The notes beneath the pieces were generated by a model that saw only the letters and a list, made by a program, of their open reading frames with translations, searched no databases and was not told where the DNA came from. A stretch of 64,000 bases of DNA from Agathobacter sp. (lineage in GTDB: Bacteria; Bacillota; Clostridia; Lachnospirales; Lachnospiraceae), in contig JALEKN010000062.1 of the NCBI GenBank assembly GCA_022769125.1, positions 1 through 64,000 on the forward strand, given 5' to 3'. Positions 1-64,000 of this stretch are shown here, piece after piece. Each line of letters begins with the position of its first letter. Position 1 is the first letter of the stretch. Both the position numbers and the translations under genes were made by a program.

Positions 1-117
1 TTATGATTTAGCCACAGCCTATCAGTCTGTGCACGTCAACTATTGAAACCGCCGTGTACCGAACGGTACGCACGGTGGTGTGAGAGGACGGCGGTTAGGC
101 ACCGCCTCCTACTCGAT
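1..117 (+). mobile_element. 3' end of a group II intron (domains V and VI), left-truncated by the window
   Basis: Positions 47-80 are 34 nt long and fold as a domain V: a CCGCCGTG arm, a GTACC/GGTAC inner stem closing a small loop, and a CACGGTGG arm. Positions 81-117 fold as domain VI, with GAGAGGA pairing to TCCTACTC around a GGCGGT/ACCGCC hairpin. The A in CCTACTC would be the branch-point adenosine, and the intron would end at the AT at 116-117. Frame 2 reads to a TGA at 44-46 and may be the last 14 codons of the intron maturase, but this is too short to prove. The 5' part lies outside the window. Confidence 0.8.
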
Positions 118-138
118 TGACAATTATGTAGCTAAAGC

Positions 139-1149
139 TTACAGCAATTGGATACCGGCTGCCTCACAGGCGCGTACTGTCTCCTCCGGCCAGATGGAGC
201 ACTGGACTTCTCCGATATGTGCTTTGCGAAGGAAGAACATACAGATACGGGACTGGCCGATTCCACCACCGATGGTAAGTGGAAGTGTATCCTCAATGAT
301 GCCCTTCTGGAAATCAAGCTCGGCACGCTCCGGACATCCTGCCTTCTTAAGCTGGGAGAGAAGTGCATCCTTGTCTACACGGATACCCATGGAAGAAAGC
401 TCAAGTGCAATATCAAGAACCGGATAGTAGACAATGATATCAGCGTTTAAGCTCCAATCATCGTAGTCCGGGGCACGGCCGTCATGTGGCTCACCGGAAG
501 CAAGCTTATCACCGATCTGCATAAGGCATACGGCACCTTTCTCCTTGGTGATAAAATACTCGCGCTCCTTTGGAGTGTTATCCGGATACATATCTTCCAA
601 TTCCTGTGTTGTAATAAAGAAGATATCCTTTGGAAGGATCAGGTCAATATAGTCATATTGGATCGCCATGTACTGTTCCGTTTTGCGTAGGCATTTGTAT
701 ACGGTTCGAACGGTGTCCATAAGATAATCCATGTTGCGCTCTTCACGCTTCATGATCTTTTCCCAATCCCACTGATCTACGAAGATGGAGTGGATATTGT
801 CAGTTGTCTCATCGCGGCGGATGGCATTCATATCAGTGTAAATGCCCTCCCCATAGGAAAAACCGTATTTACCGAGTGCGTAGCGCTTCCATTTCGCGAG
901 AGAGTGAACAACTTCGGCTTCCCTGTGGTTCTGCTCTAAAATGTCAAAATTGACCGGACGTTCATAACCATTTAAGTTGTCATTGAGTCCGGTATGTGGG
1001 TCGACAAAGAGCGGAGCGGAGACGCGGCTTAAGTTCAGGCGCTGTGCTAAAAGCTGCTGGAAAAAGTCCTTTACTTGTTTGATTCCGGTCTGGGTATCGT
1101 GAAGACTAAGCTCTGATTTGTAGTTTTCTGGAATAATAAGTGAGCCCAT
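139..1149 (-). CDS. asnA: Aspartate--ammonia ligase (AsnA-type asparagine synthetase)
   Basis: ATP-dependent ligase that makes asparagine from aspartate and free ammonia in the cytoplasm, using the class II aminoacyl-tRNA-synthetase fold rather than glutamine. At 336 aa it has the usual family length. Recognisable stretches are LNGYERPVNFD near residue 60, the central IHSIFVDQWDWEK, and the C-terminal GGGIGQSRICMFFL, which forms the class II motif 3-like ATP site. ATG at 1149 has an AGAGG upstream, and a promoter lies at 1181-1209. No T-box leader is visible in the short 5' region. The stop is only about 20 nt from the group II intron end, so its native terminator has probably been displaced. 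Confidence 0.97.
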   Translation of the reverse strand: MGSLIIPENYKSELSLHDTQTGIKQVKDFFQQLLAQRLNLSRVSAPLFVDPHTGLNDNLNGYERPVNFDILEQNHREAEVVHSLAKWKRYALGKYGFSYGEGIYTDMNAIRRDETTDNIHSIFVDQWDWEKIMKREERNMDYLMDTVRTVYKCLRKTEQYMAIQYDYIDLILPKDIFFITTQELEDMYPDNTPKEREYFITKEKGAVCLMQIGDKLASGEPHDGRAPDYDDWSLNADIIVYYPVLDIALELSSMGIRVDKDALLSQLKKAGCPERAELDFQKGIIEDTLPLTIGGGIGQSRICMFFLRKAHIGEVQCSIWPEETVRACEAAGIQLL

Positions 1150-1180
1150 AGGATAACCTCTTTCGTGTTTATTTTTTTCT

Positions 1181-1209
1181 AGTATAAAATGAATGGAACA
1201 TAATTACAA
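1181..1209 (-). promoter_or_regulatory. Promoter of asnA
   Basis: Minus strand: -35 TTGTAA (1204-1209), 17-bp spacer, -10 TATACT (1181-1186). It lies 32 nt upstream of the asnA start codon and just beyond the stop codon of the EamA gene. Confidence 0.65.
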
Positions 1210-1218
1210 TAGAACATT

Positions 1219-2058
1219 TTAATCAGTTTTTCTCATACTCTCGTATACGTTGTATATGATCGAAGAGATGAAAACGATAACTGCTCCGGCAAAGCTCATT
1301 GCGCTGATGGTTTCACCGTAAAAAATTGCAACCAGGATCGGATTTAAGATCGGTTCGATCATGGATGCAAGCGCTGCCCCGATTGGGGAGACAACGGTAA
1401 GTCCCTGCTCCAAAAAGATGTATGCAAAGCCAATCTGGATCACACCGAGCAGCACAACGCTGATGATGTTGGTCTGGCTGATCGTGGTCTCCTGCAGCAT
1501 GAACGGGATTCCGATAACGAAGTTGAGCGCAAAGGAAAGCAGCGCCGAGGATGCGAAGTCGGAGCCGGGGATTTTCTTGGTCATAAAAACAATCGCATAC
1601 AAAAAGCCGGAGACAAGTGCAACGATGTTTCCAATCATTCCGGTAGTGGATATGCTGTCAAAGAAAAAGAAACAGATCCCCGCAAAGGATAAAAGAGCGG
1701 AAATGACAGATATTTTATCCGGTTTCTTCTTAAAAAATATCCATGTCAGAAGCAGAATGTAGATCGGGAGCGTAAATTGCAGGACGATCGCATTTGCAGC
1801 AGTTGTCAGCTTGTTGGCAATGACGAATGTAGTACACATTCCGGTGTTCGCAAGCGCACAGAAGAATACTGACCTATTAAAGTGGAATTTGTGGCCGATT
1901 TTCCGGTAAAATATATAGAGAACAGGAATTGCAAAAAGAGAACGCACCCCACTGATGGTCATAGGAGACCAGCTGTTAATTTTGATCAGTATGCCGCCCG
2001 TGGCAAAACAGATTGCAGATAATACGATAAAAAGGTATCCTTTTTTTGATGGGGTCAT
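1219..2058 (-). CDS. EamA/DMT-superfamily permease
   Basis: Inner-membrane metabolite transporter of the drug/metabolite superfamily, 279 aa with about ten hydrophobic segments. Two EamA repeats are visible: residues 5-140, beginning KKGYLFIVLSAICFATGG, and residues 150-275, with the typical SPIGAALASMIEPILNPIL near the end. The ORF track extends to 2628, but the real start is the ATG at 2058, preceded by GAGGAG at the right distance. The longer N-terminus lies antisense to the cardiolipin synthase gene. Substrate cannot be told from sequence. It is transcribed toward asnA and may be co-transcribed with it, although asnA has its own promoter. Confidence 0.9.
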   Translation of the reverse strand: MTPSKKGYLFIVLSAICFATGGILIKINSWSPMTISGVRSLFAIPVLYIFYRKIGHKFHFNRSVFFCALANTGMCTTFVIANKLTTAANAIVLQFTLPIYILLLTWIFFKKKPDKISVISALLSFAGICFFFFDSISTTGMIGNIVALVSGFLYAIVFMTKKIPGSDFASSALLSFALNFVIGIPFMLQETTISQTNIISVVLLGVIQIGFAYIFLEQGLTVVSPIGAALASMIEPILNPILVAIFYGETISAMSFAGAVIVFISSIIYNVYESMRKTD

Positions 2059-2172
2059 ATCAGAAACTCCTCGATTTATAATAAAAAATGATAATTTATG
2101 CCAAAATGTAACAAAAAGGCCGCATGGCAACATACCTATTATGGAATAAAATACAAAAAATGCAAGTGGTGT

Positions 2173-2201
2173 TTTACGAAAAAAGAAGAGTATGGTATAG
2201 T
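2173..2201 (+). promoter_or_regulatory. Promoter of the cardiolipin synthase operon
   Basis: -35 TTTACG (2173-2178), 17-bp spacer, -10 TATAGT (2196-2201), about 30 nt upstream of the cls start codon. It drives the plus-strand run that starts at 2234. Confidence 0.6.
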
Positions 2202-2233
2202 TTGTTAGGAAATACTTTTGATGGAGGTCTTCG

Positions 2234-3781
2234 ATGGGTAAATTACGAGTGGAACAAAAGTCCAATATGAAAAACAGCATCAGCCGAATGATCTTTGTCG
2301 GTCTGTCTGTTCTTTTACAAGTGCTATGGTTTTTGCTACTTGTTTTCAGACTGAGCCAGTATTCAGCCGTTATTTCACTTATTTCAAGTGTTGCGGCACT
2401 TTTTATTACGCTATGGATGTTTGGCAGGCATATCAATGCCGAGATTAAGATATCATGGATCGTGATCATTCTTGCATTTCCGGTACTTGGAGTCAACCTG
2501 TATCTGCTTTTCGGAAGACCGGGAACAAGCAAGCATAATAAGGTTGTGTTTGACCTTTGCGGGCGAAAGGTCCGAGTGGCAGTTCCGAAGGAGGCGGATG
2601 CCTTAGTGGAACTTGAGACCGATAACAAACGTGTGGCGAACCAGTTCCGCTATCTGCAGAATTATGCACATTACCCTGTCTATTCAAATACAGATATCAC
2701 ATATTATAGTGATACAAATAAGGCGTTGGAGGCACAGAAGGAGGCTTTGCGGCGTGCAGAGCACTTTATTTTTCTGGAATATTTCGCAATCGAAAAGGCA
2801 GAGGCGTTTGATGGCATTTTGGAGATCCTTTTGCAAAAGGTATCGCAGGGGGTCAAAGTGCGCATTCTTTATGACGACGTCGGAAGTGTCGGATTTATAA
2901 ACCCGGCATTTATCAAACAGATGCGTGAAGCGGGAATCGAGTGCCGGGTGTTCAATCCGATGGTGCCGTTTCTGCGTATGTTTATGAACCACAGGGATCA
3001 CCGCAAGATCACGATCGTGGATGGCATTGTGGGATTTACCGGCGGCTATAATCTTGCAAACGAATATTTTAATATTGTCCAGCCATATGGCCATTGGAAG
3101 GATGCCGGAATCCGCATAGAGGGTGAGGCGGTAAGAAACTTTACGGTGATGTTCCTTGAAATGTGGAATGGAATCAAGGCGGATGATACCGATTATGCAC
3201 CGTATTTTAAGACGCGGCAGTATCAGGCAAAGGAGCACTGCTATGTGCAGCCGTATGCGGACAGTCCGCTCGACGAGGAGCGTGTCGGGGAGAACGCTTA
3301 TCTTGACATGATTGAGAATGCCGAGCACTATGTCTACATTATGACGCCGTACCTGATCATTTCATCTGACATGAACCGGGCAATCTGCCTTGCCGCCAAA
3401 AGAGGCGTGGATGTGCGCATCGTCATACCGGCGATCCCGGATAAGAAGATCGTCTATCAGGTAACCTGCTCGTATCTTACCGCTTTGGCACGTGCCGGAG
3501 TGCGGTTATACAAATACACACCGGGATTCTGCCATGCCAAACTGTGCGTTGTGGATGACAAGACAGCGATTGTCGGAACGATTAACTTTGACTACCGGAG
3601 TCTGTTCCACCATTTTGAGGACGCCTGCCTGTTTTACAAAGCATCTGCGGTACTAGATGTGCGGGATGACTTTGAGGAGACTTTCCCACAGTGTGAGGAG
3701 ATTACCGAACAATGCAAGGTAAAGTCACCGGCACTTCGGACCGGACAGTGCATTCTGCGATTTATTGCGCCATTATTGTGA
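2234..3781 (+). CDS. cls: Cardiolipin synthase (phospholipase D superfamily)
   Basis: Membrane enzyme that condenses two phosphatidylglycerols into cardiolipin and glycerol. It is 515 aa, normal for bacterial Cls. Three hydrophobic segments occur at about residues 19-40, 45-63 and 73-94, followed by two PLD catalytic domains. Each carries an HKD motif: HRKITIVD near residue 256 and HAKLCVVD near residue 433. GGAGG lies 7 nt before the ATG. The BrkB-family gene follows after 8 nt, suggesting a shared transcript for envelope functions. Confidence 0.96.
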   Translation: MGKLRVEQKSNMKNSISRMIFVGLSVLLQVLWFLLLVFRLSQYSAVISLISSVAALFITLWMFGRHINAEIKISWIVIILAFPVLGVNLYLLFGRPGTSKHNKVVFDLCGRKVRVAVPKEADALVELETDNKRVANQFRYLQNYAHYPVYSNTDITYYSDTNKALEAQKEALRRAEHFIFLEYFAIEKAEAFDGILEILLQKVSQGVKVRILYDDVGSVGFINPAFIKQMREAGIECRVFNPMVPFLRMFMNHRDHRKITIVDGIVGFTGGYNLANEYFNIVQPYGHWKDAGIRIEGEAVRNFTVMFLEMWNGIKADDTDYAPYFKTRQYQAKEHCYVQPYADSPLDEERVGENAYLDMIENAEHYVYIMTPYLIISSDMNRAICLAAKRGVDVRIVIPAIPDKKIVYQVTCSYLTALARAGVRLYKYTPGFCHAKLCVVDDKTAIVGTINFDYRSLFHHFEDACLFYKASAVLDVRDDFEETFPQCEEITEQCKVKSPALRTGQCILRFIAPLL

Positions 3782-3789
3782 GGTTTGTT

Positions 3790-4608
3790 ATGAAATATGT
3801 GTTGTATTTGATAAGCGGAATCAAAAAGTTTCAGAAAAGCGCGGTGTCGGCCTATGCAGGGCAGGCATCCTTTTTCCTGATTCTGTCTTTTTTCCCGTTT
3901 TTGATGTTTTTCTTTGCCCTTTTAGACCTGACGCCTCTTTCTGAGGCAGATTTTCTCATGTGGGCATCGACGTTTGTGCCAGATGCCTTCCATGATCTTC
4001 TGATGGGATTTTCTAATGAAATTTATTCCGGAAGTTCCGGTGGAAGAATATCTATTACGGTTCTTACGGCAATCTATCTGAGTTCGCGTGCCTTTCTGGC
4101 ATTTCAACAGGGGCTAAACTCCATGTACCAGGTAAAAGAATCAAGAAATGTGATCATAATCCGCCTGTATTCTGTACTTTATAGTATTGTGCTGGCGGTG
4201 GTCATGCTTCTGATGCTTGGCATTATGGTATTTGGCCACCGGATCGGCGAGTTTTTTGCCCTTCGCATTCCATGGCTGGAAGGAGGCTTTGAGATTATTC
4301 TTAAATTCCGCATCCTTATTTGTATCCCGGTACTGTTTTTGATGTTCTGGGTACTATATTACTTTCTTCCGAATCAGAAACAAAGATGGCGTGACCAGAT
4401 CCCGGGGGCTGTATTTTCTGCGGTAGGCTGGGTTGCGTTATCGGTATTCTTCTCGCTGTATGTCAACCGGCATAGCAATTACACTTCCTTTTATGGGACG
4501 ATGACAACGATTGCGTTTTTGCTGCTCTGGGTGTACGGCTGCATGTATGTATTGTTTCTCGGCGGTATTGTAAACAGCGCAAAAATGGATGTAAAAGACA
4601 TACTTTAA
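3790..4608 (+). CDS. YihY/BrkB-family inner membrane protein
   Basis: Polytopic membrane protein of the YihY (formerly rbn/BrkB) family, 272 aa with about six transmembrane segments. Its function is unsettled in the family, and the old RNase BN label was an error. Characteristic parts are the N-terminal SAYAGQASFFLILSFFPF and the C-terminal SFYGTMTTIAFLLLWVYGCM. The ORF track begins at 3712 inside cls, but the ATG at 3790 with TGAGG just upstream is the likely start, 8 nt after the cls stop. The close spacing supports co-transcription with cls. Confidence 0.9.
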   Translation: MKYVLYLISGIKKFQKSAVSAYAGQASFFLILSFFPFLMFFFALLDLTPLSEADFLMWASTFVPDAFHDLLMGFSNEIYSGSSGGRISITVLTAIYLSSRAFLAFQQGLNSMYQVKESRNVIIIRLYSVLYSIVLAVVMLLMLGIMVFGHRIGEFFALRIPWLEGGFEIILKFRILICIPVLFLMFWVLYYFLPNQKQRWRDQIPGAVFSAVGWVALSVFFSLYVNRHSNYTSFYGTMTTIAFLLLWVYGCMYVLFLGGIVNSAKMDVKDIL

Positions 4609-4624
4609 AAGGGAGGACAAAGCA

Positions 4625-6106
4625 TTGTCGGTAATCACAAATGTCAACAACTTTTTGAATGGAATCGTATGGGGACCGGTCGGTCTGGCCTTGCTGTTCT
4701 TTGCAGGCCTGTGGATGACCATACGGACCAACGCATTCCAGATCGTTCATTTTCATCATTGGATGAAACGCACGATCGGAGCCATTTTTACGAACAAGCA
4801 TGTTACAAAACACACCCACAAGGAAGATCGGGCGATCAGTCAGTTTCAGAGTCTGTGCACAGCACTTGCTGCGACAATCGGAACCGGTAATATCGTCGGT
4901 GTATCAACTGCAATCATCAGTGGTGGGCCGGGCGCTATCTTCTGGATGTGGATCATGGCTCTTCTTGGAATGATGACAAATTATTCGGAAAATGTTCTTG
5001 GCATTTACTATCGCCGCAAGAATAACAAAGGTGAATGGAGCGGCGGGGCAATGTATTATCTGTCCGAGGGACTTGGTGCGAAGAAGAACTGCAAGATCAT
5101 CGGAAAGGTACTTGCAATTCTATTCAGCCTGTTTTGCGTGCTTGCAAGTTTTGGCATTGGAAACATCGCTCAGGTCAATTCAATCGCCGGCAATATGCAG
5201 AGTGCGTTCTCAATTCCAACCTGGGCAACAGGAATCGCACTTGTCATCATTGGGGGACTTGTTATCGTTGGCGGAATCAAGCGTATCGCTTCTGTGACGG
5301 AAAAGCTGGTACCGTTTATGGCGGTAATATACATAGTTGGAGCTTTGGTGGTGGTATTTGCACATGGCTCCGCAATCCCGGCAGCGTTTGCCTCAATCTT
5401 CCGTGGTGCATTTGCCGCAAAGGCGGTCGGCGGAGGTATCGTCGGATATGGGATCAAATCCGCAATCACTTGGGGCTTTAAGCGTGGTGCATTTTCAAAT
5501 GAAGCGGGACTGGGATCTTCTGTCATGGTTCACTCCAGCTCAAATGTCAAGGAGCCGGTGCAGCAGGGAATGTGGGGAATCTTTGAAGTGTTCATGGATA
5601 CCATTATTGTATGTACTCTGACGGCACTTGTTGTCCTGACAAGCGGAATGGTCAATCTCGACACCGGAGCCATGGCCTCTGATGTGCCGGGCTCTGCGCT
5701 TGTCGGTCAGGCATTCGGGGCTGTATTTGGCAATGTCGGCCCGATGTTTATCGCTGTTGCAATCCTGTTATTCGCATTCTCAACCGTTCTTGGGTGGAGT
5801 CATTATGGAACAAAGAGCATTGAGTACCTGTTCGGTGAAAAAATCGTTGTTCCGTATCGCCTGATCTTTGTATGTATGAGTTTCTTTAGTGCGACAATGG
5901 ATCTGACACTAGCGTGGGATTTATCAGATACATTCAATGGACTTATGATGATCCCGAACCTGATCGGAGTGCTTGCACTTTCCGGTACCGTTGTCAAGAT
6001 CACACATAACTATATTAACCGTACCTTCCATGGAAGCACGGAGGAACCAATGCTTTCTGCATATGCGGATATCCAGAAGATGCAGGAGCAGGCAAAAGAA
6101 AAGTAA
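4625..6106 (+). CDS. Alanine/glycine:cation symporter (AGCS family)
   Basis: Sodium- or proton-coupled uptake of alanine or glycine across the cytoplasmic membrane. At 493 aa it has the family length and about eleven transmembrane segments. The AGCS signature region ATIGTGNIVGVSTAIISGGP is near residue 80, and SAITWGFKRGAFSNEAGLGS lies mid-protein. Start is TTG at 4625 with GGGAGG 8 nt upstream; no in-frame ATG occurs near the N-terminus. No glycine riboswitch is visible in the 16-nt gap after the BrkB-family gene, so expression probably follows the upstream operon. Confidence 0.95.
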   Translation: MSVITNVNNFLNGIVWGPVGLALLFFAGLWMTIRTNAFQIVHFHHWMKRTIGAIFTNKHVTKHTHKEDRAISQFQSLCTALAATIGTGNIVGVSTAIISGGPGAIFWMWIMALLGMMTNYSENVLGIYYRRKNNKGEWSGGAMYYLSEGLGAKKNCKIIGKVLAILFSLFCVLASFGIGNIAQVNSIAGNMQSAFSIPTWATGIALVIIGGLVIVGGIKRIASVTEKLVPFMAVIYIVGALVVVFAHGSAIPAAFASIFRGAFAAKAVGGGIVGYGIKSAITWGFKRGAFSNEAGLGSSVMVHSSSNVKEPVQQGMWGIFEVFMDTIIVCTLTALVVLTSGMVNLDTGAMASDVPGSALVGQAFGAVFGNVGPMFIAVAILLFAFSTVLGWSHYGTKSIEYLFGEKIVVPYRLIFVCMSFFSATMDLTLAWDLSDTFNGLMMIPNLIGVLALSGTVVKITHNYINRTFHGSTEEPMLSAYADIQKMQEQAKEK

Positions 6107-7372
6107 ATGGACAAAATACTTATTTTTACAACCCGGCAGATGTGCTACGACAGTGCCGGGTTCTTTGCAAAAAAACTGGCAGTTAACCTAGAAGAGCTTG
6201 GCGTGGAATGCGAGATGTGTATGTTCGCGGAGGAGGAGATCGGGAGCCGTCCGACTTTGTTTGCCCAGCCGGTGTCTGTGTCTGACGGTTTACAGATACA
6301 GCCACATGCGGAAGAAATGCTATCGCGCTATGTCGGGAAAAAATATCTGGCTGTAATCGATTTCAATTCCAAACTTCCGCGCATTGCCATGGAGGATGGC
6401 TCTTTGTTCCTGGATAACATTGATGCACCATTTATCAATTATATTCTGGATCATCCGCTGTATCATCATTCTATGCTAGCAAGCCCTTTAAAGGATTATC
6501 ATGTCATTACCCCGGACGAAAACCATGCGGCATATATACGGGAGTATTATCCAAATATAAAGTCAGTGGAGATGTTACCGCTTGGGGCATCCGAGGTACG
6601 AAATGTACCGGAATGGGAGGCTAAGGAGCCATATGTGCTTTTTATGGGGACTTATCACGATCCGCAGACTTATTATGAAAAAATCCTGCAGCTGCCAAGG
6701 GAAGAGGGACTCCCGGCAAAAGAGGATGTGCTTTGGATGATTGAGTATATGGAGGCAGATTCCACGGTCACGGTGGAAGTGGCGGTAAAGAAGCTGTTTA
6801 CAGAGCACTACGAACTTGATCCGGGCGAACATAAGGAGCAGCTTAAGCTGTGGTTAAACCGTTGCTATCTTGCGGAAATCTATCTGCGGAATGTGGCAAG
6901 AAAACAGGCGGTGGAGGCCTTGCTAAAAGCAGATATTCCGGTTAAGACGATCGGGGACTGGTGGGACAGACTTCCAATAGCACAGGCGGCAAATCTGCGG
7001 ATGGAGGAGGGGGTGGCTTTCTCAAAGTCATATCGCTGCATTGCCCAAAATCGTGTGCTGCTTGATTCGTCTCCATTTTTTTACGGAGGTATGCATGACC
7101 GTATTCCGGCTGCAATGGCAAATAAAACCCTGCTTCTGACCGATGATAATCCGTACCTGAGAACACAGTTTGATGGCGAGGACTGTATGTACCGCTATAC
7201 TTTGACCGGGCAATGTGAAGGACTGATCGATATGGCGGAGCGGGCGCTGTGGGATGCGGAAACAAGCAAAAAATACATAAAACGCGCGTATGAACTGTAC
7301 CAAATGAGATACACATGGTTACAGACCGCACAAAACGTGTTAAAATACATAGCGAGTTTTTCTGATAAATAA
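6107..7372 (+). CDS. CgeB-like glycosyltransferase family protein
   Basis: 421 aa, starting on the nucleotide after the AGCS stop codon, so translationally coupled. The C-terminal half (about 300-410) resembles the glycosyltransferase group 1 domain found in CgeB/YkvP proteins, with FYGGMHDRIPAAMANKTLLL as the nucleotide-sugar-binding-like stretch. The N-terminal half has a Rossmann-like start (KILIFTTRQMCYDSAGFFAK) and FINYILDHPLYHH, as in DUF3880-type partners. Donor and acceptor are unknown. It has no signal peptide and is presumably cytoplasmic. Confidence 0.7.
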   Translation: MDKILIFTTRQMCYDSAGFFAKKLAVNLEELGVECEMCMFAEEEIGSRPTLFAQPVSVSDGLQIQPHAEEMLSRYVGKKYLAVIDFNSKLPRIAMEDGSLFLDNIDAPFINYILDHPLYHHSMLASPLKDYHVITPDENHAAYIREYYPNIKSVEMLPLGASEVRNVPEWEAKEPYVLFMGTYHDPQTYYEKILQLPREEGLPAKEDVLWMIEYMEADSTVTVEVAVKKLFTEHYELDPGEHKEQLKLWLNRCYLAEIYLRNVARKQAVEALLKADIPVKTIGDWWDRLPIAQAANLRMEEGVAFSKSYRCIAQNRVLLDSSPFFYGGMHDRIPAAMANKTLLLTDDNPYLRTQFDGEDCMYRYTLTGQCEGLIDMAERALWDAETSKKYIKRAYELYQMRYTWLQTAQNVLKYIASFSDK

Positions 7373-7438
7373 AGGGATTAAGTGCTCAAAAGGGGAGAGG
7401 GCATATATCTCTTAAAAAGATATGGGAGGGATAACAAT

Positions 7439-8116
7439 ATGAATCGTGTAGAGATATTGGATGTAAAGAAAACAATCCTTGAAGATAATAATGCGGATGC
7501 TGATTTACTCCGTGAACAATTGAAAGAAGACGGAATTTTTTATGTGAATGTGATGTCCTCACCGGGAGCCGGCAAGACAACAACACTTCTGGCAACGATC
7601 AAGAGACTGAAGGACAGGTATTCTATCGGGGTCATGGAAGCGGATATTGATTCTGATGTGGATGCACTTGCCATTGCAGATGCCGGAGTAAAAGCGATAC
7701 AGCTTCACACGGGAGGCATGTGTCATCTGGATGCAGAAATGTCCAGACAGGGAATGTTTGCACTCGGAACAGAGAACCTGGAACTGGTTATTCTTGAAAA
7801 TGTTGGCAATCTTGTCTGCCCGGCAGAATTTGATACAGGAGCCGTTATAAATGTTGCAATTCTTTCGGCTCCGGAGGGACACGACAAGCCTTTGAAATAC
7901 CCATTAATGTTTGAACTTTGTGATACAGTGCTTATCAACAAGATTGATGCAATGCCGGCATTTGACTTTGATATGGAAGAGGCAAAGCGCGTGATTTTAC
8001 AGAGAAATCCGAAAGCGATGATTTTCCCGGTCTCCGCCAAAACAGGGGAAGGCATTGATGCATGGTGCGAATGGCTGTCACAGCAGATTGCAGCTTTTGG
8101 TGTGAAGGAGGCATAA
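7439..8116 (+). CDS. hypB: HypB-type nickel-insertion GTPase, copy 1
   Basis: SIMIBI-class GTPase of the HypB family, which loads nickel into [NiFe]-hydrogenase together with HypA. 225 aa. P-loop SPGAGKTTT is near residue 40, MEADIDSDVD is the switch region, and NKID is the G4 motif. The G-domain metal site matches E. coli C166/H167/C198: a CHLDAEM stretch near residue 94 and NLVCPAE near 126. It lacks the N-terminal high-affinity CxxCGC motif. GGGAGGG precedes ATG 7439; the longer ORF start at 7382 has no support. No hypA or hydrogenase gene lies nearby, so the client is unknown. Confidence 0.88.
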   Translation: MNRVEILDVKKTILEDNNADADLLREQLKEDGIFYVNVMSSPGAGKTTTLLATIKRLKDRYSIGVMEADIDSDVDALAIADAGVKAIQLHTGGMCHLDAEMSRQGMFALGTENLELVILENVGNLVCPAEFDTGAVINVAILSAPEGHDKPLKYPLMFELCDTVLINKIDAMPAFDFDMEEAKRVILQRNPKAMIFPVSAKTGEGIDAWCEWLSQQIAAFGVKEA

Positions 8117-8119
8117 GAA

Positions 8120-8797
8120 ATGGCAAAGGTAATTACAGTAAATCATAATGTTTTTGCTGCAAATGATGCGATTGCGGGAGAGATACGTGCGAAGCTGAAG
8201 AAGGACGAGACATTTATGATCAATCTGATGGCTTCACCGGGAGCCGGCAAGACAACTCTTTTGCTCCGGACAATTGAGGCTTTGAAAGAAAGATATGCAA
8301 TCGGCGTTATGGAGGCGGATATCGAGGCAACGGTTGATGCTGAAAAGATTGAGGCGGCAGGGGTGCGCTCTATTCAGGTACATACCGGTGGGGAGTGTGC
8401 AATGGATGCAGAGATGACCTTACAGGCTATGGAAGAATTTGATACGAAGAATCTTGACCTTGTTTTTTTGGAAAATGTGGGAAATCTTGTATGCCCGGCG
8501 GAGACGGATACAGGAGCCTCCAGGAATGTAGCAATTTTGTCTGTTCCGGAAGGAGACGATAAGCCACTTAAGTATCCGCTTATGTTTACCGTGTGCGATG
8601 TGATCCTTATCAGCAAGATAGATACAAAAGAATTTTTTGCGTTTGATGATGCAGCGGTTGTGGAGCGTATTCATAAGTTAAACCCAAAGGCACAGGTATT
8701 TTTCCTTTCTGCGAAAAAGAATGAAGGGATGGAACCATGGCTGCAGTGGATCGAAGAAAATATACGGGAATGGAAGATGCAGGACGCGGAGGCGTAG
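8120..8797 (+). CDS. HypB-type GTPase, copy 2, with altered metal site
   Basis: Second HypB-family GTPase, also 225 aa, starting 4 nt after copy 1 with AAGGAGG upstream. It keeps the P-loop SPGAGKTTL, the MEADIEATVD switch, NLVCPAE and the SKID G4 motif. At the position of the metal-binding Cys-His pair it reads TGGECAMDAEM, so the histidine is replaced by alanine while both cysteines remain. The two copies are clearly paralogous along their whole length and presumably arose by tandem duplication. It may form a heterodimer with copy 1 or serve another metalloenzyme; this is inference. Confidence 0.85.
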   Translation: MAKVITVNHNVFAANDAIAGEIRAKLKKDETFMINLMASPGAGKTTLLLRTIEALKERYAIGVMEADIEATVDAEKIEAAGVRSIQVHTGGECAMDAEMTLQAMEEFDTKNLDLVFLENVGNLVCPAETDTGASRNVAILSVPEGDDKPLKYPLMFTVCDVILISKIDTKEFFAFDDAAVVERIHKLNPKAQVFFLSAKKNEGMEPWLQWIEENIREWKMQDAEA

Positions 8798-8801
8798 CAA
8801 G

Positions 8802-9590
8802 TTGAGCAATCTAGTAGAATACTACAATAAGTTTAATGAGGAAAAACGCCTTGACAGCAGACATGGGCAGGTGGAGTTTTTAACTTCCATGAAGTATATT
8901 CATGAAGAAATTAAGGCACACTATCCGGGACGTAAAAAGGCGGAAATCCGCCTGCTGGATGTCGGGGCGGGAACCGGAAGATACAGTGTTCCTCTTGCGG
9001 AGGAAGGGTTTGACGTCACCGCAGTGGAATTTGTCCGGCATAATCTTGGAAGATTAAAGCAGAAGACAGACAAGGTTAAGGCATACGAGGGAGATGCCAG
9101 AAGGCTCAAGCGTTTTGCGGATGAGAGTTTTGATGTGGTCCTTCTGTTCGGTCCGATGTACCACCTGCATGCATGGGAGGATAAGATACAGGCTCTCTCG
9201 GAAGCAAAGCGTGTAGTAAAAAAGAGCGGACTGATTTTTGTAGCATATATTATGAATGAGTACAGTGTTTTGACTTATGCATTCAAGGAGCGGCATATCT
9301 TGGAAGCGATGGAGCAGAAGATGCTCGACGAAAGCTTTCACTGTCAGGCAAATGCCAATGAACTGTACAGCTTTGTCCGTCTGGAGGACATTGCAAGACT
9401 GAACGAAGAAGTAGGTCTGGAGCGCAAAAAGATCATTGCTGCGGATGGAGCCGCAAATTATATGCGTCCTTTTCTGAATGCTCTGACCGAAGAAGAATTT
9501 GCATATTTTATAGAATATCATATGGCGACCTGTGAACGGGGGGATCTGCTGGGAGCCAGCGCACATACAGTTGATATCTTGATGAGATAG
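8802..9590 (+). CDS. Class I SAM-dependent methyltransferase
   Basis: 262 aa. Motif I LLDVGAGTGRYSVPLAEEGF binds S-adenosylmethionine near residue 50. An acidic motif II (VTAVEFVRHNL), EGDARRL and FDVVLLFGPMYHL (motif IV region) follow. This is a cytoplasmic small-molecule or protein methyltransferase of unknown substrate. The start is TTG 8802, since GGAGG lies 9 nt upstream inside the end of the second hypB copy; the ORF-track start at 8721 lies within that gene. The 4-nt gap indicates a hypB-hypB-methyltransferase operon. Confidence 0.88.
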   Translation: MSNLVEYYNKFNEEKRLDSRHGQVEFLTSMKYIHEEIKAHYPGRKKAEIRLLDVGAGTGRYSVPLAEEGFDVTAVEFVRHNLGRLKQKTDKVKAYEGDARRLKRFADESFDVVLLFGPMYHLHAWEDKIQALSEAKRVVKKSGLIFVAYIMNEYSVLTYAFKERHILEAMEQKMLDESFHCQANANELYSFVRLEDIARLNEEVGLERKKIIAADGAANYMRPFLNALTEEEFAYFIEYHMATCERGDLLGASAHTVDILMR

Positions 9591-9650
9591 GGCAGATATA
9601 TTTTTATAATGCCATACATAAGAAAACAGGTAAAAGAGGTATAAATAATT

Positions 9651-11825
9651 ATGAGACAATTTTGGAATCGCAAGGAGCACATTTATATTCCGGATTCGGG
9701 AGTGAATGAACCGGGATCCACTGCAATTCAAAATGTAGAGGCTGATCATCTGCTGAAGCCATTGGATGAGATCAATGGTTATAAGGTCAGACCGGGATAT
9801 TACCGAATGGAGGGGGCACATGTGACCCCGAATGGCGTGAGCTTTACGATCAGTTCACATGGGGCAACCAAGTGTACCCTGTTGTTGTTTCATCCACAGC
9901 AGTCCGAACCGTTTGTAGAACTTCCGTATCCGGAGGCATACCACATCGGTGATACCTATGCAATGCTGGTGTTTGGACTTAAGATAGAAGAGTTTGAGTA
10001 CGCATTTCGCCTGGATGGCCCTTACATCCCGGAGAAGGGACTGCTGTTTAACAAAGAAAATATCCTTCTTGATCCATACGCTAAGGCTGTTACCGGTCAG
10101 AGAAACTGGGGAGAAAAGCCGGAGGGCGGCAAGGATTTTGTTTATAAGGCAAGAGTTGTGCGCAATGATTTCGATTGGGGAGATTTAAAGCAGCTGGAAT
10201 ATCCTTATGAAGATCTTGTTATTTATGAGACTCATGTGCGCGGGTTTACAAAGGATAAGTCATCCGGCGTTAAAGAGGCCGGAACATATGAGGGTCTCCG
10301 CAAGAAGATCCCATATCTTAAGGACCTTGGAATCAATGCAGTAGAACTGATGCCGATCTTTGAATTTGACGAGATGGAAAGTGCCCGTGTGGTGGATGGG
10401 GTGCAGCTATTCAACTATTGGGGATATAATACAGTCTGCTTTTGCGCCCCGAACACAGGATACAATTATGCAGTCGAGCATAATCATGAAGGGGATGAAT
10501 TAAAGCGCCTGATTTATGACTTAAAACAGAATGGAATCGAGGTCATTCTCGATGTTGTATTCAATCATACGGCAGAGGGAAATGAGATGGGACCAAGCTT
10601 CTCATTTAAAGGAATCGATAACAATATTTATTATATGTTGACACCGGATGCCCATTATTACAATTTCAGTGGCTGCGGAAATGTCATGAACTGCAATCAT
10701 CCGGTTGTCCGGCACTTTATTATTGATTGCCTGCGCAACTGGGTAATTGAGTACCGTGTGGATGGATTCCGTTTTGATCTTGCATCCATTCTTGGCAGGG
10801 ATCAGAATGGTGCACCGATGGCGAATCCACCTATTCTTGAAGGATTGGCGTTTGATTCCGTGCTCGGAAAAGTAAAGCTGATCGCCGAGGCATGGGATGC
10901 GGGCGGATTGTACCAGGTCGGAAGCTTCCCATCATGGAACCGCTGGGCTGAGTGGAATGGACGTTACCGCGATGATATGCGCAGGTTCTTAAAGGGAGAT
11001 GCAGGAACTGCCGGAGGCGCGATCGAGCGTATTACCGGCTCAAAGGATCTGTATCATCCGGATGGGCGCGGACATAGCGCATCTGTCAATTTCCTGACCT
11101 GCCATGATGGATTTACATTGTATGATCTGTATTCATATAACGAGAAACACAATGAGAAGAACGGCTGGAACAATACAGACGGTGATAACAACGGAAACAG
11201 CTGGAACTGCGGTGCCGAAGGAGAGACGGATGATCCTCAGATCAACGGACTGCGCCGCAGGCTGGTCAAGAATGCATTTGCCGCGCTATTGTGCAGCAGA
11301 GGACCGGCAATGTTTTTCGCGGGCGATGAATTCTGTAATACGCAGTTCGGTAATAACAATGCATACTGTCAGGATAACATCATTTCATGGCTGGATTGGA
11401 ACCGGTTGGAGGAATTCAAGGAAATCCATGATTTCGCACGTTTTATGATTCATTTCCGTGCGGCGCATCCAATCCTTCGGAACCGTACTGCGCCGGCAGC
11501 CTGCCAGCTTCCGGAGATCAGTATCCACAATGGATATCCGTTTAACAGCAGGACCGATTATGACACGCACCTTATCGGCATCATGTATGCAGGGCGTAAT
11601 ATGAGCGATACGGGAGACGACATTGTATTCTATGCGATGAACTCCTATTGGGAGCCGTTGACGATGCAGCTTCCGGTTCTGACGAACGGAATGGCATGGC
11701 ATGTGGAGGTAAATACAAACTGCGAATATGAAGATGGAAGAGACTTTGCTTCCATGACAGAAATATTTGGACCGAATACCATCCGTGTCCCTGCGAGAAC
11801 GACAATTATTCTGGTCGCAAAATAA
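9651..11825 (+). CDS. glgX: Glycogen-debranching/isoamylase-type GH13 enzyme
   Basis: Hydrolyses alpha-1,6 branch points of glycogen or limit dextrins. 724 aa: an N-terminal CBM48/isoamylase-N beta-sandwich (about 45-190), a GH13 catalytic barrel (about 200-600) and a C-terminal beta domain. Visible catalytic features are DVVFNHT, the nucleophile in DGFRFDLAS near 374, the acid/base in LIAEAWDAGG near 412, and FLTCHDG near 484. No signal peptide, so it acts on intracellular polysaccharide. Other glycogen genes are not in the window. A terminator follows. GlgX versus TreX/isoamylase subtype is not resolved here. Confidence 0.9.
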   Translation: MRQFWNRKEHIYIPDSGVNEPGSTAIQNVEADHLLKPLDEINGYKVRPGYYRMEGAHVTPNGVSFTISSHGATKCTLLLFHPQQSEPFVELPYPEAYHIGDTYAMLVFGLKIEEFEYAFRLDGPYIPEKGLLFNKENILLDPYAKAVTGQRNWGEKPEGGKDFVYKARVVRNDFDWGDLKQLEYPYEDLVIYETHVRGFTKDKSSGVKEAGTYEGLRKKIPYLKDLGINAVELMPIFEFDEMESARVVDGVQLFNYWGYNTVCFCAPNTGYNYAVEHNHEGDELKRLIYDLKQNGIEVILDVVFNHTAEGNEMGPSFSFKGIDNNIYYMLTPDAHYYNFSGCGNVMNCNHPVVRHFIIDCLRNWVIEYRVDGFRFDLASILGRDQNGAPMANPPILEGLAFDSVLGKVKLIAEAWDAGGLYQVGSFPSWNRWAEWNGRYRDDMRRFLKGDAGTAGGAIERITGSKDLYHPDGRGHSASVNFLTCHDGFTLYDLYSYNEKHNEKNGWNNTDGDNNGNSWNCGAEGETDDPQINGLRRRLVKNAFAALLCSRGPAMFFAGDEFCNTQFGNNNAYCQDNIISWLDWNRLEEFKEIHDFARFMIHFRAAHPILRNRTAPAACQLPEISIHNGYPFNSRTDYDTHLIGIMYAGRNMSDTGDDIVFYAMNSYWEPLTMQLPVLTNGMAWHVEVNTNCEYEDGRDFASMTEIFGPNTIRVPARTTIILVAK

Positions 11826-11850
11826 AGGGAATAGTATAGAATTGTGAAAG

Positions 11851-11904
11851 AAAAGCGTATGCGCTGTATCTCGGAAAATCCGGGTGCAGGACATACGCTA
11901 TTTA
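11851..11904. terminator. Bidirectional terminator between glgX and the XRE gene
   Basis: AAAAGCGTATG (to 11861) pairs with CATACGCTATTT (from 11892), and the intervening bases extend the stem with several G-U pairs around an AAAA loop. It is A-rich before and T-rich after, fitting termination in both directions between convergent genes. Confidence 0.7.
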
Positions 11905-11955
11905 TGTTGGAATATCAAAAATCAGATTGCGGAATGTCTTTCTCCAAAAGTCTGG

Positions 11956-12276
11956 TCAGGAAACAATTTCATCGGAATAAAGCTTATCAGGGGTTGCCTT
12001 TAATCCCAGAAGATAGTCCAAGGAAACATTCAGTGCGGTCGCAATCGCAACAAGATCAGCAACATTGGGGCTTCTGCGTCCGACACGGTAACCGGTAATA
12101 GCGGAAGGAGAAATAAAGAGTTGTTCGGATAATTCCTTGCAGCTGACTCCTCTGATCGTCATTGCATGAACCATGCGTTCACCAAAGAATCCAAACTTAT
12201 AGTTTCCTTTTGAATCCGCTTTGCTTTTGAAATTGGTAAGATTAGTTAAGGTTTCTACATTATCATTTGCTTTCAT
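11956..12276 (-). CDS. XRE-family HTH transcriptional regulator
   Basis: Small DNA-binding protein, 106 aa. A Cro/C1-type helix-turn-helix spans about residues 35-92, with CKELSEQLFISPSAITGYRV as the HTH core and LVAIATALNVSLDYLLG as the usual final helices. The N-terminal 30 residues are polar and low in structure. It stands alone between a convergent glgX and the upstream SDR gene on the same strand. The 116-nt upstream gap contains an AACT-CTGA-AGTT palindrome at about 12293-12304 that could be an autoregulatory site. Target genes are unknown. Confidence 0.85.
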   Translation of the reverse strand: MKANDNVETLTNLTNFKSKADSKGNYKFGFFGERMVHAMTIRGVSCKELSEQLFISPSAITGYRVGRRSPNVADLVAIATALNVSLDYLLGLKATPDKLYSDEIVS

Positions 12277-12392
12277 ACCCTAATATTACCGAACTCTGAA
12301 GTTGAGAAAATAGGGTAGCGCGATACGCGTATTTATTCTTGATTTTAAAGAAAATGATCAAAACAGAAACCCGAAAAACGAGAATGGCGAAT

Positions 12393-13124
12393 TTAAACCC
12401 ATCCGCCATCAAGTGTGATGACCTGTCCGTTTAAATAGTCATTACCGGTTGCAAGGGAGAGGGCAAGCGCTGCAACCTCGTCCGGTCTGCCAAAACGCCC
12501 GGCAGGGATCTCCTCGCATAGCTGTGCGATATCTTCCTTTTCCAGACAGGCATTCATCCGTGTATCAATGCAGCCACAGGCGATGGCGTTCACCTGTATA
12601 TTGCTTGGGGCAAGCTCCTTGCCGAGCGCCTTGGTAAAGGAATTGATCCCGCCCTTGCAGGCAGAATAGGCTACCTCGCAGGATGCACCGACGTTTCCCC
12701 ACACGGAGGAGATATTGATGATCTTACCCTGATGCCGTTGTACCATGGAAGGGACAATGCATTTGCAGGTGTGAAAAACAGAGCTTAAGTTGACCGCAAC
12801 CAGATGGTTCCATTCCTCCACACTCATATCGGTAAGAAGCCCGATGTGCGCGATGCCCGCATTGTTGATAAGGACATCAATCTGCCCGAAGCGTGTGAGA
12901 GTATCTTTTGCCATTTCCTGAACGAAGGAAAAATCCCCAACATCCCCAACATACGTCAGCACATCGGTCTGATATTGCGACTGAATCTGTGCGGCAACGT
13001 CAGCCAGACGTTCCCCGGATCTGTTGCAGCAGATGCTAAGGCGATAGCCCGCAGCGGCAAAAGTATATGCGATTGCCTCCCCGATTCCGTAAGAAGCACC
13101 TGTGATAAGTACAATTGGTTTCAT
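12393..13124 (-). CDS. FabG-like short-chain dehydrogenase/reductase
   Basis: NAD(P)-dependent oxidoreductase of the classical SDR family, 243 aa. The cofactor loop TGASYGIG starts near residue 8, NNAG is near 84, and the catalytic Ser is in NISSVWG. Tyr and Lys fall in the YSACK pentad, and the C-terminal DGGWV is typical of FabG-like members. The annotated start is ATG 13124 with GGAGGG upstream; the ORF-track extension to 13238 is not supported. It stands alone rather than in a fab operon, so it may be a secondary 3-oxoacyl-ACP reductase-like enzyme. Substrate not determinable. Confidence 0.9.
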   Translation of the reverse strand: MKPIVLITGASYGIGEAIAYTFAAAGYRLSICCNRSGERLADVAAQIQSQYQTDVLTYVGDVGDFSFVQEMAKDTLTRFGQIDVLINNAGIAHIGLLTDMSVEEWNHLVAVNLSSVFHTCKCIVPSMVQRHQGKIINISSVWGNVGASCEVAYSACKGGINSFTKALGKELAPSNIQVNAIACGCIDTRMNACLEKEDIAQLCEEIPAGRFGRPDEVAALALSLATGNDYLNGQVITLDGGWV

Positions 13125-13194
13125 AAGCCCTCCACATGAATGTGTAAAGTTAAAATGTGATATTTGAGCAGATAAAAGAATCTTTTGTAAAAGT

Positions 13195-13220
13195 AAAAAA
13201 AGATGGCTTAAAGCCATCTC
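13195..13220 (-). terminator. Rho-independent terminator of tRNA-Pro
   Basis: On the minus strand, AGATGGCTTTAAGCCATCT is a near-perfect palindrome followed by a run of T. It lies about 75 nt downstream of the tRNA-Pro gene. Confidence 0.8.
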
Positions 13221-13293
13221 TTTCTGCAAAAGTATCAATTACTCTGCCCCTGCCAAGGATTCTCTCACCTATGTACCGGAATCCTTTGAATAA

Positions 13294-13367
<74 letters not shown>

Positions 13368-13473
13368 TTTTTCAACGAACACTAGTGTATCATAGGAATT
13401 TTAAAAAGTCAACGATAAAATGTGAGAATTGTTTCAAAAATTCATTAAAATTTGTTCCCCGGCAAAGGTAACA

Positions 13474-14826
13474 TTATTTATTTAAAACCCAGTTCCATGC
13501 GGTCTGCTGGTTTTCATCCTCGTATACACTCAACGTATAGGATGCAGATGTAAAGCCATACTTGGTTTTGTTTTTGTTGACAAGCTTGAGCTTGATCGGC
13601 TTATCGTTTGGACCATATCCGCAGTGCTCCATTAAATAGTCAACGTAGGTGCCGTCCTTGAAAAGCTTCAGTGCCTTCTTTAAATAAAATGAATCTGCTT
13701 CGGTAGCTTTTCCTTTGGTGATCCAATTATATACAGGCTTTATTTGGCTCTCTTTTCGAGTGGATGGGTACTCACAGCAATGGGAGTATATACTAGAAGT
13801 GGTACTTGCAGGTCGGAATGTTGTGCCATCTACATCAAAATAATCCCATTCGCTACTTGAATTTTTTGCCGCTATTGCTCCAAATGGAGAGCCTGCAATG
13901 CCAAAGCTATATCGATCAGGCACAATAGCTTTCATATCAGTTGACAGATAATATGCAAGACCTACCCAAGTGCTAAAAGCAGAACGACGATTTTGGACAT
14001 CATCGGTGTCCGACGGACACATAACAGCCTTTCCTCTTGCAAGATCATATAAACTTCTTTTCGTTTCCTGTGCTGAATCATAACTCATGGTAAATAGCTG
14101 CGCCTTGGATACTCCGTACAGAAGAACCTGTACCCGCACAGAGTCACTCTGTTTTTTTAACTCTGCCTTTGTGTATTGCTTTACAGGAACATCTTTTAGC
14201 ATTTCAGTAATATTGATAATTCCGTTTGTCGTATCTACCTTTATCCGTTTGCCCCCATTATAGGTATCGAGATAGGAAAATTGCTCTCTTGCAACAATTT
14301 TATCAAAGTAATTTCCTAGATATTCACATTTTCCTTCTGTCGCCTTATAAGCCTTTTTACAAATTGTATTCATGTTCACATAATCGCTTACGTAACGTGG
14401 GGTAAATAATTCATAACATCCTGAGGAAATCCTTTTGAGATCGGGATCGGAAGAAGTAGGTAAAACGCCGTATGTATTGGCTTTTAATTTTTGGTATTTT
14501 TTTAACCATTGTACTAATTTCTCTTTTGCGATTTCTTCATTGGCTTCGTTTATATCTACTTGTATTACATTTACATACCGGTTGCCGTCAACTTTATATT
14601 TCTTAACATCGTTTTTGTACCCTTTTTTACTAGTAATATCGATAGTCAGTTGAAGCTCCTGCGTACTAGATGCCTTCATCTTACGGAGCTTTTTCTCCGC
14701 TGCTGCAGGGCTGGTCTTACTGATATTGATGGTATATACATCATCAGCTGCCTTACTTTCCGTTGGTCGGACAAACAGTATACAACATAAGATCAGCAGT
14801 CCCCAAAGAATTCTTTTCTTTTTCAT
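13474..14826 (-). CDS. Secreted protein of unknown function
   Basis: 450 aa, not recognised. An N-terminal Sec signal peptide is clear: KKKR then ILWGLLILCCILFV, with a plausible cleavage after SKA. The mature part is lysine- and tyrosine-rich. The middle region, containing LARGKAVMCPSDTDD and then AYYLSTDMKA, vaguely recalls transglutaminase-like or 'dockerin-neighbour' secreted proteins, but no catalytic triad can be assigned. The start is taken as ATG 14826 because GGAGG is 8 nt upstream; the ATG at 14832 is only 2 nt from it. Monocistronic. Confidence 0.75.
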   Translation of the reverse strand: MKKKRILWGLLILCCILFVRPTESKAADDVYTINISKTSPAAAEKKLRKMKASSTQELQLTIDITSKKGYKNDVKKYKVDGNRYVNVIQVDINEANEEIAKEKLVQWLKKYQKLKANTYGVLPTSSDPDLKRISSGCYELFTPRYVSDYVNMNTICKKAYKATEGKCEYLGNYFDKIVAREQFSYLDTYNGGKRIKVDTTNGIINITEMLKDVPVKQYTKAELKKQSDSVRVQVLLYGVSKAQLFTMSYDSAQETKRSLYDLARGKAVMCPSDTDDVQNRRSAFSTWVGLAYYLSTDMKAIVPDRYSFGIAGSPFGAIAAKNSSSEWDYFDVDGTTFRPASTTSSIYSHCCEYPSTRKESQIKPVYNWITKGKATEADSFYLKKALKLFKDGTYVDYLMEHCGYGPNDKPIKLKLVNKNKTKYGFTSASYTLSVYEDENQQTAWNWVLNK

Positions 14827-14851
14827 AATCATATCCTCCGTTACTACTTAA

Positions 14852-14909
14852 AACCAAAAAAGAAACGAGCAAACCGCCTGCGCAATAGCTGTACGCTGGT
14901 AAAACTCGT
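14852..14909 (-). terminator. Probable terminator downstream of the surface-module operon
   Basis: On the minus strand ACGAG pairs with CTCGT around inner short stems (ACC/GGT and GCG/CGC), followed by TTTCTTTTTT. It lies between the beta-helix lipoprotein gene and the downstream secreted-protein gene. Confidence 0.5.
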
Positions 14910-14967
14910 CCCTTTAATAAATAGCACAATATTAAGAAAAATACAATGATATGATGGACAAAAGAGT

Positions 14968-17058
14968 TTATGTGGTCGAACTGTCGTCGGATGAGGTCGC
15001 CGCATCACTTGGAGCCTGCCCATCGGACGGAGGTGTCATGTCGCTCGGAGCCTGCCCATCGGACGGAGGCGTCATATCGCTTGGAGCCTGCCCATCAGAC
15101 GGAGGTGTCATATCATCCGGCTTCTGGTGGTCGCCCGGACCGCCTCCGAAGCCGCCCATCTGGCTGCCGGTGCCGTATACGAGGCTGGTCATCTCTACGG
15201 TGGATGTCTCATCTGCACAGTTTAAGGTATAGGTCGCTCCCTCGGTGATGTCAGCGGTGCTTAGCATGACACAACTGTATGTCTTGGATGGCGTGTAGGT
15301 AAATAACGTGCTGCCATCGGCATCCAGAAGGACTACATCACCGCTTATCATGGAGTCGAGTGTGACAAGCATGGCACCCTGCGTACATTCATCGCTGAAT
15401 GCCTCCGCCATAGAGCTGGAGCCTACCGCGATAAGGGTACCGCCGTTGACGTAGATGTTTCCACCACAGTCGAGCGGCGCATCGCCGCCGGAAACAGGAC
15501 CATCCACAGAGATCTGTCCGTCGTTTATGATCAGGTCACCGTTGGAGTCAATGCCGTCGCCACTTGCATTTACATATAAGGTTCCGCCGTTGATCACGAT
15601 CTGGTTCTGCTCACAGTATTCATCCATTCCACCGCCGAGGTCACCAAAAACTCCAAGTCCTCCGGGACCACCAAAGCCTCCAGACTTGCCATTGTTTGAG
15701 TCTGAATCTGCCTTTGGTGCATCGGATGTGTCAGAGCTTGTTGCAACTGCGGAATCAGATACTGCCTCCGCCGTGTCATTGGAACTGTCAGAATCCGTCC
15801 CGCTGTTGGCTGTTTCATCCTCGTAATCCCCGGCAGCATTCAGCCCGTCATCGCTCGCATAGAGTGAGATATCGCCATCATTTATCGTAATGGTCACGCC
15901 TTCAAGACCTTCGTAGCTCTTTGCAATCGAAATCGTTCCACCGTTTATGATCAGATTGGTATCCGAATGAACGCCGTCGTCGCCGGAGGACAGTGCATAG
16001 CTGCCATCGGCAAGGTTGATATCGCCGCCGGCGTGCAGGGAATCATCGGCAGAATCAATGGTGATCGAGCCGCCAAAGATGGTGAGGGCAGAATCGGATT
16101 TGATGCCCTTGGTGCTTGCGGTGTTGTCGGACGACTGGGAGCGCCGCTTGTCCGGAGCATTGCTGCTTCCACCGCCGGAGGTGATAGAGATAGTTCCGCT
16201 GTCGATCTGTACAACGGAGGATGCATCCATGCCATCGCCGTCACTTGTGATAGTAATTGTGCCATCCGCGATATAGATAAAGCCTTTGTCGCTGCTGTCC
16301 GTATTTTCGCTGTGAATGCCGTCCTTGCCGGAGGTAAGTGTGAGCGTACCATCCGCAATCCGGACGGAATCCTTGCCGCTTAAGGCGTGGGAGGTTGCTG
16401 TAATGTCGTAGATTCCCCCGGTAATCCTAAGATCATCCTTGGAGACAATTCCGTGCCCGCTGGCACAGCTTACGGTAAGCTCGCCGCTTCCGTTGAGTGT
16501 GAGGTCGGACTTGGAAAAAATCGCTGCGTCGATGTTGTTGTCGTCGATCGCAACAAATTCTCCGGTAGTTGCAATCGTATTGCTGCTTTTGTCTGCAAGT
16601 GTGACAAAAACCTTGTCCGCCGCTTTGACGTAGATCGCGGCGCTTGAGGTATTGGTGATGGACGCATTATCAAGCACAAGCTGTACTTTCTTGCCATCGG
16701 AATCAATAATGATCTGACCATCGGAGAGCGTTCCGGATAGTATGTATACGCCCTCACCGGAGATTGTAATGGTATTGCCGGATATGGCTACCTGACCGGA
16801 ATCGGAAGAGCTTCCGTTATCGGACAGGGTGATGGCTGCGGCTTCTGACGCATCATATCCGCCGGAAAGATCGCGGTCGGTAAACATATCGGAGGTATCG
16901 ACCAGATCAGCTGCTTCTGCCGTGATACCGGTAGAGGAGGCAATACTGTCGGAAGATGTTGTATTATCGGTAGCTGTGCTGTTATTTTGTCCGCAGGAGG
17001 GCAGACTGATAGCCAGAAGCGACGCGCACAGCACAGCGGTCACTTTTTTATAATTCAT
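14968..17058 (-). CDS. Cthe_2159-type beta-helix carbohydrate-binding lipoprotein
   Basis: 696 aa surface protein. A lipobox (SLPSC, Cys near residue 22) follows a short hydrophobic signal, so it should be lipid-anchored. Residues about 75-560 are an acidic right-handed beta-helix built of short repeats such as ITGGIYDITAT and IINGGTISIA, as in the DUF4353/Cthe_2159 family. Some members of that family bind acidic polysaccharides and calcium. A glycine-rich stretch follows, and the C-terminus carries three 12-residue PPSDGQAPSDMT repeats. It overlaps the DUF4956 gene by 11 nt, so it is the last gene of the VTC-DUF4956 operon. Confidence 0.85.
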   Translation of the reverse strand: MNYKKVTAVLCASLLAISLPSCGQNNSTATDNTTSSDSIASSTGITAEAADLVDTSDMFTDRDLSGGYDASEAAAITLSDNGSSSDSGQVAISGNTITISGEGVYILSGTLSDGQIIIDSDGKKVQLVLDNASITNTSSAAIYVKAADKVFVTLADKSSNTIATTGEFVAIDDNNIDAAIFSKSDLTLNGSGELTVSCASGHGIVSKDDLRITGGIYDITATSHALSGKDSVRIADGTLTLTSGKDGIHSENTDSSDKGFIYIADGTITITSDGDGMDASSVVQIDSGTISITSGGGSSNAPDKRRSQSSDNTASTKGIKSDSALTIFGGSITIDSADDSLHAGGDINLADGSYALSSGDDGVHSDTNLIINGGTISIAKSYEGLEGVTITINDGDISLYASDDGLNAAGDYEDETANSGTDSDSSNDTAEAVSDSAVATSSDTSDAPKADSDSNNGKSGGFGGPGGLGVFGDLGGGMDEYCEQNQIVINGGTLYVNASGDGIDSNGDLIINDGQISVDGPVSGGDAPLDCGGNIYVNGGTLIAVGSSSMAEAFSDECTQGAMLVTLDSMISGDVVLLDADGSTLFTYTPSKTYSCVMLSTADITEGATYTLNCADETSTVEMTSLVYGTGSQMGGFGGGPGDHQKPDDMTPPSDGQAPSDMTPPSDGQAPSDMTPPSDGQAPSDAATSSDDSSTT
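15011..15118 (-). repeat. Three tandem 36-bp repeats in coding sequence
   Basis: Three contiguous 36-bp units starting GGAGCCTGCCCATC at 15011, 15047 and 15083 encode the repeated PPSDGQAPSDMT at the C-terminus of the lipoprotein. There are no spacers, so it is not a CRISPR array. Copy number is likely to vary between strains. Confidence 0.9.
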
Positions 17059-17740
17059 TATAGTTTACCTCCTGACGGGAAATCGCGATCTCAAGATTGC
17101 CGTTGCGGCAGCGGAGCGCATCAATAAATTCTTTCTCTTTTGCGGCATCTTTTAGGCAGATGTGGTAGGTGAGCTTAAAGAGGCTGCCCATGTTGGCAGT
17201 TTTTACGGATACGACCTCACAGCTTGAGGTATATTCGTTAAAAAGATCGTCAAACAGCTCGGTATAATTCAGATCCTCCGGAATGGTGATGCGCAGCGTC
17301 TTTTCAGATTCCGGTTGCTTGCGGAAGCCGAGCCCGGTGCGGGTAAATACGAACATGGCAAATCCAAGGATCACAGAGAACAAAACTGCGTAGCCGAGAT
17401 AGCCCATACCGGTGACGAGTCCTGCACCCATCGCGAGAAACAGCATACCAATCTCCTTGGCGGTTCCCGGCACGGAGCGGAAGCGGACAAGACTGAAAGC
17501 ACCTGCAACGGCAACTCCGGCACCGACATTTCCGTTGACCATCATGATAACGACACAGACGATCGCCGGTAGCAGGGCAAGCGTGATCACGAAGCTCTGG
17601 GAACTGCGGCTCTTGTAGGAGAACAGGAAGGCGAAAAAGACGCCGATCAAAAGTGAGACTGCAATGCACAGGATAAAATGTGAAATGGTAATGGTAGCAG
17701 CGGTTGTATCAAAAATTCCTTGAAAAATTGTATTAAGCAT
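17048..17740 (-). CDS. DUF4956 membrane protein
   Basis: 230 aa integral membrane protein. About four hydrophobic segments lie in residues 18-145. The conserved GAFSLVRFRSVPGTAKEIG lies between the second and third, and a soluble alpha/beta tail fills residues 150-230. This family is regularly found beside VTC-domain proteins and CotH or Cthe_2159-type proteins, and it overlaps both neighbours here (8 nt with the VTC gene start, 11 nt with the lipoprotein gene). A role in exporting or anchoring the product of the VTC protein is a reasonable inference but unproven. Start ATG 17740 has GGAGG upstream. Confidence 0.88.
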   Translation of the reverse strand: MLNTIFQGIFDTTAATITISHFILCIAVSLLIGVFFAFLFSYKSRSSQSFVITLALLPAIVCVVIMMVNGNVGAGVAVAGAFSLVRFRSVPGTAKEIGMLFLAMGAGLVTGMGYLGYAVLFSVILGFAMFVFTRTGLGFRKQPESEKTLRITIPEDLNYTELFDDLFNEYTSSCEVVSVKTANMGSLFKLTYHICLKDAAKEKEFIDALRCRNGNLEIAISRQEVNYNEL

Positions 17741-18515
17741 ATTTATAATTTCCTCCGTTTACGATTGAGATAGATTCTGGGTTAAAGTCTGCCGGGACGT
17801 TCTGGCGTCTTGGCAGTGTCTGGTGGTTGTTTTCAAACATGGTCTGGTATGCGGTGCCATATTTCGAAAAAGAAGTTCTCTGAATGCCAAGCCCGCTGAG
17901 TGTATGTACCAGCCAAAGGGGAATTGCTGTCCCCGTCTTGACTTCGAGAAGCGTCTGATCTGCGTTAAGCAGTGGCGTTCCGTAGATGCCGCTGCACAGG
18001 GACAGATCCTCTGTGCGCCAAAGGATGTTTTCGTCAAAAGTCATCCGGAAATCGCAGTCGTTTTTGTCATAGTATGCCTCCCGGTCATAGGAGAGCAGGA
18101 CTGCGGGTGCAATGTCTGGATAGCGCTTCATGGCGAAGTCGATCTCGCGCATGATCTGTGTGTCCTTACATGGAATACCGGAAGAAAGATAGCCCTCCAG
18201 AGCGGATTCGCTCATGCTCTCCCTGCGCTTGTAGACCACAGAATCGTATTTTTTCTTGAGCTCGATGAACACCTCCGTGTCCCTTCCGGCAACGCCGTAG
18301 CTTCTGAGGCGCAGCTTCTCTTTATATAGAGGTTTCTCGGAAGATCTTCTTACCAGAAGGTAGTCCGGTGTGTCGAGATAGAGACTTAGGATCGTGCTTT
18401 TGCCGTGAACATCTGCAACCATGTGTGCATCAATTTCCTGCTGCATCATAAGCCGTTGCTCTTTGGTAAGCATATATTTGAGTTCGTACCGTTTAAAGAC
18501 CATTTGGTCGCCCAT
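17733..18515 (-). CDS. VTC-domain (polyphosphate polymerase-like) protein
   Basis: 260 aa protein with the triphosphate-tunnel-like VTC fold, related to the catalytic part of yeast VTC4. Signature charged strands are RYELKYML at the start, SLYLDTPDY, KEKLRLRSYG, VFIELKKKY, LLSYDREAYY, MTFDENI and LLEVKTG. Together they supply the basic and acidic residues lining the tunnel. Polyphosphate synthesis is established for VTC4, not for these bacterial homologues. ATG 18515 is chosen because AGGAG lies 10 nt upstream; the ORF-track start at 18545 lacks one. First gene of the module. Confidence 0.82.
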   Translation of the reverse strand: MGDQMVFKRYELKYMLTKEQRLMMQQEIDAHMVADVHGKSTILSLYLDTPDYLLVRRSSEKPLYKEKLRLRSYGVAGRDTEVFIELKKKYDSVVYKRRESMSESALEGYLSSGIPCKDTQIMREIDFAMKRYPDIAPAVLLSYDREAYYDKNDCDFRMTFDENILWRTEDLSLCSGIYGTPLLNADQTLLEVKTGTAIPLWLVHTLSGLGIQRTSFSKYGTAYQTMFENNHQTLPRRQNVPADFNPESISIVNGGNYKYA

Positions 18516-18544
18516 AATGTGTGTACTCCTTTCTTCAAAATGCA

Positions 18545-18575
18545 ATTACAAGGTCTTGTAATCACTTCTTGAAGT
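18545..18575. promoter_or_regulatory. Two adjacent palindromes upstream of the VTC operon
   Basis: ATTACAAG-GT-CTTGTAAT (18545-18562) is a perfect 8-bp inverted repeat, and ACTTC-TT-GAAGT (18564-18575) is a second perfect palindrome beside it. Both lie between the VTC gene start and the shared two-component motif. The 2-nt loops are too tight for RNA hairpins, so protein binding sites are more likely. Confidence 0.4.
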
Positions 18576-18590
18576 AACAATAACAAGTCA

Positions 18591-18610
18591 ACCTTAAATC
18601 AACTTTAAAA
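18591..18610. promoter_or_regulatory. Candidate response-regulator operator upstream of the VTC operon
   Basis: ACCTTAAATCAACTTTAAAA differs at only 2 of 20 positions from the motif upstream of the two-component operon (20644-20663). On the minus strand it reads as two TTTAA-containing half-sites 11 bp apart, a spacing typical of OmpR/PhoB-class regulators. Confidence 0.55.
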
Positions 18611-18626
18611 GAAATCCACTTATTTT

Positions 18627-19916
18627 TTACAATATGACAGTAAAGCGAATGGAATGTCCATCCTCGCTTTTGGCGGTGATCCTGCCCTTGTGCGCAAGGA
18701 CGATCGCCTTTACAACGGAAAGTCCGATCCCATGACCGCCGGTTGCACTGTTTCTGGAAGCATCCGGGCGGTAAAAACGCTCAAAAAGTTCATCATGTCT
18801 GCCCGGTTCAATGCTATCAACCGTATTCCAGATGGTGAGCACCTTATTCTTGCCGGAGACAGAAAAGGAAAGACGGACCGCTCCATTTTCCGAAGCATAT
18901 TTCATAGCATTGTCAAGAAGGAGTGAGACGAGCTGACGGATCGTAGACTCATCGCCGGTATAGCTGACGTTCGGCTCAATCTCACACACGAAAGTACGAC
19001 CGGATGCAGCAGCGACTGCTTCAAATGGCTGTGCCGCTTCCGAGATGGCATCGGACAAGGAGAAATCAAGCATGATGAGCTTGGTGGCTTCCTCGTCCAT
19101 GCGTGACAGAAAGACCAATTTGTTGGTCAGATCGGTAAGACGCTTGATCTGATTGCGGATACTGGTTGTCCACTCGCTCTCGCCGTTTTCCATCTCAAGA
19201 ACTTCCGTGTTGGCATCGATGATGGTAAGTGGAGTCTTGATCTCATGGCTTGCGTCCGTGATGAAGTGCTTCTGCTTCTCATAGCTTTCTGCAATCGGGC
19301 GGACGATCAGCTTGGAAAAAAATACGACCAGAAGAAAGACTAACAGAAGTCCAATCAGACTGATTGACACGCTGGCAGTCAGAAAAGACCGGAATGTATC
19401 GGTCTCTCTGCGGCAGTCGAGAAATATGTACATGGTCTCTCCAGCGGTGTCTGTTGTGGCTGAAGTGTAACGATAGTTGCTGATGTAGCCGGAGGTTTTG
19501 CCCTTTTCAAACAAAGTCATGGCATAGGAGATGGCATCATCGGAGCTGATCGCTGCAATATTGTCGGTCGAGGAATCAACGACCGTACCGGAGGTATCCA
19601 GCGTTACTGTAAAATACCGTGTGTCGAAAGCACTCTCCTCCGATATGCCGTGGAGCGTCAGCTCCTTCGGTGTGGGCGCGTCGTCCATTGCAGGCTTTTC
19701 CGGCGGAACGTCATCCGCGGAGGGAGAATTGGCAGGTCCCATAAAATCCTGCGGAAATACGCCATCGTTGCCGGCAAGGATCGTAAGCCGCATATCGAGT
19801 GAACACTTGATATTGTTGTAGTTGATGATGTTTACGCTTCCGATGATCAGAAGCAGAACCATAAAGATAGAGAGCATTGCAATCGCAATGAAGCGATGCT
19901 GTAATTTTTTAATCAT
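18627..19916 (-). CDS. Membrane sensor histidine kinase
   Basis: 429 aa. TM1 is at about 9-32, then an extracytoplasmic sensor region (33-175) with an acidic/proline-rich stretch DDVPPEKPAMDDAPTPKE, then TM2 at about 180-205. HisKA follows with the phospho-accepting His in DASHEIKTPLTIID. HATPase_c has the N box LLDNAMKYA and G boxes HGIGLSVVKAI. It pairs with the response regulator upstream (8-nt overlap, GGAGGA ribosome site). Its location beside the VTC module suggests that it senses an envelope state. The signal is unknown. Confidence 0.93.
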   Translation of the reverse strand: MIKKLQHRFIAIAMLSIFMVLLLIIGSVNIINYNNIKCSLDMRLTILAGNDGVFPQDFMGPANSPSADDVPPEKPAMDDAPTPKELTLHGISEESAFDTRYFTVTLDTSGTVVDSSTDNIAAISSDDAISYAMTLFEKGKTSGYISNYRYTSATTDTAGETMYIFLDCRRETDTFRSFLTASVSISLIGLLLVFLLVVFFSKLIVRPIAESYEKQKHFITDASHEIKTPLTIIDANTEVLEMENGESEWTTSIRNQIKRLTDLTNKLVFLSRMDEEATKLIMLDFSLSDAISEAAQPFEAVAAASGRTFVCEIEPNVSYTGDESTIRQLVSLLLDNAMKYASENGAVRLSFSVSGKNKVLTIWNTVDSIEPGRHDELFERFYRPDASRNSATGGHGIGLSVVKAIVLAHKGRITAKSEDGHSIRFTVIL

Positions 19917-20586
19917 GAAGTTCCTCCAATGTATAGCCGAGTCCGCGTACTGCCTTGATCCCGATGTTCGCCTGCAGCGCAGTCAGCTTTTTCCTAAGAT
20001 AAGAGATGTATACCCATACGATATTCTGTTCAGCATCACTGTCATAGCCCCAGATCTTGTCCATAAACTGTTCTGTGGAAATAACCTGTCCGGGATTGGC
20101 AAGAAGCATCTCAAGCATCTGAAATTCTTTGCTGGCAAGCCGCAGGCTCTCGGTCTTGGAGGAGAGCATATAGGTGCCGCGGTCGAGCGTGATGTTGCCG
20201 TAGGAAAGTGTCGTATCCGCTGCGGTCGTCTGACGTCTTGTCATGGCGCGGAGACGGGCAAGCAGCTCCTTCATGGAGAAAGGCTTGGTCAGATAGTCAT
20301 CGGCACCGCAGTCCAGTCCGAGCACACGGTCATCAATCTCCGCCTTGGCAGTCAGCATCAGGATCGGGATCTGGTTGCCGCTTGCGCGCACCTTTTTTAA
20401 TACGGTGATCCCATCCATTTTCGGTATCATGATATCTAAGATCGCACCGTCATAATTGCCCATATTGATATAGTCGAGTGCATCCTGCCCATTGTATACC
20501 GCATCCACGGAATAATTGTTGTGGAGCAGTACGGTGACAAGTGCGTGGGAAAGCTCTTTCTCATCTTCTGCAAGTAATAAACGCAT
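19909..20586 (-). CDS. OmpR/PhoB-family response regulator
   Basis: 225 aa. The receiver domain (1-120) has the acidic pair AEDEKE, the phospho-acceptor Asp in GAILDIMIPKMDG near residue 51, LTAKA and the Lys in LTKPF. A winged-helix Trans_reg_C domain (125-220) contains VWVYISYLRKKL and VRGLGYTL. First gene of the regulator-kinase pair. A TATAAT lies about 30 nt upstream on the minus strand, with the candidate autoregulatory motif about 60 nt upstream. Confidence 0.95.
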   Translation of the reverse strand: MRLLLAEDEKELSHALVTVLLHNNYSVDAVYNGQDALDYINMGNYDGAILDIMIPKMDGITVLKKVRASGNQIPILMLTAKAEIDDRVLGLDCGADDYLTKPFSMKELLARLRAMTRRQTTAADTTLSYGNITLDRGTYMLSSKTESLRLASKEFQMLEMLLANPGQVISTEQFMDKIWGYDSDAEQNIVWVYISYLRKKLTALQANIGIKAVRGLGYTLEELHD

Positions 20587-20643
20587 GATCGTACCTCTTT
20601 TCCTCTGTTATGCTTATTATACGATAGAAATGTTAGCGGAAAT

Positions 20644-20663
20644 ACCTTAAATATACTTTAAAA
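20644..20663. promoter_or_regulatory. Candidate response-regulator operator upstream of the two-component operon
   Basis: ACCTTAAATATACTTTAAAA matches the copy upstream of the VTC operon at 18 of 20 positions. On the minus strand TTTAAAG-TATA-TTTAAGG is a direct repeat with 11-bp period, followed 23 nt later by TATAAT (20613-20618). This is consistent with autoregulation. Confidence 0.55.
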
Positions 20664-20733
20664 AAGCATGTAAAATCTACATATAAATCTAGCATGAAGG
20701 CGTTAAAAATGCAAAGAAAGACAGGCAGGACGG

Positions 20734-20762
20734 TTGACAGTTATTTCTTTTCGATTTAAAAT
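20734..20762 (+). promoter_or_regulatory. Promoter of the mgtE leader
   Basis: Consensus -35 TTGACA (20734-20739), 17-bp spacer, -10 TAAAAT (20757-20762). Transcription would start near 20769, giving a leader of about 270 nt before mgtE. Confidence 0.8.
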
Positions 20763-20826
20763 GAACGAGGCGCATGGAAATAAAGAAGTGTGCGCATAAT
20801 AAATTTAACGTAGCAGAGGTGACAAT

Positions 20827-20913
20827 ATGGACAGTTGCGATAGTCATGGGCGAAGTAGATACCGCGATGGAGGATATGGAAATATGACTGGACGCAACCG
20901 TATTGCTTGTTAG
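20827..20913 (+). CDS. 28-codon leader peptide upstream of mgtE
   Basis: A small ORF below the length limit of the ORF track. ATG 20827 has GAGGTG 6 nt upstream, and the product begins MDSCDSHGRSRYRDGG and ends NRIAC. It lies between a strong promoter and an intrinsic terminator. Codons 12-15 contain CCGCGATGGA, which can pair with the upstream arm of the terminator, so its translation could set the choice between termination and read-through. I do not recognise the peptide. Regulation by magnesium is inferred only from the downstream gene. Confidence 0.55.
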   Translation: MDSCDSHGRSRYRDGGYGNMTGRNRIAC

Positions 20914-20943
20914 TGTGCGCGTTACTTCATAGAGGATATGTTT

Positions 20944-20974
20944 TCCACCGCGGGGATCTTACGCGGTGTTTTTT
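20944..20974 (+). terminator. Intrinsic terminator/attenuator in the mgtE leader
   Basis: CACCGCG (20946-20952), a 9-nt loop, CGCGGTG (20962-20968), then six T. It lies 66 nt before the mgtE start codon and inside its transcript. The segment TCCACCGCGG overlapping its 5' arm is complementary (9 of 10) to 20862-20871 in the leader ORF, forming a candidate antiterminator. Confidence 0.85.
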
Positions 20975-21039
20975 AATGCCATAAGGTAAGCCCTAGGCGT
21001 AATACTACGACACCGTACCAAAAGAAAGGAGACGAAGAA

Positions 21040-22437
21040 GTGGAAAACGAAATCTTAACCGAACAGAACTATGTAGAAGAATTGCTGGCATTGATCCGGA
21101 GTGATGCGACAGATGAGCAGATCCGCGAGACTCTGGATGAATACCATGAGAATGATATAGCGGGCGCTTTCGAGCAGTTGAACGAGAGCGAACGTAAGAA
21201 AATGTACCGGATATTAACGCCGGAACAGTTGTCTGAGATTTTTGCCTACATTGAGGATGCCGGTGAGCATATTGCTGAGATGCCTGCCGAGATGGCTGCG
21301 GAAGTCATCGGTAACATGGACTCTGACGAGGCGGTTGAAGTCCTTGAGGATATGGATGATGAGGCTCAGAAGAAAAAGCTTGTCAGCTTGCTCGATGAGG
21401 AACACAGCGCAGATATCCGTTTGATCCAGTCCTACGATGAGGACCAGATCGGTAGCCGCATGACTACTAATTTTATCGAGATCAAGCGGACACTTACTGT
21501 AAAGCAGGCAATGAGAGAGCTGGTGGCACAGGCGGAGGACAATGACAATATCTCAATCCTGTATGTTACCAACGAGGACGGATCATTTTACGGAGCGTTG
21601 GACTTAAAAGACCTGATCGTTGCGCGCAACAATGTGGATCTGGAGGATCTGATCAGTACCTCCTTCCCATACGTACGTGACCATGAGCTGATCAGCGATT
21701 GTATTGAGCGAATCAAGGACTATGCGGAGGATTCCATCCCTGTATTGGACGATAACAACCAGATCCTCGGTGTAATCACCGCGCAGGACATTGTAGAGGT
21801 TGTCGATGATGAGATGGGCGATGACTACGCAAAGCTGGCTGGTTTGATTGCGGAGGAGGATATCAAGGAGCCGCTTCGGGAGAGCATCAAGAAGAGACTT
21901 CCATGGCTGATCGCGCTACTGCTTTTAGGGCTGGTCGTATCAAGTATCGTCGGAATTTTTGAGGGAGTTGTCTCCCAGGTAGCAATCATCGTCTGTTTCC
22001 AATCACTGATTCTGGATATGGCGGGAAATGTCGGAACACAGTCTCTGGCTGTGACAATCCGTGTGCTTATGGATGAGCAGCTTAAAGCAGGACAGAAGAT
22101 AAAGCTCGCGCTGAAGGAAATGCGTGTCGGATTATGCAATGGCGCGCTGCTGGGGGTCTTATCCTTTGTGTTTGTTGGATTATACATTTTCCTTCTGAAG
22201 GGCTATCCGGCGGGAACGGCGTTTGTGATTTCCGGATGCGTTGGATTTTCCCTTATGATCGCGATGCTGATCGCAAGTCTTGTAGGAACCATCGTGCCGA
22301 TGTTCTTCCACAAGTTTGGTGTTGATCCGGCGGTTGCATCCGGTCCGCTTATTACAACGATCAATGATATGATTGCGGTTGTTACTTATTACGGACTTGC
22401 ATGGCTGTTTTTGATTCATTTGCTACAGATCGCATAA
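21040..22437 (+). CDS. mgtE: MgtE-type magnesium transporter
   Basis: Magnesium channel/transporter of the cytoplasmic membrane, 465 aa, full family length. An acidic N domain (about 1-130) is followed by two CBS domains (about 135-255) that gate the pore in response to internal magnesium. Five transmembrane helices (about 285-460) include DMAGNVGTQSLAVTIRVL and TTINDMIAVVTYYG, the latter carrying the conserved pore-end Asp. Start is GTG 21040 with AAGGAG 9 nt upstream. The M-box that often controls mgtE is not visible; a peptide-and-terminator leader is present instead. Confidence 0.96.
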   Translation: MENEILTEQNYVEELLALIRSDATDEQIRETLDEYHENDIAGAFEQLNESERKKMYRILTPEQLSEIFAYIEDAGEHIAEMPAEMAAEVIGNMDSDEAVEVLEDMDDEAQKKKLVSLLDEEHSADIRLIQSYDEDQIGSRMTTNFIEIKRTLTVKQAMRELVAQAEDNDNISILYVTNEDGSFYGALDLKDLIVARNNVDLEDLISTSFPYVRDHELISDCIERIKDYAEDSIPVLDDNNQILGVITAQDIVEVVDDEMGDDYAKLAGLIAEEDIKEPLRESIKKRLPWLIALLLLGLVVSSIVGIFEGVVSQVAIIVCFQSLILDMAGNVGTQSLAVTIRVLMDEQLKAGQKIKLALKEMRVGLCNGALLGVLSFVFVGLYIFLLKGYPAGTAFVISGCVGFSLMIAMLIASLVGTIVPMFFHKFGVDPAVASGPLITTINDMIAVVTYYGLAWLFLIHLLQIA

Positions 22438-22444
22438 CCGTCCA

Positions 22445-22503
22445 AAAGGAGGACGCAGATGCATAGCAGGTGATCGGGAAAACAAAAAATGGTCCTGCTA
22501 TGT
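22445..22503 (+). other. Mini-ORF and hairpin in the mgtE-capA gap
   Basis: AAAGGAGG is followed by ATG and only four sense codons before TGA, immediately overlapping the 5' arm of a 9-bp hairpin (CATAGCAGG with CCTGCTATG). No T run follows, so it is not a standard terminator. It may influence translation of the downstream gene. Confidence 0.35.
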
Positions 22504-22519
22504 ATGGATGAGGTAGTAC

Positions 22520-23698
22520 ATGAAAAAAATGATAAGGTATGCGGTCGGCGTACTTGTCTGCATTGCGGCGATGGCAGATACAGAGCCGGGAAGCCAGGAG
22601 GATTTTCTGACGGACGGCGGGCAGATATGGAATTCGGAGGTAAACGAGGAAACCGGGGTTATTGGGGATAACGAAGTAAATGGGGATACCGCGATAACCG
22701 GGGATCCTGAAGTGGATAGCGGGACGGAGGCTTTGCCGGACGTGAGGACTGTCACAATCTCAGCAGTCGGCGACTGCGCGCTTGGCCCGGTTCAGACTAA
22801 GGGATATGATGGCTCCTTTTATGAATATTACGATCTGTATGGTGCAGATTATTTTTTCTCTGGCGTAAAAGCTATATTTGAAGCAGATGACTTTACCCTG
22901 GTGAATCTGGAATGCGTTCTTACCAACGAGACCGAACGCGTTGAGAAGCAGTGGAACATCAAAGGGTATCCGGAATACACAGATATTTTATTGGATGGCA
23001 GTGTTGAGGGATGCAGCCTTGGCAATAACCATACATTTGATTATGGAGAAAAGAGCCACACCGATACAGAGAATGCACTGACGGATGCCGGAATTTTGTT
23101 CGCCTTTAATGAGAAAACGGCAGTCTATACCACGGAAAACGGCATTACGATCGGCTTCGTTTCCGCAAATACGCTGGATAGCCATGCACAGGCAGAAGCG
23201 TATATAAAAGATGGAATAGAGCAATTGAAAGAGGCAGGCGTGGATCTTGTGGTGGCCTGCTGCCATTGGGGAATCGAAACGAAACATGATGCAACCTCTT
23301 ATCAGGAAGAGGCGGCACACAGGATCATCGACTGGGGCGCGGATCTCGTCATTGGCAATCACCCGCATGTACTGCAGGGAATAGAAATATATAATGGCAA
23401 AGTGATCTGTTACAGTCTTGGAAATTTTTGTTTTGGAGCAAACAGCAACCCATCCGACAAGGACACGCTGATCTACCAGCAGACCTTTACTTTTATGGAC
23501 GGAGCGCTGATGCCGGACATTACGGCAAGCATTATTCCTTGCAGGATAAGCACAGTAACCGCGTACAACGATTATCAGCCAACAGTATTGGAGGGTGACG
23601 GAAAACAGTCGATCATTGATAAGATGAATCGTTATTCGCAGTCATATGAGGGAATAACGTTTGATGAAACCGGAACTCTTTGCATTGGAGGAGAATAA
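22520..23698 (+). CDS. CapA-family (PGA_cap) secreted metallophosphatase-like protein
   Basis: 392 aa. The N-terminus (KKMIRYAVGVLVCIAAMA) is a short signal or anchor, followed by an acidic linker with imperfect repeats (NEETGVIGDNEVNGDTAITG). The PGA_cap domain (about 75-345) has the family motifs ISAVGDCALG, FTLVNLECVLT, LGNNHTFDYG, VVACCHWGIE, IGNHPHVLQGIE and YSLGNFCFG. These make a calcineurin-like metal site. Family members take part in poly-gamma-glutamate capsule synthesis or related surface functions; no other capsule gene is adjacent. It probably acts outside the membrane. Confidence 0.9.
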   Translation: MKKMIRYAVGVLVCIAAMADTEPGSQEDFLTDGGQIWNSEVNEETGVIGDNEVNGDTAITGDPEVDSGTEALPDVRTVTISAVGDCALGPVQTKGYDGSFYEYYDLYGADYFFSGVKAIFEADDFTLVNLECVLTNETERVEKQWNIKGYPEYTDILLDGSVEGCSLGNNHTFDYGEKSHTDTENALTDAGILFAFNEKTAVYTTENGITIGFVSANTLDSHAQAEAYIKDGIEQLKEAGVDLVVACCHWGIETKHDATSYQEEAAHRIIDWGADLVIGNHPHVLQGIEIYNGKVICYSLGNFCFGANSNPSDKDTLIYQQTFTFMDGALMPDITASIIPCRISTVTAYNDYQPTVLEGDGKQSIIDKMNRYSQSYEGITFDETGTLCIGGE

Positions 23699-23744
23699 AA
23701 CAGGCGGAGGCCGGAAAACGCAACAGCATAGTAAAAGAGGAAAT

Positions 23745-24401
23745 ATGAAAGCAATATTATTTGATTTAGACGGAACACTTATTGATTCCTTTGAGGGAAT
23801 TGCAAAATCTGCACAGTATGCACTGCGCAGATTCGGAATTAACGAAGAAGATTTACAGAAACTTCGCCCGTTTGTCGGACCGCCGCTTGTAGAGTCATTT
23901 CAAAAACTGTACGGATTATCCAAGGAGCAGGCGGTAGAAGCAACAGAGATTTACCGGGAGCGCTACAGACCAATCGGTATTTTGGAATGCAGTCTGTATC
24001 CGGGGGTAGAAGAATGTATAAAGATACTCAGAGCAGACGGTTATCTGATCGGAATGGCATCCTCAAAGCCGGAAGAGTTCTGCCGCAGGATATTGGATCA
24101 TTTCGGATTATTGGAGCTGTTTGATGATGTTGTCGGAGCAACTTTTGACAGAAGAATTGACACAAAGGAAGAGGTGTTGAATGAAGTGCTCCGCAGATGG
24201 AAGGATATCCCCAAAGACCAGATGTGCCTTGTCGGCGATACGATGTTTGACCTCGAGGGTGCAAAGAAGATTGGAATTGACTGCATTGCAGTTTCTTATG
24301 GCTTCGGAGATGCAAAGGAAATGCTGCAAAACGGTGCTATCGCTATCTGCGATGGGATGGCAGAGCTGCCTAAGCTGATCCATGAACTGAAAAGAGAATA
24401 A
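23745..24401 (+). CDS. HAD-superfamily phosphatase (Gph/PpaX-like)
   Basis: 218 aa haloacid-dehalogenase hydrolase with a Gph-type helical cap. Motif I is FDLDGTLIDS (nucleophile Asp), motif II is ASSKP, motif III falls at the Lys in DTKEEVL, and motif IV is VGDTMFDLEGAKK. The family includes phosphoglycolate phosphatase and PpaX-like pyrophosphatases; the substrate cannot be fixed. Start ATG 23745 with AGAGG upstream is preferred over the ORF-track start at 23661, which lies inside capA. The preceding gap is 46 nt, and a strong terminator follows. Confidence 0.9.
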   Translation: MKAILFDLDGTLIDSFEGIAKSAQYALRRFGINEEDLQKLRPFVGPPLVESFQKLYGLSKEQAVEATEIYRERYRPIGILECSLYPGVEECIKILRADGYLIGMASSKPEEFCRRILDHFGLLELFDDVVGATFDRRIDTKEEVLNEVLRRWKDIPKDQMCLVGDTMFDLEGAKKIGIDCIAVSYGFGDAKEMLQNGAIAICDGMAELPKLIHELKRE

Positions 24402-24422
24402 GGTGAGATCATTCATATAAGG

Positions 24423-24470
24423 GAAGATCGGACTGCACATGCATGCGGTTTGGTCTTCTTTTATATTTTA
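24423..24470 (+). terminator. Terminator after the HAD phosphatase gene
   Basis: GAAGATC (24423-24429) pairs with GGTCTTC (24452-24458), with an inner ACTGCA/TGCGGT stem, followed by TTTTATATTTT. Its T-rich tail overlaps the first repeat of the downstream Pho-like box. Confidence 0.8.
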
Positions 24471-24521
24471 CATGTTCTTTACATATGCAGGCCTTTTTCT
24501 TTTACATCTTCCTTGTACATT
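24467..24521 (+). promoter_or_regulatory. Pho-box-like promoter of the small alarmone synthetase unit
   Basis: TTTACA occurs at 24467, 24478 (+11) and 24501 (+23), followed after 9 nt by TACATT as a weak -10. The spacing is identical to the arrays before pstS and the Na/Pi cotransporter. In Firmicutes PhoP binds TT(T/A/C)ACA repeats with 11-bp period. Confidence 0.6.
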
Positions 24522-24551
24522 ATAGAAAAAGGAACAAAGGAGGAAGAGATT

Positions 24552-24788
24552 ATGAGCAGATTGTGGAACATGTGTGAGCACAAGACAAATGTCTTTCTTT
24601 TCTGGAATATATTAGCAGGAATGCTGTATGGCTTGTGTATATGGAGTGTAATAAGCCTGTTTGCATTAAAGAGTGTAGTATGGATGCTCTGCTTTGCAGG
24701 ATATGGAGCCTTTTTCTTCGGATTTCTGGGAGGAATCTGGTTCGTATGGGAGCATACAACAAGAAAGAGTTTGTGGGATGAAAAATAA
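24552..24788 (+). CDS. Small two-helix membrane protein
   Basis: 78 aa, not recognised as a named family. Two hydrophobic segments are clear: FLFWNILAGMLYGLCIWSVI (about 14-33) and a second, MLCFAGYGAFFFGFLGGIWF (about 43-62). Charged ends suggest both termini are cytoplasmic. ATG 24552 has GGAAGAG upstream; the ORF-track start at 24450 lies in the terminator and Pho-like promoter. It overlaps the alarmone synthetase start by 11 nt, so the two are translationally coupled and may work together at the membrane. Confidence 0.75.
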   Translation: MSRLWNMCEHKTNVFLFWNILAGMLYGLCIWSVISLFALKSVVWMLCFAGYGAFFFGFLGGIWFVWEHTTRKSLWDEK

Positions 24789-25479
24789 TAATAAAGAACA
24801 AAAAGAAGAGAAGTATGAAGAAAGAAACAGCGATACAGCAGAGTGGGATATGAGTCTTTCTCCGGAAGAATTATGGAATCTCCCGGAATTCCAGAAGGCG
24901 GGAAGCCAGGCAAGATGCAAAGTTCAGGAATATCTGATGGAATTGGATCTGCGCTATCAGGCTAAGACGGGAAATTCATTTATCCGTCTGATCGAGTCGA
25001 GAATGAAATCTATTGAAAGCATTGAACGCAAGCTCGAACGCAAAAAACTTGATGTAAATACGGAGAATATGTTGGGCAGCCTGCATGATATTTCCGGGGT
25101 TCGGGTAATCTGCTTTGATATCAAACAGATTTATTGGATTGCCCGTAAGATTGCGGATGATGGACGCTATGAGATCGTAAAGGTGAAGGATTACGTCCGC
25201 AAACCGAAAAAGAATGGTTACGAGAGTTATCATGTTGTCTGTAGGGCGCCGGTGACCGTTGAGAACAAAACGTACTTCATGGAGGTTGAAATCCAGATAC
25301 GGACGATCCTCATGGACGCATGGGCATCCCTTGATACAAAACTAAGATATAAAAAGAACGAACCTCTGCCGGATGAGATGGAGCTTCAGATCCGCAAATA
25401 TGCAAAATGGAGCCGGCGGCTGGATAAAATGGTACGTAATATTATGGAGCTTTCGCAGGAGAACGACTTTGGCAATTAG
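24778..25479 (+). CDS. Small alarmone synthetase (RelQ/YjbM-like)
   Basis: (p)ppGpp synthetase with only the RelA/SpoT synthetase domain and no HD hydrolase or TGS domain, 233 aa. The core (about 85-190) has GSLHDISGVRVICFDI, KDYVRKPKKNGYESYHVV and EVEIQIRTILMDAWASLD. The last stretch matches the conserved EIQIRT...WA motif, although the usual Glu-His after WASL is Asp-Thr here. The polar N-terminal 50 residues are Glu/Lys-rich. The start is probably ATG 24778, overlapping the membrane protein gene; its own ribosome site is weak. It is transcribed from a Pho-box-like promoter next to the pst operon. Confidence 0.88.
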   Translation: MKNNNKEQKEEKYEERNSDTAEWDMSLSPEELWNLPEFQKAGSQARCKVQEYLMELDLRYQAKTGNSFIRLIESRMKSIESIERKLERKKLDVNTENMLGSLHDISGVRVICFDIKQIYWIARKIADDGRYEIVKVKDYVRKPKKNGYESYHVVCRAPVTVENKTYFMEVEIQIRTILMDAWASLDTKLRYKKNEPLPDEMELQIRKYAKWSRRLDKMVRNIMELSQENDFGN

Positions 25480-25499
25480 CCGAAGTCGTTTTCGCTTTT
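25462..25499 (+). terminator. Terminator overlapping the alarmone synthetase stop codon
   Basis: AACGACTT (25462-25469) pairs with AAGTCGTT (25483-25490), with inner GGC/GCC around the TAG stop codon, followed by TTCGCTTTT. The stop codon sits in the loop. Confidence 0.75.
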
Positions 25500-25546
25500 G
25501 GGGGCAAAGAGGTGGGGAAGAACAACCGGATTTTCTTCATTCTGTT

Positions 25547-25601
25547 TTCACATAGTTTTTACAGACAAATGATTTTGCACTTTACATTCGGTTGATAGGA
25601 T
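25547..25601 (+). promoter_or_regulatory. Pho-box promoter of the pst operon
   Basis: TTCACA at 25547, TTTACA at 25558 (+11) and TTTACA at 25581 (+23), then after 9 nt TAGGAT (25596-25601) as -10. This matches the direct-repeat architecture of PhoP-activated promoters and sits 76 nt before pstS. Confidence 0.75.
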
Positions 25602-25676
25602 ATGCGATGTAAACAAAAAGAAAACAGAAAGAAAGCAGTTACTTATAAAAAGGTAGTTGCAGGAGAGGAAAAAAGA

Positions 25677-26612
25677 ATGAAAAACAAGTTTGTGAAAATG
25701 GTAGCAACAGCAGCCGTATGTGGAATGGTTGCAGCAAGCATGGCAGGATGCCAGAGCAATGGAACAAATGACAGTGCAAATGACAACACTGCAAATGGAA
25801 CAGCAGATAACAGCGCAGCAGATAACAGCACAGATAACGGAGCTGCAGATGCAGCAACCACAGATCCGGCAGAGCTTAGCGGAACCGTTACACTTGCAGG
25901 AAGCACTTCAATGGAAAAGGTTTGTGAGGCACTTTCTGAGGCATTTATGGAGGAGTACCCGAACATCACCGTAACCGTAGAGTATACAGGATCCGGTGCA
26001 GGACTTGAGGCTCTTACAGCAGGAAGCGTAGATATCGGCGATTCTTCAAGAACATTAAAGGATGAAGAGATTGCGGCAGGTGCAGTCGAGAACATCGTGG
26101 CAATTGACGGAATTGCAGTAATTACGGATCCGGCGAACACGGTGCTTGATATCACTTCTGATGATCTTACAAAGATCTATACCGGAGAGTATACAAACTG
26201 GAGCGAACTTGGAGGAGCAGATGAAGCTATCGTAGTAATCGGACGTGAGGCTGGTTCCGGTACAAGAGGAGCATTTGAGGAGCTGTTAAAGGTTGAGGAT
26301 GCATGTGCATACGCACAGGAGCTTGATACCACAGGCGCAGTTCTTGCAAAGGTAGCATCCACGCCGGGAGCAATCGGATATGTCTCTCTTGATGTAGTAG
26401 ATGACAGCGTGAATGCGCTTGCGCTTGACGGTGTAGCAGCAACCGAAGAGAACATCTTAGCAGGCGGATACCTTCTCTCCCGTCCATTCGTAATGGCAAC
26501 AAAGGGCGAGATCGCTGACCAGAACGAGCTTGTAAAGACCTGGTTTGACTTTATCGCATCTGACGCAGGACAGACTGTAATCTCTAACGTCGGACTGATT
26601 CTCCCACAGTAA
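25677..26612 (+). CDS. pstS: Phosphate ABC transporter substrate-binding lipoprotein
   Basis: 311 aa. A lipoprotein signal (KMVATAAVCGMVAASMAGC) places it on the outer face of the membrane. A low-complexity Asn/Thr/Ala/Asp linker follows, and then the phosphate-binding PBP domain. Phosphate-loop residues are visible in TLAGSTSMEKV, YTGSGAGLEAL, DIGDSSR and REAGSGTRGAF. It delivers phosphate to PstCA. Start ATG 25677 is chosen for the AGGAGAGG upstream and the proper signal peptide. First gene of pstSCAB-phoU, behind a Pho box. Confidence 0.97.
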   Translation: MKNKFVKMVATAAVCGMVAASMAGCQSNGTNDSANDNTANGTADNSAADNSTDNGAADAATTDPAELSGTVTLAGSTSMEKVCEALSEAFMEEYPNITVTVEYTGSGAGLEALTAGSVDIGDSSRTLKDEEIAAGAVENIVAIDGIAVITDPANTVLDITSDDLTKIYTGEYTNWSELGGADEAIVVIGREAGSGTRGAFEELLKVEDACAYAQELDTTGAVLAKVASTPGAIGYVSLDVVDDSVNALALDGVAATEENILAGGYLLSRPFVMATKGEIADQNELVKTWFDFIASDAGQTVISNVGLILPQ

Positions 26613-26624
26613 AAGGAGCAAAAG

Positions 26625-27557
26625 ATGAACGAATACGCATCCATACATAGCAAAGGCGTTTCCAAGTCGGTCGTCGAACTGATTGCCAAGATTATTTTCC
26701 TGATCTGCGCCATCATCGCTATCTTTGCGGTTTGCTCCATCACAGTCTATATGTTTATGAAGGGAACCCCGGCATTGAAAAGCGTCGGGGTTACTGACTT
26801 GTTTTTCAAAACTGAATGGAAACCAACCGCAAGTGAACCGTCTTACGGAATTTTATATATTATCTTATCCTCTATCATAGGAACTGCAGCAGCAGTTGCG
26901 ATCGGTGTTCCGATCGGACTTCTCACCGCTGTATTTTTAACAGAAGTATCGAACAAGAAGCTGGCAGCGATCGTGCAGCCGGCGGTCGAACTTCTGGCAG
27001 CAATCCCATCTGTAATCTACGGATTGCTCGGACTTATGCTTTTGAATCCGTTTTTATATAAGCTGGAGAAATTGATATTCAAGGGCTCGGCAACACATCA
27101 GTTTACCGGTGGTGCAAATCTGCTCGCAGCGGTGATCGTGCTTGCTATCATGATCCTTCCGACCGTGATCAATATCAGTGCTTCCTCCATCCGTGCGGTG
27201 CCGGATTATCTGAGATCCGCATCACTCGCACTCGGAGCAACCAAGATCCAGACCATTTTTAAAGTCACGATCCCGGCGGCAAAATCCGGAATCATGACAG
27301 GCGTGGTGCTTGGTATCGGCAGGGCGCTCGGAGAGGCAATGGCAATCAATATGGTAGCTGGTGGCGCAGTCAACTTCCCGCTTCCGTTCAATTCCGTCCG
27401 TTTCCTTACCACACAGATCGTCAGTGAGATGGGATACGCCGGAGGAGTCCACAGACAGGTACTTTTTACCGTCGGACTTGTCCTCTACATATTTATTATG
27501 ATTGTCAATCTCATATTGCTGAAGATGAAGAAGAAAGGAGAGAAGGACCTTGCATAA
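26625..27557 (+). CDS. pstC: Phosphate ABC transporter permease PstC
   Basis: 310 aa membrane permease of the high-affinity phosphate importer, with six transmembrane segments. The BPD inner-membrane loop is seen in SLALGATKIQTIFKVTIPAA, followed by GIGRALGEAMAINMVAGG. AAAGGAG precedes ATG 26625, 12 nt after pstS. Its 3' end overlaps the pstA start by 8 nt. It pairs with PstA to form the channel. Confidence 0.96.
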   Translation: MNEYASIHSKGVSKSVVELIAKIIFLICAIIAIFAVCSITVYMFMKGTPALKSVGVTDLFFKTEWKPTASEPSYGILYIILSSIIGTAAAVAIGVPIGLLTAVFLTEVSNKKLAAIVQPAVELLAAIPSVIYGLLGLMLLNPFLYKLEKLIFKGSATHQFTGGANLLAAVIVLAIMILPTVINISASSIRAVPDYLRSASLALGATKIQTIFKVTIPAAKSGIMTGVVLGIGRALGEAMAINMVAGGAVNFPLPFNSVRFLTTQIVSEMGYAGGVHRQVLFTVGLVLYIFIMIVNLILLKMKKKGEKDLA

Positions 27558-28446
27558 TACAGATACAAATATAGGAACATCCCTCCAGAAAAGCAAACGG
27601 CACCCGGGCGATGTAGCATGGAACACCCTGATCTATATCTGTGCAGCATTTTCCGTTGCCCTGTTGGCAACCATCATCCTGTATGTCTGCGCGAAAGGAA
27701 TCCGCGCGGTCAACTGGAGCTTCCTTACTTCAGTAACTTCGGTGCTCCGCGGCACAGTGGGAATCGCCGGAAATATCGTAAATACGCTGTATATTATTGT
27801 CATCACGATGGTGATCGCAACACCGATCGGAGTCGGCGCAGCCGTATACTTAAATGAATACGCAAAACCGGGTAAGCTGGTTACGGTCATCGAATTTGCA
27901 ACGGAGACGCTTGCCGGAATCCCGTCCATCATCTTTGGATTGTTCGGAAGTCTGTTCTTTGGTGTGACGTTAAACATGGGATACTCATTGCTGACCGGTT
28001 CGTTTACCCTGATCCTGATGGTACTGCCCCTGATAACAAGAAATACACAGGAAGCATTAAAGACAGTTCCGGACAGCTATCGGAATGGCGCGATCGGACT
28101 AGGCACAGGAAAATGGTATATGATACGAACTATTCTTCTGCCGTCCGCAATGCCGGGAATCATAACGGGAGCGATCCTTGCAATCGGACGTATTGTAGGC
28201 GAGTCGGCAGCGCTTTTGTTTACGGCAGGAAGCGCAAAGCTTTTGCCAAAGGCACTTGACGGATATCTGAAAAAGCCGATGCAGTCCGGCGGAACACTCA
28301 CGATCCAGTTGTACTTGAGCGCGACGAGCGAGGGTGACTTTACCACAGCCTTCGGTATTGCAGTAGTTCTTCTGGTCATTGTGCTTATCATCAATCTGGC
28401 AACCAAGCGTCTCGCAGCAAAATTTGACGTACACCGCATCGATTAA
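27550..28446 (+). CDS. pstA: Phosphate ABC transporter permease PstA
   Basis: 298 aa, six transmembrane segments, partner of PstC. The coupling loop is GAIGLGTGKWYMIRTILLPS, followed by AIGRIVGESAALLFTAG. Start is a TTG at 27550 inside the pstC end, supported by GGAG about 10 nt upstream; no ATG is available close by. The overlap suggests translational coupling and equal stoichiometry of the two permeases. Confidence 0.95.
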   Translation: MHNTDTNIGTSLQKSKRHPGDVAWNTLIYICAAFSVALLATIILYVCAKGIRAVNWSFLTSVTSVLRGTVGIAGNIVNTLYIIVITMVIATPIGVGAAVYLNEYAKPGKLVTVIEFATETLAGIPSIIFGLFGSLFFGVTLNMGYSLLTGSFTLILMVLPLITRNTQEALKTVPDSYRNGAIGLGTGKWYMIRTILLPSAMPGIITGAILAIGRIVGESAALLFTAGSAKLLPKALDGYLKKPMQSGGTLTIQLYLSATSEGDFTTAFGIAVVLLVIVLIINLATKRLAAKFDVHRID

Positions 28447-28470
28447 GCAACAGAAAGCAGGGAAAGATAT

Positions 28471-29229
28471 ATGAGTGAAATTGCATTTACAGTAAAAGAT
28501 CTGCACTTGTACTACGGTGATAACCACGCGCTCAAGGGCGTGAACATGCAGATCAAGAAAAACGCCGTCACGGCGTTTATCGGACCGTCCGGATGCGGAA
28601 AGTCCACTTTTTTAAAGACGCTCAACCGCATGAATGATCTGGTAGACAATGTGCGTATTGAGGGAACCGTCCTTTTAGACGGCGAGGATATCTACGCTGA
28701 GGGCGTCGATACAACGATCCTTAGGAAAAAAGTCGGAATGGTATTCCAGCAGCCGAATCCGTTCCCAATGAGCATTTATGACAATATTGCGTATGGACCG
28801 AGAGTCCACGGAATCAAGGATAAGCGTAAACTTGACGAGATCGTGGAAGAGAGCCTGCGCGGGGCAGCAATCTTTGACGAGGTCAAGGACCGCCTGAAAA
28901 AATCAGCGCTTGGTCTGTCTGGTGGGCAGCAGCAGAGAATCTGTATCGCGCGTGCGCTTGCGGTTCAGCCGGAGGTGCTTTTGATGGATGAGCCGACTTC
29001 GGCACTTGACCCGATATCTACCTCCAAGATCGAGGATCTGATGGAGGAACTCAAGAAAAAGTATACGGTAGTCGTTGTTACACATAATATGCAGCAGGCA
29101 GTACGTGTTTCCGATGATACAGCCTTCTTCCTGGTAGGTGAGATGGTAGAATTCGGTGAGACAAAGAATGTATTCGCGTATCCGAGGGATAAGCGGACAG
29201 AAGATTATATCACAGGGAGGTTTGGTTAA
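28471..29229 (+). CDS. pstB: Phosphate ABC transporter ATP-binding protein
   Basis: 252 aa ATPase that powers PstCA. Walker A is GPSGCGKST near residue 33, the Q loop is in VFQQPNPFP, the signature [15 protein letters not shown] is the family form, Walker B is [12 protein letters not shown], and the H loop is VTHNMQQA. All catalytic residues are present. The stop overlaps the phoU start (TAATG). Confidence 0.98.
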
Positions 29230-29873
29230 TGAGATCCAAATTCGACGAGCAGCTTAATCAGCTCAATGAAGAAATGATGCGGATGGGAACCATGATCGAG
29301 GATTCCATCGAAAAAGCGATTGATGCGTTAGTCAACCAGAATGTAACACTTGCGGAAGAAATCATGGCAAGAGATGAGGAGATCGACCGCCAGCAGAAGA
29401 AGATCGAGAGCATCTGCTTTAATCTTCTGATGCAGCAGCAGCCGGTAGCACGCGATCTGCGCACCATCTCAGCGGCAATGAAGATGGTTACGGATATGGA
29501 GCGAATCGGAGATCATGCCGCAGATATTTCAGAGATCACTGTTATGCTGGGAAATCAGCCGTATCCGTTTACACTTGATCTGATCAAGAAGATGGCAACC
29601 GAGACCATGATCATGCTCATCCGAAGCATTGAGGCATATGTGGAGAAAGATATCGAGAAGGCACAGTCGGTAATAAAGCATGATGATATCATCGATGCGC
29701 TGTTTGATGAGGTAAAGCAGAAACTGATTTCCCTGATCCATGAGGCTCCGGACAACGGCGAGCAGGCAACTGATTTTCTGATGATCGCGAAGTATTTTGA
29801 GCGTATCGGCGATCATGCAACGAACATTTCCGAGTGGGTTATCTTTGCATTTAGCGCTCAAACAGAGAATTAA
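29229..29873 (+). CDS. phoU: Phosphate signalling protein PhoU
   Basis: 214 aa, all-helical, with two PhoU three-helix bundles. Each bears the metal-contacting E/DxxxD pattern, seen in DMERIGDHAADISEI and in YFERIGDHATNISEW. It restrains Pst activity and tunes PhoR signalling when phosphate is plentiful. Its ATG overlaps the pstB stop by one base. Last gene of the pst operon; a Pho-like box for the next unit follows. Confidence 0.97.
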   Translation: MRSKFDEQLNQLNEEMMRMGTMIEDSIEKAIDALVNQNVTLAEEIMARDEEIDRQQKKIESICFNLLMQQQPVARDLRTISAAMKMVTDMERIGDHAADISEITVMLGNQPYPFTLDLIKKMATETMIMLIRSIEAYVEKDIEKAQSVIKHDDIIDALFDEVKQKLISLIHEAPDNGEQATDFLMIAKYFERIGDHATNISEWVIFAFSAQTEN

Positions 29874-29892
29874 ATAGGTAAATGGTGCTGAT

Positions 29893-29947
29893 TTTACATA
29901 GATTTTACATAAATGTCCATGTAGATTTTACATACGGTTTGTAATAT
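29893..29947 (+). promoter_or_regulatory. Pho-box promoter of the Na/Pi cotransporter-phoPR unit
   Basis: TTTACA at 29893, 29904 (+11) and 29927 (+23), then 9 nt and TAATAT (29942-29947). All three hexamers are perfect, and the spacing equals that of the pstS and alarmone synthetase promoters. Confidence 0.75.
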
Positions 29948-29995
29948 GGGAAATGTGAAAAATAAAAGAAGAGTATGTAAAAAGAAGGAGACTAT

Positions 29996-31792
29996 ATGGA
30001 CATATTTGGTGTACTTACGTTAATCGGCGGTCTTGCAATGTTTCTGTTCGGAATGAATGTCATGGGGGATGGGCTTGCGAAGCTATCTGGTGGCAGAATG
30101 GAGCAGATCTTAGAAAAGCTGACACAGAAGCGGATTATGGCGGTATTGCTCGGTGCAGCAGTTACTGCGGTAATCCAGTCATCTTCCGCAACGACCGTTA
30201 TGGTAGTAGGCTTTGTAAATTCCGGCATCATGCAGCTTTCACAGGCAGCCGGGATTATTATGGGCGCGAATATCGGAACGACCGTAACCTCCTGGTTGCT
30301 TTCTTTGACTGGAATTGAGAGCGCCAATGTATGGGTGCAGCTCTTAAAACCGTCATCCTTTGCGCCGGTTCTTGCGGCGATCGGTATCATTTTTACGATG
30401 ACCGAGAAGGAAAATACCAAAAAGCGTGAAATCGGAAGTATCCTGCTTGGTTTTGCAGTGCTGATGTTCGGAATGGAAACGATGAGTGGTGCGGTTGCGC
30501 CACTTGCGGATGATGAGGGCTTTACAGGTATCCTTACCGCTTTTTCAAATCCGATACTTGGAATGCTTGCCGGAACAATCCTTACGGCAATCATCCAAAG
30601 TTCTTCCGCATCGGTCGGAATCCTGCAGGCACTGTGTGTCACCGGTGCAGTAAGCTATGCAACGGCACTCCCGATCATCATGGGACAGAATATTGGAACG
30701 TGTGTGACAGCGATTATTTCCTCAATCGGAGCGAGTAAGAATGCAAAACGTGCATCCATGGTGCATCTGTTTTTCAACCTGATCGGAACGATCCTGTTCA
30801 TGGTCGTATTCTATACGCTCAACAGCTTTGTACACTTTGCATTTTTGGGAGAATCGGCAAAAGCTGCGGGAATCGCCGTGATCCACAGTCTGTTCAATAT
30901 CGGCTGTACGATCGTGCTCTTTCCGTTTGCAAAGCAATTGGAGAAGCTTGCAACGCTTGCTATCCCGGAGCATATCGGGAACCACACCGAGGAGAAAAGG
31001 GAAAGTGCCCCGATCCTCGACGAGCGTTTCCTGGAGCAGCCGGGATTTGCGATTGAGCTGTGCAAGAATGCGGCCATAGACATGGGCTACAAGGCCAAAG
31101 ATGCAATTTCGCTTGCGCTTACCTGCATACAGGATTATTCTAGAGAAAAGCGGGATCGGGTGATCGCGCTGGAGCAGGAGATCGACCATTACGAGGATGT
31201 GCTCGGAAGTTATCTTGTCAAGTTAAGCAGCAAGGATCTATCCCAGAAGGACAGCCGGACACTTTCTGTTCTTTTGCACTGCATCAGCGACTATGAGCGG
31301 ATCTCGGACCATGCGATCAACATCACGGATTCCATTGACGAGATGAGGGAGCGTGACCTGAAATTCTCGGATCGGGCAGAGGAAGAACTTGGTGTATACA
31401 TGCATGCGGTCAATGATATTGTTGATCGGACGGTGGATGTGTTCAAACGGTGGGATCTGGACGATGCCAGGCACATCGAGCCTTTGGAGCAGGTTATTGA
31501 CGAACTGAATCTGCAGCTTCGCCAGCGCCATATCAAGCGGCTGCGCAAGGGTAAATGTACGATTGAACTTGGATTGATCCTTGAAGACATCATAAGAAAT
31601 ATGGAGCGTGTCGCAGATCATTGCTCCAATGTTGCGGTCTGTATGATCGAGGTCAGTGTGGATGAGTTTGATACCCACGAATATCTTGAAGAACTGACAA
31701 CAGAAGAAAATTATGCATTTCATCAGGAAGTTGGGGTACTCAGAGAGAAGTATCTGCTTCCGGAGAAAATAAAAAAAGAAAAGAGTAGGTAG
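29996..31792 (+). CDS. Na/Pi cotransporter with C-terminal PhoU-like domain
   Basis: 598 aa. The membrane part (about 1-310) holds two NptA/PF02690 repeats, each with the QSSSA signature (QSSSATTVMVVGFVNSG and QSSSASVGILQAL). The cytoplasmic part (about 345-590) is PhoU-like, with ISDYERISDHAINITDS and NMERVADHCSNVAVC. It imports phosphate with sodium, or may balance phosphate flux together with Pst. GGAG precedes ATG 29996. phoP follows after 3 nt, so transporter, regulator and kinase form one Pho-responsive operon. Confidence 0.94.
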   Translation: MDIFGVLTLIGGLAMFLFGMNVMGDGLAKLSGGRMEQILEKLTQKRIMAVLLGAAVTAVIQSSSATTVMVVGFVNSGIMQLSQAAGIIMGANIGTTVTSWLLSLTGIESANVWVQLLKPSSFAPVLAAIGIIFTMTEKENTKKREIGSILLGFAVLMFGMETMSGAVAPLADDEGFTGILTAFSNPILGMLAGTILTAIIQSSSASVGILQALCVTGAVSYATALPIIMGQNIGTCVTAIISSIGASKNAKRASMVHLFFNLIGTILFMVVFYTLNSFVHFAFLGESAKAAGIAVIHSLFNIGCTIVLFPFAKQLEKLATLAIPEHIGNHTEEKRESAPILDERFLEQPGFAIELCKNAAIDMGYKAKDAISLALTCIQDYSREKRDRVIALEQEIDHYEDVLGSYLVKLSSKDLSQKDSRTLSVLLHCISDYERISDHAINITDSIDEMRERDLKFSDRAEEELGVYMHAVNDIVDRTVDVFKRWDLDDARHIEPLEQVIDELNLQLRQRHIKRLRKGKCTIELGLILEDIIRNMERVADHCSNVAVCMIEVSVDEFDTHEYLEELTTEENYAFHQEVGVLREKYLLPEKIKKEKSR

Positions 31793-31795
31793 AAG

Positions 31796-32464
31796 ATGGC
31801 ACTGATATATATTGTCGAGGATGACGAGAGCATCCGCGAGATCGAGACGATCGCATTAAAAAATAGCAATTATATGGTCTATGCGTTTGAAAAGGCAAAA
31901 GACTTTTACCGAAAGCTGGATGAGATCGTACCGGATCTTGTACTGCTTGACATCATGCTTCCGGACGAAAATGGATATGATATAGTGAAGAAGCTTCGTA
32001 AGAACCCGGCAACCAAACGACTGCCGATCATCATGGTGACGGCAAAATCAACCGAGATGGATATGATCAAGGGTTTAGATGACGGTGCGGATGATTATAT
32101 CAAGAAGCCGTTTTCTGTTATGGAGCTGATCACCAGGGTAAAGGCGCTGCTTCGGAGAACAGAAGGGGAAGAAGTCAAGTTCCATGTACTCGATAACATT
32201 ATGATGGATCATGAACGTCATATGGTATACGTATCGGAGAAACCGGTGGAGCTTACCTTTAAAGAGTATGAACTTCTGCGTTTTTTGATGACAAACCAGA
32301 ATGTGGTATTGTCACGCGAGACGATCATGCGTCATGTCTGGGGTACGGATTTTGAGGGTGAGTCAAGAACCGTAGATGTACATATCAAAACCCTGCGGCA
32401 GAAGCTTGGGGAAGGTGGTAATCATATCCGGACCGTCCGCAATGTCGGATATGTGATTGAATAG
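31796..32464 (+). CDS. phoP: Response regulator of the Pho system
   Basis: 222 aa OmpR-family regulator. Receiver: VEDDESI, phospho-acceptor Asp in DLVLLDIMLPDENG, TAKS and KKPF. The winged-helix domain contains MRHVWGTDFEGESRTVDVHI and TVRNVGYVIE. The assignment as PhoP/PhoB rests on its position in a Pho-box operon with phosphate transporters and on the adjacent kinase. It is the likely binder of the three TTTACA arrays. Confidence 0.9.
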   Translation: MALIYIVEDDESIREIETIALKNSNYMVYAFEKAKDFYRKLDEIVPDLVLLDIMLPDENGYDIVKKLRKNPATKRLPIIMVTAKSTEMDMIKGLDDGADDYIKKPFSVMELITRVKALLRRTEGEEVKFHVLDNIMMDHERHMVYVSEKPVELTFKEYELLRFLMTNQNVVLSRETIMRHVWGTDFEGESRTVDVHIKTLRQKLGEGGNHIRTVRNVGYVIE

Positions 32465-32510
32465 GGATGACGGATAAAATCACAGCAAACAGACAGGAAG
32501 CTTAGATACT

Positions 32511-33854
32511 ATGAAGAAAAAGATCAATTCAAGACTGATTGCGATCGCTGTACTTGCCGTTGTGGCGACCGCGCTTGGCATTACGATGATCTACTACGGA
32601 CTTTTTCAAAGACAGGTGCAGTCGGATCTGCAGATGTGTGCGGAGGCTCTTCGCGACACAGGGATCTTCCAGAAGGAGAACAGGCAGACGATACTTGCCA
32701 ATTATACAAACAGCCAATCACAGCAGAACTCGATACCGGATCTGCGTATCACCTGGGTGGATTCCGATGGCACGGTTCTCTACGATAAGGATATGAATGC
32801 TGCGAAGATGGAGAACCATGCAGACCGTCCGGAAATCCGCGATGCGTTTGAGAACGGAACGGGGGCGATCGTGCGGGAGTCGGACACGATGAATATGAGT
32901 ACCTTTTACTATGCGATTCGTCTGAAGGATGGAACGGTACTTCGTGTTTCTACCGAGGCGCGCAGCATGGTGAGTGTGTTCGTGACCGTCGCACCGGCGA
33001 TTGCCCTGATCCTTGCAGTCATTATTGTCGTGTGTGTATTTCTGGCACACTTACTGACCAAACAGCTATTGCAACCGATCGAGAAAATGGCACAGAATCT
33101 GGAGGACACCTCCGATGGAGCGGAATACAAGGAGCTGGTTCCGTTTATGAATACTATACGGATGCAGCATGAGAATATCCTTGCGGCAGCGAAAAGCCGT
33201 CAGGATTTTACAGCGAATGTGTCTCACGAATTAAAGACTCCGCTTACGGCAATTTCTGGGTATGCGGAGTTGATTGAAAATCATATGGTGGATGTTTCTC
33301 AGGAAGAACATATTGCCAAGGAAATCCGCAGAAATGCGGATCGCCTTGTCACTCTTATTAATGATATCATACGTTTATCGGAGCTTGATCACAGCCAGGA
33401 ACAGCAGGGATTTGAACTGTTGGATCTGTATGAGGTTGCTTCGGAGTGTACGGAAGCACTTGTAATGAACGCCCAGAAGCGCAATATCAGCCTCACCCTT
33501 ACCGGAACCTCCTGCATGGTGCGTGCAAACCGGGAGATGATACGGGAGCTTATGGATAATCTTTGCCAGAATGCAATCCGCTATAATAATGAGGGTGGTT
33601 ATGTTCATGTGACGATTGCAAAGGAAAATGACAAACCAATGCTGATTGTACAGGACAATGGAATCGGTATTCCGAAGAACCAGCAGGAGCGTGTGTTCGA
33701 ACGTTTCTATCGTGTAGACAAGAGCCGCTCAAGGGAGACCGGGGGAACGGGACTCGGACTTGCAATCGTAAAGCATATCGTAGAGCTGCATGATGCGAAA
33801 CTCTATCTTGACAGTGAGGTTGGAGAAGGAACGACAATCCGCGTTGAATTTTAA
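32511..33854 (+). CDS. phoR: Sensor histidine kinase of the Pho system
   Basis: 447 aa. TM1 at about 9-30, a short extracytoplasmic domain (31-160), TM2 at about 163-187, a HAMP-like linker, HisKA with the phospho-His in ANVSHELKTPLTAISGYAEL, and HATPase_c with NLCQNAIRYN, DNGIGIP and GTGLGLAIVKHI. No obvious PAS domain lies between TM2 and HisKA, so it is simpler than B. subtilis PhoR. It begins 46 nt after phoP. PhoU and the Pst complex are the expected inputs. Confidence 0.9.
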   Translation: MKKKINSRLIAIAVLAVVATALGITMIYYGLFQRQVQSDLQMCAEALRDTGIFQKENRQTILANYTNSQSQQNSIPDLRITWVDSDGTVLYDKDMNAAKMENHADRPEIRDAFENGTGAIVRESDTMNMSTFYYAIRLKDGTVLRVSTEARSMVSVFVTVAPAIALILAVIIVVCVFLAHLLTKQLLQPIEKMAQNLEDTSDGAEYKELVPFMNTIRMQHENILAAAKSRQDFTANVSHELKTPLTAISGYAELIENHMVDVSQEEHIAKEIRRNADRLVTLINDIIRLSELDHSQEQQGFELLDLYEVASECTEALVMNAQKRNISLTLTGTSCMVRANREMIRELMDNLCQNAIRYNNEGGYVHVTIAKENDKPMLIVQDNGIGIPKNQQERVFERFYRVDKSRSRETGGTGLGLAIVKHIVELHDAKLYLDSEVGEGTTIRVEF

Positions 33855-33874
33855 TTTTATAATGTTAAATATGT

Positions 33875-33920
33875 GCCGGCTGTGCCTAAGAGAAGGAACA
33901 GCCGGTATTCTTTTATTTTA
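33875..33920 (+). terminator. Terminator after phoR
   Basis: GCCGGCTGT (33875-33883) pairs with ACAGCCGGT (33898-33906), followed by ATTCTTTTATTTT. Confidence 0.8.
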
Positions 33921-34046
33921 CAACAAAATTCTTCGGAAAATGCGGCAAATATTTGAACTTCCCGAGAAATCGAGCTATAATAAAAAGAAGTATGCTTATC
34001 GACAGGAGATTAAGCAGAGCCAATGTAAGGAAAGAAAGGATACAGA

Positions 34047-34517
34047 ATGAAACTTAGAAGAGCAGAAATCAGCGACATTGGGCGCATCAAGGAGCTTTTG
34101 TATCAGGTGCACAAGGTGCATTCAGATGGAAGACCGGATATTTTCCGCCCGGGCGCAAAGAAGTATACAGAAGGAGAACTCTTAGAAATCATTCAGGATG
34201 ATGCCAGACCGGTATATGTAGCGGAAAATACGAATGGTATTGTGAGCGGTTATGCGTTTTGTCTGCTTCAGGAGGTCAAGGATGATAAGAGCTGCCAGGA
34301 TATGAAGACACTTTATATAGATGATCTGTGCGTGGATGAGAAGAGCAGGGGAGAGCACATTGGTTCTGCTTTGTACCATTATGTATGTGACGAGGCAAAA
34401 AGATTAGGATGCTATCACATCACCCTTAACGTATGGGAACTCAATCCATCTGCGAGAAAGTTCTATGAGGCAATGGGACTTAAACCGCTTAAAACGACAT
34501 TGGAGCACATTTTGTAA
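34047..34517 (+). CDS. GNAT-family N-acetyltransferase
   Basis: 156 aa acetyl-CoA-dependent N-acetyltransferase. The core is LYIDDLCVDEKSRGEHIGSA, where the acetyl-CoA pyrophosphate loop (consensus R/QxxGxG/A) is RGEHIGSA. It is followed by HITLNVWELNPSARKFYEAM, the usual C-terminal strand and helix. AAAGGA lies before ATG 34047. Acceptor unknown. It is followed by the DUF4422 gene after 22 nt. Confidence 0.9.
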   Translation: MKLRRAEISDIGRIKELLYQVHKVHSDGRPDIFRPGAKKYTEGELLEIIQDDARPVYVAENTNGIVSGYAFCLLQEVKDDKSCQDMKTLYIDDLCVDEKSRGEHIGSALYHYVCDEAKRLGCYHITLNVWELNPSARKFYEAMGLKPLKTTLEHIL

Positions 34518-34539
34518 TAATAGGTAACGCAGGTGGATT

Positions 34540-35604
34540 ATGGAAAAACACACAGCCTCCTTTTTGAGAATATATGCAATGACGCACAAGGCATTTCCGA
34601 TTCCGCCGGATCCTATGTATGTCCCGATTCAGGTAGGAAGTGCGACGAATGCGCCGCTTGGCTATTTAAGAGATGATACCGGTGATAATATTTCGGACAG
34701 AAACTGCTATTATAGTGAATTGACGGGTTTGTACTGGGTTTGGAAGAATGTTGCAGATGTGGAATATGTAGGTACCTGCCATTACAGGAGATATCTCATT
34801 GATGAGCGGGAGCAGATATATACCGAGCAGCAGTACCGGGCTCTTTTGCGGGAATACGATCTGATCACGACGCGTAAGGTGCATCTGAACAATTCCTATC
34901 ATTTCGGGTTTGCAGCAAACCATAATATAAAGGCACTTGATATGACCGGAGAGGTCATACGGGAGCTATATCCGGAATATCATGGGACATTTGTGCGGCT
35001 GGTTAACGGACCGGACACCTATTTTGGCAATATGTTTGTGACTTCGAAGAAAAACTATGATGCGTATTGCAAGTGGTTGTTTTCCATTTTCTTTGAGGTT
35101 GCAAAACGGATCGATCTCGACACGGACGAGGATTCCTACCACAAGCGCGTATTCGGCTTTATATCGGAATTTTTGCTTCTGGTGTGGGTGACGGTTAACA
35201 AATTGTCCGTGTACGAGTGCAAAGTCGGAATGCTTGGCGAAAAGGTGGAGACGCGGGAGATAAAGGAGCGCCTCGCAGAGTATTTTGCGGCGGAGGACAT
35301 CGCCGGGGCGAAGGATTATTTTATGAAGAAGCACGCCGAGCGGCCGGATGTACTGATGGAGGCATCGGACATAACCGGGGAGCTGCGGCTGGCAATGCAG
35401 GTGATCGCAACGGCGGACGAGGAGAAGCGGCGCGGTGAGGCAAATATCCTGCAGAAGGAACATGATTTTAGAGCATTGATGCAATTATTTACAAGGATCA
35501 ACCATATTGCGGCGGGTGACTGCGCGAGGGAAGCTGATCCACGGATCTCGGATACGGCGCTAGAAATCGCACGGCTGATCCGCCCATCCGGCACACAATC
35601 ATAG
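34540..35604 (+). CDS. DUF4422 glycosyltransferase-like protein
   Basis: 354 aa cytoplasmic protein of the DUF4422 family, common in polysaccharide loci and presumed to be glycosyltransferases. Family hallmarks: ENISDRNCYYSELTGLYWVW-type segment near residue 55, GTCHYRRYL near 88, the MFVTSKKNYDAYCKWLF region near 175, and FISEFLLLVW near 220. The catalytic acid is not obvious. The C-terminal 100 residues are helical and charged. It is not in a recognisable capsule cluster here. Confidence 0.85.
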   Translation: MEKHTASFLRIYAMTHKAFPIPPDPMYVPIQVGSATNAPLGYLRDDTGDNISDRNCYYSELTGLYWVWKNVADVEYVGTCHYRRYLIDEREQIYTEQQYRALLREYDLITTRKVHLNNSYHFGFAANHNIKALDMTGEVIRELYPEYHGTFVRLVNGPDTYFGNMFVTSKKNYDAYCKWLFSIFFEVAKRIDLDTDEDSYHKRVFGFISEFLLLVWVTVNKLSVYECKVGMLGEKVETREIKERLAEYFAAEDIAGAKDYFMKKHAERPDVLMEASDITGELRLAMQVIATADEEKRRGEANILQKEHDFRALMQLFTRINHIAAGDCAREADPRISDTALEIARLIRPSGTQS

Positions 35605-35631
35605 AAAAGAAGGATACAAAGGAGAAATGAC

Positions 35632-35871
35632 ATGGTAAATCCGGCAGCAATCATGAAACTGATGGGAGCAAAGAACCAATTTGAAAAGACACACCCCAAA
35701 TTTGCGGCATTTTTTCAGACAGTTTTTACACAGGGAGTTGAGGAGGGCAGCGTGATCGAGATCACGGTCACAAAACCGGACGGGACACCGACGACCGCGA
35801 ACATGCGGGTACAAAGATCCGACATAGAACTTGTACAAGAGCTTAAGAATCTTGCGGCAAGCCAGAAATAA
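35632..35871 (+). CDS. Small conserved-looking protein, unknown function
   Basis: 79 aa cytoplasmic protein starting at ATG 35632 with AAAGGAG about 8 nt upstream. The N-terminal half is a basic amphipathic helix (MKLMGAKNQFEKTHPKFAAF). The C-terminal half is a small beta hairpin plus helix (VIEITVTKPDGTP, VQRSDIELVQELKNL). I do not recognise a function. The normal ribosome site and codon use argue that it is real. It lies 27 nt after the DUF4422 gene. Confidence 0.7.
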   Translation: MVNPAAIMKLMGAKNQFEKTHPKFAAFFQTVFTQGVEEGSVIEITVTKPDGTPTTANMRVQRSDIELVQELKNLAASQK

Positions 35872-35938
35872 AAAGGGCAGATACACACAAAATGGCACGG
35901 AAATTTTAATCCTCCATTCACGGTGGGAAGATTACAGA

Positions 35939-35989
35939 AAGGAGAACACAGCAGACGTAGGGATATATCTGCTGTGAAAATGATTTATG
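35939..35989 (+). promoter_or_regulatory. Shine-Dalgarno separated from its start codon by a perfect hairpin
   Basis: AAGGAG (35939-35944) is followed by CACAGCAGA (35947-35955), a 12-nt loop and TCTGCTGTG (35968-35976), then 10 nt and the DUF815 ATG at 35987. No in-frame start exists upstream because TGA at 35981 blocks it. Folding the 9-bp stem would bring the Shine-Dalgarno to a workable distance. Confidence 0.5.
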
Positions 35990-37297
35990 TATCAGGAAAT
36001 TGCACAGCTTTTGATGTATGGAGATCTTGAGAAGGATAGCATTCTTTATCAGCTTGGTGAACTTTTTGGAAAATACGAAAGTGGTACATACAACAGGACA
36101 GAATTGGTGCGTGATATCAATACACAGGTAAAGCACTTATTGAAGGTGGCGACCGATTACGGATTTGATGATAATCTGTGGCACAACTATCTTACCTTTT
36201 TCCTTATGATGAGCGAGAATCCGTTCTCACTGACCTGCGAGAAGGTGGGAGCAAGTGACGGAACGGTCAATGAACTTGTACAGAATGACTTTCGAATCGT
36301 AAAAGCACTTTTTGATTATGATTTCGGGCCGATCGAGCATGATCTTGGAATCAACTGCTTTAGCAGATTGTCTGACTATCATGCGATTCATAAGAAGGAG
36401 CTGATGTATAATAAAAACGTCAGCGAAAAGGTGCGTGCTTTAAGCAAAAAGTTAGAGGACGCAAAGGATGAAAAAGAGTTTTTTGATGCGGTAACAGATT
36501 TTTATAAAGCATACGGCGTTGGCATGTTCGGTCTGAACAAGGCATTCCGTATCGATGAGAAGGCAGACGGCGGTATCCGGTTTCGGGCTATCAACAATAT
36601 GGATGCGGTACTGCTGGATGATCTGATCGGATATGAGATCCAGAAACAGAAGCTGGTTGAGAATACTGAGGCGTTTGTGCAGGGCAAAAAAGCGAACAAC
36701 GTGCTTTTGTTTGGCGACAGCGGAACCGGAAAGTCAACAAGCATCAAGGCGATTGTTAACCAGTACTATGATGATGGACTGCGCATGATCGAAATTTATA
36801 AGCATCAGTTTAAGCATCTGTCTTCCATTATTTCGGAGATCAAGAATCGTAATTACCGTTTTATCATTTATATGGATGATCTGTCCTTTGAGGAACATGA
36901 GATCGAATACAAGTTCTTAAAGGCGGTCATCGAGGGTGGTGTTGAGACCAGACCGGATAATATTTTGATCTATGCAACTTCAAACCGCAGACATCTGATC
37001 AAGGAAAGCTGGAATGACCGCAACGATCAGGACAATGCCAACGATAAGCACCATTCTGATACCATTGAGGAGAAACTTTCTTTAGTCAACCGCTTCGGTG
37101 TGACGATCAGCTACTCCAAGCCGACACAGAAGGAATACTTTGCGATTGTGACCAATCTGGCACATCGCGCCGGTATTACGATGTCCGACGAGGAACTTTG
37201 CGCTGGAGCAAACCGGTGGGAATTAAGCCATGGAGGAATTTCCGGGCGAACAGCACAACAGTATATCAATTATCTTCTGGGAGCAGATGAGATATAG
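35987..37297 (+). CDS. DUF815-family AAA+ ATPase
   Basis: 436 aa. The C-terminal DUF815 domain (about 200-435) is an AAA+ ATPase: Walker A LFGDSGTGKSTSIKA near residue 245, Walker B FIIYMDDLSFEE near 300, sensor 1 region ILIYATSNRRHLI, and an arginine-containing VNRFG near 365. The N-terminal 200 residues are helical and not recognised. Cellular role is unknown in the family. The only strong Shine-Dalgarno lies 42 nt upstream, across a hairpin. Confidence 0.88.
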   Translation: MYQEIAQLLMYGDLEKDSILYQLGELFGKYESGTYNRTELVRDINTQVKHLLKVATDYGFDDNLWHNYLTFFLMMSENPFSLTCEKVGASDGTVNELVQNDFRIVKALFDYDFGPIEHDLGINCFSRLSDYHAIHKKELMYNKNVSEKVRALSKKLEDAKDEKEFFDAVTDFYKAYGVGMFGLNKAFRIDEKADGGIRFRAINNMDAVLLDDLIGYEIQKQKLVENTEAFVQGKKANNVLLFGDSGTGKSTSIKAIVNQYYDDGLRMIEIYKHQFKHLSSIISEIKNRNYRFIIYMDDLSFEEHEIEYKFLKAVIEGGVETRPDNILIYATSNRRHLIKESWNDRNDQDNANDKHHSDTIEEKLSLVNRFGVTISYSKPTQKEYFAIVTNLAHRAGITMSDEELCAGANRWELSHGGISGRTAQQYINYLLGADEI

Positions 37298-37350
37298 TCC
37301 GCTGCTCTTTCACATGAAGAGATACTGCCAGAAAGACAAGAGGAATATTT

Positions 37351-39336
37351 ATGTTATACCAAATCAGCAATGGCGCAGTCGCATTTGCCGATGACGTCAT
37401 TTTGCATGACATTTACTTTGAGATAAGAAATAATGAGAAGATTGCAGTTGTCGGACGCAACGGATGTGGAAAGACAACGCTGCTCAAATTGATTTCCGGG
37501 GAAGTGGAGCTTGAAAAATGGGATGGGGAGGAATCCTCCATCGCTAAGGCTGGCAACCCGGAGATTGGGTATTTAAAACAGATTGCATTTGAAAATCCTG
37601 ACATTACTTTAGAGGAGGAAATCCGTAAGGTATTTGCACCGATGATCCGCCGCAAGGAGGAGCTTGAGCGCGCGGCAGCGGAACTCGAACATGATTATTC
37701 GGATGAAAAAGTAGCACGCTACACTGCAATGGAAGAATCCTTTAAAGAGGATGGTGGGTATTACTTTGAGAAGGAGTATGAAGTACTGATCCGCAAGTTT
37801 GGTTTCTCCGAGGAGGAGCGCAAGAAACCGCTTCGCGATTTTTCCGGTGGGCAGCAGACAAAAATCGCATTTATCAAGCTGCTTTTGTCAAAGCCGGATA
37901 TTTTACTTCTTGACGAACCGACAAATCACCTGGATGTCACAACAATCGAGTGGCTGGAGGGTTATTTGAAGTCATATCCGAAAGCTGTTGTTGTCGTATC
38001 CCATGACCGAATGTTCCTCGACAATGTGGTTGATGTGGTCTACGAGATCGAATACGGAACAGCAAAGCGCTATCCGGGTAACTATACCGCTTTCGTGGCA
38101 CGCAAGAAGGAAAATTATGAGAAGCAGATGAAGGATCACATTGCGCAGCAGAAGGAGATCGAACGCCTGCAGCGCATGGTAGACCGCTTCAAGAACAAGC
38201 CGACAAAAGTTTCCATGGCAAGATCCAAGCAGAAAGCAATCGAGCACATGGTGATCATCGAGGCTCCGGACAAGTACGATAACAAGACGTTCCATGCCAA
38301 TTTCCAACCTGAGATTGAGACCGGCAATGATGTGCTTTCCGTAAGCAACCTTGCAATCGGGTATGACCATGTACTCTCAACCGTCTCTCTTGACTTAAAG
38401 AAGGGAGAAAAGCTTGGAATCCTTGGTGGAAACGGGCTCGGAAAATCAACTTTCCTGAAGACGATTGTTGACAAGATACCGGCGCTGGGGGGAGAGTATC
38501 ACTATGGAACGAATGTCCGCATCGGGTATTTTGACCAGCAGATGGCGATGTATTCCAGCAACAAGACAGTTCTTGCAGACTATTGGGATGAATTTCCGAA
38601 CCTGACGGAGACGGAGGTGCGCAATGCACTCGGCGCTTTCCTCTTCAGTGGGGAGGATGTATTTAAGAACATTGATATGCTCTCCGGTGGGGAGAAGGTA
38701 CGTCTGGCACTTTGTAAGATCTTAAAGCGGCGGCCGAACGTCCTGATTCTCGATGAGCCGACCAACCACATGGATATTGTCGGAAAAGAAACGCTGGAAT
38801 CCATGCTGAAGGATTTTAAGGGAACACTGATCTTTGTTTCTCATGACCGGTATTTCGTAAAGAAGGTTGCAGATAAGCTGCTGGTATTTGAGGATGGTAC
38901 GACGCATATGTATCAATTCGGCTACGCGGAGTATCAGGAAAAGCTCGACCGTGAGATGGCAGAATCCTTAAACGGATACAAGAGCAATCCTGTGCTGGGT
39001 GGTGCAATCAGCCAGAATGGCGCAACAGTCGGGACTACGGAGAAGACGCCGGCTGCAGGAGGCTCCACAGAGACGGCCGCAAAGGGTTACTACAATCCGG
39101 GAAAGGAGCGCTCCAAGCTGGAGAAAAAAGTGCAGCGCGCAGAGGAGGAATTGGCAGAAAAGGAAAGCCGCCTGGATGAACTTAAGGCTGAACTGTTACG
39201 TCCGGAGTATCAATCCAGCTATTCAAAACTGACCGAGATCCAGAAGGAGATCGATGCGATGGAGGAGGAGATCGCGCGGGATATGGAGACCTGGGAAGAG
39301 CTGTCCTCCCAATTGGAAGCCCTACAGCAGCCGTAA
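37351..39336 (+). CDS. ABC-F family ATPase, copy 1
   Basis: 661 aa soluble protein with two ATP-binding domains and no membrane part, as in translation-associated ABC-F proteins. NBD1: Walker A GRNGCGKTTL, signature DFSGGQQTK, Walker B LLLDEPTNHLD. A charged linker of about 80 residues (KKENYEKQMKDH onward) corresponds to the P-site tRNA-interaction motif. NBD2: GGNGLGKST, LSGGEKVR, LILDEPTNHMD. The C-terminus is a coiled coil (EKKVQRAEEELAEKESRLDE). Ribosome factor or antibiotic-protection subtype cannot be decided from sequence. Confidence 0.93.
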   Translation: MLYQISNGAVAFADDVILHDIYFEIRNNEKIAVVGRNGCGKTTLLKLISGEVELEKWDGEESSIAKAGNPEIGYLKQIAFENPDITLEEEIRKVFAPMIRRKEELERAAAELEHDYSDEKVARYTAMEESFKEDGGYYFEKEYEVLIRKFGFSEEERKKPLRDFSGGQQTKIAFIKLLLSKPDILLLDEPTNHLDVTTIEWLEGYLKSYPKAVVVVSHDRMFLDNVVDVVYEIEYGTAKRYPGNYTAFVARKKENYEKQMKDHIAQQKEIERLQRMVDRFKNKPTKVSMARSKQKAIEHMVIIEAPDKYDNKTFHANFQPEIETGNDVLSVSNLAIGYDHVLSTVSLDLKKGEKLGILGGNGLGKSTFLKTIVDKIPALGGEYHYGTNVRIGYFDQQMAMYSSNKTVLADYWDEFPNLTETEVRNALGAFLFSGEDVFKNIDMLSGGEKVRLALCKILKRRPNVLILDEPTNHMDIVGKETLESMLKDFKGTLIFVSHDRYFVKKVADKLLVFEDGTTHMYQFGYAEYQEKLDREMAESLNGYKSNPVLGGAISQNGATVGTTEKTPAAGGSTETAAKGYYNPGKERSKLEKKVQRAEEELAEKESRLDELKAELLRPEYQSSYSKLTEIQKEIDAMEEEIARDMETWEELSSQLEALQQP

Positions 39337-39390
39337 TTCAAAAAATAGTTTGACAATTTTAAAAAATGTATAAAATTGAGCAAAAACAGA

Positions 39391-39418
39391 TTGCTTTTTT
39401 GTGCAGTTGTGATATAAT
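39391..39418 (+). promoter_or_regulatory. Promoter of hpf
   Basis: -35 TTGCTT (39391-39396), 16-bp spacer, extended -10 TGATATAAT with TATAAT at 39413-39418. About 75 nt upstream of the hpf start. Confidence 0.65.
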
Positions 39419-39492
39419 CTTCTCATAAGCAACTTACATACCATTACATCATGTGAGACGCTTGAATTTATAGTAAAGGGGTTGTGGACATC

Positions 39493-40023
39493 ATGAGAAT
39501 TACAATTACTGGAAGAAACATTGAACTTACCGATGGACTCAAGGGGGCTGTTGAGGAGAAGCTTTCCAAGTTGGAGAAATACTTTACTCCCGACACAGAT
39601 GTCTATGTTACACTTAGTGTAGAGAAAGAACGTCAGAAGATTGAGGTAACCATTCCTGTGAAGGGACACATTATCCGTTCCGAGCAGGTAAGCAATGATA
39701 TGTATGTATCTATTGATCTGGTCGAAGAAGTTATTGAGCGTCAGCTTAGAAAATACCGCACAAAGTTAGTTGCCAAGAAGCAGACTGCAGAAGCGTATTT
39801 CCAGCCGGAGTTTATCGAGGCTGAGGATGATACCGATGAGGCGATCAAGATCGTCCGTACCAAGAAGTTCGGTATGAAGCCGATGTACCCGGAGGATGCA
39901 TGCATCCAGATGGAATTGTCAGGACATGATTTCTTCGTATTCCGCAATGCAGAGACCGATGAGGTCAATGTGGTATACAAGAGAAAGGGCAATACCTTCG
40001 GTCTGATCGAGCCGGAGTGCTAA
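39493..40023 (+). CDS. hpf: Long-form ribosome hibernation promoting factor
   Basis: Dimerises 70S ribosomes into inactive 100S particles in stationary phase. 176 aa. The N-terminal HPF domain (1-95) starts RITITGRNIELTDGLKGAVE, and the C-terminal dimerisation domain (about 120-176) contains KPMYPEDACIQMELSGHDFF and the NTFGLIEP end typical of long HPF. ATG 39493 is chosen because AAAGGGG lies 12 nt upstream; the GTG at 39484 is only 3 nt from it. Monocistronic with a strong terminator. Confidence 0.96.
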   Translation: MRITITGRNIELTDGLKGAVEEKLSKLEKYFTPDTDVYVTLSVEKERQKIEVTIPVKGHIIRSEQVSNDMYVSIDLVEEVIERQLRKYRTKLVAKKQTAEAYFQPEFIEAEDDTDEAIKIVRTKKFGMKPMYPEDACIQMELSGHDFFVFRNAETDEVNVVYKRKGNTFGLIEPEC

Positions 40024-40046
40024 GAACAAGATAATAAGTTGAACTA

Positions 40047-40086
40047 GCAAAACGCCAAGTCTTTAGACTTGGCGTTTTGCTTTCTT
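40047..40086. terminator. Terminator after hpf
   Basis: GCAAAACGCCAAGTCT (40047-40062) and AGACTTGGCGTTTTGC (40065-40080) form a perfect 16-bp stem with TTTCTT after it, and A-rich flanks for the opposite strand. It probably serves both convergent genes. Confidence 0.9.
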
Positions 40087-40094
40087 AAATACTT

Positions 40095-40835
40095 CTATTT
40101 ATTTGTGGTGTCTAAGTTCCAATCCGCTCCATTTTCTGACCGGTACACCAAAGCCTCTCTGCCGTCAGGCAGTACCTTGGATATGGTGAGCGTCCATTGC
40201 CTGTTTTCCCACTCAATGTGCTCTCCCTCGACATAGGAGATTACTTCATTGCTAAAATCATCCACTGTAAGATCGCTCCAGCTATTTCCGCCATCTACCG
40301 TCTGATAGGCATACTGGTCGTAACCATGATAATCTGTGGTTATGATTCCGGTGCTTTCATCGGAAAAAGCCATATCCGTAGGATAGTTGTGGGTATCAGG
40401 CTCTGAGGCAAGCTTGTAGCTGTTCCATCCATCGGTTGTCTTAAAGAGGTATTTTGACATCTGCGAGAGACCGGGACTGCTACAACACAGAATGTATCCG
40501 GTATCCGTATCGACCATGCTGATAAACGCGCAGTTGACATCACAGTATTCCCGGAATGCAAGTGCATGTTCTTCCACGACATCGGTTCCCTTTGTCTGGA
40601 CGATGCGAAGCGTCTCGCCGTCCTTGGCATAATAGATGAGCCAATTATCCTCACCCAGCGCGCAGGAATCGCTCCAGCCATCGGCGGAATCCTCTGCCTC
40701 ACTTAAGACTTCCTCATAGCGTGAGTGGGACTTGGATGCGCTCTCCGCTGATGCATCATCCGGCTGATTTACAGAACATCCGGAAACTGCCGATACAGTC
40801 AGCAGCGCCAGCAGGCAGTATACTGCTTTTTTCAT
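40095..40835 (-). CDS. Putative lipoprotein with sialidase-like beta-propeller repeats
   Basis: 246 aa. Lipoprotein signal peptide with lipobox VSGCS (Cys 20), then a Ser/Ala/Asp-rich linker. The mature domain contains Asp-box-like segments (YLFKTTDGWNSYK, YQTVDGGNSWSDL, VYRSENGADWN) spaced about 40-50 residues, as in BNR/sialidase or photosystem-stability-factor-like propellers. No catalytic residues are identifiable, so a binding or sensing role on the outer face is more likely than hydrolysis. The gene stands alone next to tRNA-Glu. Confidence 0.7.
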   Translation of the reverse strand: MKKAVYCLLALLTVSAVSGCSVNQPDDASAESASKSHSRYEEVLSEAEDSADGWSDSCALGEDNWLIYYAKDGETLRIVQTKGTDVVEEHALAFREYCDVNCAFISMVDTDTGYILCCSSPGLSQMSKYLFKTTDGWNSYKLASEPDTHNYPTDMAFSDESTGIITTDYHGYDQYAYQTVDGGNSWSDLTVDDFSNEVISYVEGEHIEWENRQWTLTISKVLPDGREALVYRSENGADWNLDTTNK

Positions 40836-40865
40836 TTGACACCTCCATAGACCTTTTTATATCGA

Positions 40866-40897
40866 AAAAAAGGTTACAGCATCATGCTGTAACCTTT
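40866..40897 (-). terminator. Terminator of tRNA-Glu
   Basis: On the minus strand AAAGGTTACAGCATGATGCTG and its complement form a near-perfect palindrome ending in TTTTTTT, directly after the tRNA. Confidence 0.85.
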
Positions 40898-40900
40898 AAG

Positions 40901-40972
40901 CAGTCCGTACGGGAATCGAACCCGTGTTTCCGCCGTGAGAGGGCGGCGTCTTAACCGCTTGACCAACGAACC
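40901..40972 (-). tRNA. tRNA-Glu (anticodon CTC)
   Basis: Minus strand: acceptor GGTTCGT/ACGGACT with discriminator G, D arm GGTCAAGCGGTTAAGAC, anticodon arm CCGCC-CTCTCAC-GGCGG region giving anticodon CTC (codon GAG), and T arm CACGGGTTCGATTCCCGT. CCA is not encoded. A TTGATT-17-TATCCT promoter lies just upstream at 40982-41010. Confidence 0.95.
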
Positions 40973-41091
40973 GTTTATTAGGATACCATACGGATTACAG
41001 AAAATCAAGGAAAAGTTTGTTGTAATTATGCACAAAAAATAGCTTTAAATTTTGTGAAGTTTGTGCACACTTCTTTGCGGAATCATGATAC

Positions 41092-41194
41092 TATAATTCA
41101 CGTAAAAACCCCCCAATACATTATATAGTTTTTGCTATACCCCATAGTAAAAATACCTTCTCCTAAAAAGACAGCGTTCGAAGCTGTCTTTTTT
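41092..41194 (+). ncRNA. Candidate small C-rich RNA with its own terminator
   Basis: TATAAT at 41092-41097 could start a transcript of about 90 nt that ends at the hairpin GACAGC-GTTCGAA-GCTGTC followed by six T (41194). No gene precedes this terminator on the plus strand. The transcript would expose CCCCCC, ACCCCA and CCTTCTCC, the last being complementary to a Shine-Dalgarno. A good -35 is not visible, so this is tentative. Confidence 0.35.
41165..41194. terminator. Orphan intrinsic terminator
   Basis: AAAAAGACAGC (from 41165) pairs with GCTGTCTTTTTT (to 41194) around GTTCGAA. It is nearly symmetric and lies in a gene-free stretch. Confidence 0.85.
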
Positions 41195-41487
41195 ACTATG
41201 CATAAATTGATTGCAAAATACTCTTATTTCCCTAATTGTAAAATCTATAACGTTTGAGTGCAAGTCTTTCTGCCACGGACAGTCGGGCGGGGAGTGTCAA
41301 AGCCAACAAAAGACACAACCTTATCACCGCAGGATCGGTTGAAAGAATTTCTACAATTTTTGTGGAATCGCTTTTCTACAAAGGGGAGCACGCAAAAACG
41401 ATGAAGTATTACATAAAAATGAAATAAAAGTATTTTGCAATTATGGAGTATGCGTTATAATGCAAGAAAACGAGAGGAGCGGAAGTT
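41195..41487. other. Gene-free stretch upstream of the MATE gene with possible RNA structure
   Basis: No ORF is credible. TCTTTC (about 41264) can pair with GAAAGA (about 41341), enclosing GTGTC/GACAC and CCG/CGG hairpins, so a multi-stem RNA is possible. A TATAAT at 41456-41461 with a weak -35 lies close to the MATE start, so this stretch need not be part of the MATE leader. It does not match any riboswitch consensus I recall. Confidence 0.3.
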
Positions 41488-42840
41488 ATGGCGGCAACAC
41501 GCGATATGACAGAGGGCAATATCACAAAGTCTATTTTATTCTTTGCACTTCCTATATTTATAGGAAACATTTTTCAGCAATTGTATAACGTGGTAGATAC
41601 TGCAATCATCGGAAATGTGCTCGGAGATACCTCCCTTGCAGCGGTCGGGGCATCGTCCTCGCTGTACGGTCTTGTGATCGGCTTTGCAAATGGTTTCAGT
41701 AACGGATTCTCGGTTGTGCTCGCGAAATACTTCGGAGCAAGGGACGAAAAGCAGATGAAAAAAGCAGTTGCACTTATCTATATGCTTTCGTTTACAATCG
41801 CGGTGGCACTTACGGTCATCAGCCAGATATATCTGCGTCCAGTGCTGGTATGGCTCAAAACGCCAGATACGATCATTGACCAGACGGATGCTTATATGCG
41901 TGTGATTTTATTGTTCGTGATCGTAACGGTCTTTTACAATATGTTCTCCGCGATACTGCGTGCAATCGGGAACAGCAGCACGCCGCTATACTTTTTGATC
42001 TTATCTTCCCTGATCAATGTGGTGCTCGATATCTGGTTCGTAAAATACCTAAACATGGGTGTGCGGGGAGCCGGAATCGCAACCGTGATTTCACAGGTGG
42101 TATCTGTGGTGCTGTGCATTGTCTATATCTATCGTAAATGCCCGATCCTTACCTTGTCTATAAAGGATATGAGACCAGAGAGCAGGATGACAAAGGATCT
42201 GCTGTCGATGGGATTCTCCATGATGCTTATGATCGAGGTTGTACAGATCGGGTCGGTTGCGCTCCAGAGTGCGGTCAACTCGCTTGGAGAGGAAATCATT
42301 GCCGCACATACGGCGGGCAGAAAGGTTGACGAGATCTTCATGATGCCGTTTGGTGCGCTGACAACCGCCTGCTCAACCTTCACCGGACAGAATTATGGTG
42401 CAGGGAACCATGAGCGGATCCAGAAGGGAATTAAGAGTGGAATCGGAATTGCATTGTGCTGGGCATTTTTCTGCATTGTTTGTGCATTCTGTTTCGGACT
42501 TCCGATTATTCGGTTTATATCAGGCAGCCACAACGAACAGCTGCTGGCGACGGCGCTCCGTTACCTGCGCATCAATATCGCATTTTTCCCGGTGCTGTGC
42601 TTTCTCCTGATCTTAAGAAGCTGTCTGCAGGGTGTCGGACACAAGATCGTGCCGGTATGCGGAAGTATTGTAGAGATGGCACTTAAATTTGTTGCAGCAG
42701 GCTTTTTGACAGCAAAACTTGGTTATCTGGGTGTATGCATCATCGAACCGGTCACCTGGTGCATCTGTGCGGTAATGGTTATCGTTGACTTTGGCTTTTT
42801 CTTAAAGAGCATGCGAAAAGGGCAGATGTATGCAGCATAG
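41488..42840 (+). CDS. MATE-family efflux transporter, copy 1
   Basis: 450 aa, twelve transmembrane segments in two MatE repeats, exporting cationic drugs or metabolites against sodium or protons. Features: FALPIFIGNIFQQLYNVVDT in TM1, ILRAIGNSSTPLYFLILSS in TM5, and TACSTFTGQNYGAGNHERI at the start of the second half. ATG 41488 with GAGGAG upstream. Its own promoter is at 41456. Convergent with the downstream minus-strand gene, only 9 nt apart. Confidence 0.94.
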   Translation: MAATRDMTEGNITKSILFFALPIFIGNIFQQLYNVVDTAIIGNVLGDTSLAAVGASSSLYGLVIGFANGFSNGFSVVLAKYFGARDEKQMKKAVALIYMLSFTIAVALTVISQIYLRPVLVWLKTPDTIIDQTDAYMRVILLFVIVTVFYNMFSAILRAIGNSSTPLYFLILSSLINVVLDIWFVKYLNMGVRGAGIATVISQVVSVVLCIVYIYRKCPILTLSIKDMRPESRMTKDLLSMGFSMMLMIEVVQIGSVALQSAVNSLGEEIIAAHTAGRKVDEIFMMPFGALTTACSTFTGQNYGAGNHERIQKGIKSGIGIALCWAFFCIVCAFCFGLPIIRFISGSHNEQLLATALRYLRINIAFFPVLCFLLILRSCLQGVGHKIVPVCGSIVEMALKFVAAGFLTAKLGYLGVCIIEPVTWCICAVMVIVDFGFFLKSMRKGQMYAA

Positions 42841-42849
42841 TCCGAATCT

Positions 42850-43263
42850 CTAGCTGGCATAGCGCTCATGCTCGATCATATCTAAGAGCAGTGTGCAGGT
42901 ATGTATGATCAGGATGTCGGTGCATTCATTCTCGGACATATTGCGCAGCTTTTCTTTTAGAAAACATAATTGTAAAGACAGATTTGAGATAAGAACATGA
43001 TCCGGAGCTTTTGAGAACGGCAGCCGAATGACGCCGGGAATGCTCCGGATTTTTTTATAGAAGTCATAATTTTTAATATAGACTGCCCCGATCAATTCAG
43101 CTGCGGCACCACGGTCAAAGGACCACGACTGCAGAAGATGATGGATGTTCATCAGGTCATGGATGATGTCGAGATACTTTGCAACATTTCCGTAATTGCA
43201 TTGAAGCTCAAGTGCCTGGATGCTTTCGTTTAGTTCGGTATTTAGTGTCTGTGTATAATTCAT
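42850..43263 (-). CDS. Helical protein of unknown function
   Basis: 137 aa, predicted all-helical and cytoplasmic, with no signal or membrane segment. Segments such as ELNESIQALELQCNYGNVAK and LLDMIEHERYAS suggest a helical bundle. It is not FliS or any family I can name. ATG 43263 has GGGAGA upstream. It lies downstream of the L,D-transpeptidase on the same strand but behind a terminator, so it is probably transcribed separately. Confidence 0.65.
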   Translation of the reverse strand: MNYTQTLNTELNESIQALELQCNYGNVAKYLDIIHDLMNIHHLLQSWSFDRGAAAELIGAVYIKNYDFYKKIRSIPGVIRLPFSKAPDHVLISNLSLQLCFLKEKLRNMSENECTDILIIHTCTLLLDMIEHERYAS

Positions 43264-43353
43264 TACTTATCTCCCGTTTTTTGACATATGCTGTTTCTGA
43301 TAGAAAAATAGCAGGTTTTGCGTGGGAGATTTTGTCGAAAAGGAAAAATAAGG

Positions 43354-43400
43354 GAAAGCAAAAGAGGTTACCATCATTCCTGATGGCAGCCTCTTTCTTT
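43354..43400 (-). terminator. Terminator overlapping the L,D-transpeptidase stop codon
   Basis: On the minus strand GAGGCTGCCATCA pairs with TGATGGTAACCTC, followed by TTTTGCTTT. The TGA stop codon is part of the 3' arm. Confidence 0.75.
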
Positions 43401-44969
43401 GCATAGATATTTCATTTCGGGATCTGTTGGGTCCCAGGTATGGTCGGCATCCAATGTTAATTCCTCCGGTGTTCCGAGTGGCCCCGGATTTGGATCATCA
43501 TAGATGGTAACCTGCGTGCGACGTGAACAGTTGTCGTAGATCCATTTGGTATTTTCACAGTTAAGACGTATGCAGCCTGCGGAAGCGGGAGTTCCAAGCT
43601 TGTTAAACTCGATGACATCCAGCGAGTTTGCATCCTTGTTAGTAAGGTAATATACGGAGTGGAACAGTATGCTTCCGGTGATCCGGGTACACCATTGCCC
43701 ATAGACATTGTGGTACAGTGGATGCCAGCGGTATTTGTCCGTTGTGCGGAAAGTGCCGGCAGGTGTTGCTTTTCCGGTAGAACACAGGAACGCCTTTACG
43801 GGGATGAGACAATCTTTCTTATCTGGATCAGCTGCATACACCGTAACAGTATCTGTGGTGCGGTTGATCTGGATCGTGTAGGATTTCTGCGGACCGATGA
43901 TGGCTTCCACATTTGTGATCAGATCCCCGGAGGCATCATAGTAAAGCTTGTAGCCATTCTGATATCTGGCTTCATAATAGAGCTTTTCTTTGCAAGACTC
44001 GCTTAAGGTTCCCCTTTGTTTGGTGCCATCATCAGACAACCAGTAAGCCCGGATGGCAAAACTGTAAGTTTTCTTATAAGTAAGCCCCGGAATGGTACAA
44101 TGATTGGTGGCATATGCGGCAACCGTTTTGACTTTCTTCCATTTACCATCGACTTTCTGGTAGACAATGTATCCGTCTGCATCTTCGACCAGATCCCATT
44201 TGATGGAAAATGAACTGTCGGAAACAGGCATAAGCTGGGTGATGACAGGTGCCTCGGCTTTGAAGGCACACTTGGCTGCTTGGCTGTAATCACTTAAAAG
44301 TCTGCCATTTTCCGTGTCTTTGTAAGCCCGTATTGCATATTCATAGGTAACACCATAGGTAACGTCATCATCCACATATTTCATTTTCTTAGATCGTGGA
44401 AATGTCTTTAATTCCTGCCAGCTATCAGATTTTGCACTACGGCGGTATAGGATATAGCCATCCACGGACTTTTTCTTGGACCAGGTGACGATAATTTCAC
44501 GTGCATCCACTGCGGCAGTTACGGAAGCAGGTGCCTTTGGAAAAATCGTATAGTTTTTGGTGATTGTTCCTTCATAATTGCCAAGCCCGCTGATTGTGAC
44601 AGAAGCTGTTCCGATTTGGACATTGTTTGCATAGGCTACGGTGTAGTCCCTGTTCTTTTTAAGTTTTTTCTTCCCGGAGTACACGCTGATAGCAGGTTTT
44701 TTCTCTTTGCCGGTGTAGTTATATACCGTTTTGGAAAGTGAGATCTTGCAATCTGACAGGGAGATGGACTGCTCAGAAACGGCATCGGTGTCATCCACGG
44801 AGGTTACGGCGGCATCAGATTCTGCAGATACATCTGCTGTGCTGCCGGCATCGGCAAAGCTGGTCTCCTGCTGGGTAACCTCTGCAGCCAATGCATTTGT
44901 TTTAAGCGGTGCGCACAGAACCGCACACGCACAGATGGCAATAAGTGCATATTTTATGTAATGTTTCAT
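43374..44969 (-). CDS. Secreted L,D-transpeptidase with fibronectin type III-like domains
   Basis: 531 aa. Sec signal peptide (1-29), an acidic low-complexity linker, a Big-like domain (about 75-145, YTGKEKKPAISVYSG), two FN3-like domains (about 148-240 and 245-335), then a YkuD catalytic domain (about 365-490). Catalytic residues: the His in LFHSVYY and the Cys in SAGCIRLNCENTKW. The usual SHGC reads SAGC here. It would make 3-3 peptidoglycan cross-links or attach proteins outside the cell. Start ATG 44969 has AAAGGA upstream. Single gene with its own terminator. Confidence 0.9.
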   Translation of the reverse strand: MKHYIKYALIAICACAVLCAPLKTNALAAEVTQQETSFADAGSTADVSAESDAAVTSVDDTDAVSEQSISLSDCKISLSKTVYNYTGKEKKPAISVYSGKKKLKKNRDYTVAYANNVQIGTASVTISGLGNYEGTITKNYTIFPKAPASVTAAVDAREIIVTWSKKKSVDGYILYRRSAKSDSWQELKTFPRSKKMKYVDDDVTYGVTYEYAIRAYKDTENGRLLSDYSQAAKCAFKAEAPVITQLMPVSDSSFSIKWDLVEDADGYIVYQKVDGKWKKVKTVAAYATNHCTIPGLTYKKTYSFAIRAYWLSDDGTKQRGTLSESCKEKLYYEARYQNGYKLYYDASGDLITNVEAIIGPQKSYTIQINRTTDTVTVYAADPDKKDCLIPVKAFLCSTGKATPAGTFRTTDKYRWHPLYHNVYGQWCTRITGSILFHSVYYLTNKDANSLDVIEFNKLGTPASAGCIRLNCENTKWIYDNCSRRTQVTIYDDPNPGPLGTPEELTLDADHTWDPTDPEMKYLCKERGCHQE

Positions 44970-45120
44970 TGGTTTTTCCTTTCGTTTCTATTAATATGTA
45001 AGTTCGATTATAACACGTTTCGAGTACCTTGTCTTTATTATTTTGTAAGCCGTTGTTTGCCGGAGTGTCTGTGGACAGGAACATTTTTTTGAGTATTTAT
45101 GCACAGCAAACGGAAAAGTC

Positions 45121-45149
45121 TTGCTTTTTCATGGGAAAAGCTGTATGAT
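45121..45149 (+). promoter_or_regulatory. Promoter of citrate synthase
   Basis: -35 TTGCTT (45121-45126), 17-bp spacer, -10 TATGAT (45144-45149), 26 nt before the start codon. Confidence 0.65.
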
Positions 45150-45175
45150 TTTGACAAATCTTAGGGGTGAATGCA

Positions 45176-46615
45176 ATGGAAAAGAGAATCAACGAAGTAA
45201 CCGATATGACAGAAAAGAAGGGACTTGAGGAGATCGATCAGAGCGTAGAGATGCTCGACCTCCATCAGATGGGAGACCTTCGTCAGGACGTTGAGATCCT
45301 GCGGGAGCGGTTGATGAATAATCACCGTATTGATCAGGATCTTTACGTGGAATACGATGTAAAGAGAGGACTTAGAGATTCCTCCGGAAAAGGCGTTTTA
45401 ACAGGACTTACCGAGATTTCTGATGTGTGCGCATATCGTATGGAGGGTGGACAGAAGATCCCTTCCGACGGGGAACTGTACTATCAGGGAGTAAATGTCA
45501 TTGATCTTGTGGAAGGACTTTCTGATCGTAAGTTTGGATTTGAGGAGACAATATATCTTCTGATGTTTGGAAAGCTTCCAAATCAGAAGGAGCTGGATAT
45601 GTTCTTGCATGTCATGTTTGAGATGCAGGATCTTGGAGGAAGATTCGTTCGGGATGTTATCATGAAGGCCTCCAATGCCAATATCATGAATGCGTTGCAG
45701 AGATGTGTCCTTACTTTATATACATATGATTCTAATCCGGATGACATCACACCACAGAATGTGCTGAGGCAGTCTCTGGAGCTGATCAATAAACTTCCGT
45801 TGATTGCTGTATATTCTTACAATTCCTACATGCATTTCCGTAGAAATGAGACACTTATGATCCGCAATCCGAAAAAGGGGTTGTCCATGGCAGAGAATAT
45901 TCTTCTGATGCTCCGACCGGATGGACGTTACACAGACCTTGAAGCCAAGGTACTTGATGTTGCATTGATTCTGCATGCAGAGCATGGTGGCGGTAATAAC
46001 TCAACCTTTACCACGCATGTTGTCACATCGTCCGGTACAGACACTTACTCATCTACTGCGGCCTCTATCGCATCCCTTAAGGGACCGAGACATGGCGGCG
46101 CGAACCTAAAGGTTCAGAATATGTTTAAGGATATCAAGGAGAACGTTAAGGATTGGACGGATGAGGCTGCAATCACAGAATATTTGAAGAAGATTTTGAA
46201 TAAGGAAGCATTTGATCATTCCGGTCTGATCTATGGAATGGGACATGCTGTTTATACATTGTCAGATCCGAGAGAGGTAATCCTGAAGAAATACGCGAGA
46301 AAGCTTGCCGAGGAGAAGAACTTGCTGGAAGAATTCCATCTTTATGAGTCTGTGGAGCGCATTGCAGCACGATTGATCATGGAGCGCAAGCGTGTATTTA
46401 AGAATGTCTGTGCGAATGTCGACTTTTACAGCGGATTTGTATATACGATGCTTGGTATTCCGGAAGAACTCTTTACGCCGATCTTTGCGATTGCCCGTAT
46501 CCCAGGCTGGAGTGCACACCGGCTGGAAGAGCTGCTTAACGCGAGCAAAATCATCCGCCCGGCATATATGTACGTTGGAAACCATGTGCCATATCAGCCG
46601 ATCGAAGACAGATAA
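45176..46615 (+). CDS. Citrate synthase
   Basis: Condenses acetyl-CoA and oxaloacetate to citrate. 479 aa, longer than typical because of a roughly 60-residue N-terminal extension. Catalytic region: HAEHGGGNNSTFTTHVV (first His), LKGPRHGGANLKVQ, GMGHAVYTLSDPR (second His) and ANVDFYSGFVY (Asp). Its length and LKGPRHGG/GMGH motifs fit the clostridial type II-like enzymes. ATG 45176 is preferred over GTG 45167, which overlaps the AGGGG. No aconitase or isocitrate dehydrogenase is adjacent, so it is likely used for glutamate synthesis. Confidence 0.95.
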   Translation: MEKRINEVTDMTEKKGLEEIDQSVEMLDLHQMGDLRQDVEILRERLMNNHRIDQDLYVEYDVKRGLRDSSGKGVLTGLTEISDVCAYRMEGGQKIPSDGELYYQGVNVIDLVEGLSDRKFGFEETIYLLMFGKLPNQKELDMFLHVMFEMQDLGGRFVRDVIMKASNANIMNALQRCVLTLYTYDSNPDDITPQNVLRQSLELINKLPLIAVYSYNSYMHFRRNETLMIRNPKKGLSMAENILLMLRPDGRYTDLEAKVLDVALILHAEHGGGNNSTFTTHVVTSSGTDTYSSTAASIASLKGPRHGGANLKVQNMFKDIKENVKDWTDEAAITEYLKKILNKEAFDHSGLIYGMGHAVYTLSDPREVILKKYARKLAEEKNLLEEFHLYESVERIAARLIMERKRVFKNVCANVDFYSGFVYTMLGIPEELFTPIFAIARIPGWSAHRLEELLNASKIIRPAYMYVGNHVPYQPIEDR

Positions 46616-46632
46616 CCCAAATAAAGGAAGGC

Positions 46633-46666
46633 AGCCCGCTTACACATATGTGAGAGCGGGCTTTTT
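46633..46666 (+). terminator. Terminator after citrate synthase
   Basis: AGCCCGCT (46633-46640) pairs with AGCGGGCT (46655-46662), with an inner CACATATGTG, followed by TTTT. Confidence 0.85.
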
Positions 46667-46715
46667 AAGTTGTACTTGTGCGACCGCACGCAATAATCTG
46701 ATTGGAGGGGATAGA

Positions 46716-46955
46716 ATGAATATGTACGACAGACTATATAATGCCATGAAAAAGGCAGTAGAGGAAGGAATGGTTTCCGGGGTAAACTTTCTTGCGCAGA
46801 AGGGAGAATACGGCTGGAATGGCTGGCTTGGGACTTATTTTTCTAATGAGCCATCCTGTGGAATCACGACCCTGATGGGAATCCAGCGCATCGGCGGGGA
46901 CACAGGAACCCTTGCAAGGAAACTAAAGAACATCGTCATGTGCGAGGCAATGTAG
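46716..46955 (+). CDS. Small conserved-looking protein, unknown function
   Basis: 79 aa, beginning NMYDRLYNAMKKAVEEGMVS, then a glycine/tryptophan-rich middle (EYGWNGWLGTYFSNE) and SCGITTLMGIQRIGGDTGT. No signal peptide or membrane segment. The ORF track starts far upstream inside citrate synthase; the true start is ATG 46716 with GGAGGGG 8 nt before it. Function not recognised. Confidence 0.7.
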   Translation: MNMYDRLYNAMKKAVEEGMVSGVNFLAQKGEYGWNGWLGTYFSNEPSCGITTLMGIQRIGGDTGTLARKLKNIVMCEAM

Positions 46956-47012
46956 CAGAAAACGAAGAATCGTAGTATAATAGAAGCAGAAAATATAAAG
47001 GAGGGTAACACA

Positions 47013-47480
47013 ATGGCAAAGCATGAAATTCAGGTAAATACACAGGCTGATCCGATACACATCACCCCGTATGAGCGCAGGGCGCAGTATCATGAGACCG
47101 ACCAGATGGGCATTATCCATCACTCAAATTATGTAAAGTGGATGGAAGAAGCAAGAATCAATCTGATGGATCAGATCGGATTAAGTTACAAGCAGATGGA
47201 AGAGATGGAGATCATCAGCCCGGTGTTATCCATTGAAGTTAATTACCGCAGTATGGTGCATTTTGACGATATTGTGGTTATTGAACCGCGCCTTGTAAAA
47301 TACGACGGCATCCGCATGGAGATTGAGTACAATATGTACGATAAGAAAAACGGTGAGATCCGGTGCACGGCAAAGAGCAGTCATTGCTTTTTAAATAGAA
47401 GCGGCAAGCCGATCTCCTTAAAGCGGTCTTATCCGGAAATCGATACCAAATTCTTTGAGACGATGGAGGACGAGCGTTAG
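47013..47480 (+). CDS. YbgC/FadM-like acyl-CoA thioesterase (hot-dog fold)
   Basis: 155 aa 4-hydroxybenzoyl-CoA-thioesterase-type enzyme that hydrolyses acyl-CoA thioesters. The catalytic signature YHETDQMGIIHHSNYVKWME (residues about 29-48) carries the Asp and the HHSNY helix; EVNYRSMVHFDD is the next conserved strand. A TATAAT lies at about 46976 and GGAGGG precedes ATG 47013. The next gene starts 1 nt after its stop codon. Confidence 0.92.
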   Translation: MAKHEIQVNTQADPIHITPYERRAQYHETDQMGIIHHSNYVKWMEEARINLMDQIGLSYKQMEEMEIISPVLSIEVNYRSMVHFDDIVVIEPRLVKYDGIRMEIEYNMYDKKNGEIRCTAKSSHCFLNRSGKPISLKRSYPEIDTKFFETMEDER

Positions 47481-47481
47481 C

Positions 47482-48078
47482 ATGGAATTATACATCATCC
47501 GGCATGGACAGACTGTCTGGAACGCCGAGAAGAGATTACAGGGGCGAAGAGATATTGAACTGAATGCATACGGCAGGCAATTGGCAGGGGAGTTGGGCGA
47601 AAAGCTGGAAAACATTCCCTTTGACTGTATCTATGCATCACCGCTGATCCGGGCGTATGAGACAGCGTGTCTGATCCGTGGACACCGCAATATCCCGATC
47701 ATACGGGATGGACGTTTGAAGGAGATGTCATTCGGTGTTATGGAAGGGGCGCGTGTGGAAGAATGGCTTGCAGAGGATTGTCCATATCGCTTTTTCTTTG
47801 ACGCGCCGGATCGATACATACCGCCGGAGGGTGGAGAGAGCATTGACGATGTTATGGCGCGCACCTCGGATTTTTTGCAGCAAGTGATCGAGCCGCAGTA
47901 CAAGACGGCAGCACGGATTATGGTCGTGGCACACGGAGCACTGAACAAAGGGCTTATGTGCCGCATTGAGAGTAACGACAAAGCCCATTTCTGGGGGAAA
48001 GGGCTGCAAAAGAATTGTGAAGCTGATATTTTTCACTATGATGGTATAAGATGGCACGCGGGGCCTGAAGCGATATGA
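47482..48078 (+). CDS. Histidine phosphatase family protein
   Basis: 198 aa phosphoglycerate-mutase-like phosphatase. The phospho-His is in IIRHGQTVWN near residue 7, followed by YASPLIRAYETA with the conserved Arg, KEMSFGVMEG with the acid, and VVAHGALNKGL with the second His. Substrate unknown; CobC-like or sugar-phosphate roles are possible. Start ATG 47482 sits one base after the thioesterase stop codon, with GGAGG inside that gene 12 nt upstream. Likely co-transcribed with the thioesterase and perhaps the second ABC-F gene. Confidence 0.9.
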   Translation: MELYIIRHGQTVWNAEKRLQGRRDIELNAYGRQLAGELGEKLENIPFDCIYASPLIRAYETACLIRGHRNIPIIRDGRLKEMSFGVMEGARVEEWLAEDCPYRFFFDAPDRYIPPEGGESIDDVMARTSDFLQQVIEPQYKTAARIMVVAHGALNKGLMCRIESNDKAHFWGKGLQKNCEADIFHYDGIRWHAGPEAI

Positions 48079-48150
48079 CGCACGTGGACTTTTATACGGG
48101 CGGTGTGGGAATGCTGCCTGCAAAAATAGATTGACAGAGGATTTGACACT

Positions 48151-50130
48151 ATGCGCTACCAGATTATAGATGGGACAGTGTCCGCAGGAGGACAGACGAT
48201 TTTATCCCATATCCGGTTTGAAATCAAGGGGACGGAGAAGATTGCCGTCGTAGGGAAAAACGGCGCAGGAAAGACCACTCTGCTGCGCCTGATTGCAGGT
48301 GAATTGGAGCTGGACCGGGATGACAAGCGGCAGGGTGTCGGGATTGTGACGGACCGCAGGCTCACGGTAGGGATGCTCCGGCAGAACAGCACGGCGGATC
48401 TGGACAAAACGGTAGAAGAATTGCTCTTGGAGGGCTGTCCACAGAAGGATGGATTTTCCAAAGAGCGTTTTTTGTATGAGATGGAATATGATCGTTTGTT
48501 TACGGGATTCGGGCTGGAAAAAGAACGTAAGCACTGCAAATTGTCCTCTTTTTCCGGAGGAGAACAGACGAAGATTTCACTGATCCGGCTGCTTTTGGAA
48601 AAGCCGGATATTTTGTTATTGGATGAGCCGACCAACCACCTGGATATCGCCACGGTGGAATGGTTGGAGCAGTACATGAAAACATACGACTATGCGGTTG
48701 TTTTTGTGTCGCATGACCGTTTCTTTATGGATCAGGTTGTAGAGACCGTATACGAATTGCAGGATAAGCATCTGCAGCGCTATGCAGGCAATTATACTGC
48801 GTATCGTGCACAAAAACAAAAGAATATTGCACTGCAGACCAAGGCGTATGAGCGGCAGCAGGAAGAAATCTGGCACTTAAATGAGCTGATCACAAAGTTT
48901 AAGAACAAGCCGACAAAAGCCTCCTTTGCACGTTCCCGTAAGACGATGCTCGAACGGATGGAACGGATCGAACGACCCAGCGAGGGTGAGGCACATATAT
49001 TTACCGGAGAGATCACGCCACTTACGCCGGGGAGCAAGAGTGTATTTGAGGCAGAGCATTTAAAAATTGGCTATGACCGGGCTTTGCTTGAACTTTCGCT
49101 TCGTGTGCGCCGCGGGCAGAAAATCGGTATCATCGGGGAAAACGGAACCGGAAAAAGTACGTTTCTGAAGACAGTTGCAGGGCTTATTCCACCGGTTGAG
49201 GGGAAAGCGGAGCTTGGAAACAATATTCTGATGGGATATTTTGACCAGCAGTCAGCGTCTGTTGAATCAGATAAGCAGGTGATCAACCATTTCCATGATC
49301 TGTTTCCGGCGATGACGGAGAAGGACGCCAGGCAGATACTTGGATCGTATCTATTTGGCGGAGCTGCCGCGGCAAAGCGAGTCAGTGACCTGTCTGGTGG
49401 TGAGAAGGCAAGACTTGTTCTGGCAGAGCTTTTGTGCAGCAGACCGAACCTTTTGATCCTGGATGAGCCGACGAACCACATGGATATTCCGGCGAAGGAG
49501 ACATTGGAATCTGCATTCCGCGCGTATACGGGAACAATCCTGTTTGTCTCCCATGACCGGTATTTTATCGAGCAGGTAGCAGATTCTTTGCTGGTTTTTG
49601 AGAACGGCCGTGCACTATATTATCCGTTTGGCTATGCACATTATATCGAGCGTGCGAAGCGGGAAGACGGTGCAGATCTTTCTGCGATGGTTCTGGCGGA
49701 AAATCAGGCGCTGGTGGCAGATCTTAAGGCAGTGCCGAAGGCAGAACGCCACAGACTCCGGGAGATCAATACCGAGGAGGCATATGTGGACTGGAGGTTA
49801 CGGCTGGCGGCAGAACCAGTGGAGGCTGCAAAGCAGCAGTATGCAAAAGTATATGAGATCTGGAAGAGACTATACAGCGAGCATGAGCTGGAAAGCTGGA
49901 GAAGCGAAGTGGAAAAACTGCTGGCAGATGCGGCTGCGCAGGGGCAGAATGCGGATTCAGGCAATCAAAGAGGCAGGATACAGGAACCGCCGGAAGAATC
50001 GTGGGAAGAGAGACACACGGAAATAACAAAGGAATTAGAACAGGCGGCAGAAGCGCTGGAACAGGCGCAGCAGGCATGGACAGATAGCTGTATTGCCTGG
50101 TACGACCTGTTCCTGTCATTGCAGATTTAA
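48151..50130 (+). CDS. ABC-F family ATPase, copy 2
   Basis: 659 aa, paralogous to the ABC-F at 37351. NBD1: GKNGAGKTTL, FSGGEQTK, LLLDEPTNHLD. Linker about 220-300, with NKPTKASFARSRKTMLERM. NBD2: GENGTGKST, LSGGEKAR, LILDEPTNHMD. The C-terminal region differs from copy 1: a long acidic, glutamine-rich helical extension ending in a coiled coil (EITKELEQAAEALEQAQQAW). Its stop overlaps the stop of the convergent DUF1667 gene. Ribosome-associated; resistance function possible but not shown. Confidence 0.92.
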   Translation: MRYQIIDGTVSAGGQTILSHIRFEIKGTEKIAVVGKNGAGKTTLLRLIAGELELDRDDKRQGVGIVTDRRLTVGMLRQNSTADLDKTVEELLLEGCPQKDGFSKERFLYEMEYDRLFTGFGLEKERKHCKLSSFSGGEQTKISLIRLLLEKPDILLLDEPTNHLDIATVEWLEQYMKTYDYAVVFVSHDRFFMDQVVETVYELQDKHLQRYAGNYTAYRAQKQKNIALQTKAYERQQEEIWHLNELITKFKNKPTKASFARSRKTMLERMERIERPSEGEAHIFTGEITPLTPGSKSVFEAEHLKIGYDRALLELSLRVRRGQKIGIIGENGTGKSTFLKTVAGLIPPVEGKAELGNNILMGYFDQQSASVESDKQVINHFHDLFPAMTEKDARQILGSYLFGGAAAAKRVSDLSGGEKARLVLAELLCSRPNLLILDEPTNHMDIPAKETLESAFRAYTGTILFVSHDRYFIEQVADSLLVFENGRALYYPFGYAHYIERAKREDGADLSAMVLAENQALVADLKAVPKAERHRLREINTEEAYVDWRLRLAAEPVEAAKQQYAKVYEIWKRLYSEHELESWRSEVEKLLADAAAQGQNADSGNQRGRIQEPPEESWEERHTEITKELEQAAEALEQAQQAWTDSCIAWYDLFLSLQI

Positions 50131-50498
50131 TCTTCGGATGCAGCGATATCCTTGGTGGCAACGATCGCAACTCCGGTTCCTGCGGCATCGGCAAGAAGAA
50201 CATCCCCGATGCTCACAGGGGCTGGAACACAGATTGTCTTTAGCGCATCGATCACATCAAAAATCTTATTCTTTGGAATATCGTGCTCGGTCTTGCAGGA
50301 GACCGTCGGGGATTTACCGCCGGATACGGACACAGTACTGGTAACAATCCGGGTAGGGTTAGTTACTTCCTTTCTGGCGTAGGCATCTCCGCGGGGACAG
50401 GTATTTCCCGTAACCTCAGTCACAGAACCATTTTCTATCGTAACAGATAGGCTGCAGCCTAACGGGCAGCCGATACAGGTTAATTCTCTTTTTTCCAT
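50127..50498 (-). CDS. DUF1667 cysteine-rich protein (GlpA-like complex subunit)
   Basis: 123 aa. The N-terminal CIGCPLGCSL, then NTCPRGDAYA, gives CxxC and further cysteines, probably a zinc or iron-sulfur site. The C-terminal half is a small alpha/beta domain. DUF1667 proteins follow GlpA-like and pyridine nucleotide-disulfide oxidoreductase-like genes in clostridia, as here. ATG 50498 is chosen because GGAGG lies 9 nt upstream; the ATG at 50519 overlaps the upstream stop (ATGA) without a ribosome site at proper distance. Confidence 0.85.
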   Translation of the reverse strand: MEKRELTCIGCPLGCSLSVTIENGSVTEVTGNTCPRGDAYARKEVTNPTRIVTSTVSVSGGKSPTVSCKTEHDIPKNKIFDVIDALKTICVPAPVSIGDVLLADAAGTGVAIVATKDIAASED

Positions 50499-50515
50499 AT
50501 CAAGGCACCTCCAAT

Positions 50516-51778
50516 TCATGATTCTTCAATACAGATGCGGATCTTTGACAGGCCCGGATACTTGGCAAGGACTTCTTTGTTTAGGATAACCTGCTCCATC
50601 TCACCGGGAGCCATGACCGGGCGCTTGCGGCGGGAGATCTGGACATCATCACAGTAGGTGACAATGGAGCAGTTTTTATAGACGGAACCGACGCGGAAAC
50701 GCACCGTAAGGGTATCTTCCATCTCCGTAGGCCGGATATATTTCGGTACAGTATAGCGGATTCCGCCCTCCGGGACAATTTCTGCTACAGCAGCCTCTGT
50801 GTTTTTACCATGTAAGATATAATGAGCCGCATGCTTGCCGGCAGCCGCAGCCTCCTGTGAAACATAATCGACAAGGTCATGTACGTGAAGAACATTTCCG
50901 CAGGCAAAAATGCCATCAATATTGGTTTCAAGATTGTCACTGACAACCGGACCGGAGGTGACAGGGGAAAGCGCAATCCCGGCACTGCGGCTAAGCTCAT
51001 TTTCAGGGAGAAGCCCGCAGGAGAGCAGCAGTGTGTCACACTCATAGCGTATTTCTGTTCCCGGGATCGGTTTGCGGTCAGGACCGACTTCGGCAATCGT
51101 AACAGCCTCTACGCGTTCTTTGCCTTCGATGTTTACAACGGTGTGGCTGAGCATAAGTGGAATATCAAAATCGTTCAGACATTGCACAATGTTGCGCTTG
51201 AGACCGCCGGAGTATGGCATCAGCTCTGCAACCACCTCGACCTTGGCTCCTTCGAGCGTCATACGGCGGGCCATGATCAGCCCGATGTCACCGGAACCTA
51301 GGATGACTACACGTTTACCTGGCATAAAGCCTTCCATATTGACAAGACGCTGGGCTGTTCCGGCGGAGTAGATTCCGGCAGGGCGATAGCCTGGCAGATT
51401 GAGTGCTCCGCGGCTTCTTTCCCGGCAGCCCATGGCGAGAACAATGGCTTTTGCCTGAATCTGGAACATTCCATCCTCATGGTTCATTGCCGTGACAATC
51501 TTTTCATGGGAAATATCCATTACCATGGTGTTCAGCTTGTAGTTGATCTTCCGGTCATATACCTGTCTGGAAAAACGTGCGGCATATTCCGGACCGGTGA
51601 GCTCTTCTTTAAATGTATGAAGACCGAATCCGTTGTGGATACATTGGTTTAAAATGCCGCCCAGCTCCTTGTCACGCTCTATGATCAAAATGTCAGAGAT
51701 TCCGTTGTCATGTGCACTAACTGCTGCGGCAAGACCGGCGGGACCACCGCCGATGATTACTAAGTCATAAGTTAACAT
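50516..51778 (-). CDS. NAD(P)/FAD-dependent oxidoreductase (GlpB-like subunit)
   Basis: 420 aa flavoprotein. FAD site VIIGGGPAGLAAAVSAHD at the N-terminus, a second dinucleotide-binding motif VILGSGDIGLIMARRMTL near residue 165, and GIFACGNVLHVHDLVDYVSQ as the FAD-contacting C-terminal motif. Second gene of the three-gene operon; likely passes electrons between the GlpA-like dehydrogenase and a carrier. GGAGGAG precedes ATG 51778, which overlaps the upstream gene's end by 7 nt. Confidence 0.9.
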   Translation of the reverse strand: MLTYDLVIIGGGPAGLAAAVSAHDNGISDILIIERDKELGGILNQCIHNGFGLHTFKEELTGPEYAARFSRQVYDRKINYKLNTMVMDISHEKIVTAMNHEDGMFQIQAKAIVLAMGCRERSRGALNLPGYRPAGIYSAGTAQRLVNMEGFMPGKRVVILGSGDIGLIMARRMTLEGAKVEVVAELMPYSGGLKRNIVQCLNDFDIPLMLSHTVVNIEGKERVEAVTIAEVGPDRKPIPGTEIRYECDTLLLSCGLLPENELSRSAGIALSPVTSGPVVSDNLETNIDGIFACGNVLHVHDLVDYVSQEAAAAGKHAAHYILHGKNTEAAVAEIVPEGGIRYTVPKYIRPTEMEDTLTVRFRVGSVYKNCSIVTYCDDVQISRRKRPVMAPGEMEQVILNKEVLAKYPGLSKIRICIEES

Positions 51779-53268
51779 ACCGATTCTCCTCCTTTGAATT
51801 CTTTGTTTATACCAACCACAAGAGCGGAACTACCGCCACATTTGGTTACTTCGAACATGGACATCGGAACTTCCCGGGTCAGAATTTCCATCGTTCTCGG
51901 GGAACAAAAGCCGGATTGGCAACGCCCCATGCCGGCACGTGTACGCCGCTTGACGGCATCAAGCGAGCGGGCTCCGAGTGGGCGGTGAATTGCATCAAGG
52001 ATTTCGCCCTCGGAAATCATTTCACAGCGGCAGATGATATTGCCGTATGCAGGATTTTCCCTGATAAGATTATTGCGGTCTTCTATGGAAAGCGTATCGG
52101 GACGGAGGATACCCTTACGTGTTCCGACAAAGTCCGGGTTTGGTGAGAGTTGTAATTTCTCTGCAACCATTTTGGCGACCATCTCACCAATTGCAGGCGC
52201 GGAAGAAAGTCCGGGGGATTCAATTCCGGCGGCATCAAAGAAGCCCTTGGCATCTTCAACCTCACCGATTACGAAATCGCCGCCATCTTCGTGGGCACGG
52301 AGACCGGCAAACGATGTGATGACCTGACGGAAAGGAATGTCCTTAACACTGCAGGAAGCTGTTTCTGCCAGAAAATCAAGCCCCTTTGCGGTCGTGTTGG
52401 TGCCATCCTTATCCTCGGTATCTATGGATGTCGGACCTACGAGAAGGTTCCCGTGTACGGTAGGTGTTACGAGTACACCCTTTCCCATTTTGCCGGGAAG
52501 CTGGAAAATGGTGTGACTGACGTGGCCTCCGGCTGACTTGTCAAGCAGCATGTACTCGCCCTTCCGAGCGGTGATGTGGAGCTTACTTGTACTGACCATA
52601 TTATGGAATACGTCCGCATAGACTCCTGCAGCGTTTACGATCGTGCGGGCTTCAATCACGCCGGATTCCGGAGCCTGCGTTGCATGGAGATCGGATTTGG
52701 CGGTATTTTTTACAGAAATCCGGAAGCCTTCATCAATCTTTGCAATGGTGGTAACCTCGGTGTTAAGATAAAAGGTTACACCATTTGTACATGCATTCTC
52801 AGCGAATGCGATTGTCAGATGAAATGGACAGACAATCGCACCGGTTGGGGCGTACAGGGCGCATGTCACATCATCTGCGATGTTTGGCTCGATAGAAAGC
52901 AATTCTTCCCGGTCGAGAATGCGAAGACCGGGAACCCCGTTTGCCTTTCCTCTGGCAAGCAGCGTTTCAAGACCTTCACGATCCTGACCCTTTGTGCATA
53001 CGACAAGGGAACCGTTTCTGGAAAATGGAACATCAAGTTCTCTGGAAATGGTATCCATCATTTCGTTGCCACGTACATTCAGGCGTGCTTTTAATGTACC
53101 GGGCTGTGCATCATATCCGGCATGGATTATGGCGCTGTTGGCCTTGGAGGTCCCACAGCAGACATCTTCTTCGCGCTCAATTACGCAGGCATTCACCCGG
53201 TATCTGGAAAGCTCTCTTGCGATGGCGCTTCCCACGACGCCTGCACCGATAATTGCTACATCATACAT
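51772..53268 (-). CDS. GlpA-like FAD-dependent glycerol-3-phosphate dehydrogenase
   Basis: 498 aa. N-terminal FAD motif VAIIGAGVVGSAIARELSRY, DAO-type body (INAAGVYAD-like VNAAGVYADVF, GPTSIDTEDKDG), and a C-terminal BFD-like [2Fe-2S] domain with CRCEMISEGEI and MGRCQSGFC. Architecture and the partner genes match clostridial GlpA-type dehydrogenases oxidising sn-glycerol-3-phosphate; a related 2-hydroxyacid substrate remains possible. ATG 53268 has GGAGAA 9 nt upstream. Upstream lies a terminator inside the transcript, so expression is probably controlled by antitermination. Confidence 0.85.
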   Translation of the reverse strand: MYDVAIIGAGVVGSAIARELSRYRVNACVIEREEDVCCGTSKANSAIIHAGYDAQPGTLKARLNVRGNEMMDTISRELDVPFSRNGSLVVCTKGQDREGLETLLARGKANGVPGLRILDREELLSIEPNIADDVTCALYAPTGAIVCPFHLTIAFAENACTNGVTFYLNTEVTTIAKIDEGFRISVKNTAKSDLHATQAPESGVIEARTIVNAAGVYADVFHNMVSTSKLHITARKGEYMLLDKSAGGHVSHTIFQLPGKMGKGVLVTPTVHGNLLVGPTSIDTEDKDGTNTTAKGLDFLAETASCSVKDIPFRQVITSFAGLRAHEDGGDFVIGEVEDAKGFFDAAGIESPGLSSAPAIGEMVAKMVAEKLQLSPNPDFVGTRKGILRPDTLSIEDRNNLIRENPAYGNIICRCEMISEGEILDAIHRPLGARSLDAVKRRTRAGMGRCQSGFCSPRTMEILTREVPMSMFEVTKCGGSSALVVGINKEFKGGESVC

Positions 53269-53290
53269 GTTGTTTTCTCCTTTTTTGAAT

Positions 53291-53344
53291 AAAAAAAGAG
53301 CAAACATAACCAGACGAATTGCTTCGTCTGAATTACCTTTGCTC
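53291..53344 (-). terminator. Leader terminator/attenuator of the GlpA-like operon
   Basis: On the minus strand GAGCAAA pairs with TTTGCTC and, inside, CAGACGAA pairs with TTCGTCTG, followed by TTTTTTT. It lies between the promoter at 53377-53405 and the start codon at 53268, so it must be read through for expression. Confidence 0.8.
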
Positions 53345-53376
53345 ATAGTCTCTCGGTAGCTTTTTAAGTTAATAAT

Positions 53377-53405
53377 ATTGTATCACGGATATGCCGGTGC
53401 TGCAA
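53377..53405 (-). promoter_or_regulatory. Promoter of the GlpA-like operon
   Basis: Minus strand: -35 TTGCAG (53400-53405), 17-bp spacer, -10 TACAAT (53377-53382). Located at the very end of the nth gene region. Confidence 0.7.
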
Positions 53406-53408
53406 CCG

Positions 53409-54041
53409 TTAAATTCGCTTTTGGCAGATATCATTTAGTACACAGCGGTCACAGTATGGTGCAGTACGCGCAGTACAGATGGCACGCCCATGGTCTACAA
53501 AACGGTGGCACAGCTGATTGCCTTCTTCCGGTGGAACCAGTTTCCACAAGGCCATTTCCACCTTTTTTGGATCCTTTTGATTATCGACAAGTCCAATGCG
53601 GTTGGAAAGACGGATGCAATGGGTATCTGTTACAATGGCAGGCTTTCCAAAGACGTCACCCATGATCAGGTTAGCGCTTTTCCGGCCGACACCGGGGAGC
53701 GAGAGCAGTGCATCGAAATCATCCGGCACCTGATCGTGGTAAGTATCATGCAGGACCTTCATGCAGGCACTGATATCGCGTGCCTTGCTTTTCCCCAATC
53801 CGCAGGGATGGACGATGGCCTCTATCTCATTGACATCGGCTGCTGCAAGTGAGGCAATGTCAGGGAAACGGGCATACAGATCTTCCACTACGATATTTAC
53901 GCGGGCATCTGTACATTGCGCCGCCAGTCTTACGGAGACAAGCAGCTTCCATGCTTCATCATAGGCAAGAGAGCAGCCGGAATCCGGATAGGCCTCTTTT
54001 AGCCGCTTGATTACTTCAAGAGTTAATTGCTTTTTAGTCAT
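53409..54041 (-). CDS. nth: Endonuclease III
   Basis: DNA N-glycosylase/AP lyase for oxidised pyrimidines, 210 aa. HhH motif LPGVGRKSANLIMGDVFG with the catalytic Lys, followed by VTDTHCIRLSNRIG with the catalytic Asp. C-terminal 4Fe-4S cysteines: CTARTAPYCDRCVLNDIC. The first spacing is seven residues rather than the usual six. It starts 3 nt after the HD-GYP gene, so the two share a transcript. Confidence 0.94.
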   Translation of the reverse strand: MTKKQLTLEVIKRLKEAYPDSGCSLAYDEAWKLLVSVRLAAQCTDARVNIVVEDLYARFPDIASLAAADVNEIEAIVHPCGLGKSKARDISACMKVLHDTYHDQVPDDFDALLSLPGVGRKSANLIMGDVFGKPAIVTDTHCIRLSNRIGLVDNQKDPKKVEMALWKLVPPEEGNQLCHRFVDHGRAICTARTAPYCDRCVLNDICQKRI

Positions 54042-54044
54042 AGA

Positions 54045-55112
54045 TTAATTTCCAATCATTTTGCTGCGTTCGGCCTCCGAATCCTTGCGGGCCTGCTGTG
54101 TTTCTTCATTGATGCTCGAAAGGGTGTAGCTAAGATAAGGGGGCTTGGTCAGGTCGACAAGTGTTCCACTTTCGGTGCGGACAATCGGACGGAGATTGTG
54201 AATGCCGGAGTTCCCATAGATGATGCCCTTCTGGCCATCAGACAGAAGAACTTCTGTACCCTTTGGAAAAAGGGGAACGTAAGTTAAAAGCATCTTGACA
54301 GATTCCAGATCAAAAAGTGTCCCGCAATTGGCCATAAGATATTCCGCGGCGTCAAATGGGGAGTAAGGTTTTTTGTAAGGACGCTTGGAAACCAATGCAT
54401 CATATACGTCTGCGACATGCAAGACCCTTGTAAAAAGCGTAAGGCTCTCGCCGGTGATTCCTTGCGGATAACCGCTTCCGTCCATATTTTCATGGTGATA
54501 TAAAACAGCTGTCTTGATGGATGGGGAGATGTCCCATCTGTCCTGGATCAGTTCATAGGAGATCCTGGGATGTGTTTTCATTATCTGAAATTCTTCCGGA
54601 GTAAGTCTTGTTGGCTTGTTTAGTATGTTGCCCGGAATGGATAACTTACCAAGGTCGTGAATAAGGGCTGCCGTGATCATACAGGTAAGTTCCTCTTCAT
54701 CCATTCCAAAACCAAGTCCCATAACTCCGCACAGAACTGCAACATTTACAGAGTGTGCGTAGGTGTAATCATCAAAAGAGCGGAGGTTGACGAGATCGAT
54801 CGGAAGGGCGCCCTTTTGCAGGATCTCTTCTACCATCATGCGCGCAATCTCCATACAACGGTCAATATCAGCGTTCCGGATGCAATCCATTCCTTCTGCG
54901 CGAAGCTGTGGGGAAATAACGTCCTTAATCTCGATATCTTTGGATAATTCATCTTCAACGTAGATACCGTCAAAACCATATTCAAATAGCTTTTCTATAA
55001 AGCTTTCGGTTAATTCGCTTCCCTGCCCGATCAAGGTGCGCCCGGACGAGTCAAACAGGTCATTGGCGAGGCGCATGCCGGGGGAAACTTCTTCTAATAT
55101 AAGATACCTCAT
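54045..55112 (-). CDS. HD-GYP domain protein (putative cyclic-di-GMP phosphodiesterase)
   Basis: 355 aa. An N-terminal 100-residue region (RYLILEEVSPGMRLANDLFD) resembles DUF3391-like partners. The HD-GYP domain (about 105-290) has HSVNVAVL, HDLGKLSIPGNILNKP, THPRISYELI and YHHENMDGSGYPQGI, so the metal ligands and GYP motif are intact. It probably degrades cyclic-di-GMP in the cytoplasm. AAAGGGA precedes ATG 55112. First gene of the unit with nth. Other cyclic-di-GMP enzymes are absent from the window. Confidence 0.9.
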   Translation of the reverse strand: MRYLILEEVSPGMRLANDLFDSSGRTLIGQGSELTESFIEKLFEYGFDGIYVEDELSKDIEIKDVISPQLRAEGMDCIRNADIDRCMEIARMMVEEILQKGALPIDLVNLRSFDDYTYAHSVNVAVLCGVMGLGFGMDEEELTCMITAALIHDLGKLSIPGNILNKPTRLTPEEFQIMKTHPRISYELIQDRWDISPSIKTAVLYHHENMDGSGYPQGITGESLTLFTRVLHVADVYDALVSKRPYKKPYSPFDAAEYLMANCGTLFDLESVKMLLTYVPLFPKGTEVLLSDGQKGIIYGNSGIHNLRPIVRTESGTLVDLTKPPYLSYTLSSINEETQQARKDSEAERSKMIGN

Positions 55113-55337
55113 GTAATAAGTAATTCCCTTTACAGTTCGTGAGTATATAGTTAATAATAACCCATCTAACTTTATCAGTATGCAGAAAAAAAGTCAATTT
55201 TATTAAGTCCTTTTCGTATTTTTTGATGAAATTGCATGAAAAAGCAATACATTGTTGAATAGATATTGTATGATGTACGCGAAGGGTTTTCTTGCCTTTT
55301 TCGCAACTGTTAAGAAGAAGCTACGGAGGATTTATAT

Positions 55338-55982
55338 ATGGAACAAAATTTACAGGATATCTCAGATGGAAGACTTTATGAGTGGAATGACATGGCAAAG
55401 GTTGGCTGCCACGATTGTACAGGCTGTAGTGCATGCTGCCGGGATATGGGACAATCCATTCTGCTTGATCCGCATGACGTGTTCCATTTATCTTCAAATC
55501 TTGGAAAAGCATTTGAAGAACTTTTACAGGGACCGGTGGAACTGCATGCAGAGGAGGGGCTTATTTTGCCGAACCTTCGTATGGCGGCAGATGGAGCATG
55601 CTCCTTTTTAGATAGCAATGGGCGATGCAGCATTCATGCTTTCCGACCGGGAATCTGCCGGTTATTTCCACTGGGGCGTAACTATACGCCGGAACATCTG
55701 AACTATTTTCTGCTGTTGGATGCGTGCCCTGTAAAAAATAAGACAAAGATGAAAGTAGGAAAGTGGCTTGACTGTGACAATCGGAAAGTATATCAACAGT
55801 TCCTGCTGGATTGGCATAACCTCACAAAACAGGTGCGTGCACAAGTGACCGGATGTCTGGATGCGCCGGAAATGAGCCGGAAGATCACCATGGCATTTTT
55901 GCAGCTATTCTATATTAAACCATATAATAAAGCAGATTTTTACACAGAATTCTACGAGCGGGTAAAGCAGATTTCAGAATAA
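55338..55982 (+). CDS. YkgJ-family cysteine cluster protein
   Basis: 214 aa. The metal-binding cluster is GCHDCTGCSACCRDMG near residue 23, followed by ACSFLDSNGRCSIHAFRPGICRLFP. These eight or so cysteines probably hold zinc or an Fe-S cluster. The C-terminal half is helical. Molecular function unknown. GGAGG lies before ATG 55338. Confidence 0.88.
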   Translation: MEQNLQDISDGRLYEWNDMAKVGCHDCTGCSACCRDMGQSILLDPHDVFHLSSNLGKAFEELLQGPVELHAEEGLILPNLRMAADGACSFLDSNGRCSIHAFRPGICRLFPLGRNYTPEHLNYFLLLDACPVKNKTKMKVGKWLDCDNRKVYQQFLLDWHNLTKQVRAQVTGCLDAPEMSRKITMAFLQLFYIKPYNKADFYTEFYERVKQISE

Positions 55983-55987
55983 TAGTG

Positions 55988-56067
55988 TTGACGTCGTACA
56001 GATAATGTGCTAATTTTACTATGACAGTCGTACTATGTCAGACGTAGTAACGATTGACGTAGTATAG
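55988..56067 (+). promoter_or_regulatory. Promoter and operator palindromes of the PadR operon
   Basis: TTGACG (55988-55993), 17 bp, TAATTT. Two overlapping imperfect palindromes follow: TATGACAGTCGTA (56020-56032) and TACTATGTCAGACGTAGTA (56031-56049). A further TTGACGTAGTATAGG repeats the TACTACGTC half-site in the other orientation. The spacing and closeness to padR suggest autorepression. Confidence 0.55.
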
Positions 56068-56085
56068 GGAAAGCGAGGATATGGA

Positions 56086-56424
56086 ATGGTAAGCATCAGC
56101 AGTGATGTGATCCGGGGATATAATGATACAATGATCTTATACCTATTGATGCAGGGTCCATCGTATGGATACGAGATTACAAAAAGAATCAAACGTATGA
56201 CAGATGAAAAATATGTCATGAAAGAGACTACTCTGTACTCTGCATTTGCAAGGATGGAAAAGAATGGATATATTTCCTCTTTTTCCTCCGATGAGGTAAA
56301 CGGCAAAAAACGGACATATTATAGGATTACCGATGTGGGAAAAGAATATTACCGTACAAAATGCGAGGAATGGATCTTAACAAAAGAAGTTGTAGAAAAA
56401 TTTATCCTGGACAATGATGCTTAA
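56086..56424 (+). CDS. PadR-family transcriptional regulator
   Basis: 112 aa winged-helix regulator. PadR core: ILYLLMQGPSYGYEITKRIK, VMKETTLYSAFARMEKNGYI, and the wing GKKRTYYRITDVGKEYY. Typically a dimeric repressor of its own operon that responds to membrane stress or small molecules. It precedes an HAAS-domain and a DUF4097 gene, a common arrangement in Firmicutes. GAGG lies 8 nt before the ATG. Confidence 0.93.
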   Translation: MVSISSDVIRGYNDTMILYLLMQGPSYGYEITKRIKRMTDEKYVMKETTLYSAFARMEKNGYISSFSSDEVNGKKRTYYRITDVGKEYYRTKCEEWILTKEVVEKFILDNDA

Positions 56425-56439
56425 GGGAGGATGTCTGTT

Positions 56440-57459
56440 ATGGAAACGTTAAAGAATTATCTGGAGACAATGTTTATGAATCTGCCGAACACGCCGGAGG
56501 TGCGGCGTGCTAAGGACGAACTCTGGCAGATGATGGAAGACAAATATGCGGAACTGATCGCGGAAGGCCATACCGAGAACGAAGTGATTGGAACGATCAT
56601 TTCAGAGTTTGGAAATCTGAGTGAGATTGCGGAGGAACTTGGAATCGAGGAAGTTGTTACACCACGGGATTATACAGATGTGCAGCCGGGGCCGGAACAG
56701 GGACAGGAATACACGAAGCAGAACGCGTGCAGGATGATCACGATGGACGAGGCAAAGGATTATCTGAAAGATAGCGCGGGCAGCGCTCTTTGCATTGCGC
56801 TCGGAGTTATGCTTTGCGTTCTCAGTGTGACCGGACCGATCGTTATGGACGCCATTTGCCTGGACAGTACATACGGCGCGATCGGAATGATCATTATGAT
56901 TGCGGCTGCGGTTGTGATTTTCGTTGCAAACGGAGTGCGCATGCAGAGATGGGATTTTATGAAAAAACAGGCATGTGCGATTGACTTTGCAACAAATCAG
57001 GTGGTGAGTGAGCGAAGAGAGCGTTACCGTGTGATCTACACGCTGCTTCTGGCAATCGGGATCATGCTCTGTGTGATCTGTATCATACCACCGATCATTA
57101 CGGATGAGATAAATCCGGTTCCGGGAATCCTGGATATGGGAGAACTTGGTGCAGCAGGAATGTTTGTGCTGGGTGCAATCGGTGTGTTCATGATTGTTCT
57201 TGCATCCTGCACGCAGTCCGGGTACAAGACACTTTTGCTGCTTAACAATACAAGCACCATGGCAGGAAATTATCAGAAGAATGTGGAAAAAACTTATAAA
57301 GTTTCTTTGATTGAAAAATTGATGTCCGTTTATTGGCCTACGGTAACCTGCATCTATCTGTGCTGGAGTTTTTTGACTTTTGAATGGTGGAGAACCTGGA
57401 TCATCTGGCCGGCAGCAGCAATCGCAGGCGTTATTATCGATGCTGTTTTTAAAGAATAG
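56440..57459 (+). CDS. HAAS/DUF1700-like membrane protein
   Basis: 339 aa. The N-terminal helical HAAS domain (about 1-75, METLKNYLETMFMNLPNTPE and EVIGTIISEFGNLSEIAEEL) normally binds the partner PadR regulator. It is followed by about six transmembrane segments in pairs (AGSALCIALGVMLCVLSVTG, a conserved IIMIAAAVVIFVANGVRMQR, then others to the C-terminus). ATG 56440 is chosen, because GGGAGG abuts the ATG at 56431 but is 9 nt from this one. It probably transmits envelope state to PadR. Confidence 0.85.
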   Translation: METLKNYLETMFMNLPNTPEVRRAKDELWQMMEDKYAELIAEGHTENEVIGTIISEFGNLSEIAEELGIEEVVTPRDYTDVQPGPEQGQEYTKQNACRMITMDEAKDYLKDSAGSALCIALGVMLCVLSVTGPIVMDAICLDSTYGAIGMIIMIAAAVVIFVANGVRMQRWDFMKKQACAIDFATNQVVSERRERYRVIYTLLLAIGIMLCVICIIPPIITDEINPVPGILDMGELGAAGMFVLGAIGVFMIVLASCTQSGYKTLLLLNNTSTMAGNYQKNVEKTYKVSLIEKLMSVYWPTVTCIYLCWSFLTFEWWRTWIIWPAAAIAGVIIDAVFKE

Positions 57460-57470
57460 GAGGATGGAAA

Positions 57471-58280
57471 ATGAAAAGGACAATATATCTGACAATCCTT
57501 ACTGTTATAACCATAGCATGTATTCTGATCGGCGTTGCAATAAATGTTGCTGGGTCTGGCAAATGGTTTCATATCAATAAATCATATACAACAAACGCAA
57601 AAGCAGTCAGCTTTACGAATGAGCTGGAGGCATTTGATACTTTAAATGTTGATCTTTCTGCTGCGAAGCTTATCATCAGGACAGGAGATGGATACAGCAT
57701 CGGCTATGAGGGCGCAGATGTGCTTCAGCCGGAGTATTCGCTGAAGAACAATGTACTCGACATAAAGTCGCCATCGACAAAGATCTCATGGAAAACCAAC
57801 TGGGACTGTACGCTGACCATCACGGTACCGGAAGGGACAAATCTGACAGAATCCGTGATTGATATCGATGCTGGGAATGTGGAGTGTACCGGCGTATCAG
57901 CGGAAAAACTTGAAATTGATGTCGATGCGGGCAATGTAGAACTGTATGATGCGGTATATGGAACTGCTGACGTGGATGTCGATGCGGGAAATGTCTCTTT
58001 TAACGATTGTAAGGTCAGCTCGATCACAGCGGATTCCGATATGGGAAATATTGAATTGGAACATTGCGCATTTGACCGGCTGGAAGCAAATGCTGATATG
58101 GGAAATGTGACCATACATAGCAGCAGGGATTTAAGTGACTACAGCGTAGAGATGAATGCGGATTTTGGAAATATAAGCATCAATGGACAGGATCTGACCG
58201 GCAGCTATCGGGTAAATGGGGATAAGGAGCATTATATCAGAATAGAAGTAAGCATGGGAAATGCGGAGCTATTCTATTAA
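57471..58280 (+). CDS. DUF4097 putative adhesin-like protein
   Basis: 269 aa. One N-terminal transmembrane anchor (IYLTILTVITIACILIGVAI), then an extracellular beta-solenoid made of short repeats such as IDVDAGNVELYDA, VDVDAGNVSFND and DSDMGNIELEHC, characteristic of DUF4097/DUF4098. Likely a surface-exposed stress or adhesin-like protein. GGAGG precedes ATG 57471. Third gene of the PadR operon. Confidence 0.88.
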   Translation: MKRTIYLTILTVITIACILIGVAINVAGSGKWFHINKSYTTNAKAVSFTNELEAFDTLNVDLSAAKLIIRTGDGYSIGYEGADVLQPEYSLKNNVLDIKSPSTKISWKTNWDCTLTITVPEGTNLTESVIDIDAGNVECTGVSAEKLEIDVDAGNVELYDAVYGTADVDVDAGNVSFNDCKVSSITADSDMGNIELEHCAFDRLEANADMGNVTIHSSRDLSDYSVEMNADFGNISINGQDLTGSYRVNGDKEHYIRIEVSMGNAELFY

Positions 58281-58294
58281 TTAAGAGAAAACAA

Positions 58295-59431
58295 ATGAAA
58301 CAGGTAGTTATTTTTATAAAAAATGAAACAGTATTGTTTGTAGCGTGGACTTTGGCATTTATATCTGCAGTTTTTGTAAAACCATCCGGAGCGTACTTCG
58401 ACTACATTGATTTCCGGTCACTCGGAATTTTATGGAGCCTGATGGTGATCATGCAGGGGCTTAAGCAAAACGGCGTATTCTCATTTGTGGGAATGCGCCT
58501 GCTGGCGAAGACAAAGCGGGTGTGGCAGTTGGCGGCAGTGCTGATTTTTTTGTGCTTTTTCTGCAGCATGTTCATCACAAATGATGTTGCACTGATCACG
58601 TTTGTGCCATTTGCGGTCATGATGCTCCAGGCATGTAAAAAAGAAGGATTGATGATACCGGTGATTGTCCTGCAGACGGTTGCGGCGAATCTTGGAAGTA
58701 TGCTTACGCCGATCGGGAATCCACAGAATCTGTATTTGTTTGGAATATCCCAAATGAGTGTTGTGGAGTTTATATGCTGGATGCTGCCATATACGATTTT
58801 TTCCGGAATACTTCTTATGGGATGTATCTGCTTCCTGAAAGGAAAGTCGGATCCTGTTGTCCCGGCTATAAGTGAGCGCAATCTGTTGACAAATGAAAAT
58901 GGAAGAGTAAGAAAGGCTTGTGTGTACATGGGTCTTTTTGTGCTTTCGCTTTTGGTGGTAGGGCGTGTGCTGGCATACGGATATATGGTGGTGATTGTCT
59001 TTGTGATTGTGTTTATCATGGAGAAAGAGACGATTTTTCACGTGGATTACAGCCTGCTTCTTACGTTTGTTGGTTTTTTTATTTTCACCGGGAATATGGG
59101 AAAGATACCGGCAGTCAGCAGCCTTTTGCAGCAGATGATACAGGGAAGGGAAGTGTTCCTTGGTGTGCTCATCAGTCAGTGTATCAGCAATGTTCCGGCA
59201 ACTCTTTTACTGGCCGGATTTACAGAGGAGTATAAGAACCTGCTGCTCGGAGTCAACATTGGAGGCCTGGGGACACTGATTGCATCCATGGCGAGCCTGA
59301 TTTCATATAAAATATTTGCAAATACCTGTAGTAAAGAAAAAGGGCGTTATTTTATGCATTTTACAGTGGTAAATGTTTTATTCCTGATTGCCCTTCTGCT
59401 GCTCTATGCTGTCTGTAAAACAGAAAATTAA
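58295..59431 (+). CDS. SLC13/ArsB-like anion permease
   Basis: 378 aa, about ten transmembrane segments. Conserved elements: MFITNDVALITFVPF, ANLGSMLTPIGNPQNLYLFG, and QCISNVPATLLLAGF, the paired helix-hairpin motifs of the ion transporter (IT) superfamily. It probably moves a dicarboxylate, citrate or other anion with sodium. It starts 14 nt after the DUF4097 gene, so it may belong to the PadR operon. Specificity unknown. Confidence 0.85.
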   Translation: MKQVVIFIKNETVLFVAWTLAFISAVFVKPSGAYFDYIDFRSLGILWSLMVIMQGLKQNGVFSFVGMRLLAKTKRVWQLAAVLIFLCFFCSMFITNDVALITFVPFAVMMLQACKKEGLMIPVIVLQTVAANLGSMLTPIGNPQNLYLFGISQMSVVEFICWMLPYTIFSGILLMGCICFLKGKSDPVVPAISERNLLTNENGRVRKACVYMGLFVLSLLVVGRVLAYGYMVVIVFVIVFIMEKETIFHVDYSLLLTFVGFFIFTGNMGKIPAVSSLLQQMIQGREVFLGVLISQCISNVPATLLLAGFTEEYKNLLLGVNIGGLGTLIASMASLISYKIFANTCSKEKGRYFMHFTVVNVLFLIALLLLYAVCKTEN

Positions 59432-59481
59432 AAAAAGAACACAGATTCACAGGAAGAAGACATCCGGAAAGGGAGAAAACG

Positions 59482-60468
59482 ATGCCGAAAGCACCGAAGC
59501 AAAAACAAAAACTGTTATATATTGCAAAATATCTGACGGAGCATACAGACGAGCATCACTGTGTGTCGGCTCCGAAGCTTATTGCATATCTGCAAGCAAA
59601 TGACATCAAGGCGGAGCGCAAGAGCATCTATGACGATATTGCAACGCTTTGTGATTTCGGATATGACATTGTCCGTCAGGAAGGACCGAAGGGGGGATAT
59701 TTTCTGGCGAGCCGTGATTTTGAACTGGCGGAGGTCAAGCTTCTTGTGGATCTGGTGCAGTCATCCAAATTTATTACGACCAAAAAGTCAAGGGAGCTGA
59801 TCAAAAAACTGGAACGTCAGGTCAGCAGGAATGATGCAACGGCACTGCAACGTCAGGTGGTCGTGGCAGACAGGAATAAGACCGCAAACGAAAATATTTA
59901 TTATAGTGTCGATGTTATCTATGAGGCGATTGCAAAGAATGTCCGTGTGCGTTATCAATATTTTGACTGGGATGTCAATAAGCAGATGAAGCTGCGCAAA
60001 GAGGGCACCTATTATGAGGTGAGCCCGTGGCTGCTCACATGGGATGATGAGAACTACTATCTTGTTGCGTATGATGAGACTGCTGGGATCATGAAGCACT
60101 ATCGTGTGGATAAGATGCTGCACATAGAACTTCTTGATAGTCAAAGACAGGGGGCAGAGGCATTTGCAGCAATGGATGTTGCTGCCTTTTCGAAGAAAAC
60201 CTTTGGAATGTTTGCGGGGCAGGAGAAAACCGTCCGGCTGCTCTGTGATAATACACTGACAGGCGTTGTGGTGGACCGCTTTGGACAGCAGGTAGCGCTT
60301 CGCTCTTATGACGAAGCGCATATTCTTGCCAGAGCGGATGTGCAGATAAGTCCACAGTTCTTCGGGTGGCTGGCAGGACTTGGAAATAAGATCCGTGTGG
60401 AGTCCCCGCAGGAGGTTGCCGATGAATATAAAGAATATCTAAGAAAGATTCTGGAGAGTTATCAATAA
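59482..60468 (+). CDS. WYL-domain transcriptional regulator
   Basis: 328 aa. N-terminal HTH_11/DeoR-type winged helix (about 5-75; VSAPKLIAYLQANDIKAERK and IYDDIATLCDFGYDI). The WYL ligand-binding domain (about 140-230; VRVRYQYFDWDVNKQM, SPWLLTWDDENYYLVAYDE) and a WCX C-terminal extension follow. Regulates unknown genes in response to a nucleotide- or metabolite-type ligand. GGGAG precedes ATG 59482. Confidence 0.9.
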   Translation: MPKAPKQKQKLLYIAKYLTEHTDEHHCVSAPKLIAYLQANDIKAERKSIYDDIATLCDFGYDIVRQEGPKGGYFLASRDFELAEVKLLVDLVQSSKFITTKKSRELIKKLERQVSRNDATALQRQVVVADRNKTANENIYYSVDVIYEAIAKNVRVRYQYFDWDVNKQMKLRKEGTYYEVSPWLLTWDDENYYLVAYDETAGIMKHYRVDKMLHIELLDSQRQGAEAFAAMDVAAFSKKTFGMFAGQEKTVRLLCDNTLTGVVVDRFGQQVALRSYDEAHILARADVQISPQFFGWLAGLGNKIRVESPQEVADEYKEYLRKILESYQ

Positions 60469-60510
60469 TTACTATTTCTTTTTGCACAATTTGATTGTAG
60501 AATAGTTGTC

Positions 60511-60556
60511 GTGGGGACGTTCCTTTTGACACGCGGTGTGAAAGGCGGGCGTCCAC
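60511..60556. repeat. REP-like nested palindrome
   Basis: GTGGGGACG (60511-60519) pairs with CGTCCAC (60550-60556), and inside, CTTTTGACAC pairs with GTGTGAAAGG around GCG. The string GGGGACGTTCCTTTTGACAC looks like a dispersed extragenic palindrome seen in other Firmicutes. It lies between the WYL and Nudix genes. Confidence 0.4.
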
Positions 60557-60586
60557 ATAAATACTTGCTAGGGGATATTAGAATTT

Positions 60587-61114
60587 ATGGGAAACAAGGC
60601 TGATAAACAAGACGAATATTGGGACATATATGACAGCAACAAGAAGAGAACCGGGCGTACCATGAAGCGCAACGACTGGATCTTAAAGGATGGAGAGTAC
60701 CATCTGTCTGTGCTTGGTGTGATCCGCAGAAGCGACGGCAGATTCCTGATCACACAGCGCGTCATGACGAAGTCGTGGGCACCGGGCTGGTGGGAAGTGT
60801 CCGGAGGCGGTGTCCAGGCGGGCGAGGAGTCCTTTGAGGCAGTCTGCCGTGAGGTAAAGGAAGAGACTGGACTTGATGTCACAAACGCAAAGGGCGGGCT
60901 TGTGTATACTTACCACAGAGAGAATCCGGGCGAGGGTGACAATTATTTTGTGGATGTATATCGGTTTGACATGGATTTTACGGAGGCGGATGTCAATATC
61001 CAGAAGGAGGAGGCGCTTTCCTTCCGTATCGCCACGCTCGATGAGATCAAAGAATTAGCCTCGCAGGGTATTTTCCTGCATTATGACAGTATTAAGCAGG
61101 TATTTGAGGATTAG
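60587..61114 (+). CDS. Nudix hydrolase (IDI-like)
   Basis: 175 aa. Nudix box GGGVQAGEESFEAVCREVKE-ETGL is intact (GX5EX7REVXEEXGL). The N-terminal EYWDIYDSNKKRTGRTMKRN resembles YfcD/isopentenyl-diphosphate-isomerase-like Nudix proteins. It hydrolyses an unknown nucleoside-diphosphate derivative. AGGGG is 13 nt before the ATG, a rather long spacing. DUF4250 follows 12 nt later. Confidence 0.9.
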   Translation: MGNKADKQDEYWDIYDSNKKRTGRTMKRNDWILKDGEYHLSVLGVIRRSDGRFLITQRVMTKSWAPGWWEVSGGGVQAGEESFEAVCREVKEETGLDVTNAKGGLVYTYHRENPGEGDNYFVDVYRFDMDFTEADVNIQKEEALSFRIATLDEIKELASQGIFLHYDSIKQVFED

Positions 61115-61126
61115 GAGGAAGAAGCG

Positions 61127-61303
61127 ATGAATTTACCGAAAGATCCGGTTATGCTGCTTAGTGCAGTTAATATGCAGTTGCGGGATCATTATCCTTCATT
61201 GGATGAACTTGCAAAAGCATATATGATTGATGCACAGGAGATCGTTGAGAAGCTGGCTGCGATCAATTATGTGTATGATGAAAAGACAAATCAGTTTCGT
61301 TAA
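61127..61303 (+). CDS. DUF4250 small protein
   Basis: 58 aa, too short for the ORF track. It begins NLPKDPVMLLSAVNMQLRD and continues YPSLDELAKAYMIDAQEIVE. This matches the DUF4250 family, widespread in clostridia, of unknown function and possibly a small helical DNA-binding or adaptor protein. AGGAGG lies 7 nt before ATG 61127. It sits in a tight operon-like run with the Nudix and the following hypothetical gene. Confidence 0.85.
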   Translation: MNLPKDPVMLLSAVNMQLRDHYPSLDELAKAYMIDAQEIVEKLAAINYVYDEKTNQFR

Positions 61304-61316
61304 TGGAGAGTAAGAC

Positions 61317-61781
61317 ATGGCAGAAGAAAAAGACTGGCTGGACGATGATAATCTGGATGAAGTATTTGATGAAGGTCCGGGTATCGACCAGAATGTATTC
61401 AATACTTTTTTTAAAGAAAATTACTGTGAGGTTGAGTATTCCAACGTGCGCAACGATTTTTTAGAGATTGCGGAGCGTGGCATGGAAGAATTATTTACGG
61501 ACAACACGGATTTTTCCAAGCTCACCCGCAAGAATTTTATTCTATATCTGCGCAGTGAGACATATTGTGAATTTGAGGCAGTCGTTGAGGAGGCGTTTGA
61601 TTCCATCAACCCGGAGATCGCGGATGCTGTCATGGATGTCAGCACCACGATGGAGAAGGAGGATGAGATCACGGAGGTGTACTGGGAGACCTGCCATAAG
61701 CTGTTAAACGATTTCCTTGGAATGCTCTACGAGGAGAAGCTCCGTGGGGACATTCCTTCTGACACGGGAAGCGCCCATTGA
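61317..61781 (+). CDS. Acidic helical protein of unknown function
   Basis: 154 aa, strongly acidic (starts AEEKDWLDDDNLDEVFDEG). Helical body with NVRNDFLEIAERGMEELFTD and TRKNFILYLRSETYCEFEA. No signal peptide or membrane segment. Family not recognised. It starts 13 nt after DUF4250, with GGAGAG upstream. Its stop codon lies in a 19-bp tandem duplication. Confidence 0.7.
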   Translation: MAEEKDWLDDDNLDEVFDEGPGIDQNVFNTFFKENYCEVEYSNVRNDFLEIAERGMEELFTDNTDFSKLTRKNFILYLRSETYCEFEAVVEEAFDSINPEIADAVMDVSTTMEKEDEITEVYWETCHKLLNDFLGMLYEEKLRGDIPSDTGSAH

Positions 61782-61803
61782 CACAAGGAGCGCCCATTGG
61801 CAC
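61770..61803 (+). repeat. 19-bp tandem duplication at a gene end
   Basis: AGCGCCCATTGACAC (61770) is repeated as AGCGCCCATTGGCAC (61789), 19 bp apart. The first copy contains the TGA stop of the hypothetical gene; in the second it is TGG. Confidence 0.75.
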
Positions 61804-61825
61804 GAGAAGAAAGGAGTCTTTATAT

Positions 61826-62002
61826 ATGCAGACAAATTGTGATTTTTGTGCATATAACGAATATGATGAGGAGGACGAGGCATATTATTGTTCCGTTAAT
61901 ATGGATGAGGATGATATGGTTCGTTTTATGCAGAGCAGCTATAAGAGCTGCCCATATTATAAATCAGGGGATGAGTATAAGGTGGTACGCCACCAGATGT
62001 AG
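61826..62002 (+). CDS. DUF6472-like small cysteine-rich protein
   Basis: 58 aa starting QTNCDFCAYNEYDEEDE, with YYCSVNMDEDDMVRFMQ and CPYYKSGDEYKVVRHQ. The CxxC...C...C pattern suggests a small metal site. It looks like the Lachnospiraceae DUF6472 group; function unknown. ATG 61826 with AAAGGAG 9 nt upstream replaces the ORF-track start at 61778. Followed after 8 nt by the MATE gene. Confidence 0.8.
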   Translation: MQTNCDFCAYNEYDEEDEAYYCSVNMDEDDMVRFMQSSYKSCPYYKSGDEYKVVRHQM

Positions 62003-62010
62003 GGGACAAT

Positions 62011-63390
62011 ATGAAACAATTAATACAAAAGAAGATGAATGAAGAGGCGATGTCGTTTTATCGCGCGCTCATTGCGATCGTCCTTCCAATCGCGATACAG
62101 AATTTTATCACATCCGCAGTCGGATCTGCGGATGTTTTGATGTTGGGCTATGTCGGACAATCGGAGCTTTCGGCGGTCTCTCTGGCGAACCAGTATCAGT
62201 TTATCCTATCGGGCTTTTTCTTCGGAATCAGCTCGGGAATTACCATAATGGGTTCCCAATATTGGGGGAAAAAGGATACAAGAGCCGTTCAGGCAATCAT
62301 GGGAATTGCATTAAAGATCAGCCTTGTTGTCTGCGCGGTCGTTGCACTTGCGGCGCTTTTATTCCCAAGACAGCTAATGCTCATATATACGAACGATATG
62401 GAATTGGTTGAGATCGGAGTCGGATATCTTCGAATCACGGCGGTTGCGTATTTGTTTTCCGGCATCTCGCAGGTATATTTAAGCACGCTGCGCGCAATGG
62501 AACGTGCGAAGCTGTCAACGATCATAAGCGGCACGGCACTTTTTATAAACATCGCATTGAACGCGACCTTTATCTTTGGACTGTTCGGCGCGCCGAAACT
62601 GGGAGTGATTGGTGTTGCAATGGCAACCTCGTTCTCGCGTATTGTGGAGGTGGCTCTCTGCCTGATCGATTACAGCCGTGGAAAATTTATGAAGCCGGAT
62701 CTTAAGGTCGTATTCGGACATCATAAGGAGCTGTTTCAGGATTATCTGAAATATTCCATTCCGGCGTTGTTAAACGATCTGTCGTGGACGGTGGCTTTTT
62801 CAAGTTATTCCATTATCATGGGACACCTGAACGCGGACGTGGTAGCAGCCAATTCGGTAGTTACGACCGTCCGTGACCTGTGTACGATCCTGTGCTATGG
62901 TCTGTCATCCGGTGGTTCTGTTGTGCTCGGTATTCAGATTGGCGAGGGGAAAATGGAAGAAACAAAGCGGAATGCTTCACGTCTTTGCAAAGTGACATTT
63001 CTATGTGGAATACTTACTGGTGTTATCGTAATTGCGATCCGTCCGCTGGTTTTCCTTTGCTTTACACTCACGGAGCGTGCATACGGCTATCTGAATTTTA
63101 TGATGTGGATCAGTGGATATTATGTCATTGGTCAGGTTATGAATACGGTGCTGATCGCTGGAGTATTCCGCGCGGGCGGAGATTCAAAGTTCGGTTTTAT
63201 CTGTGATACGATCACGATGTGGTGCATCAGCGTACCACTCGGATTTTTGAGCGCCTTCGTGCTCAAACTGCCGCCGATGGCAGTCTACTTTATCCTCTGT
63301 CTGGATGAGTTCTGGAAGATCCCGGTGGTGTACAAGCATTACAAGGGATATAAGTGGCTGAACAACATTACGAGGGAAAATGCAGCATAA
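62011..63390 (+). CDS. MATE-family efflux transporter, copy 2
   Basis: 459 aa, twelve transmembrane segments. TM1 region IVLPIAIQNFITSAVGSADV, then FFFGISSGITIMGSQYWGKK, and the second half starts with LNDLSWTVAFSSYSIIMGHL. Clearly distinct in sequence from copy 1 at 41488, so not a recent duplicate. Substrate unknown. AGGGG lies 8 nt before ATG 62011. Confidence 0.93.
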   Translation: MKQLIQKKMNEEAMSFYRALIAIVLPIAIQNFITSAVGSADVLMLGYVGQSELSAVSLANQYQFILSGFFFGISSGITIMGSQYWGKKDTRAVQAIMGIALKISLVVCAVVALAALLFPRQLMLIYTNDMELVEIGVGYLRITAVAYLFSGISQVYLSTLRAMERAKLSTIISGTALFINIALNATFIFGLFGAPKLGVIGVAMATSFSRIVEVALCLIDYSRGKFMKPDLKVVFGHHKELFQDYLKYSIPALLNDLSWTVAFSSYSIIMGHLNADVVAANSVVTTVRDLCTILCYGLSSGGSVVLGIQIGEGKMEETKRNASRLCKVTFLCGILTGVIVIAIRPLVFLCFTLTERAYGYLNFMMWISGYYVIGQVMNTVLIAGVFRAGGDSKFGFICDTITMWCISVPLGFLSAFVLKLPPMAVYFILCLDEFWKIPVVYKHYKGYKWLNNITRENAA

Positions 63391-63408
63391 AGAGAGGAGC
63401 GGCATGTC

Positions 63409-63879
63409 ATGAAGCTTACAACATTATGTTATATCGAGACGGACGATAAGTATCTGATGCTCCATCGCGTGAAAAAGAAAAACGATCTGAACCATGATAA
63501 GTGGGTAGGAGTCGGCGGCAAGTTCGAGGGTGAGGAGACACCGGAGGAATGCCTGCTGCGCGAGGTCTGGGAGGAGACCGGGCTTACACTCACGAAGTAT
63601 CGCTTCCGTGGGATTGTCACATTCCTGTCGGATGAGTGGGAAGGCGAGTACATGCATCTGTACACCGCAACGGAATACACCGGCGAGCTGACTGACTGCA
63701 ATGAGGGGACGCTGGAATGGGTGCCAAAATCTGAAATCTATAAGCTTCCGATGTGGGAGGGCGACAAAGTGTTCTTTGACCTGCTGGATGAGGATGTGCC
63801 GTTCTTCTCCTTGAAACTCCGCTATGAGGGGGACAAGCTGGTGGAGACGGATGTGTGCCGGTACGGTATGGGAAAATAA
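63409..63879 (+). CDS. Nudix hydrolase (MutT/8-oxo-dGTPase-like)
   Basis: 156 aa. N-terminal TTLCYIETDDKYLMLHRVKK, Nudix box GGKFEGEETPEECLLREVWE-ETGL, then FLSDEWEGEYMHLYTATEY. This resembles clostridial 8-oxo-dGTP diphosphatases that cleanse oxidised nucleotides, though other substrates are possible. GAGAGGAG precedes the ATG. The 121 bp after its stop codon, up to the window end, show nothing I can support. Confidence 0.9.
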   Translation: MKLTTLCYIETDDKYLMLHRVKKKNDLNHDKWVGVGGKFEGEETPEECLLREVWEETGLTLTKYRFRGIVTFLSDEWEGEYMHLYTATEYTGELTDCNEGTLEWVPKSEIYKLPMWEGDKVFFDLLDEDVPFFSLKLRYEGDKLVETDVCRYGMGK

Positions 63880-64000
63880 AATCTGCTGCACTATGAATAT
63901 GGGCTATGAAGTAATATTTGTTGGACTCTTTCAATACGGAAACGGCACTCAAACGGAATTTCGACGCTTACTTTAATCGGAGTGAATTGTGCCCCTCTTT

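Follow-up and report, generated by a model that had tools for sequence, protein, structure and literature searches.

The 64-kb window, which is the whole stretch of DNA analysed here, carries on its forward strand a gene for a small alarmone synthetase (SAS) next to a group of phosphate genes. The SAS unit begins with a promoter-like array (24467..24521, +), in which TTTACA occurs at 24467, 24478 and 24501 and a -10-like TACATT at 24516. The array is followed by TM78 (24552..24788, +), a membrane protein of 78 aa that has no Pfam match and shows the family motif GY-x5-G-x2-GG, and by the SAS gene itself (24778..25479, +; 233 aa). The two genes overlap by 11 nt, as the first-pass annotation of this DNA had claimed. 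An intrinsic terminator-like hairpin, also seen in the terminator scan, lies upstream of the unit (24415..24466, +; -28.3 kcal/mol, z -9.2), with its T-run abutting the SAS array, and another lies at the end of the unit before the pstS promoter (25459..25493, +; -24.4 kcal/mol, z -6.3). The TM78-SAS unit is thus bracketed by terminator-like structures, and the upstream hairpin may isolate it from the HAD gene that precedes it. Behind the unit, a second array (25547..25601, +) precedes pstS (25677..26612, +; TIGR02136 above cut-off), pstC, pstA and pstB (26625..29229, +; assigned by position and as homologues of the relatives' pst genes) and phoU (29229..29873, +; TIGR02135 above cut-off). A third array (29893..29947, +) precedes a Na/Pi cotransporter with PhoU domains (29996..31792, +; Pfam Na_Pi_cotrans and PhoU, TIGR00704), which is followed by phoP and phoR. 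phoP (31796..32464, +) encodes an OmpR-family response regulator whose best NCBIfam match is PhoB, below the cut-off, and whose closest PDB chain is RegX3. phoR (32511..33854, +) encodes a sensor kinase with best NCBIfam matches to PnpS and PhoR, also below the cut-off. The phoP product is presumed to be the activator of the arrays.

The three arrays share the layout TTNACA-N5-TTNACA-N17-TTNACA-N9-TANNNT, and in each of them the hexamers stand at 0, +11 and +34 and TANNNT at +49. The SAS unit is therefore preceded by direct repeats of the TTNACA type in helical register. The first-pass annotation had placed arrays at 24467, 25547 (with TTCACA as the first hexamer) and 29893, and all three read exactly so. 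Its offset of +11 was also correct; its "+23" is the distance between the second hexamer and the third, which itself lies at +34. The repeats that it described are present, but the plain 11-bp period is replaced by steps of 11 and 23 with a degenerate middle register. When up to three mismatches were allowed, the window contained these three matches only, against 0.03 expected. The genome scan that had been proposed as a check returned the same three matches in 2.75 Mb at up to one mismatch, and the reversed control gave 0; this genome-wide search was a pattern scan, and matrix scoring was applied to the window and to selected loci. The last repeat lies 9 nt before the -10 element and seems to replace a -35 element, which would fit an activator-dependent promoter. 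The promoters of the window were missed by simple sigma-70 scans, as is expected if they depend on an activator.

A direct-repeat array alone does not identify its regulator. The same geometry, with at most one mismatch, was found in 97 of 299 Lachnospiraceae genomes, and the backwards pattern gave 1 site. Nearly every genome of this set represents a separate genus and many are incomplete MAGs; a missing array site says little in a draft genome. At 125 sites, the first recognised gene downstream was pstS (61), the Na/Pi cotransporter gene (20), phoP (5), pstB (4), phoU (1), ppx (1) or ppk (1), so that classical phosphate genes account for 93 of 125. A TM78-like protein came first at another 10 sites, and phosphoesterase-like ORFs, judged by eye, came first at several of the remaining ones. 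The logo of 162 non-redundant sites consists of three hexamers and a TANNAT hexamer; its middle register is weak, with G at +24 in 64%. Judged by the genes that it precedes, in this genome and across the lineage, the array geometry is a Lachnospiraceae-wide Pho promoter, and the earlier claim of a Pho-type promoter before the SAS unit gains support from this census. PhoP boxes of B. subtilis are TT[ACT]A[CT]A repeats with a period of about 11 bp. The arrays resemble them in the hexamer and in the head-to-tail repeat, but they differ in the fixed 11 + 23 spacing, the degenerate middle register and the -10 element exactly 9 nt past the last box.

The array might instead be bound by another OmpR-type regulator, for example WalR. 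The WalR box is TGTWAH-N5-TGTWAH, and on the opposite strand it resembles TTTACA-N5-TTTACA. The B. subtilis sasA promoter is bound and repressed by WalR (PMC6853874). However, the three-box geometry precedes pst, Na/Pi, phoU, phoP and ppx/ppk genes at the 93 sites, and phosphate genes, not the cell-wall metabolism genes of a WalR regulon, dominate the census. The two-hexamer core alone also occurs in the genome at about background frequency (34 against 26 in the control), which indicates that the full geometry is needed. We consider control by WalR or a similar regulator very unlikely and read the array as a Pho-type promoter.

The SAS contains a RelA_SpoT synthetase domain only (PF04607 alone, without hydrolase, TGS or ACT domains). 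The catalytic residues (R-x-K-x3-S, D and R of DISGVR, KDY, NGYxSYH and E-x-Q-x-RT) are present in it and in all of its orthologues, and these motifs align with those of YwaC and YjbM. With its intact synthetase domain, the protein is predicted to make (pp)pGpp. Among proteins of solved structure, YwaC/RelP and YjbM/RelQ are the closest to it, and it shares with RelP and RelQ (SasA, SasB) the single-domain architecture and the catalytic motifs. Its clade (14 rows, support 100) differs from them in falling outside both reference branches, in a midpoint-rooted tree made with a quick method and containing some long branches. Against the YjbM model NF053588 the SAS scored 118, with a cut-off of 320. 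On both counts it stands apart from the RelQ and RelP subfamilies. The genome inventory lists one long Rel beside four genes of the SAS type.

Orthologues of the SAS were delimited by a gap in score (at least 294 bits against at most 186 bits) and were found in 13 of 62 genomes of the genus and in one further MAG, giving 14 loci. In about half of these loci, array-less ones included, the immediate neighbour of the SAS gene is a NUDIX hydrolase gene (PF00293; L006:811-1362, L035, L037, L039, L151, L007 and L042, and, at the opposite side, L038). Degradation of (p)ppGpp is an activity of some NUDIX enzymes.

A weight matrix was trained on 109 sites from other genera only, with SAS-downstream loci excluded; the training sites were chosen by the same geometry, and its scores therefore measure likeness to this geometry, not binding. 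In the window, the matrix exceeded 5 bits only at the arrays before the Na/Pi gene (53.1 bits), pstS (44.0 bits) and the SAS unit (36.3 bits), of which the last is the weakest. The maximum over 20 million random positions of matched dinucleotide content was 12.3 bits, and 0 positions reached 15 bits. Control loci of other bacteria, 1.09 Mb in all, gave no match above 8 bits. At C46, a site of direct repeats did not score with the Pho matrix and was rejected.

The results showed that an upstream array of 24.6-42.9 bits is present at 11 of the 14 SAS loci. The exceptions are G035, which has a degenerate array of 10.1 bits, and G003 and Lachnobacterium bovis, where no upstream array was detected by the matrix. 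The 500 nt upstream of 34 other SAS genes scored at most 1.1 bits each. The comparison of relatives that the first-pass annotation had suggested thus came out in its favour, and mostly at loci distant from pst. Only one of the ten named SAS loci with flanks has pst nearby, which indicates that the array travels with the SAS gene. This bears on the idea that the SAS array is a copy of the adjacent pst promoter, made by local rearrangement and with no selected role for the SAS. The SAS does lie inside a pst/Na-Pi neighbourhood in the window and in G016, but relatives with their pst genes elsewhere retain the array before the SAS gene, and a second SAS clade, described below, is likewise linked to Pho sites. 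A mere promoter copy is hardly credible to us, and a conserved promoter of the SAS gene is the reading that we keep. At the G010 locus (L220:2305-2400), the SAS Pho array and a terminator-like hairpin overlap, and the -10 region lies within the hairpin. Two further matrix matches near SAS orthologues (L034:10369 and L041:1759) precede two plausible Pho genes, one for a purple acid phosphatase-like protein and the other for an ABC permease of sugar/glycerol-phosphate type.

TM78 homologues were found in 38 of the 299 genomes with a profile built from seven members. Among the matches listed, a Pho site above 8 bits lay just upstream of the homologue at 25 of 30 loci, and at 19 of 24 when the profile-source genomes were left out. 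Most homologues stand without SAS, in many genera, behind Pho arrays. TM78 accompanies the SAS at only 2 of the 14 orthologous loci, those of the window and G016, which indicates that it is not a fixed SAS partner. The earlier view of the membrane protein as a companion of the SAS therefore applies to the overlapping genes of the window but not to the SAS clade in general. toxSAS systems are known (PMC11559606), and the overlap could also mark a toxin-antitoxin pair of this kind, in which a membrane antitoxin counteracts a toxic SAS; the Pho array would then be incidental. This is highly improbable, as 12 of the 14 loci lack TM78, its homologues are mostly SAS-free yet lie behind Pho arrays, and no adjacent gene is conserved as an antitoxin would be, the NUDIX gene adjoining only about half of the loci. 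From its gene contexts, TM78 is a Pho-associated small membrane protein family, undescribed and without a Pfam entry, which appears to be Pho-associated in its own right and to have no obligatory SAS partner. The proteins of this family have about 80-110 aa and are usually encoded by the first gene after a Pho array, in some cases with pstS or Na/Pi-phoPR downstream (window 24552-24788; L224, L233, L241, L288, L323, L326, L336 and L343-L371). An AlphaFold model of TM78 was set aside as a low-confidence single helix (pLDDT 70, pTM 0.33).

We believe, with a probability of roughly 0.8, that TM78-SAS belongs to the PhoPR regulon as a self-contained transcription unit, which is activated by PhoP at low phosphate and whose SAS raises (p)ppGpp/pGpp. 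What the sequence shows is the array with its likeness to other Pho promoters, the conservation of this array before the SAS gene, the flanking terminators and the intact synthetase domain. From there we infer that PhoP binds, that it activates and does not repress, that the enzyme is active and what physiological purpose the unit serves. At low phosphate, PhoP~P would occupy the TTTACA repeats of the SAS array, the last of which would substitute for the -35 element, and would switch on TM78-SAS together with pst and Na/Pi-phoPR. The added SAS would lift (p)ppGpp or pGpp without a ribosome signal. The raised alarmone would then lower GTP and rRNA synthesis and with them the phosphorus demand, so that the SAS may cut demand while pst and Na/Pi increase supply. 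Much of the phosphorus of a cell is in ribosomes, so lower rRNA synthesis would mean a smaller demand. In Firmicutes, (p)ppGpp lowers GTP and rRNA synthesis (PMC10117726).

Part of such a circuit is already known from other bacteria. In E. coli, YtfK, a member of the PhoB regulon, activates SpoT and raises (p)ppGpp in phosphate starvation (PMC6917717). The circuit proposed for the window resembles this case in that a Pho-regulon gene would raise (p)ppGpp under phosphate starvation. However, YtfK, which is specific to gamma-proteobacteria, acts as a small activator on the long RSH SpoT, whereas in the window the Pho-type promoter belongs to the synthetase gene itself. Control of SAS genes by two-component regulators has also been described, namely of S. 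aureus relP/relQ by VraRS and of B. subtilis sasA (relP) by WalRK (PMC10117726, PMC6853874). These systems share with the SAS of the window the response-regulator control that is predicted for it, but their inputs are cell-wall stress, and the promoter here is of the phosphate type. A review from 2023 on (p)ppGpp in Firmicutes (PMC10117726) never uses the word "phosphate", and no direct Pho promoter on an alarmone synthetase was found in the literature searched, mostly without subscription papers. With two-component control of SAS and a Pho route to (p)ppGpp through YtfK and SpoT known, the Pho promoter on the synthetase itself would be new. How phosphate limitation leads to (p)ppGpp is an open question, to which the E. 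coli answer, a Pho-controlled SpoT activator, is indirect. The circuit proposed here is simple and testable: a phosphate sensor would be joined to a growth brake, and phosphate exhaustion should trigger this brake directly. Species with the array and species that lost it before the SAS offer a natural comparison.

The link between Pho sites and SAS is not confined to this clade. A SAS of a second clade ends the series Pho array, GDPD, alpha/beta hydrolase, Atg22-like MFS and SAS in six further genomes of the genus (L203:938-6939 in G006; also L204, L205, L206, L214 and L215). A polyphosphate kinase gene follows the SAS wherever the contig continues, and in four of the six loci a second Pho array with pstS comes directly after. 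Other members of this clade have the SAS just upstream of the pst array. The operon may unite alarmone and polyphosphate synthesis under phosphate control. It could be argued from this arrangement in sister species, where a Pho-array operon has polyphosphate kinase immediately after a related SAS, that PhoP controls the unit of the window but that its product serves, for example, polyphosphate accumulation and not a ribosome-sparing stringent response. We hold this to be unlikely, since ppk is not adjacent to the SAS of the window and the lowering of GTP and rRNA transcription by (p)ppGpp is a general Firmicute effect (PMC10117726). A ribosome-sparing response remains our preferred reading. 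The data make it fairly probable that Lachnospiraceae have a phosphate-dedicated alarmone branch, in which a SAS clade outside RelP/RelQ and at least one RelQ-like SAS are under PhoP, either with their own promoter or in operons with polyphosphate kinase and glycerophosphodiester scavenging. Starvation would then set (p)ppGpp transcriptionally, and the TM78 family would be a further part. These gut anaerobes have a Pho promoter on a synthetase gene, and a related synthetase is paired with polyphosphate kinase.

Several other arrangements were found, and those of G181, G329, G236, G106 and G095 belong to other genera. In G181 an array of 48.9 bits lies directly before the SAS gene, and a HAD phosphatase gene is next (L309:301-1767). 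The order is array, Na/Pi and SAS in G329, and SAS and pstS in G236. In G106 the array is followed by pstB and phoU and then by a short ppk-like ORF and a short SAS-like ORF, and in G095 a Pho site (26.9 bits) precedes an apparently split pstS-like gene and an overlapping SAS. In the tree, the G329 SAS joins RelQ (99) and the other placed SAS fall with or near the ppk clade, which indicates, within the limits of a midpoint-rooted, quick-method tree, that SAS entered Pho units at least twice. In G267 (L317:301-5448), a Pho array is followed by genes for a small membrane protein, a PhoH/PIN protein, an HD-domain protein, a SAS and an EAL-GGDEF-CBS protein, a run that joins genes of alarmone and cyclic-di-GMP type.
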